Shown here: piece after piece, positions 1-23,000 of the stretch
How positions within the stretch are numbered: the stretch's first letter is position 1
Layout: every line of letters starts with the position of its first letter
IMG/VR virus record: IMGVR_UViG_3300017613_002894
Location: 1-23,000 of that record
DNA from: a virus
DNA: 23,000 nucleotides
Reading direction: 5' to 3' (one strand)
The notes under the pieces: model-generated
Databases searched by the model: none
What the model saw: the letters and a program-made list of their open reading frames with translations, nothing else
Told to the model about the DNA's origin: nothing
Program-made: the position numbers and the translations under genes

Positions 1-1
1 C

Positions 2-253
2 AAAAGGTATGATTTAAGTAATGGAGCATGCATCACCAGAGAACTACACGATCAGTTTCACCAGATTTATGGCAAGGGAAACAATACGCCAGATCAATTC
101 GAGGAGTTTATGACAATGAGAAAACTAAAAATATCTGAGGACAATGCCCCAATCGATAGCGACATGGCGCCTGAATCCACCGATCCAGGTGGCGAAGCTT
201 TAGCTACCGATGACGACATGATGCAACCGCCCGATTTCGAAGATCAAGAATAG
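2..253 (+). CDS. HNH endonuclease, C-terminal part (5' end outside window)
   Basis: This is the last 83 codons of a gene that starts before the window. The segment with NGAC, then H-x-x-F-H, then Y-G[12 protein letters not shown] is the closing part of the phage HNH endonuclease family that also includes the next gene (292-798), which has the same H-x-x-x-H and TPDQF-x-EF pattern. Proteins of this family are free-standing nucleases that cut DNA, often to spread their own gene. After the HNH core there is an acidic tail of about 45 residues rich in Asp, Glu and Pro that the next gene lacks. The N-terminal zinc site and the catalytic HH pair are not visible because of the window edge, so whether the enzyme is intact cannot be judged. 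Confidence 0.72.
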
Positions 254-291
254 CCCTGTGAATTTCTGTATTGTATCTCCGAATATATAAT

Positions 292-798
292 ATGGATATT
301 AGTACGCGAAAACGGAAACAAGCATCGCAAAAATTCAGAGCATATTATTCTGAATCTGAATCAACTATCAAGCGATACCTTTCCGGCCGAAATGGAAACA
401 GGTTCCAGGTTAAGTTTACCTGTCATCAATGCCAAGAGGATGTATTGATCAGGTGGAAACCATACCGTTACATGTTCGATCTAATGTGTACAAAATGTCT
501 TAGAGCCCACCTCAAGAAATTAGGAATAAAACTAAAGGGTGGACGCGGACCCAAATCTAAAAAGTGGGATCGCGATGTCAAAAATAGAGCTGGCCAGCGC
601 TGCGAACTTACAGGTCGCAAGGGTCGCCTTGTAGCTCACCATTTATGGAGCTATACTGACTATCCTGAACTCCGTCACGACACGATGTGCGGGGTGTGCA
701 TCCTGGAGAAATACCACAAACAATTCCATGCGGAATATGGGAAGAAAACTACCCCGGATCAATTCGCAGAATTTATATCCAACCTGGTAAACAACTAA
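292..798 (+). CDS. HNH endonuclease with N-terminal Cys4 zinc site
   Basis: A predicted HNH nuclease of 168 residues, probably a free-standing homing-type enzyme. Counting from the ATG at 292, C44-x2-C47 and C66-x2-C69 form a likely structural zinc site. The nuclease core runs from C104 through the catalytic HH pair (H116, H117), the YPEL segment near 124-127 and H142-x3-H146. It ends in the YG...TPDQF-x-EF segment shared with the truncated gene upstream. A TTG at 271 is in frame and would add seven residues, but neither start has a clear ribosome site and ATG 292 is preferred. The N-terminus is very basic, as expected for DNA binding. The two neighbouring family members suggest duplication or repeated insertion into the structural gene cluster. 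Confidence 0.85.
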   Translation: MDISTRKRKQASQKFRAYYSESESTIKRYLSGRNGNRFQVKFTCHQCQEDVLIRWKPYRYMFDLMCTKCLRAHLKKLGIKLKGGRGPKSKKWDRDVKNRAGQRCELTGRKGRLVAHHLWSYTDYPELRHDTMCGVCILEKYHKQFHAEYGKKTTPDQFAEFISNLVNN

Positions 799-824
799 TC
801 CCTAAGAGATTTTATTAACTCGAC

Positions 825-846
825 GGATGAAGGTGGAACTTCATCC
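825..846 (+). other. Perfect 8-bp hairpin between HNH gene and next ORF
   Basis: GGATGAAG (825-832) pairs exactly with CTTCATCC (839-846) around a six-base loop. It lies 27 bases after the HNH stop codon and ahead of the ribosome site at 871. It could end or process the HNH transcript, but it is not followed directly by a run of T, so a Rho-independent terminator is not well supported. Confidence 0.4.
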
Positions 847-883
847 ATAGAAATTGCAATAACTTTTAAAAAGGAGAACACTC

Positions 884-1120
884 ATGGCCTTAAGAAATGC
901 AATTGGTTTCTTCCGTCGTATCATTTCATGTAACACAATGAATGCTACGAAATTAGTTGGCGGATTCCCCAGCTACACTGTAGTCGAAGCGAATGCCCTC
1001 GATGAAAGACTTATCGAAGGGTCCATGGCTTGGGTCAGTGATGAGACTGGTGGACCCGTTCTGGCCCGTTCCGATGGAGCAGACTGGATCGTTCCGTTAA
1101 CTGGTGCCCCAATCGCGTAA
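884..1120 (+). CDS. Small phage protein of unknown function, 78 aa
   Basis: I do not recognise a specific function. The gene has a strong AAGGAG ribosome site at 871-876, seven bases before ATG 884, so translation is very likely. The N-terminal 20 residues are basic and hydrophobic (two adjacent Arg, two Phe). The rest contains a W-V-S-D-E-T-G-G-P-V-L segment followed by S-D-G-A-D-W, a pattern that I recall from many small phage structural and fibre-associated proteins, where it forms a short beta unit. There is no membrane segment or catalytic motif. Its place just ahead of the connector-type genes makes a minor head or neck protein possible, but that is inference from position only. Confidence 0.65.
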   Translation: MALRNAIGFFRRIISCNTMNATKLVGGFPSYTVVEANALDERLIEGSMAWVSDETGGPVLARSDGADWIVPLTGAPIA

Positions 1121-1139
1121 GAAACACCCGACAAGGAGA

Positions 1140-1173
1140 GTGGGAGCTGCTTTGTATTAAAGGAGTCTCCCAC
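1140..1173 (+). other. 7-bp hairpin in the gap before the acidic protein gene
   Basis: GTGGGAG (1140-1146) pairs with CTCCCAC (1167-1173) around a 20-base loop. The loop contains AAAGGAG, which resembles a ribosome site but has no start codon after it. The sequence AATCTTT follows, which is a poor T-tract. A weak terminator or an mRNA processing structure are both possible. Confidence 0.3.
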
Positions 1174-1239
1174 AATCTTTATCCGACCCCATCAATAACT
1201 ATATCACCGAGAGAAATTTAATAAAGGAGATTGGTAATT

Positions 1240-1848
1240 ATGACTGAATATCGAATGATGATGCCCAAACAGATCAAAAAGGATGGCTCACTCGTCGTCT
1301 TGAAGAAAGGCGCGATCGTAACAGAGTCTGACTTTCCGATCGCGGCCCAGTTCAAGGACTTTATTACAAAGGGAGTTCTCAAGGAAGTCAAGGAGCAAAA
1401 ACCCGAGAAGGCCTTGAAATCTGCGGAGAAAGACTCCAAGAAGGACGAAGCCAAAGCTACGGCTTTAGCCCGTAAGGCTGCTTTGATCGCTGATGAAAAC
1501 AAAGCCGATGCGTCTGATGAAGGCGAAAAAGTTGAAGCTGATGCCGAAAACGCCGAAGCTGAAGTTGATGGTGCCCTGGACTCAATAGTTGAGGGTGAGA
1601 TCGATGAATCCAACGAGCCTGAAGAGGATGTAACGAAGTATGAAACATCCACTCCCCCGGATAAATCGGAAGCCGGTCTGAAAACTAAATCCGATCCGGA
1701 AGCTGGAACTACTGGAATGGTCGCTTTGGATGACGAGACCATGACCCTCGCAAATGCTTCCGATGAAGAGTACAAGAACGCTGACTCTAAGACTAAACGT
1801 CAGATCACTATGGCTAAGAAAAAGCTATCCACCATCACCGGTGAGTAA
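1240..1848 (+). CDS. Acidic Lys/Glu/Ala-rich phage protein of unknown function
   Basis: Function not recognised. ATG 1240 is chosen because AAGGAG at 1223-1228 lies 11 bases upstream; the in-frame TTG at 1231 would be only two bases from that site. The product is 202 residues. Residues 1-50 form a compact unit with K-D-G-S-L-V-V-L-K-K-G-A-I-V and a G-V-L-K-E-V strand, similar in character to short beta domains of phage structural proteins. Residues 50-165 are low complexity, rich in Lys, Glu, Ala and Asp, probably helical or disordered, and strongly acidic toward the middle. The C-terminus turns basic (K-T-K-R-Q...A-K-K-K). The stop codon overlaps the next start as TAATG, so the two genes are translationally coupled. 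A virion accessory protein is plausible. Confidence 0.7.
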   Translation: MTEYRMMMPKQIKKDGSLVVLKKGAIVTESDFPIAAQFKDFITKGVLKEVKEQKPEKALKSAEKDSKKDEAKATALARKAALIADENKADASDEGEKVEADAENAEAEVDGALDSIVEGEIDESNEPEEDVTKYETSTPPDKSEAGLKTKSDPEAGTTGMVALDDETMTLANASDEEYKNADSKTKRQITMAKKKLSTITGE

Positions 1849-2543
1849 TGCTCTACACTGCGACTACACTCAGACAGATTTTCAATTTGACTGGCTCGGG
1901 CCCTAAGAACAAGGCCCGAAACAGCCGAATTAAAGGGATACGTCCATCCATAGAGAAGGATCTCAAGAGGTTCAGCTTTCTTGTTAAGTCAAAGGAATCA
2001 TACTCTTGGCCTTCAGGACATATCACTTCCATTACATATCCAGGTCTAACTCTCAAGAAATTTCGAAACGATCGTCGTGTAACCCCTATGAGTACCTCCG
2101 TATGGCTTCACTGCACATGTCCCGCATTTTTATATTGGGGGAGCAAATACTGGAGTACTCAATATAGTTACAACTTCCCGGATAAATCCGAGACCAGGCC
2201 ACCCAATGTTCGGGATCCCCTGGGAGCGAATTGGACATGTAAGCATGGTATCCGGGCAATGAACTATGTATCCAAAAAGGGATTCGAAAAACTTTACAGC
2301 AGATTTACAAAGAAGTCGTCCTTAATAATGGCTTCTAAAGAGGAAATCTGGAAAGCTGCAGCCGAATTTTTATCCAGAACCAGCGAAGCGGATGAATCTC
2401 ATCTTGCCCAAATCTACCCACAGGAATATTCCAGCTTTATTACATCCCTTGAGGATAATGGAGTATTCGGACCCGTCGGTGAGAAAGAAATCTGTGACCA
2501 CCCAAGCATAGAGAATTTAGTTAACGAGGATCTATTTGGGTAA
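1848..2543 (+). CDS. Protein with SWIM-like CxC...CxH zinc site
   Basis: The 231-residue product contains C89-x-C91 followed by a Pro-Ala-Phe-Leu-Tyr-Trp segment and, 39 residues later, C131-x-H133 in a T-C-K-H-G context. CxC...CxH is the arrangement of SWIM zinc fingers, which bind DNA or protein; the gap between the pairs is longer than in most SWIM domains. Between them are many aromatic residues and an N-V-R-D-P-L-G turn. The N-terminal 75 residues are basic with beta character and the C-terminal 80 residues are acidic and probably helical. Its start overlaps the previous stop (TAATG). It sits just before the connector-type genes, so it may be a virion or head-completion protein, but its role is not known to me. 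Confidence 0.72.
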   Translation: MLYTATTLRQIFNLTGSGPKNKARNSRIKGIRPSIEKDLKRFSFLVKSKESYSWPSGHITSITYPGLTLKKFRNDRRVTPMSTSVWLHCTCPAFLYWGSKYWSTQYSYNFPDKSETRPPNVRDPLGANWTCKHGIRAMNYVSKKGFEKLYSRFTKKSSLIMASKEEIWKAAAEFLSRTSEADESHLAQIYPQEYSSFITSLEDNGVFGPVGEKEICDHPSIENLVNEDLFG

Positions 2544-2551
2544 TCCAGACG

Positions 2552-2599
2552 GTCTCTTTAAATCTTACAAACATATTATAAACTTGGATTTAAAGGGAT
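2552..2599 (+). promoter_or_regulatory. Long AT-rich inverted repeat in front of the connector genes
   Basis: CTTTAAATC (2556-2564) pairs exactly with GATTTAAAG (2587-2595). As RNA the stem extends outward to 2552/2599 using two G-U pairs, giving about 13 base pairs around a 22-base loop. The loop holds TATTATAAAC, which resembles a late-type or -10 promoter element. The structure fills most of the gap between 2543 and 2634. It could be a regulatory or mRNA-processing element; no T-tract follows, so it is not a typical terminator. Confidence 0.4.
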
Positions 2600-2633
2600 A
2601 ATTGTTACCTAACGTTCGCGGGAGATTTGAATC

Positions 2634-3161
2634 ATGGCTATGACATATGTTGAGATCGTTGATGATGCTCTTGAAAAGATAGAGCTTCGATACAGACTAT
2701 CTAAGATGGACAACCTCCTGGAGAACCCACCAACTCCGGAAGAGGCAGAAGAGTTTATTTTTGACGCCCTCCAAGACATCAATTCATTTCCACCTCAAAC
2801 ATTTTTTACCGTAGAACAGGCGTACGATTCAGATGCCACGGGGTATGATCCTCGATGGAAAACACTGCTTTTCTTGGGCATCTGTAAATACGCAATTCTG
2901 CAGCAAGTAATCCATTGGACTGGTGAGGGTCTTGAAGGTCGAATCGATGAGCTTGTTGCTGAAAACAAGAGGCCTGATTATGAATCCCTTCTGAGTATAA
3001 TCACTGATGAATTTGACACGAAATGTGAACGCTTGAAGCAAACATCTCAGAAATTCATCAGACATGTAAATGGTGCGGACATCCCAAGCACAGTCTTATC
3101 GGGTGGACGCACTTCCACAATCATCACCACCTGGATGTCCAGGGTAGCGAGAACTACTTAA
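2634..3161 (+). CDS. Putative head-tail adaptor (connector) protein
   Basis: The 175-residue product looks mainly helical: residues 1-30, 34-50, 75-95 and 100-145 form regular amphipathic stretches, with N-P-P-T-P-E-E-A-E-E-F near 31-41 and an F-P-P-Q-T-F-F-T turn near 52-59. The last 25 residues are rich in Ser, Thr and Gly and probably extended. A small, mostly helical protein at the start of the connector genes fits the adaptor that binds the portal ring in many tailed phages. No single motif proves this, so the role comes from fold character and gene order. GGGAGA at 2620-2625 lies eight bases before ATG 2634; a second ATG at 2640 is in frame. The stop overlaps the next start. Confidence 0.6.
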   Translation: MAMTYVEIVDDALEKIELRYRLSKMDNLLENPPTPEEAEEFIFDALQDINSFPPQTFFTVEQAYDSDATGYDPRWKTLLFLGICKYAILQQVIHWTGEGLEGRIDELVAENKRPDYESLLSIITDEFDTKCERLKQTSQKFIRHVNGADIPSTVLSGGRTSTIITTWMSRVARTT

Positions 3162-3685
3162 TGACGCTATATGAATTCTCCGAAGATAGGATTCTATACC
3201 GTGACTTATCCCACTTTGAATCAGCCATTCAAAAGAAAGTCGCGGATAAGATAATCACATACTTCCTCCGGAAGTTCGGGACAGATATAACTGTTGTTCG
3301 CTCCAAGGAACACACCGAAATGTCGGACGAGAATCCAGAACCTACGACCTTGGCAGATGCAGCGTTCGATGTGTATGGTGAATACAGCGGTTTATCTCCA
3401 AAGACTGCGAACGCTGGAGATACAGATGGTACTGGAGAAACTGTCACATTCCCTGCTCGTATCATCATCGGTACTCTACCAATGAGCCCTATGGATGCCG
3501 CCATCTCAGGGCACTTGGAACAACAGATAATTTACACTCGATATGATGTCCTACCGAACGATCGATTTTTCATCAATATGGAAGAAGGGTCAAAGAAGGA
3601 ATTTCTCGTCGGTCAACATTTAGTGTCTGGCCAACATGTCGAAATAATCAAAAGATTTGAAGTCAATAATTTAGGAGGGGACTAA
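3161..3685 (+). CDS. Putative head-closure / neck protein
   Basis: The 174-residue product begins with a helical segment of about 40 residues. A beta-rich body follows with an acidic loop (N-A-G-D-T-D-G-T-G-E-T) near residues 86-96. The C-terminal part holds the pattern Y-D-V-L-P-N-D-R-F-F-I...K-E-F-L-V-G, like the barrel of stopper-type neck proteins, where D-x-L-x-x-x-D-R precedes strands of a small barrel. Start and stop fit tightly: TAATG at 3159-3163 couples it to the preceding gene and the next ORF begins five bases after it. GGAGGGG at the end of this gene is the ribosome site of the next one. Head closure is inferred from order (helical protein, beta protein, terminator-like protein, sheath), not from a diagnostic motif. 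Confidence 0.5.
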   Translation: MTLYEFSEDRILYRDLSHFESAIQKKVADKIITYFLRKFGTDITVVRSKEHTEMSDENPEPTTLADAAFDVYGEYSGLSPKTANAGDTDGTGETVTFPARIIIGTLPMSPMDAAISGHLEQQIIYTRYDVLPNDRFFINMEEGSKKEFLVGQHLVSGQHVEIIKRFEVNNLGGD

Positions 3686-3690
3686 GATAA

Positions 3691-4329
3691 ATGGCATACA
3701 CAGTTATAACCCCAATTGCTTTAATTCTTAAGGCTCTCGATGATGAGATCAAGGTTAGATATCCGGATATTACAACCAAATATGATCCATCGATGTCATA
3801 TGAGGAGACTGTAAAGGGTGTAAGATATGTGAGATCTTCGATGGCCCTCGATGAAGAGCAAACATTCCCCCTAATGGGATTTTCGAGAACATCTGTAATC
3901 GGGCAGGAGGATCTCCCACGCAGACAGATCCCGATGAGGCCGAGAGTAGCAGACTCAGAAGCTGATCAATATAAATCCCGACTCTGTCAATTTGACTTTT
4001 TGTTTAAGTTTTTCGAGAGGGATGTCGTCATGGCTGATACTTTTGAAGTTATGTATGGAGCCCATGCAGCGATTAATGATATCAAGACATTAACTGTAAC
4101 TTTACCAGACGTTGGGGATTTTGAATATCAGTGTATCTGGAAAGACCTCGACGAAATCGAATTCAATAAGGAAGATAATTTTTACATCTCGAGCGCTGGC
4201 TCCTGCACGATTCACGGCAAATTTATCGTGATGCGAGATACACCATATCCATTGATCGAAACGATCAATATGGTAATCAAAAACTGGGCTGGCACGGTAG
4301 ACTATGCAACTACGGTCATCACACCATAA
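3691..4329 (+). CDS. Putative tail terminator / tail completion protein
   Basis: This 212-residue protein has alternating helix and strand. It begins with an I-A-L-I-L-K-A-L-D-D-E-I helix and a Y-P-D-I-T-T-K-Y-D-P-S turn. Residues 60-85 hold F-P-L-M-G-F-S-R-T. A beta core follows with F-D-F-L-F-K-F-F-E-R-D and then W-K-D-L-D-E-I-E. The F-x-Y-I-S-S-A-G-S-C-T-I-H-G-K-F-I strand pair near 163-180 closes it. Ring-forming terminator proteins cap the tube and sheath and sit just before the sheath gene in many myophages, as this one does. GGAGG at 3673-3677 provides its ribosome site. The identification rests on position and general fold character; a sheath-stabilising neck protein (T4 gp3/gp15 type) is an equal alternative. 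Confidence 0.5.
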   Translation: MAYTVITPIALILKALDDEIKVRYPDITTKYDPSMSYEETVKGVRYVRSSMALDEEQTFPLMGFSRTSVIGQEDLPRRQIPMRPRVADSEADQYKSRLCQFDFLFKFFERDVVMADTFEVMYGAHAAINDIKTLTVTLPDVGDFEYQCIWKDLDEIEFNKEDNFYISSAGSCTIHGKFIVMRDTPYPLIETINMVIKNWAGTVDYATTVITP

Positions 4330-4391
4330 TCTACCTTTGTGATAACAATATAATCTTTACCTTACGTGTAAAAGAGGTAATACAGACATTT

Positions 4392-4399
4392 TATAAATC
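4392..4399 (+). promoter_or_regulatory. Possible late-type promoter element TATAAATC
   Basis: TATAAATC at 4392-4399 matches seven of eight bases of the T4 late promoter TATAAATA and lies about 30 bases before the small gene at 4431, in the 100-base gap ahead of the sheath gene. This would make sense for strong late expression of sheath and tube. A match this short occurs by chance in AT-rich DNA, and it is not known whether this phage has a T4-type late sigma factor. Confidence 0.25.
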
Positions 4400-4430
4400 T
4401 AATACATCAAGATAACTAAAGGAGTGCCTC

Positions 4431-4604
4431 ATGGCTAAAGATAAGAAAATGATTGGATCCCTGGTTTCACGGTTAGACCACCCTGTATACCTTTCCTATT
4501 TTGGGGAAGGCCTTGTGGTACCACCAAGGGGCGTCATGAAAAAGATAAAAAAGGTAGGCTTAGGTGCTATCCCACGGGGAGTCATTTTTGTCCCAAATAA
4601 ATAA
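4431..4604 (+). CDS. Small conserved-looking protein upstream of sheath, 57 aa
   Basis: A 57-codon gene with a strong AAAGGAG ribosome site at 4418-4424, six bases before the ATG. The product is basic and compact. It has S-R-L-D-H-P-V-Y-L-S-Y near residues 13-23, G-L-V-V-P-P-R-G near 27-34, and ends with L-G-A-I-P-R-G-V-I-F-V-P. This layout (a strand, a Pro-Gly turn, a Lys-rich linker and a final L-G-x-x-P-x-G-V-x-x-V strand) resembles a class of very small proteins I recall next to tail genes of large myophages. Their function is unknown to me. The gene fills the space between the terminator-like gene and the sheath and was probably kept for a role in tail assembly. Confidence 0.75.
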   Translation: MAKDKKMIGSLVSRLDHPVYLSYFGEGLVVPPRGVMKKIKKVGLGAIPRGVIFVPNK

Positions 4605-4628
4605 TTTCACTTCAATGGAGGAAACATC

Positions 4629-7196
4629 ATGGCAGTAGTAGGTGGACATCCACAAGTTACAATTCGGGAGATTGATTTATCCGTTCGAGTTCCCGGTTTT
4701 CCAGGAGTATACGGAGCCATCGTCATTCCTGCCAAGCGAGGCCCAATTGACGAACCTCAGCTGGTAACGAGTGAAGCGCAGTTGCTTCGATATTTTACGC
4801 CGAACGAAAAAGTCGAGATCGGATATGATCTTGCATACTTTTCTGCAATCGCATTCTTGCAGAAAGCCAACAAGCTTTGGGTGAAGAGAGCCATCGGGGA
4901 TAACTATCTCCATAGTGGCGCTGTCCTCAAGGAAATGACAGCAGGTGGGGATGACAACGAGACCCTGGTAACGGGTGAAGAGGATCCTTCTGCTTACTCA
5001 TTTGACGCCGATGAAGGTGTTCTGATTCACGCTGCCGACCCTGGAGAATGGGGCGACGATTTCGGTTTCCGTTTATGGTTACAGCGCGACCGCGAGGACA
5101 TTGTTCTCGGTGATGTTGCTGGAAATCTTGATTACGGCCCACCAATCGCAGCTACCGGAACAATCACAGCTGGTGGTGCAACTGTTGCAATCACCGCAGA
5201 AGCTGGTTATGAAGGTAATGTGACCATCACTTTCGCCGACGATGTATCTGAAGCTGGAACCCTGGCCATCACATCCATCGAGATCATCCTTGACGATACT
5301 GGATTTGCCGGTGGTGAGTACATCCTGATCAGCTCCCCATACGAAGATTTCTACGTCTGGACCCAAAACGACGGTGCCGGCGCTGATCCTACACCTGCTG
5401 GCGCAACCAGCTTGGGATCCTTCGATATCGTGGGAGTACAGACTGTCGCCCAGATCGCCGACGGTATTGCAGCCCTGATCGATGCCAACGCTGCTTTCGA
5501 TTGCCCGGCGACTGCAACCGGAACAATCCTGGCCACAGCCGCAAGAACTGGAGTTGCTTTATCCGCACCAGACGGAGCGACCGGTATGCCAACCCAGGCC
5601 ACAGTATTTGAGGCAACCCCAGGTGTCGATTCTGGTGTAACCGCAACTTACGACGCGGAAGCATTGACAATCGAAGTAACCCTGGAAGACCTCCAGACCA
5701 ATGCCGAAGATGTCCAGACCGCGATGGAAGCAATCGCAGTTATCGATACCTTCGATCTCGACACACTGCTTGACAGTGATGCATGGGATGCTGCATGGGG
5801 TGGAGCTACTCTGTCCGGTGGAACAAGCGGAGCGAACACAATCACAGTGGCACAGCACTTTGCCCCTGGCGAGCCAATCCGATTCTCAAAATCCGCAGCG
5901 GGAACCGACACTCTCCCTGATGGAATCGTTGAGAATACAACATATTACACCATCGAAGTCGACGCCACAACAATCAAACTGGCACCGACCCAGGCCGACG
6001 CAATTGCTGAGACCTCTGAAATCGACATCATAGATGCCGGTGACGGAACGATGGTCATGATCCCTCTGGTAGACGTAAAAGAGCCAGGCGGAATTCAGAT
6101 AGAAGTTTATCACTCATCCAACGAGAATGAGCCACTGGAACAATGGATCGTTTCATTAACTCCAGGCGCCAAGAACGGTCTCGGGAATAACATGTACATC
6201 GAAGATATGTTGGAAGGTTCCAACTACATCAGAGCCATCCACAATGCTCTGATCTCCGGTGGCCCAAGACCTCAGGTAACAGTTCTGTATCTCGGCGGAG
6301 GAGCCGACGGTGACGCAGTGACAGATGGAAAAATGATGCTTGCTGCCGATGCTTATAATGATCCAGCAGGTTTCCCGACAACGGTCCTAATGGACGGTGG
6401 TTGGGCTACACCAGCGTACCAGATTTATCTGGACAGCATCGCTCAGAATCGTCATGACTGTGTGGCTCTCCTGTCAGTGCCTTATGATAAGGAAGCTTCA
6501 GCCAACTACATCAATGAGATCGTCGATTACCGCAAGACAATCTTGAATCTTGCCAGTTCTTTCTCAGCGATGTACACCCCTCACGTAAAGATTTACGATA
6601 AGTTCAACGATCGTTATCTCTACGTTTCACCGGACGGATATGCGGGAGCCGCAATTTCCTTCACCGCATACAACTACGAAATGTGGTATCCAGTCGGTGG
6701 TTTCAAACGCGGTAACTTGAGCGTGCTTGATACTCGTCGCAGATTCACCAAGGGTGAGCTCGACTTCTTGTATGAAAACGATCTCAATCCGAATAGATTT
6801 TACCCCGGACGCGGAATCAACATTTGGGGACAAAAGACCCTTTATGGATTACCATCTGCTCTGGATCGCTTGAATGTCAGATTGCTCCTGGTGGTCTTGG
6901 AACCGGCCATCGCTTCAGCTCTCGAAACCTTCTTGTTTGACTTGAACGACGAGGCAACCCGTAAGCTGGCCAAGGCGATGATCGATGACTACATGGAAGG
7001 TGTTAAAGGGCGCCGCGGTGTGTACGAGTTCTATACACAGTGTGACGAGGATAACAACACGACAAATGACATTGACAACCACATCATGAATGTCCACCTC
7101 TTCATCAAACCGACTCTGTCAGTGGAGTACATCCCATTCACAGTAGTTATCATGAGAACTGGACTTTCTCTGCAGCTCGCTCAAGAAGCAGTTTAA
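4629..7196 (+). CDS. Tail sheath protein with large inserted domains
   Basis: The contractile tail sheath subunit, 855 residues. Residues 1-160 carry the usual sheath start (P-G-V-Y-G near 26-30, then a long F-A-T-type beta/alpha region ending in D-P-G-E-W-G-D-D). From about 481 onward the conserved sheath body resumes (Y-I-E-D-M-L-E-G-S-N-Y-I), and the C-terminus (G-R-R-G-V-Y-E-F, then I-K-P-T-L-S-V-E-Y-I-P-F) is the typical sheath end that joins neighbouring subunits. T4 gp18 is 659 residues. The extra length is an insertion at about 160-480 with Thr/Gly/Ala-rich beta segments of types common in phage surface proteins, probably exposed on the outside of the tail. GGAGG at 4617-4621 precedes the start. 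The gene is visibly richer in G and C than its neighbours, especially in the insertion. Confidence 0.95.
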   Translation: MAVVGGHPQVTIREIDLSVRVPGFPGVYGAIVIPAKRGPIDEPQLVTSEAQLLRYFTPNEKVEIGYDLAYFSAIAFLQKANKLWVKRAIGDNYLHSGAVLKEMTAGGDDNETLVTGEEDPSAYSFDADEGVLIHAADPGEWGDDFGFRLWLQRDREDIVLGDVAGNLDYGPPIAATGTITAGGATVAITAEAGYEGNVTITFADDVSEAGTLAITSIEIILDDTGFAGGEYILISSPYEDFYVWTQNDGAGADPTPAGATSLGSFDIVGVQTVAQIADGIAALIDANAAFDCPATATGTILATAARTGVALSAPDGATGMPTQATVFEATPGVDSGVTATYDAEALTIEVTLEDLQTNAEDVQTAMEAIAVIDTFDLDTLLDSDAWDAAWGGATLSGGTSGANTITVAQHFAPGEPIRFSKSAAGTDTLPDGIVENTTYYTIEVDATTIKLAPTQADAIAETSEIDIIDAGDGTMVMIPLVDVKEPGGIQIEVYHSSNENEPLEQWIVSLTPGAKNGLGNNMYIEDMLEGSNYIRAIHNALISGGPRPQVTVLYLGGGADGDAVTDGKMMLAADAYNDPAGFPTTVLMDGGWATPAYQIYLDSIAQNRHDCVALLSVPYDKEASANYINEIVDYRKTILNLASSFSAMYTPHVKIYDKFNDRYLYVSPDGYAGAAISFTAYNYEMWYPVGGFKRGNLSVLDTRRRFTKGELDFLYENDLNPNRFYPGRGINIWGQKTLYGLPSALDRLNVRLLLVVLEPAIASALETFLFDLNDEATRKLAKAMIDDYMEGVKGRRGVYEFYTQCDEDNNTTNDIDNHIMNVHLFIKPTLSVEYIPFTVVIMRTGLSLQLAQEAV

Positions 7197-7212
7197 GGAG
7201 GATAATTAAAAA

Positions 7213-7740
7213 ATGCCAAGACCAACGATTGAAGAAATCCGTGGAGTAGGTGACTTCGCGACACTGTATCAGTGGAGCCTAAACTTTGTCACTTTCCCAT
7301 CAAGAGTGGGTGAGGGTGGATCCTACCCAACATTAGAGGAAGCCAACCTCCGATGTGAATCAGCTGACCTTCCGAAGGCTACAAACCAGAAGATCACTGC
7401 TGAGATTCGAGGACATAAGGTCCACTCCTCAGGTATTGAGGAATACTCTGGCTCCATCGCCCTGACATTTATCGAGACAATCGATAACAAGATTTCCCTC
7501 TTTCTGAAAGCATGGCGCGAAGCTTGCTGGCAGGTCAGAACGGGTATCCAGGGTACGAAGCAAGAGACAGAGTGTCAGATCGCCATCGAGCGTATGAATC
7601 GTAACAACGATCCGATTTGGACATACAATCTTTTTGGATGCTTCCTGGAAGATTACGAAGTCGGAACTTTGGACGGTGCAACATCTGACTTTTTCAAACC
7701 CGCAATGACGGTATCATTTGATTACTTTGAAGAAGGCTAA
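7213..7740 (+). CDS. Tail tube protein (T4 gp19-like)
   Basis: The main tail tube subunit, 175 residues, close to T4 gp19 (163). It begins with R-G-V-G-D-F-A-T-L-Y-Q-W, the N-terminal strand region typical of gp19-like tubes. C-E-S-A-D-L-P-K-A in the middle, then I-A-L-T-F-I-E-T-I-D-N-K, matches the tube pattern in which a T-F-x-E-x-x-D-x-x strand is followed by a W-R-E helix. The protein stacks as hexamer rings inside the sheath and conducts DNA. It directly follows the sheath gene with AAGGAGG at 7195-7201 overlapping the sheath stop, the usual sheath-tube pair. Confidence 0.9.
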   Translation: MPRPTIEEIRGVGDFATLYQWSLNFVTFPSRVGEGGSYPTLEEANLRCESADLPKATNQKITAEIRGHKVHSSGIEEYSGSIALTFIETIDNKISLFLKAWREACWQVRTGIQGTKQETECQIAIERMNRNNDPIWTYNLFGCFLEDYEVGTLDGATSDFFKPAMTVSFDYFEEG

Positions 7741-7745
7741 TATGA

Positions 7746-8222
7746 ATGGCCTGGCTCCGAAGCATCACAGAATTAAGGGAAGTTGGAGATCTCGCAAGGT
7801 CATACTTGTGGGATATCCAATTTCCTTCATCACCTTTGCCCAATTGGTTTCCAGCTTCAACAGTTGATGAACCAATTGCAGCAGTGCAGTCGTACGATTT
7901 CGAATACCATATTTTACAGTTTTCAGTACCTAAGTCACTTCAAAAACATACCTTAAGCGTTACATTTTACGACACTATCGATCACAAATTGGTCGATTGG
8001 CTCACCGACTGGGTTGAAGAAATGTTCCCGGATAAGCAGGGAGTAGCCCCTCTTGAATCAATCGCTAAAGAATGCCGCATTGTACGTCTCAATTTAGACA
8101 AGACCGAAGGTAAGCTCACGGTCTATCGAGTCTATCCCGATGAATCCATGGTAAATAATTGGACGTCCAACTCGGAACACAAATTAATAACGGCCTCTTT
8201 CGTTGTGGTCGGGGAGGCCTAA
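7746..8222 (+). CDS. Second tail tube-like protein
   Basis: A 158-residue relative of the preceding tube protein. It shares the opening E-L-R-E-V-G-D-L-A-R-S-Y-L-W and the L-S-V-T-F-Y-D-T-I-D-H-K strand that correspond to the R-G-V-G-D-F and T-F-I-E-T-I-D-N-K segments of its neighbour. The first ATG after the previous stop (7742) is in another frame and gives only a shadow; ATG 7746 opens the real gene, five bases after the tube gene. In contractile systems a second tube-like protein often forms a special ring at the end of the tube, for example at the baseplate (gp54-type) or the initiator layers of injection systems. Which end it occupies here cannot be told from sequence. Confidence 0.82.
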   Translation: MAWLRSITELREVGDLARSYLWDIQFPSSPLPNWFPASTVDEPIAAVQSYDFEYHILQFSVPKSLQKHTLSVTFYDTIDHKLVDWLTDWVEEMFPDKQGVAPLESIAKECRIVRLNLDKTEGKLTVYRVYPDESMVNNWTSNSEHKLITASFVVVGEA

Positions 8223-8242
8223 ATGTTTTGGAGACTTAGGCT

Positions 8243-9043
8243 ATGGCAGAAAAATCAAAGAAAAAGGCGAAATTTGTAACCCACGAACAAAAGTCAAAAC
8301 GAGACAATCCAGCACCAGATACTGATCCCAAGGAGTTTATACCATCCCTTTCAGTAGACGTTCTCCCATCCAAGTGGTTGTCTTATCCTCCTAACAGTTC
8401 GATATCTTATAAACCTTATGTTTTCGGGGAGATTAAGAAATTTAATCAATCCAAACTTCGAGGTAAGCCACGATTAGACTTTATTATGTCCGGCATCGAG
8501 TCATCCTTTCCGAAGGAGGAACTCACTTTAGCGGATATGCTATACATCGGTCTAATGCGAAAGATTTCTACTCTCGGAGACGCAAAGACTCAAATTACTT
8601 TTCTCTGCGAACACTGCGGGATGAGTAATTCTTTTATTTTATTAAACTCGGAAATGGCTTTCGACGACATCGAGGCTGAAAAACTTCCTGTAGTCGTCAC
8701 CTTATCGGACGGAGATTATCAATTTAGCCCATTAACAGTACAGGGTTATTCGGATCTCATGGAAGATGATTTGCAGAATGATATAGTTCACACTCTTGCA
8801 AAAGAATGCATCAACCGACCGTATGAGAATGCATATAAGAGATTCTATGCAGCCAATACCGAGGATGGAACCCTTTTAGACGAAATCGATGAATTGCTCT
8901 ATCATGGAGTAACTCCCATGGATAGAAAGTGTGATCACTGTGAAGGCCTCACACAGGTAGAGGTGGAGGGAGGCGAGATTTTGATCTCTCCGTTTCGTGA
9001 CGATTCAGAGCCTACTCCAAACAGAATTCGCTTTGGCGTATAA
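8243..9043 (+). CDS. T4 gp26/gp51-like baseplate assembly chaperone
   Basis: The 266-residue product resembles the T4 base plate chaperone family. Residues 1-35 are basic and low complexity. A central domain has L-P-S-K-W-L-S-Y-P and F-G-E-I-K-K-F-N-Q near 41-70. Two CxxC pairs, C122-x2-C125 and C230-x2-C233, flank about 105 residues and probably form one zinc site. Such proteins occupy the place between tube and tape measure where tail assembly chaperones are found in most tailed phages. GGAG at 8230-8233 serves ATG 8243. The gene is followed by a short open frame in +1 (8985-9143) that may be joined by frameshifting, giving a product of about 299 residues. Confidence 0.75.
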   Translation: MAEKSKKKAKFVTHEQKSKRDNPAPDTDPKEFIPSLSVDVLPSKWLSYPPNSSISYKPYVFGEIKKFNQSKLRGKPRLDFIMSGIESSFPKEELTLADMLYIGLMRKISTLGDAKTQITFLCEHCGMSNSFILLNSEMAFDDIEAEKLPVVVTLSDGDYQFSPLTVQGYSDLMEDDLQNDIVHTLAKECINRPYENAYKRFYAANTEDGTLLDEIDELLYHGVTPMDRKCDHCEGLTQVEVEGGEILISPFRDDSEPTPNRIRFGV

Positions 9044-9143
9044 GTTGCATATTAGCCCGGTCGATTTGGATCGAATGGACTACGCGGAAGTGAAATTTTT
9101 AAACACCAGACTCTCTAAGATGATGCAGGAGATCAATAGATAA
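8985..9143 (+). CDS. Short +1-frame ORF, possible frameshift extension of the chaperone
   Basis: An open frame of 52 codons runs between stops at 8982-8984 and 9141-9143, in the +1 (or -2) frame relative to the preceding gene, and fills the gap up to the tape-measure start at 9144. The encoded peptide reads as a regular helix-type protein (F-A-L-A-Y-K-L-H-I-S-P-V-D-L-D-R-M, then Y-A-E-V-K-F-L-N-T-R-L). It has no ribosome site or good start of its own; the only ATG early enough (9075) leaves 22 residues. The overlap with the zero frame is 8985-9043. There, TTT C at 8993-8996 would let tRNA-Phe re-pair perfectly after a +1 slip. Chaperone frameshifting is well known in tailed phages, mostly -1, with -2 in Mu and +1 in some. 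Confidence 0.55.
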   Translation, partial: SLRFVTIQSLLQTEFALAYKLHISPVDLDRMDYAEVKFLNTRLSKMMQEINR

Positions 9144-11510
9144 ATGGCGTTAAATCTTCCGTTTACAAAAAGACTACTAAAGAAGGCGAGCCCCGAGCAC
9201 GAAGAACTGGAAAAACTTGTCCAGCTCGATCAGGATACCCGCGACGACATGCGGAAGGCCCAAGCCCAATTCGATGTTTATGCCACCACTGTAAATCAGA
9301 ACATCAAGAACCTCCAGGAATTCTCAGCTGGGGATGAGAAAAAACAAAAGCAACTCCAGAGTCTACTCGAAACCCTTTCCCGGGAAGATTTGGTTCAGAC
9401 CCTCGAGAAAGTCGAGGACGACGAAAGAGTCTCAACTGCGGCCGTTCAGGATCTCTTAAAAGCTGTCGAATCAATGAAAGGCGACATCACTGAGATGGAC
9501 GGAGGCATTCGACTCTCCCTAAATGATGTCGTTAAGGAATATCAACGCCAAATCCAGAACGACAATAATTCAACAGCACAACAGATGAAGGTCCTAAACG
9601 GACTTTTATCTACTATGAGCAAAGAGCAGAAGATGCTCCAGGCTGAAATCGATGTTTACTCCTCCAAGGATAAAGCATCTATGCAAAAGGAACAGCTTGA
9701 AAAGCTCGAACGCCAAGAGGCATCTTTAGCTACTTTAAAGGAACAGCAATCCAAGCTATCCAAATTTGCTAAACTGGATGAAGTCGCATTTAGGGATCAT
9801 GCCCAAGAAGTCGAGAGACTCCTTGATGAAGGTGTGGATCCTGTTCATCGATCCCGTTTATTGACAAGTCTAAATAATGTGGATTCTCAATTAGAGCAGT
9901 TGGGAATCGATTCAAAAGAGCTGGCCACTGTAACCAAGAAGCTCGACGAAGCTCAAGGGGAGGAGATAGCTGGCAAGAAAGACCGCGGCAAGCTTGGAGA
10001 GATAGGTAAATCGTTGAAGGGTGGAGCTGCATCCTTCCTTCTCGAAGGACTCGGCCTCGGAGGTCTTGATAGAGCTTTTGGAATATCTGAAAAGATAGGT
10101 GACTTCTCTCTCGGTGGCTTTCTTGACAAACGCAAAGAGAAAAGGGCTGCCAGAGGTAAGGGCGGACGCAAGCGCGGACGAAAAAGAGGTCGCGGTCGAG
10201 GAATAAAAGGTTTATTAGGCAAAGCTACCGGAATGCTTGGTATCGGCGGCGGTGGAGCCATCCGTCAAAGCGAGGAGTATTTAGGAACCAAAGCTGCCCT
10301 CGAAGATTCAGGTATGGGCGGAATGGGTATGGATGGCGGCAGAGACAGAGATAGAGGCCGTCGTAGGGATAAGAAAGGTAAAAAGGGCAAAAGAGGTAGA
10401 AAAGAGAGAAGACGTAGTAGGCGCCGCCGTGGTGGTCGAGGTATAAAAGGTAAGCTCTTAGGTGGTCTCGGAGGTTTATTAAGTCTTGGTGGTCTCGCTG
10501 GAATGGTGGGATTAGGCGGGGGAGAAGGAATGGCCGGGGATTCCCTGGATACAGCCCTTGATACTGCAGACACCCTTGGAGACGCTAAGGACATCAAGGA
10601 CGTCGTTAGTAAGAAGAGCACAAAGAAAGCTGCCTCTAAAGCTACCCAAAGAGGCCTGAAGAAAGCTGGTAAGAAAGCTGCTGGTAAGGCTGGCAAGAAA
10701 TTAGCCCTGAAAGGTGGAGCTAAGTTAGCCGCCAAAGGCGCCCTCCAAATAGGTAGTAAGGCTGCAGCAGTTCTCGGACCGGCTGCCGCTGTTGCTGGAG
10801 CAGGTATGGCTGGTTGGGAAATAGGATCATTCATTAACAAGATGGTCACAAAGAAAACCGGCCGCTCTGACTGGCTATTCGCTAAGCTGACTGATAGCCG
10901 CGACGCTAAGGCGAAAGCTAAACAAGCGGAACAGATCAAAGGTAAGTACGCTCCTAAATTCAAGAAAACTATGTCTACTGCAGCTTTCGAGTTGATGGGA
11001 GGGGATGACAATTTCGATATTTCCAGGTTTATGAAGCTAAGATCCTCTAAGGCGATTATTTCTGCTCAGGACCAGGATGGAAATTTGAAATGGATGACTG
11101 CTGAGGAGGCTGGCAAGAAATCAAAGGGGACTATTCAAAAAGCTCAAACGGTGATTCAGGAGGAGCAAGGAACTGTTGCCAAGAAAATAACAGCTGCACA
11201 GCAAGCTTCTCCAGTTGCATCAAAGGTGACCGAAGAAGCTGGTATCGTTGCTGCAAAGGTGGCGGATAGTAAAACAGTTGCTAAGGCTGCAACGGAAGCT
11301 GCTCCAGCGGTTCTCAAGGATGCGACTACAAGGATTCTCGAAATAGAGAGAAACGCCAAACAAATCCTGGCCGGAATCGCTGGCAATACAGCTCAATCTG
11401 CAGCGAACGCTAACCAAGCATCACAGGCGTCTGAGGGATCCTCAACGGATCGAAAACTTAACATCAACGATTCGGATCTCTTATTCATTAGATCCGTACT
11501 TTTAGGATAA
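9144..11510 (+). CDS. Putative tail tape measure protein
   Basis: The 788-residue product lies between the chaperone and the baseplate genes, the place of the tape measure. Residues 15-300 are long helices rich in Glu, Lys, Gln and Leu, with heptad-like coiled coil. Residues 330-450 contain two very basic Arg/Lys/Gly patches, each leading into G-R-G-I-K-G (351-356 and 431-436) and then a Gly/Leu-rich hydrophobic stretch. Residues 500-570 alternate Lys-Ala-Gly repeats with a hydrophobic A-A-A-V-L-G-P-A-A-A-V-A-G segment that could enter a membrane. The rest is Ala/Lys-rich and helical. Tape measures set tail length, and at about 1.5 Angstrom per residue this one would span roughly 118 nm, an inference. 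The start follows directly on a stop (TAAATG). Confidence 0.75.
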   Translation: MALNLPFTKRLLKKASPEHEELEKLVQLDQDTRDDMRKAQAQFDVYATTVNQNIKNLQEFSAGDEKKQKQLQSLLETLSREDLVQTLEKVEDDERVSTAAVQDLLKAVESMKGDITEMDGGIRLSLNDVVKEYQRQIQNDNNSTAQQMKVLNGLLSTMSKEQKMLQAEIDVYSSKDKASMQKEQLEKLERQEASLATLKEQQSKLSKFAKLDEVAFRDHAQEVERLLDEGVDPVHRSRLLTSLNNVDSQLEQLGIDSKELATVTKKLDEAQGEEIAGKKDRGKLGEIGKSLKGGAASFLLEGLGLGGLDRAFGISEKIGDFSLGGFLDKRKEKRAARGKGGRKRGRKRGRGRGIKGLLGKATGMLGIGGGGAIRQSEEYLGTKAALEDSGMGGMGMDGGRDRDRGRRRDKKGKKGKRGRKERRRSRRRRGGRGIKGKLLGGLGGLLSLGGLAGMVGLGGGEGMAGDSLDTALDTADTLGDAKDIKDVVSKKSTKKAASKATQRGLKKAGKKAAGKAGKKLALKGGAKLAAKGALQIGSKAAAVLGPAAAVAGAGMAGWEIGSFINKMVTKKTGRSDWLFAKLTDSRDAKAKAKQAEQIKGKYAPKFKKTMSTAAFELMGGDDNFDISRFMKLRSSKAIISAQDQDGNLKWMTAEEAGKKSKGTIQKAQTVIQEEQGTVAKKITAAQQASPVASKVTEEAGIVAAKVADSKTVAKAATEAAPAVLKDATTRILEIERNAKQILAGIAGNTAQSAANANQASQASEGSSTDRKLNINDSDLLFIRSVLLG

Positions 11511-11512
11511 TC

Positions 11513-12142
11513 ATGGGACTACATCTTGACGCAGTAAATAAGAGCGCGAAAATCATAGTCATCGGACTCCAAGGTGGAGACATCGAAGGATATCTGAATC
11601 AGGATATCAGTTTAAGTGGCGCCACCGATTGGCAAATGCCAGAGGGATCAGCATCCCAGCAGAAATTCTCTGAGACTGTCAATAATATAAAGACGGTCAC
11701 GAATAGATTCGGTGGTAATGCCGCTCAGACTCAGTATAAGAATATCATTGGTACTTTGATGCAATGGCAAGGATCTCAGAATTATACCATAACCCTCCCA
11801 TTTCTATTTGTAGCCATGAGAGCTGGCGAGGATGTTCGGTCCCAGGTAAAGATTCTGATGGGTTCACTTTATCCAGAGATCTCAGGTAGTATGGATTTCT
11901 TCTCAAAATTAAAGGCTCCAAATTCATATACGATAAAAGGATCCAACGCAGAGGGTGTATGTTCTATTAAAATTGGTAAGTGGTTTCAATCTCCGAAACT
12001 ATTTTTGTTGACGGGATGTGACTTTACCTTTTCAAAGGAGACTATGTCAGATACTCAATATCCCCTTTGGGCCCAAGGTAGCGCTTCATTCATGTCATAT
12101 AGATTGCTCGGCAGGAGCGAGGTGGAAGGATTTTTTGTATAA
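11513..12142 (+). CDS. Baseplate tube-cap protein, gp48/gp54-like
   Basis: A 209-residue protein with a tube-like beta fold. The C-terminal half has the pattern S-I-K-I-G-K-W-F-Q-S-P-K-L-F, then F-T-F-S-K-E-T and P-L-W-A-Q-G-S-A-S-F-M-S-Y. This matches the gp48/gp54 class, in which a strand ending in I-G-x-W-F is followed by W/F-S-K-E and a Y/W-A-x-V/A-x-V-S-F strand. In T4 these proteins link the baseplate hub to the tail tube and start tube growth. It begins two bases after the tape measure stop and ends in a TAATG overlap with the next baseplate gene, as expected for equal expression of baseplate parts. The exact T4 counterpart cannot be fixed from sequence alone. Confidence 0.65.
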   Translation: MGLHLDAVNKSAKIIVIGLQGGDIEGYLNQDISLSGATDWQMPEGSASQQKFSETVNNIKTVTNRFGGNAAQTQYKNIIGTLMQWQGSQNYTITLPFLFVAMRAGEDVRSQVKILMGSLYPEISGSMDFFSKLKAPNSYTIKGSNAEGVCSIKIGKWFQSPKLFLLTGCDFTFSKETMSDTQYPLWAQGSASFMSYRLLGRSEVEGFFV

Positions 12143-12492
12143 TGTATTTCATTAACTTAGATGATGATTTTGAAGAAAGATATGACATGTCAAAGTTTAT
12201 GTACTTTGACGGTACTGTTTTCGACGTTCTGATGTCCTTTGTAGTTCGAAAATTAAAAGGCTTCAAGGTAACGGGATATTATGAAGTTACGGGAGAGGAA
12301 GGACGCCCGGACCTTGTTTCGTATAAAATTTACGGAAGGACCATGTTCTGGTGGATGATAATGATCTACAACGAACTGTCTGACCCGGACCAGATAACAC
12401 TCGGGCTGAGATTAAAGTACCCTTCTCAGGATGAAATCGAGGATTTATATTTTACTCTAAACAATCAAGCTAAGGCAGGATTAAATCAATAA
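12142..12492 (+). CDS. Baseplate wedge gp53-like / LysM-type protein
   Basis: The 116-residue product contains R-P-D-L-V-S-Y-K-I-Y-G-R-T-M-F-W-W-M-I-M-I-Y-N followed by D-P-D-Q-I. This is the LysM-like unit found in T4 gp53 and in short tail proteins of the X type: a polar strand, a Y-G turn, two Trp residues and an Asn before a D-P loop. In T4, gp53 holds the inner baseplate wedge parts together around the hub. T4 gp53 is longer (196 residues), so only the LysM-like domain with short flanks is present here. It overlaps both neighbours by one base (TAATG at each end), which places it in the hub operon. Confidence 0.7.
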   Translation: MYFINLDDDFEERYDMSKFMYFDGTVFDVLMSFVVRKLKGFKVTGYYEVTGEEGRPDLVSYKIYGRTMFWWMIMIYNELSDPDQITLGLRLKYPSQDEIEDLYFTLNNQAKAGLNQ

Positions 12493-13631
12493 TGATAGGC
12501 GTAGAGGGACAATACCAATTTAAGTTCGATATAGGTTCCTCCCAGGATGTTATCAAAGAGGGAGAACTCGAGACTTTTACTTTGATCGAGGAGGCAGGGA
12601 ATGTTTTGCCATCATTCGACTTAGTTTTCCAAACCTCCGACGATGCTGTTCTCGCTGATTTGAATGAGGGAAACAAGCTGAATGTAACCTTTGGGAGAGA
12701 TATTGATGGAGCAATCCTTTCAAGTCTGTTCATCACCAAATCAAGTGTAGTCAGGGTTGGAGATCAAAAGTATAGAGTGGCTTGCGTAGGTCTTTATGAT
12801 GCTCCAAAGTATGTCACCGTCAAGCAAATGGAGATCTCCGAGGAGAAATCTGCATATGAGATAATCCAAATGGTCGGTGGGCGCCACTTTAGAGTTGACA
12901 TCAATAGAGGGCCTTCTGAGGATAAGCAATATTGGATCCAACCGAGCATCACGGATAAACAAATGGTCAATCATCTGTGGATGCATAGTTATTTAGGAGG
13001 GTCTTTTACATCCATCGCGATTACCAGTGAAGGTGAAATGAGAGTTCGGGACATGAAGAAACTCGCAGGATCTGGTAAGGTTTTCGAGTATAGCAATCGT
13101 GGAGATGCAAAGAACATCCTAATTTATGACGGTGACTACGAGTATGTTTCAAACTCAGGATTTTTAAATCATATTTTAGGATATGGTCGAGAAAAGATCT
13201 TACACGCATTGGAAAAAGGGAACTATTCTGAAAAGATAGTAGAAGCTGTAAGCCCAATGCTTGCATCCTCTGGATCTCACAATAAAACTTCAGTATCCGA
13301 GCCCCGTTATGATATACATCAGGTTCAGGCTGAGGATAACGTCGATCAAAATTACTGGGAAGCGTTCATCCAGAATCTTGTCAACCTGGCGACATTTAGT
13401 AGTCATGCTATTAGACTGAATGTAACTAATCAATTTCATACAGTCAAGGCACTCGACCTGGTTTATTTCAAAGATGACCCACCACAACGGCCTAAGGAAG
13501 AAGCATCAGAGTTTTTCACTGGGCTGTATGTAGTCACAAAGGTTTCCAGAAATTTATCATCTCGAACATTTAACACGACTTTGGAACTTAATCGAGAATG
13601 TCTGAATGCAATCAAAGGGTCATTGAAATAA
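12492..13631 (+). CDS. Baseplate hub protein, gp27-like
   Basis: A 379-residue protein similar to the T4 gp27/P2 gpD/VgrG N-terminal hub class, close to T4 gp27 in length (391). The first 90 residues form two strands sets of the first barrel (S-F-D-L-V-F-Q-T near 40-47 and G-N-K-L-N-V-T-F-G). I-T-D-K-Q-M-V-N-H-L-W near 153-163 is the helix that comes between the barrels, and G-S-F-T-S-I-A-I-T-S-E-G starts the second. Near the C-terminus, L-D-L-V-Y-F-K-D-D followed by F-F-T-G-L-Y-V-V-T-K-V-S-R is the usual closing strand pair. It forms the trimeric hub that connects tube to spike. The spike gene follows after one base, as in gp27-gp5 pairs. Confidence 0.82.
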   Translation: MIGVEGQYQFKFDIGSSQDVIKEGELETFTLIEEAGNVLPSFDLVFQTSDDAVLADLNEGNKLNVTFGRDIDGAILSSLFITKSSVVRVGDQKYRVACVGLYDAPKYVTVKQMEISEEKSAYEIIQMVGGRHFRVDINRGPSEDKQYWIQPSITDKQMVNHLWMHSYLGGSFTSIAITSEGEMRVRDMKKLAGSGKVFEYSNRGDAKNILIYDGDYEYVSNSGFLNHILGYGREKILHALEKGNYSEKIVEAVSPMLASSGSHNKTSVSEPRYDIHQVQAEDNVDQNYWEAFIQNLVNLATFSSHAIRLNVTNQFHTVKALDLVYFKDDPPQRPKEEASEFFTGLYVVTKVSRNLSSRTFNTTLELNRECLNAIKGSLK

Positions 13632-13632
13632 A

Positions 13633-14598
13633 ATGTCATTATTCCAACTTGCAGAGCATGTACAGATTACTAATAATCTGAAATTCCCTCATAAGGGTCG
13701 AGTAGTTAAGACTGACAAAGATGAGGACAAGAAACTCGGTCGCATTAAATGTGTCGTGAAAGGCATGTTCGAGGATGAGGCCGAGGATAAGAAGCGCCTC
13801 CCCTGGGTATTTCCTCAGAACCCCTACGGGCTCGGTGGATCTGCAACTACGTCGGGGTTTTCGGTTCCGGAACTCGACTCCGAGGTAACTGTAATATTCC
13901 CATTCGAAGATATATATCATCCTTATTATACTGGCTACTGGCAATCGGAACTAACTCATCAGCACTCTTTATTTGATGAAGATTATCCTCACTCTTATGG
14001 GTGGATAGATTCAGTCATCCATTGGCTCAAGGTCAATAAGCGACTCGGGGACGCAGACGAGCAATCCTACATCGAGTTCTTTCGTAATTACCTCGGGGAT
14101 CTCCTACGCTTAGATGAAGAAGGTAACCTCTGGATCAACATTCCTAAATCTGTGTACATTAAAGTCGGTGAGGATATTCGAACCGAGACAATTCGCGACC
14201 AGATACACAAGATCACCGGGGATCACATTGTGAAAATAGAGAAGGGTGATTTCCTGGAAGTTACCGAGAATCAGACTAAATTGATCGGCGGGAACATGAC
14301 CTCCCGCGTTACTGGAGCTCAGGAATGGCTCATAGGCACAACCCACGGAATCATAGCCGGGAGCGCGATATCCCATCAAGCGCCGCAAATTGACCATAAC
14401 TCAGGTATCATTTTCGGGAAAGCTGAATCAGATGGAGCGGATCACGATGCTGAATTGACGGATGAGCTTGCAGAACTTCAAGCTAAGATGGACGAGATGC
14501 AAGCCAAGATAGACGAGCTGACCGCTATGGCGGATGAAATCAAATCTAAGGCAGACGAGAATAGACCCGATGTAGCCCTGCCCGACAATATAGAGTAG
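13633..14598 (+). CDS. Baseplate spike protein (gp5/gpV-like, OB-fold, no lysozyme)
   Basis: The 321-residue product has an OB-fold near 15-105 (H-K-G-R-V-V-K-T...L-G-R-I-K-C-V-V-K, then L-P-W-V-F-P and F-S-V-P-E-L-D-S-E-V-T-V-I-F-P-F). Repetitive beta strands of the spike shaft follow near 155-260 (G-D-H-I-V-K-I-E-K-G-D-F-L-E-V-T). The shaft ends with Q-A-P-Q-I-D-H-N-S-G, the class-typical A-P-x-I-D/H-x-N. No lysozyme domain is present, unlike T4 gp5. After the usual end, residues 275-310 form a Met/Ala/Glu/Lys coiled coil. The protein would sit at the centre of the baseplate and pierce the host envelope. It lies one base after the hub gene and eight bases before the first propeller gene. 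Confidence 0.82.
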   Translation: MSLFQLAEHVQITNNLKFPHKGRVVKTDKDEDKKLGRIKCVVKGMFEDEAEDKKRLPWVFPQNPYGLGGSATTSGFSVPELDSEVTVIFPFEDIYHPYYTGYWQSELTHQHSLFDEDYPHSYGWIDSVIHWLKVNKRLGDADEQSYIEFFRNYLGDLLRLDEEGNLWINIPKSVYIKVGEDIRTETIRDQIHKITGDHIVKIEKGDFLEVTENQTKLIGGNMTSRVTGAQEWLIGTTHGIIAGSAISHQAPQIDHNSGIIFGKAESDGADHDAELTDELAELQAKMDEMQAKIDELTAMADEIKSKADENRPDVALPDNIE

Positions 14599-14606
14599 GT
14601 AACTTT

Positions 14607-16673
14607 ATGGCGTTAGAACACTGCCCACATATATCCTTTGCATACTGGAATACTGAAGAAGAGGAAGTCGATCTAATAGTCGAACGCATAGATACAGGAG
14701 GCATTCATCATGTTGGAGTTCGACCAGATGGAACTGTAATTTGCGCTGGCTCCAGTAATTATGGTCAATGTGACACTCTTGATTGGACAGGAATCACCGA
14801 CGTTAAAGCGGCGGGTTCGACTACATATGGTTTGAAGGCCGACGGTACCGTGGTAGCGGTGGGGAACAGTGGATCTGGTCAGCTAAATGTCGGCTCCTGG
14901 ACGGGTATAACTCAAGTTGCACCTGGGGGAGTTCACGTTGTTGGTTTGAAACCTGATGGGACCCTTGAATTTGTAGGCTCAAACGATGATAATCAGTTAA
15001 ATGGGTTAGGCGGCTGGATAAATAAAGTTTTTCTCGCCGCGGGATATTACCATACAATCGGAGTAAACGCTGATGGGACCCTTGAAACCGCAGGAACTAA
15101 TTATAACGGTGTCTTAAGTGTCGGTGCCTGGACGGATATAAAAGAAGTTGATACTTTATACTATCACACTATAGGGTTAAAGAATGATGGAACCTGTGTG
15201 GGAGCCGGTTCCAATCCTGATGGTCGGACCGACGTAGGAACTTGGACGGATATCACTAAAGTTGTAGTTGGTCAGAAACATTCTGTAGGATTAAAGAGTG
15301 ATGGCACTGTAGTTGCTACTGGCGATAATAGTGAGGGACAATGTGATGTTGGAACCTGGACGGATGTAGTAGCAATTTCTGCTGGTGGCTATAACACCGC
15401 TGCGATAACATCTGATGGAACCTGTTTAGCAGTTGGGGATAATACGTATGGTTTGAATAACATTACTCCGGATAGGACTTGGGTCAACGTCACTCAAATA
15501 CATGCATCCAATCGTTGGACAACCGGGAGAAAATCTAATGGAACTGTAGTAATTACAAGTGTTTATACTGATGTCACTTGGACTGACATTGATATGGTAA
15601 AAGCGGGATTAAATCATATCATTGCTCTTGAGGATGATGGGACCGTAACAGGCATAGGATCTAATGCCGATGGACAGTTGGATATCGTCGGTATGATAGA
15701 CATGATTGATATCGACGCCAACCAGTCGAACTCAGTAGGAGTTAAGTCGGATGGTACCGCTATTGCTGTTGGGGATAATCCGCATGGTCAGAACTGGGTT
15801 TCAGCGTGGGATGATATTAGATATATTAGATCCTCAGGGCGACACACCGTTGGTTTAAAGAATGACGGTACAGTAGTGGCGGTGGGTAGAAATGATGAAG
15901 GCCAACTCAATGTAGCAACTTGGACTGACATCATTGAAATTGCTGCCTCTTGGGAACATACTGTAGGTCTGAAATCTGATGGGACCATAGTAACCGCTGG
16001 ATCAGATTCTAATGGCGCAGATGCTTGGACCGGCGTTTCTCAGATTGCTGCAGGATCTACTGTCATAGCTGCAATCAAACCGGACGGTACCGCCCTGAGT
16101 AATAATATACTTTATGATGTTTCAGGTTGGAGTGACTTAATAGCAATTGCGGCTGGAGACGATTGGATCGTAGGTCTTAGGGATGACAATACTTGTATCG
16201 CTGTTGGGGATAATAGTCATGGTCAATCAAATATCGGCCCATGGGTTTTATATATTGATATTGATCCCCTCGAATATGTACTCCACCAAGTAGAATGCAT
16301 CGAAAGTTATTGCCGTTTATGGAATACAGTAGACCAAGAGTGCTCCATAAAAGTTGGAGAACAAATTCAAAAGCATATACATAACGAACATAACCATCAA
16401 CTCGAGCACGCCTGTGAGGACGGTTATGCCACTGATTGTGGTTTGCCAGCCGGCTCAGGGTTGTCTGGAGTAGTGCCAAAAGCAAATGCCCTTGTAGCTG
16501 AATTTGTAGGAAATGAAGATTTAGACGATAACGGGTTGGTTTACGGGAAGGACTTTAAGATTGATCCAACTGATTCAGATATGCCTCCAATGCTCGAACC
16601 CGTTGATACTCACCCAGGCAATACTGCCACAGTCACAATGACCTGGCAGGAATATCTTGATTCTTTAATATAA
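14607..16673 (+). CDS. RCC1/BLIP-II-like double propeller protein A, putative tail adhesin
   Basis: The 688-residue product starts with a short tag (C6-P-H-I-S). Fourteen repeats of about 37-39 residues follow (33-560) with consensus V-G-L-K-x-D-G-T-V-V-A-x-G-x-N-x-x-G-Q-L, then W-T-D-I-x-x-I-A-A-G. RCC1 and BLIP-II propellers have seven blades, so 14 repeats fit two propellers in one chain. BLIP-II blades have similar short length. Next is a Cys/His module (C564, C569, C579, H590, H592, H595, H597, H601, C603), then C611, a helix and an EF-hand-like loop (D638, D640, N642, G643, V645, D649). The end is T-V-T-M-T-W-x-x-Y-L. It follows the spike gene and heads a set of three relatives. Such propellers bind proteins or sugars; a baseplate-peripheral or fibre role is inferred. 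Confidence 0.85.
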   Translation: MALEHCPHISFAYWNTEEEEVDLIVERIDTGGIHHVGVRPDGTVICAGSSNYGQCDTLDWTGITDVKAAGSTTYGLKADGTVVAVGNSGSGQLNVGSWTGITQVAPGGVHVVGLKPDGTLEFVGSNDDNQLNGLGGWINKVFLAAGYYHTIGVNADGTLETAGTNYNGVLSVGAWTDIKEVDTLYYHTIGLKNDGTCVGAGSNPDGRTDVGTWTDITKVVVGQKHSVGLKSDGTVVATGDNSEGQCDVGTWTDVVAISAGGYNTAAITSDGTCLAVGDNTYGLNNITPDRTWVNVTQIHASNRWTTGRKSNGTVVITSVYTDVTWTDIDMVKAGLNHIIALEDDGTVTGIGSNADGQLDIVGMIDMIDIDANQSNSVGVKSDGTAIAVGDNPHGQNWVSAWDDIRYIRSSGRHTVGLKNDGTVVAVGRNDEGQLNVATWTDIIEIAASWEHTVGLKSDGTIVTAGSDSNGADAWTGVSQIAAGSTVIAAIKPDGTALSNNILYDVSGWSDLIAIAAGDDWIVGLRDDNTCIAVGDNSHGQSNIGPWVLYIDIDPLEYVLHQVECIESYCRLWNTVDQECSIKVGEQIQKHIHNEHNHQLEHACEDGYATDCGLPAGSGLSGVVPKANALVAEFVGNEDLDDNGLVYGKDFKIDPTDSDMPPMLEPVDTHPGNTATVTMTWQEYLDSLI
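14703..16280 (+). repeat. 14-blade RCC1-type repeat array in protein A
   Basis: Fourteen consecutive in-frame coding repeats of about 110-120 bases, each centred on GATGGNAC (Asp-Gly-Thr) and a TGGAC (Trp-Thr) segment. Short exact copies such as GATGGGACCCTTGAA occur at both 14954 and 15074, which suggests some repeats were copied recently. Confidence 0.75.
16296..16673 (+). other. Shared C-terminal Cys/His plus EF-hand-like module (protein A copy)
   Basis: This stretch encodes the 125-residue C-terminal module shared with protein B (split, 17564-17690 and 18569-18796) and protein C (22486-22857). All three copies obey C-x4-C-R-L-W-x6-C-x10-H-x-H-x2-H-x-H-x3-H-x-C. The distal half has C-G, a helix, D-x-D-x-[DN]-G-x-[VI]-x-x-x-[DT], then I-D-P-T-D and P-x-M-L before the T/W-rich end. 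Such exact spacing suggests metal coordination. Which metal, and whether the module also holds subunits together, cannot be told from sequence. Confidence 0.7.
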
Positions 16674-16675
16674 TT

Positions 16676-18799
16676 ATGACTACTATACCAGCATGCCCAT
16701 TCATAACATTTAAGCATATTCCCACTACAACTCCATTTACCACTCCCATGGTGGATGTCGGAGATGCCTCGTCCTTCGGGTTAGTAAATGATGGCACAGT
16801 TGTAGCCACAGGCTACAATGGTTATGGTCAAATTGATGTGGACGCTTGGTCTAACATCATTCAAATATCAAGTGGCCACTATACCACTGTTGGAGTATTA
16901 CTGGACGGTACCTGCGTCTCAACAGGATGGAATTCTGTTGGACAAGCAAATGTTACTGGCTGGACGGATGTCAAAATGGTTGCAACTTGGACCGTAGCTA
17001 CTATAGCTCTTCATAATGATGGAACTTTATCTGCTGTTGGTCAAAATTCATGGGGCTCTTTAAATATTGGAGGATGGACGGGCATCGATCAAATCGTTGG
17101 CGCTTCTTCTCATTCCATTGGATTGAAGGCTGATGGAACCTTAATGTGGACTGGGTATAATGATAAGGGCCAATTAGATCTCGGTTTATGGACTGATATT
17201 ACTCAAGTTGCTACCTCGTCTAATCATACCATAGGGTTAAAAACAGATGGAACTGCCATAGCAACGGGTTGGAATATTATGGGCCAGCTTGATGTCGGAC
17301 TCTGGACAGATCTCATTCAGGTTGAAGCTGCAGATGGATACTCTTTAGGGGTAAAGAGTGATGGAACTGTATACACGGCTGGCTCCGCGCCAGTTGGAGT
17401 GTCCTCGTGGACGGATATAGTCATGGTAGCAGGCCATGAGCATGAAGCAATTGGATATAAATCGGATGGCTCCGTTGTAGGCGCCGGACTAAACAATGAA
17501 GGTCAAATCAATGTCACTGCTTGGGATTTGATACCGGGAGGGGAACAGATCGTATATATCCCCTGCATGATAGATGATTGTCGACTCTGGGACAACCCAA
17601 AGGAAGAGTGCGTTTACGTAGTCAGGAATCAAGAAAAGAAACACGATCACAGAAATCATGAGCACCAATTTGTACACGAGTGTGGGGATCAATACGGGTA
17701 TCCACATCAGAATAGACGACAAATCCATTCCATAGATGATGGAGTTGCTGGCGATGCCTTTATAGTTACTGATATGGATTTTGCTGCGAGTGTGATTGGA
17801 ACTTATAATTTGTCAGAGGTTCTCACTCAGATTGCCACGTGGGAAAATGTAATTCAGGTCGCAATCGGAGAGAATGGAGCTTGCGGGGTTGACACTTCAA
17901 AGGATTTATTATGGGCACCAAAAACGGCATACACAACTAACACTTCAGATTTTGATGAATTGTTGAGGGTTATTCCTTGTGTAGATGGGCTGTTGGGATT
18001 AAAAGCGGATGGGACTTTAGTTTATTCTGGAGTTGGCGCGGTAAATGAATTATTTACCTATGATACATGGGATCAAATCCGCGAAATTGCAGCAGGAGCC
18101 TTACATATAGTTGCCCTGGACCAATGGGGGAATGTCCAAGCGGAAGGGCTTAACACTAACGGTCAATTAAATGTGTCAGAGTGGACAGATGTCAGAGATA
18201 TTTACGCCCACGGAAATGTTACCCTGGCAACCACCTATAACGATATGGTTCTTGCTACAGGGCTGGATAATTCCGGCTCCGTAACGACACCTCCAACATG
18301 GACGAATATAAAAGCTCTATATGTACACACGGATTATACTGTAGGAATACATAACGATGGGACTGTCTCATTCGCTGGCGACGGTGGATTATATAATATA
18401 GATCAAGTTACCTCAGAAACGGGTGTCGATGAAATTATTGGAATAGATGACACTTTGGTTATTTGGTTTACGGATGGATCTATTAAAGTCATAGGAGACC
18501 CTCAATTCTCAGACACTCTATTTGAGAATGTCGTAGCTCCAGAACTTCCCTGGACAACCGATGAAACCTGCGGATTAGACGCAGGTGTCACAGGTTTGAA
18601 TATTCCAATTGCATCTGTCCTCCTGGCCGAGTTTATGGGTAATGAGGATTTAGATGATGATGGCGAGATATACGGCAAGACTTTTAAAATAGATCCTACC
18701 GACGACAACCGACCTCTCATGCTCAAAGAAATTGAAGACCATCCAAAATTAACAGCTACGGTCACCATGACGTGGGCTGATTATCTCGCATCACTATAG
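16676..18799 (+). CDS. RCC1/BLIP-II-like double propeller protein B, modules interleaved
   Basis: This 707-residue relative of protein A begins with C7-P-F-I-T and seven clear RCC1/BLIP-II-type blades (about 31-290). The Cys/His module follows with the same spacing as in A (C297, C302, R303-L-W305, C312, H323, H325, H328, H330, H334, C336). Then comes a second, divergent set of about seven blades (358-625), and only afterwards the terminal module: C632-G-L, a helix and an EF-hand-like loop (D658, D660, D662, I665). The last position of the loop is T669 instead of an acidic residue, so calcium binding may be weaker. The end is T-V-T-M-T-W-A-D-Y-L. Unlike A and C, the second propeller lies between the two C-terminal modules. 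It begins two bases after gene A. Confidence 0.85.
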   Translation: MTTIPACPFITFKHIPTTTPFTTPMVDVGDASSFGLVNDGTVVATGYNGYGQIDVDAWSNIIQISSGHYTTVGVLLDGTCVSTGWNSVGQANVTGWTDVKMVATWTVATIALHNDGTLSAVGQNSWGSLNIGGWTGIDQIVGASSHSIGLKADGTLMWTGYNDKGQLDLGLWTDITQVATSSNHTIGLKTDGTAIATGWNIMGQLDVGLWTDLIQVEAADGYSLGVKSDGTVYTAGSAPVGVSSWTDIVMVAGHEHEAIGYKSDGSVVGAGLNNEGQINVTAWDLIPGGEQIVYIPCMIDDCRLWDNPKEECVYVVRNQEKKHDHRNHEHQFVHECGDQYGYPHQNRRQIHSIDDGVAGDAFIVTDMDFAASVIGTYNLSEVLTQIATWENVIQVAIGENGACGVDTSKDLLWAPKTAYTTNTSDFDELLRVIPCVDGLLGLKADGTLVYSGVGAVNELFTYDTWDQIREIAAGALHIVALDQWGNVQAEGLNTNGQLNVSEWTDVRDIYAHGNVTLATTYNDMVLATGLDNSGSVTTPPTWTNIKALYVHTDYTVGIHNDGTVSFAGDGGLYNIDQVTSETGVDEIIGIDDTLVIWFTDGSIKVIGDPQFSDTLFENVVAPELPWTTDETCGLDAGVTGLNIPIASVLLAEFMGNEDLDDDGEIYGKTFKIDPTDDNRPLMLKEIEDHPKLTATVTMTWADYLASL
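16766..17545 (+). repeat. First propeller repeats of protein B (7 blades)
   Basis: Seven in-frame repeats with the Asp-Gly-Thr and Trp-Thr-Asp landmarks. They are closer to the blades of protein A than to the second, degenerate set in the same gene (about 17747-18550), where Asp-Gly-Thr is kept in only some blades. Confidence 0.7.
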
Positions 18800-18807
18800 G
18801 ATAAAAT

Positions 18808-21800
18808 ATGGGTGAATGGATATCAATATTTGGTCCAGATAATTGGGAAGCTCATGGGGCCTCAAACTTTCCTACATGGGATGGTTCGGGGTATCTTGTT
18901 TCCAATTTTGTAGTATACGAGATGCAACTTAAAGGTTCTTTACACGTAGGTCAGAGATTCGATAAAATTAGAGTTACCTATGTCGGTACTACAAATCTCG
19001 TTTACCTCCGAATTGAAAACATTGGTGATACTCGATTTGCAAGTCTAACCAATCAACCCTCTGGGGGCGATCAAGGATTTATGAATTCCTTGTCTTCTTT
19101 AGGGGATATGCATCATATATCGTTTTGGCCCAGTGGAAGCGGGACTATAACGAATATAGAATTTTGGATCGATGATAATTCTGAAGTCATAGCCCACGTA
19201 GATCAGACTGAAATAGCACCCTGGCCCGAAAACGGAACCTTTCGTATAAAATATAGGAGTTTGTTCGCTCCGTACGAGGGATATGTGAGAATTAGAATCC
19301 CAGCCTTCATCGGAGGCGGTCTCTCATGGGATATAGCTAATATGTGGTTCGGTCAAGCTCATTCCAATACTATGACTGAATTTGATTTTAAGACAGGGGC
19401 TTTCGAACAAATTTACTGGAATAATGGGGATATCAGTGTTCAGATTGATCAGGATAGAAACGAGTATCTATACTCGGATCCAATTTGGCTCGAACTTGAT
19501 CCCGATGATGCAATAATTTTCTCATACTACTCTATAAATCTTGTCGATCAGTGGAGATATCTTACGGATGGTGGAGTTTACGTAAATACCTCTTGGAGAG
19601 GAGGGGGCGACCATGCCAACGATCAATGGTGGACAGAATGGGGTCCAGGTAAATGTTTTGGGATCTCCTTAGTTCATGAGAATGGATTTTCAGGAAACCT
19701 TGATATATCCCCTTGCCCATCGGAAGTTACAGATCCATTTTATGTTGCAGATAATCATAGGACTTATCCCGGTCAATCATACACAATACGTACGGCATTT
19801 GACCCCTCTCAAATCAGACATTCAGTCGGAAATTTAAGAATTGGATTCAAAGGATATCAAAGTAGTCCTATTGAGATTCTTGAGGCATGGTGTGGTCAAT
19901 GCTTGGATTCCACCGATCCAGTCTTTGTAGGAGAACCTGAACAATTATTTTTTGATGGCTCCGTCTCTGCCACTAAGTTTGGAACCGATGGAATCTTATG
20001 GTCAGACTTAATTGATTTCAATATACGGAATTATCAATGGTCCTGGGATCTTGGATTCGTAGTTTCTTTTTATACGAATTTAACTATGGATTATCCCATA
20101 ATTAAGGATCCAAGGTACCGTCCTGGAATTTGGAGCTCATATGCAAAGAATCACAATAACGCAGGCCTAACAGGACCCTGGGTGTGGGGGACCGCCTATG
20201 AGGGAGCGAGACTTGGAGTGGTTTCAATTTGCTCCAATTGGTGTTACGGTGGAGAAGGCGGACTTCCTCCGGACCCGGGGTATATTCCAGATTGCTATGA
20301 CGTTGAAGCTTGTGAACTTGCTGGAGGATACTGGTATTGCGGTGCCTGTCATGAGGAACCCCAAGAAATAACAGATACTGGGACAACAGTAAATATTGGA
20401 GATAAGGATGATAATCTCAACCCCCCACTTGTTTTGGGCTGCCCCTTTATTTCAGGGAACATTGATAAATTTGAGGATGAGGGTACAGGGGGAGACACTT
20501 ATCAAGACGAACCATGGTCCGGCCGCGGTAAGGTAGTTTGTACTGATGATATCACTTCATTATTGGATCAAAAGGGCAATGTCATGTGGGCCGGCGATTT
20601 AGGTTGGCAAACAGGTAGCCCTCGTCGATGGCAACCTTTCGGTCAGCGGTCTGAGATGATAGTTTCAATAAAGGGTAACAAGGCAAACTTTGGGTATCTA
20701 ACCCGAGGTGGTGCTGTAATATGTTATGGAACTTCAACTGGTTCAGATGACGCCGCCAAATGGATTGCTCCAGAACCCGGAAGATTCGTGAGACATTTTG
20801 AATGCGGGAAGAGTCATACAGTAGTCTTATACACCGATGGGTCAGTTAAAGCCCAGGGATGGAACCAAAACAATTGTGTTTCTACCCCTCGGACGTGGAC
20901 GGATATTCAATATATCTGGGCTGGAAATGGATTTACCGCAGGAGTGGATTCCACGGGTCAAATGTACTATGCTGGCACCCCAAGTTACTCCCTTCAAACG
21001 GATATTCTGGCTTTATCAGGTCTTGGGATCGTTGGAGGCAAAGCGGGGTCAGATAATATAGTCCTAATTGGCCCTAACGGTAAAGTATTCTTTAGGGGAG
21101 CTAACAAGAGTAGCTCAACATATGAAGGAATAAATAATCATTACAATATCATAAATGTAGGTATTGGGGATACAAATGTATACCTGATTGATGAAGCTGG
21201 CAATGTATTTGGGTATGGGTCTGACTCGGATAATCAATTATCTGATATGGTATCTAACAATTGGACGAATGCTCGAGAAATTGACTGCGATGATAATGGT
21301 GCCTTTCTTTTACGAAGGGATGGTACCTTAAGTTTTTTGGGTGATTCCGGACCAATGGGCGCTTTAACGAGGCGAAATGATTTATCTCGATACACCGCCT
21401 ACGCAATGAATTCATATGCTGGAGTTCTCCACTCCCATGCAGCGGGAGACTTCTTTTCATATGACCCAGCCGGAGATATACAGGTTGCGGGTAAGACTGC
21501 AGCAACATCATACGACTTTGCAGAGTGGGCTGGCGAGGACATCTTCAGAGTATATAGTTATGTTCAAGCTGCTCATGAGGCTTGGCTTGGATTGACACGA
21601 GATGGTAAAATGATTCCGGCAGGCCCCGACAAATTAACTGCATTCTCTGGCTTGTTAGGTACAATGGATCAAGTGGATCAGATTATAGCTGGACCATATC
21701 ATATAGTTTACAAAAAGGCCGATGGTACAAATGGCGGTTTTTTGTCCCCCACATCTCCGGGGTTTACGTACAACCATCTTCAACATTCATATTTCTGGGA

Positions 21801-22860
21801 CTACACTCTTCAGTTGTCCCCAGGTTGGCTTTACACCATTGGTATTTGGAGAGAAACTGGAGCTCTGAATCAGGTCGGCCGAATTGGAGCTGATAATAAC
21901 GGTCTCCAGGATCATTTCGGGAATCTCGGGGAGATCTCAGGTCTTTTTAATCCATGGGACGAATTTGCATTTGTCCCGTTCCAGTGGGATTACTGGGGTG
22001 AAGGTCCATCCTCGGTAAACAGGCAAGGTATTATAGTTAGTGGGTATGACAAGGACTCCACGTACTTTTGGGGCTATCAAACTGGATTCATGAAGCTCCC
22101 GGTTGGTGGACCAAATTTTAAGATAGAACAAACGATGTGTGAAACTGATAACCTTTATATCATAGAGCCTGATGGGACAGGGCATGGAGAACCAGGAAAC
22201 CAATGGTATGGAGGAGTAGGGAACGATGGTAACCATCCGACCTCCCCAGGAGATTTGACAGCGGCCCGAACTGGGATAGTAGATATTAGAGGAAAGAATG
22301 CAAACCTGGCAACCCTAATTTATGAGGACGGATGGATCGAGAGAATCAATAGATACTATTCTGACCATACTCGAATTGACTCCTTTACACTTCAACCGTT
22401 CGAGGCCCCAGATTTGACCTCCCTAAGGGATCGGACTTGCAGCGTTGCTGGTATCCATACATACATCAACTTCTCTTTCCATCCATGCATCGAGAATAAA
22501 TGCCGTTTATGGGACGTGAAACAACAGGAATGCTCCATCAAGGTTCGAATGGATGAGATAAAGCATGTTCATCATCAACACTTACATCCTAAGGATCATA
22601 CATGCGCAGAGGGATTCCAAGTTGATTGCGGTGGAATAACTCAGGAAAATGTTAGCGGCGTTTTAAAAGCAGCTATTTTAGTTGCCGAGGCAGCAGGGAA
22701 CGCCGATCTTGACAATAACGGCCTAATTTACTGCAAAGACTTCATCATAGACCCCACTGATCCAGACATACCACCGATGTTGGTGGTCGAGCAAGAGAAA
22801 TCCACCTGCTTATCTGTAACCACCACTATGCTATGGGCTGACTATTTAGCCAGCTTTTAA
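18808..22860 (+). CDS. Large RCC1-like propeller adhesin C with duplicated N-terminal beta domain
   Basis: The 1350-residue product has three parts. Residues 1-540 hold two related beta domains: M-W-F-G-Q near 179 and A-W-C-G-Q near 360 are each followed by a D/V-F...Q-I-Y/L-F-F-x-G segment and a strand ending S-D-P/L-I. A Cys-rich segment follows (C475, C479, C496, C502, C511, C514). At 545 the tag C-P-F-I-S, which begins proteins A and B, appears internally and starts about 14 degenerate RCC1-type blades (to about 1215). The C-terminus repeats the Cys/His module with identical spacing (C1227, C1232, C1242, H1253, H1255, H1258, H1260, H1264, C1266) and the EF-hand-like loop (D1300, D1302, N1304, I1307, D1311). 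AGGA at 18797-18800 precedes ATG. It looks like the main adhesin of the set, inferred from size and surface-type domains. Confidence 0.82.
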   Translation: MGEWISIFGPDNWEAHGASNFPTWDGSGYLVSNFVVYEMQLKGSLHVGQRFDKIRVTYVGTTNLVYLRIENIGDTRFASLTNQPSGGDQGFMNSLSSLGDMHHISFWPSGSGTITNIEFWIDDNSEVIAHVDQTEIAPWPENGTFRIKYRSLFAPYEGYVRIRIPAFIGGGLSWDIANMWFGQAHSNTMTEFDFKTGAFEQIYWNNGDISVQIDQDRNEYLYSDPIWLELDPDDAIIFSYYSINLVDQWRYLTDGGVYVNTSWRGGGDHANDQWWTEWGPGKCFGISLVHENGFSGNLDISPCPSEVTDPFYVADNHRTYPGQSYTIRTAFDPSQIRHSVGNLRIGFKGYQSSPIEILEAWCGQCLDSTDPVFVGEPEQLFFDGSVSATKFGTDGILWSDLIDFNIRNYQWSWDLGFVVSFYTNLTMDYPIIKDPRYRPGIWSSYAKNHNNAGLTGPWVWGTAYEGARLGVVSICSNWCYGGEGGLPPDPGYIPDCYDVEACELAGGYWYCGACHEEPQEITDTGTTVNIGDKDDNLNPPLVLGCPFISGNIDKFEDEGTGGDTYQDEPWSGRGKVVCTDDITSLLDQKGNVMWAGDLGWQTGSPRRWQPFGQRSEMIVSIKGNKANFGYLTRGGAVICYGTSTGSDDAAKWIAPEPGRFVRHFECGKSHTVVLYTDGSVKAQGWNQNNCVSTPRTWTDIQYIWAGNGFTAGVDSTGQMYYAGTPSYSLQTDILALSGLGIVGGKAGSDNIVLIGPNGKVFFRGANKSSSTYEGINNHYNIINVGIGDTNVYLIDEAGNVFGYGSDSDNQLSDMVSNNWTNAREIDCDDNGAFLLRRDGTLSFLGDSGPMGALTRRNDLSRYTAYAMNSYAGVLHSHAAGDFFSYDPAGDIQVAGKTAATSYDFAEWAGEDIFRVYSYVQAAHEAWLGLTRDGKMIPAGPDKLTAFSGLLGTMDQVDQIIAGPYHIVYKKADGTNGGFLSPTSPGFTYNHLQHSYFWDYTLQLSPGWLYTIGIWRETGALNQVGRIGADNNGLQDHFGNLGEISGLFNPWDEFAFVPFQWDYWGEGPSSVNRQGIIVSGYDKDSTYFWGYQTGFMKLPVGGPNFKIEQTMCETDNLYIIEPDGTGHGEPGNQWYGGVGNDGNHPTSPGDLTAARTGIVDIRGKNANLATLIYEDGWIERINRYYSDHTRIDSFTLQPFEAPDLTSLRDRTCSVAGIHTYINFSFHPCIENKCRLWDVKQQECSIKVRMDEIKHVHHQHLHPKDHTCAEGFQVDCGGITQENVSGVLKAAILVAEAAGNADLDNNGLIYCKDFIIDPTDPDIPPMLVVEQEKSTCLSVTTTMLWADYLASF
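20530..22450 (+). repeat. Degenerate RCC1-type repeats of protein C (about 14 blades)
   Basis: Repeats are recognised by the spacing of hydrophobic-Gly-x-D-G/x-G turns and by scattered full matches (for example Y-T-D-G-S-V-K-A-Q-G-W-N with R-T-W-T-D-I near residues 676-700). Blade borders are uncertain because several blades have long insertions, so the count of 14 is approximate. Confidence 0.55.
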
Positions 22861-22869
22861 AAGGATACT

Positions 22870-22998
22870 ATGCCTCAAACTGAAATAAAGAGGGAACCCG
22901 TTAAGAAATCAATTTCAAAGGAAAAACCCAAACGTCTGTCTCGAAAGAAGAGGTCCCCAAGGCGTCGGATAAAGAACAAAGGCGGAGGTTGCTGCTAA
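22870..22998 (+). CDS. Small Lys/Arg-rich protein ending in GGGCC, 42 aa
   Basis: A complete 42-codon gene with AAAAGGA immediately upstream (22858-22864) and ATG 22870, ten bases after the stop of protein C. The product is extremely basic: about half of residues 7-37 are Lys or Arg, with K-K-R-S-P-R-R-R-I-K. It ends in Lys-Gly-Gly-Gly-Cys-Cys. It has no hydrophobic core and is probably unstructured alone. No known family comes to mind. The tight spacing after the adhesin gene argues that it is translated with the tail genes. A nucleic-acid-binding, scaffold or partner protein is possible. Chance openness of such a short frame cannot be excluded. Confidence 0.6.
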   Translation: MPQTEIKREPVKKSISKEKPKRLSRKKRSPRRRIKNKGGGCC

Positions 22999-23000
22999 GA

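Follow-up and report, generated by a model that had tools for sequence, protein, structure and literature searches.

An overlapping reading frame at the end of a tail assembly chaperone gene

How is an open reading frame translated that fills the gap between a tail assembly chaperone gene and the presumed tape measure gene and has no evident start of its own? This question is raised by a 23,000-nucleotide stretch of viral DNA (positions 1 to 23,000 of IMG/VR virus record IMGVR_UViG_3300017613_002894), referred to here at its full length as the window. We found a contractile-tail module in this DNA (Table 1). The chaperone matched Pfam PF12322 (T4_baseplate; E = 2.1e-6, 28 bits, curated cut-off 24.5) and PHROG 150 (baseplate hub; E = 3.9e-7), and T4_baseplate was also matched by five of ten relatives (E up to 0.01).

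Table 1. Positions of the tail genes and recoding features in the window
Feature	Position	Strand	Remarks
Sheath	4629-7196
gp19-like tube	7213-7740
Second small, weakly tube-like protein	7746-8222		Between tail tube and chaperone
Chaperone gene, 0 frame, short form, 266 aa	8243..9043	+	T4 gp26/gp51 family (Pfam T4_baseplate); homologues in 28 lineages
Shine-Dalgarno-like GGAGGGAGG	8965..8973	+	About 19 nt 5' of UUU
+1-frame open region	8985..9143	+	Stop TAA 9141-9143
Putative slip site CCG_UUU_CGU	8990..8998	+	P-site UUU_C 8993-8996, A-site CGU 8996-8998
Predicted transframe long form, 299 aa	8243..9143	+	Translated with shift
Presumed tape measure protein, 788 aa	9144..11510	+	Expected chaperone partner; by position and helical composition
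Baseplate genes, gp53-like and gp5-like	After presumed tape measure

The +1 frame overlaps the chaperone frame by 59 nt and becomes open just four codons 5' of the slip site, where TTTC stands in the context CCG TTT CGT GAC. The part translated after the slip would comprise 48 codons (8997-9140), and its TAA stop directly abuts the ATG of the presumed tape measure gene. A preliminary description had placed the two frames at these positions, had put the fused product at about 299 residues and had held that the +1 frame lacks a ribosome site and a good start. On re-examination, the coordinates and the +1 relation of the frames held, fusion at TTTC gave exactly 299 residues, and the sole early start candidate was a GTG at 8997 with no normally spaced Shine-Dalgarno (SD) sequence.

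The protein encoded directly downstream is presumed to be the tape measure by its position and helical composition, and it matched no tape-measure family in Pfam and PHROG searches. The order tube, chaperone, extension and presumed tape measure was found in the window and in its relatives, where the gene after the extension is annotated as tail protein, lytic transglycosylase, glycoside hydrolase or endolysin. Several relatives also carry a gene of similar size at the place of the second small, weakly tube-like gene. Behind the baseplate genes, the window contains three consecutive large ORFs with RCC1-type repeats (14607-16673, 16676-18799 and 18808-22860), the first of which matched Pfam RCC1_2 (E = 2.7e-63); their products are perhaps propeller-type tail or adhesion proteins.

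The slip site is conserved among divergent lineages

A tblastn search of annotated phages returned 27 records with 23-33% identity to the window chaperone, and nearly all matches extended to its last or last-but-one residue. Twelve of these regions, from phages of Rhizobium, Vibrio, Escherichia, Acinetobacter, Pseudomonas and Thermus, were inspected. In all twelve, the end of the chaperone gene was overlapped by an ORF in the +1 frame, and 11 of them had TTTCGT at the same place. In the phage records examined, the extensions were unannotated or entered as separate 'hypothetical proteins'. Further loci were obtained from IMG/VR scans, and another copy from a Pseudoalteromonas genome contig. A viral contig scan with the window protein alone gave no matches, and an alignment of ten members proved too divergent as a scan query. 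After removal of near-duplicates, 28 lineages were retained (median pairwise identity 33%), which come from isolates and metagenomes independent of each other, and the +1 overlap layout was kept in every one. Neither the slip site nor the +1 domain was seen in one distant relative, L020.

The Pseudoalteromonas copy (L041) lies in a bacterial assembly, contig00015 of Pseudoalteromonas peptidolytica DSM 14001, with the same chaperone and slip site. Its slip-region sequence was identical to that of IMG/VR locus L023, and the copy represents a prophage or a co-sequenced phage.

UUU_C was present in 28/28 lineages, preceded by CCN in 27 (CCC in 18) and followed by CGT or CGC in 25, so that the usual form of the site is CCN_UUU_CGY. 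The A-site exceptions were UUU_CCA (L035), UUU_CAU (L038) and UUU_CCC (L006). In a codon-by-codon comparison through the overlap, TTTC was the only tetranucleotide common to all lineages. Calculated from each locus's own codon usage, the probability was about 10^-9 for TTT throughout the 28 lineages, 3e-13 for CGT at 23/25 and 1e-11 for CCC at 18/28, and a Phe-Arg pair was written TTTCGT in 23/25 cases at the slip site versus 6/54 at other places in these loci (Fisher P = 2e-12); these values overstate the significance, as the lineages were assumed to be independent. The conservation of CGT could be due in part to the Val codon GTN in the +1 frame, whereas the choice of UUU over UUC cannot be explained in this way, as the +1 frame is unread before the slip.

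The +1 segment is under coding constraint

An HMM of the +1 segments, built with the window left out, found window positions 8985-9140 at E = 1.3e-18, while the next best of 854 six-frame segments reached E = 1.4. In the +1-only DNA past the chaperone stop, four closer pairs showed 0/0/1, 4/1/17, 2/0/4 and 8/5/23 changes per +1 codon position, with substitutions falling mainly at third positions. Within the overlap, both frames were conserved, the +1 frame slightly more. Judged from these comparisons, it is close to certain that a coding extension in the +1 frame is reached from the conserved CCN_UUU_CGY site.

The +1 domain had no convincing family match in Pfam or PHROG. In the AlphaFold2 model of the predicted transframe protein (mean pLDDT 85.9, pTM 0.77), three helices make up the +1 part (residues 254-267, 272-276 and 280-298). 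A Foldseek search with this model matched predicted viral proteins, several of them named T4-like baseplate hub assembly proteins, in agreement with the Pfam T4_baseplate assignment. No PDB chain was matched by sequence and none convincingly by fold (best Z 3.8 over 40 residues), which does not show a new fold.

The GTG at 8997 of the window, the small ORFs with their own starts that depositors annotated in some relatives, and the ATG of the corresponding domain in cyanophage S-SCSM1 could be taken as signs of a separate small gene, initiated at this GTG or, past the stop codon of the chaperone, through coupling or reinitiation. However, no start was conserved among the lineages: the candidates varied, mostly without an SD sequence at normal spacing, and L012 and L034 had no start codon at all. 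The GTG itself is not kept as a start, since the Val after the slip is encoded by GTG, GTA, GTC or GTT, or is replaced by another residue. A separate gene would also leave the invariant UUU_C unexplained, and we consider it very unlikely. Translation by frameshifting, as proposed in the preliminary description, is supported: the slip site to which it had pointed proved conserved in the related phages, the segment was present in the same relative frame in all lineages, and none of the observations that it had named as speaking against a frameshift was found among those examined.

Direction and mechanism of the shift

The gp26/gp51-type tail assembly chaperone gene very probably contains a programmed +1 ribosomal frameshift. 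The direction is likely +1 and is deduced from tRNA re-pairing: for tRNA-Phe (anticodon GAA), UUC is a better match than UUU, so that re-pairing at UUU_C is cognate in the +1 direction only, which favours +1 over -2. Where CCC precedes UUU, tRNA-Pro can also re-pair, with CCU. A -2 shift would land in the same frame and produce the same transframe protein, and phage Mu provides a precedent, with a -2 shift in its tail genes. The SD-like patch also lies further 5' than in prfB, and a spacing of this length would exert a pull and not a push. After a -2 shift, however, tRNA-Phe would face CCU with two mismatches, while +1 offers UUC, its better codon, and the conserved CGN A site fits the class of influenza PA-X, whose peptide proved +1; we therefore regard -2 as quite improbable. 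A sequencing error or decayed gene, with the chaperone really in one continuous frame, could arise from one indel in a single genome but is refuted by the relatives, in which lineages this divergent, isolates and metagenomes alike, share the layout at the same codon with both frames conserved in the overlap.

We assessed possible stimulators of the +1 shift. No downstream stimulatory RNA structure was seen at the slip-site loci, and CGU is not rare in the E. coli codon table; both findings speak against the shift, as does the departure of three lineages from CGY at the A site. The anti-SD duplex energy peaked 14-20 nt 5' of the slip in many lineages, above the rest of the gene. Comparison of the patch with synonymous recoding gave a Fisher P of 0.003, for lineages that are not independent, and the patch is explained mostly, perhaps not wholly, by the amino acids. 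A prfB-type push by this patch was rejected, as a spacing of 14-20 nt is too long. Further in-frame copies of the TTTCGT (UUU_CGU) hexamer, at 14080 and 19240 of the window, likewise count against the shift and suggest that it is probably inefficient, as a G/GT ratio requires.

In the proposed mechanism, most ribosomes would pass CCG_UUU_CGU and stop 15 codons past UUU, producing the short form. In the remaining cases, tRNA-Phe would move from UUU to UUC and reading would go on as ...S-P-F-V-T-I-Q..., giving a long form that carries a further helical domain at its C-terminus. If lambda gpG/gpGT is taken as the model, the tape measure would be coated by many copies of the short form and few of the long, and the extra domain would link it to the tail tube or hub. 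Low efficiency and this G/GT-type division of labour are, like the +1 direction, inferred.

Relation to T4, cyanophages and Lak phages

In phage T4, the family is represented by two paralogues, gp26 (208 aa) and gp51 (249 aa), and no slip site was found in genes 26 and 51. We compared the profile of the fused family with both proteins. The alignment with gp26 stopped at the slip, in column 247 (the Phe of the slip site occupies column 243), while that with gp51 ran on to the end (hhalign 85%, E = 5.8e-6). In these computational comparisons, the predicted short form is collinear with gp26 and the predicted long form with gp51. An HMM of the +1 domain compared directly with single gp51 sequences was negative, the homology of this domain to gp51 being visible only in the full-length profile comparison or via the cyanophage form.

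Cyanophages carry one gp26 gene. In all 80 IMG/VR contigs (L054-L133), which are rather closely related (63-79% to the query), this gene ended in NNT_TTT_TTC_NNN_stop, containing the heptamer U_UUU_UUC, with a continuation in the -1 frame. The -1-frame domain matched the gp51 C-terminus (96%, E = 1.6e-9). Vibrio phage Bakedbeans and S-CAM8 showed the same -1 arrangement. S-SCSM1 encodes the domain in a different frame, where it has an ATG of its own and carries the annotation hub assembly catalyst. Cyanophage-type gp26 ends were also examined at L045 and L047. The end of cyanophage gp26 probably contains a -1 frameshift site, seemingly undescribed, as no published description was found in the open-access literature. 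The fused profile of the window family aligned with the cyanophage long form over the whole length (96.6%, E = 6.7e-10). Because the +1 segment alone aligned weakly with the cyanophage domain (18%, E = 0.0014), it is collinearity that supports the homology of the last domain.

In Prevotella Lak phages (L042, L043 and L044), a nucleotide-conserved dual-coding overlap was observed around 4180-4690, where the gene of a distant relative of the chaperone ends. Its +1-frame domain was found by the +1 profile in Lak-B5 (E = 1.4e-4, TAG=Q), and the overlap contains UUU_CAA.

Discussion

According to a review, the lambda G/GT chaperone gene lies directly 5' of the tape measure gene, and a shift near its 3' end yields a short and a long product. 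The window chaperone gene resembles this system in adjoining the presumed tape measure gene, with a predicted shift near its 3' end and two predicted products. It is located between the tail tube gene and the inferred tape measure gene, is followed by an extension ORF in another frame and has a conserved slip site inside the overlap. In contrast, the shift is -1 in lambda and probably +1 at UUU_CGY here, and the chaperone is of T4 type and looks unrelated to that of lambda. That the extension follows the G/GT logic of tail assembly is a well-supported hypothesis.

For influenza PA-X, mass spectrometry has proven a +1 shift of the UUU_CGN class, and sites of this class have been proposed in further viruses of eukaryotes, among them chronic bee paralysis virus, fijiviruses and amalgaviruses. 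The phage site shares with this class the UUU_C P site, the CGN A site, the preceding CC (UCC_UUU_CGU in PA-X) and the lack of an evident stimulatory structure. The known members operate on eukaryotic ribosomes in RNA viruses, whereas our site belongs to a structural-assembly gene of a bacterial virus and has CCN in place of UCC.

The preliminary description had called +1 or -2 shifts rare and not described for gp26/gp51-type proteins. The latter part stands, and none was found for such proteins; more broadly, phage structural genes with +1 shifts are known, such as the capsid and tail genes of Listeria phage PSA and the SPP1 tail tube gene (gp17.1*, CCC_UAA), and one has been predicted in a tail gene of the myovirus HSTV-2. 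All three share with our site the +1 direction and the structural module, but in PSA and SPP1 it is a proline codon on which the ribosome slips, within a coat or tube gene. In the open-access literature, we found no prior report of a UUU_CGN +1 shift in phage structural genes or in a gp26/gp51-type chaperone, of UUU_CGY +1 frameshifting in bacteria, of G/GT-type recoding in gp26/gp51 chaperones, or of the two T4 genes serving instead of recoding.

One review describes the G/GT shift as conserved in long-tailed phages except T4, and a second one describes gp51 as essential with unknown function. T4 gp26 and gp51 belong to the same family as the window chaperone, one ending at the slip column and the other matching the long form to its end, and differ in being two separate genes without a slip site. 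Cyanophage gp26 shares the family, the position and the gp51-like extra domain, and differs in its -1 heptamer directly before the last codon. T4 may therefore encode as two genes what its relatives make by recoding. On balance, we think it probable that gp26-like short and gp51-like long chaperone forms are general in the T4 superfamily and arise in three ways, by +1 shifting at UUU_CGY (window family), by -1 shifting at U_UUU_UUC (cyanophages and Bakedbeans) and from two genes (T4 and Straboviridae); T4 would then be no exception to the G/GT rule, gp51 being its GT, and UUU_CGN +1 shifting would also work in bacterial ribosomes. If this is true, a class of +1 sites that has until now been proposed for eukaryotes would extend to bacteria, laboratory E. 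coli would offer a simple system for how UUU_CGU drives forward slippage, and gene finders would gain a forward-shift motif that is now missing from them.

Follow-up and report, generated by a model that had tools for sequence, protein, structure and literature searches.

A cysteine- and histidine-containing module shared by three proteins encoded beside a phage tail spike, with putative metal sites

Three consecutive genes downstream of a spike gene

The window analysed here is a 23-kb fragment of a virus from IMG/VR. It contains a myovirus tail block, with genes for sheath, tube, baseplate hub and wedge-like proteins, followed by a spike and then by three consecutive genes, A, B and C (Table 1). 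The nearest cultured relatives of the spike are jumbo myophages of Vibrio and Rhizobium. Proteins A and B matched the Pfam RCC1_2 family with 208.8 and 102.8 bits, above the curated cut-off of 22, and C scored 16.9 bits, below this cut-off. A, B and C probably belong to the tail tip or baseplate of a phage with a contractile tail, probably one of the jumbo class. The window stops 140 bases 3' of gene C, before any PAAR gene could appear. A strongly basic 42-aa open reading frame ending in GGGCC lies directly 3' of gene C at the fragment end (22870–22998). A SWIM zinc-finger-like protein (CxC..CxH) is encoded 5' of the tail genes (1848–2543) and in locus L058 (332–955), and a SWIM-type annotated protein also occurs near the tail genes of Vibrio phage 150E35-1.

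A regular-expression search of the proteins for C-x4-C-RLW-x6-C-x10-HxHx2HxHx3HxC returned exactly three matches, one each in A, B and C. The identical Cys/His spacing that the initial annotation had described for three propeller proteins is thus exact, while its coordinates (16296–16415) cover copy A and leave copies B and C outside. At the DNA level, the pattern of nine Cys/His codons occurred three times in the window and never in 100 dinucleotide shuffles. The 12 motif codons showed no nonsynonymous differences in any pair of paralogues, with six (A/B), three (A/C), and nine (B/C) synonymous differences. The remaining 28 codons differed nonsynonymously at 23 (A/B), 19 (A/C), and 22 (B/C) positions, in agreement with the noted divergence of the intervening residues. 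As the motif codons differ only synonymously and the neighbouring codons have diverged, the motif is under strong purifying selection, and the codon comparison excludes recent duplication as the source of its sharing. A further cysteine C-terminal to the motif is common to all three proteins (A 611, B 632, and C 1274) and had been overlooked. The N-terminal extension of C contains a second cysteine knuckle, C-x5-C-x8-C-x2-C-H (P0003 residues 496–515; window 20293–20352).

Table 1. Positions of the spike, genes A to C and their module elements in the window
Feature	Position	Strand	Residues	Remarks
gp5/gpV-like spike	13633..14598	+		OB and gp5-trimer profiles; C-terminal coiled coil
Gene A	14607..16673	+	688 aa	CPHIS, RCC1 propeller repeats, Cys trio, His block, C-terminal domain
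CPHIS, A	14622..14636	+	6-10	C6; proposed fourth Cys4-clamp ligand, from co-occurrence with the trio
Motif, A	16296..16415	+	P0001 564-603	C564, C569, C579, H590, H592, H595, H597, H601, C603
EF-hand-like loop, A	16518..16553	+		DLDDNGLVYGKD; C-terminal domain, pLDDT of domain mostly 84-94
Gene B	16676..18799	+	707 aa	CPFIT, propeller, Cys trio and His block, second propeller-like stretch (between motif and C-terminal domain), C-terminal domain
CPFIT, B	16694..16708	+	7-11	C7; proposed fourth Cys, from co-occurrence with the trio
Motif, B	17564..17683	+	P0002 297-336
EF-hand-like loop, B	18647..18682	+		DLDDDGEIYGKT; C-terminal domain
Gene C	18808..22860	+	1350 aa	N-terminal extension, CPFIS, weak RCC1-like propeller
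Gene C, 3' part	within 18808..22860	+		Cys trio, His block, C-terminal domain
CPFIS, C	20440..20454	+	545-549	C545; proposed fourth Cys, internal, just before propeller
Motif, C	22486..22605	+	P0003 1227-1266
EF-hand-like loop, C	22705..22740	+		DLDNNGLIYCKD; C-terminal domain

A, B, C and their relatives also have a C-terminal domain in common, likewise absent from the initial annotation. It was the only confidently predicted part of the models and is ordered as a helix, an EF-hand-like loop, a strand, a short helix, and a terminal W-x-x-Y-L. The loop, D-x-D-x-[NDT]-x-x-[VI]-x-x-x-[DT], follows a helix as in EF-hand and dockerin-type calcium loops, but its position 9 is Tyr (Leu in one relative, L062) in all members. 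Indeed, all 16 loops failed the EF-hand signature PROSITE PS00018 at position 9, and four of them failed at one further position. The domain also differs from EF-hands in its predicted fold, with a model of helix (104–114), loop, and strand (129–131) at a pLDDT of about 90 rather than helix-loop-helix, and the loop had no Pfam EF-hand match. Foldseek searches against PDB and BFVD returned no match with these models, which are unreliable over the motif (pLDDT for the most part under 50 across the A motif and the L062 His block; 58–78 over the L062 trio). The third module gene of L111 (2878; a 625-aa open reading frame) encodes approximately four tandem copies of the domain.

Relatives of the module and its separable elements

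Module relatives were found in at least eight further phage lineages. Profiles of the motif and the C-terminal domain, run against loci around related spikes, revealed a 168-aa protein in L062 (E 1e-7 for the motif, 2e-14 for the C-terminal domain) and a 258-aa protein in L060 (C-terminal domain E 2e-23). A profile that included both picked up L081, a P2/Mu-like phage. A scan with the loop pattern D-x-D-x-[ND]-...-G-K-D-F, from which relatives with a profile E of 1e-6 or better were kept, gave among the matches listed L090, L104, L111/L116 (three genes), L124, and L168/L202; these are biased for the loop, not for Cys or His. Small 'KKLDKDKDGKITGKDF' proteins matching the loop pattern were dropped, as they look like a different EF-type family. 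The element counts below cover 13 distinct modules. A tree of the C-terminal domains was mostly without resolved branching.

Other searches were unproductive. Exact-spacing DNA scans of IMG/VR (41 and 5 stretches) gave chance matches, the in-frame translations that were read being short or unrelated open reading frames; four of the five stretches from the second scan (L050 and L052–L054) lacked an in-frame CRLW form. The motif or the C-terminal domain alone as query found nothing in IMG/VR, cultured phages or GTDB genomes, and tblastn of L081 against phages gave best E values of only 0.1 and 7. The module had no significant match in Pfam, PHROG, NCBIfam or PDB sequences. The family appears undescribed in the libraries and literature searched.

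Six modules had the trio C-x4-C-xxW-x6-C (A, B, C, L062, L090, and L124), and a seventh, L060, had it with a changed distance to the third Cys. Trio-bearing modules also contain an N-terminal CP[HFLK] cysteine, which the initial annotation had missed. It accompanied the trio in seven of seven modules and was found in none of the six others (Fisher p 0.0006, kinship ignored). The CP cysteine and the trio account for all cysteines in the L062, L124, and L060 proteins, exactly four in each. The part between them is variable, comprising approximately 20 residues in L124, approximately 160 in L060, and the propeller in A, B, and C. Since the trio co-occurs with the CP cysteine, the four are the only cysteines of three relatives, and a variable domain lies between them, they likely form a Cys4 clamp, for which the metal would probably be zinc. 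Exactly four cysteines could also pair up as disulfides with no metal at all. We consider this unlikely, as phage tail assembly takes place in reducing cytoplasm and the tight spacing of the trio resembles a knuckle.

The histidine element HxHx2HxH was present in nine of the 13 modules (A, B, C, L062, L090, L081, and three L111 genes), with a shuffle frequency of at most 5e-4 in each of the six relative modules tested. Its counterpart in L168 reads HxDxxHxD. L060, L124, and L104 lack it, so the core domain can do its work, whatever that may be, without the His block. Such losses would suit a plain structural or attachment domain, spread among fibre genes by domain swapping as is common for shared domains of this kind, with Cys and His as metal-free packing residues. 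This is improbable given that the Cys/His codons are free of amino acid changes while their neighbours diverge, and that the His spacing is exact in independent contexts.

A further histidine of the His block (H12) is retained in six modules (A, B, C, L062, L090, and L111 gene 1) and is missing in L081. The final cysteine is found in A, B, C, and L090, and Ala takes its place in L062 and L111 gene 1. Upstream of the block, L081 showed a canonical heptad run (shuffle p 0.0002) and L111 gene 3 a less clear one (p 0.02). In L111 gene 1 the signal was on the borderline, and in L090, L168, L111 gene 2, and A it did not reach significance. L111 gene 1 had a collagen-like repeat upstream of the block (Pfam E 1.9e-4). 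The heptads of L081 and L111 gene 3 and the collagen-like repeat of L111 gene 1 make it plausible that the His element forms an inter-chain metal site of the gp37/gpV kind. The proposal that the motif binds metal between subunits thus gains ground for the His block only, through L081 and L111 gene 1. The block might instead be an intra-chain zinc site (e.g. three His and the final Cys), that is, a monomeric zinc knuckle without a trimer site. Retention of the final Cys in A, B, C, and L090, and the lack of a heptad signal in A and L090, agree with this arrangement. We consider it less likely: the final Cys is Ala in two modules, L081 without H12 is left with HxHx2HxH alone, and the collagen-like and coiled-coil stretches imply oligomers.

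Trio and His block were lost and moved independently, and are two separable elements. L124, and L060 with its altered spacing, have the trio without the His block. Conversely, two phages (L081 and L111, in all three genes) have the His block without the trio. L090 retains both C-x4-C-xxW-x6-C and HxHx2HxHx3HxC exactly, approximately 84 residues apart. This independence is evidence against one joint metal centre per chain built from all nine Cys/His ligands, a reading that follows from the initial annotation, which had suggested a metal site from two HxH pairs and four Cys. The spacing of the nine is indeed fixed in A, B, and C and nearly fixed in L062, where every Cys/His position but the last Cys is kept. 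However, with halves lost separately and parted in L090, a joint centre is quite improbable. Homologues lacking several of the Cys and His residues, which had been named as counter-evidence, therefore exist; they count against the joint site and not against two separate ones. A metal role is likely, and there are most likely two sites rather than one.

Gene neighbourhood of the module

In all eight relative lineages examined, a PAAR or PAAR-like gene adjoined the module gene or lay within a few kb. The module gene stood between spike and PAAR in L060, L062, L081, L168, and L090, sharing this slot with one further gene in L060 and L062. L124 and L104 had the order spike, PAAR, module, and in L111 a PAAR-like gene was located approximately 2.5 kb downstream. 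PAAR identity was assigned by Pfam above the cut-off in L062, L124, L104, and L168, just under it in L081, and weakly in L090; for L060 and L111 it was assigned by similarity to another PAAR protein. Like PAAR spike-tip proteins (PF05488, T4 gp5.4), which are their gene neighbours in related loci, module proteins may be small Cys/His proteins of the tail tip. However, Pfam PAAR_motif matched none of 12 module sequences and the module co-exists with a PAAR gene in relatives, making it another protein.

The minimal proteins of L081 and L168 (104–113 aa) contain little beyond a helical stretch, the His element (in its variant form in L168), and the C-terminal domain. Because the shortest relatives are reduced to these parts and are encoded beside spike and PAAR genes, the constant function of the module is likely structural, at the centre of the spike and baseplate.

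Related loci differed in several other respects. Proteins in the spike–PAAR slot of Vibrio phages GR11A and 150E35-1, and the protein after the spike in GR7B, bore no resemblance to the module on inspection, and the module profile matched nothing in these three whole genomes. A coiled-coil C-terminal end was found in the spikes of the window, L060 (10004–11035), and L062 (10004–10810) and was absent from most other related spikes; these three are the jumbo-type phages with the module, and may simply be close kin. In other related spikes the C-terminal end is HVHIHG or HTH, resembling the metal tip of P2 gpV itself (L055 13998–14798, L071 9941–10645, L073, and L075). In L071, L073, and L075, a gp25-like gene comes next after the spike, with no PAAR or module gene between. 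In L111/L116 and L223 (5030–14349), a dTDP-sugar dehydratase-like gene is interspersed among the three module genes, of which one is collagen-like. Just upstream, on the opposite strand, are a dTDP-sugar epimerase-like gene and a repeat-protein array (LCKLAI..YIKxQTPE).

A three-part module and its possible role at the tail tip

Our data suggest that A, B, and C belong to the tail tip or baseplate and that in each a three-part module carries a variable domain, a reading to which we give a probability of roughly one half. In the first part, the CP[HF] cysteine and the C-x4-C-xxW-x6-C trio would form a Cys4 clamp, most likely binding Zn2+. It would flank the inserted propeller at the point where a closed propeller brings its two ends together, closing the base of the inserted domain. 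The second part, HxHx2HxH(x3HxC), would most likely be an Fe or Zn site between the chains of a trimer, preceded in some relatives by a coiled coil or collagen-like stretch. The third part is the C-terminal domain, with its EF-hand-like, possibly Ca2+-binding loop and W-x-x-Y-L end. The module would probably fasten A, B, and C at the spike/baseplate centre, leaving the propellers as an exchangeable, outward-facing, and possibly host-contacting part.

The principle of metal-pinned tail tips is already known. In T4 gp37, P2 gpV, and pyocin fibres, HxH motifs from three chains hold iron octahedrally (PMC6116203), and marine phage fibres with several HxH motifs have been discussed as providing iron ligands (PMC11705849). 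The module resembles the HxH iron sites of T4 gp37, P2 gpV, the phi92 spike, and R-pyocin fibres (PMC6116203) in its HxH pairs, two each in A, B, C, and six relative modules, and in its probable association with the tip of contractile tails. A trimer is also plausible from the coiled-coil and collagen-like stretches of relatives. Unlike the known sites, the two HxH pairs are only two residues apart within the HxHx2HxHx3HxC block, the block is accompanied by a distinct, proposed Cys4 clamp and by an EF-hand-like domain, and the protein is encoded beside the spike rather than being part of it.

Propeller proteins also have precedents, as jumbo phage phAPEC6 encodes eleven RCC1-repeat proteins (PMC7247149). 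A and B, and weakly C, share RCC1 repeats with such jumbo-phage proteins (PHROGs 16766, 7220, and 4219). In contrast, the propeller of the module is a replaceable insert, and L062, L081, L124, L168, and others are without it.

In a more specific arrangement, A, B, and C would form one heterotrimer, in which the common His element and clamp join their three unlike propellers to one metal-pinned hub next to the needle of spike and PAAR. We consider this a long shot. Under it, the HxHx2HxH proteins encoded by the three neighbouring L111 genes might be a heterotrimer too, and phages with one module gene would form homotrimers. If true, the tail tip would have a built-in three-way asymmetry.

Jumbo-type and P2/Mu-like phages share an unnamed protein family, defined by the module and tied to the spike and PAAR tip of their contractile tails, for which exact candidate metal residues can be given. 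If the proposed model is true, a Cys4 clamp would plug in different outward-facing domains while a second, metal-histidine block joins the chains. An HxH-type, possibly iron-carrying part would then exist in a tail protein other than the spikes and fibres in which these sites have been described.
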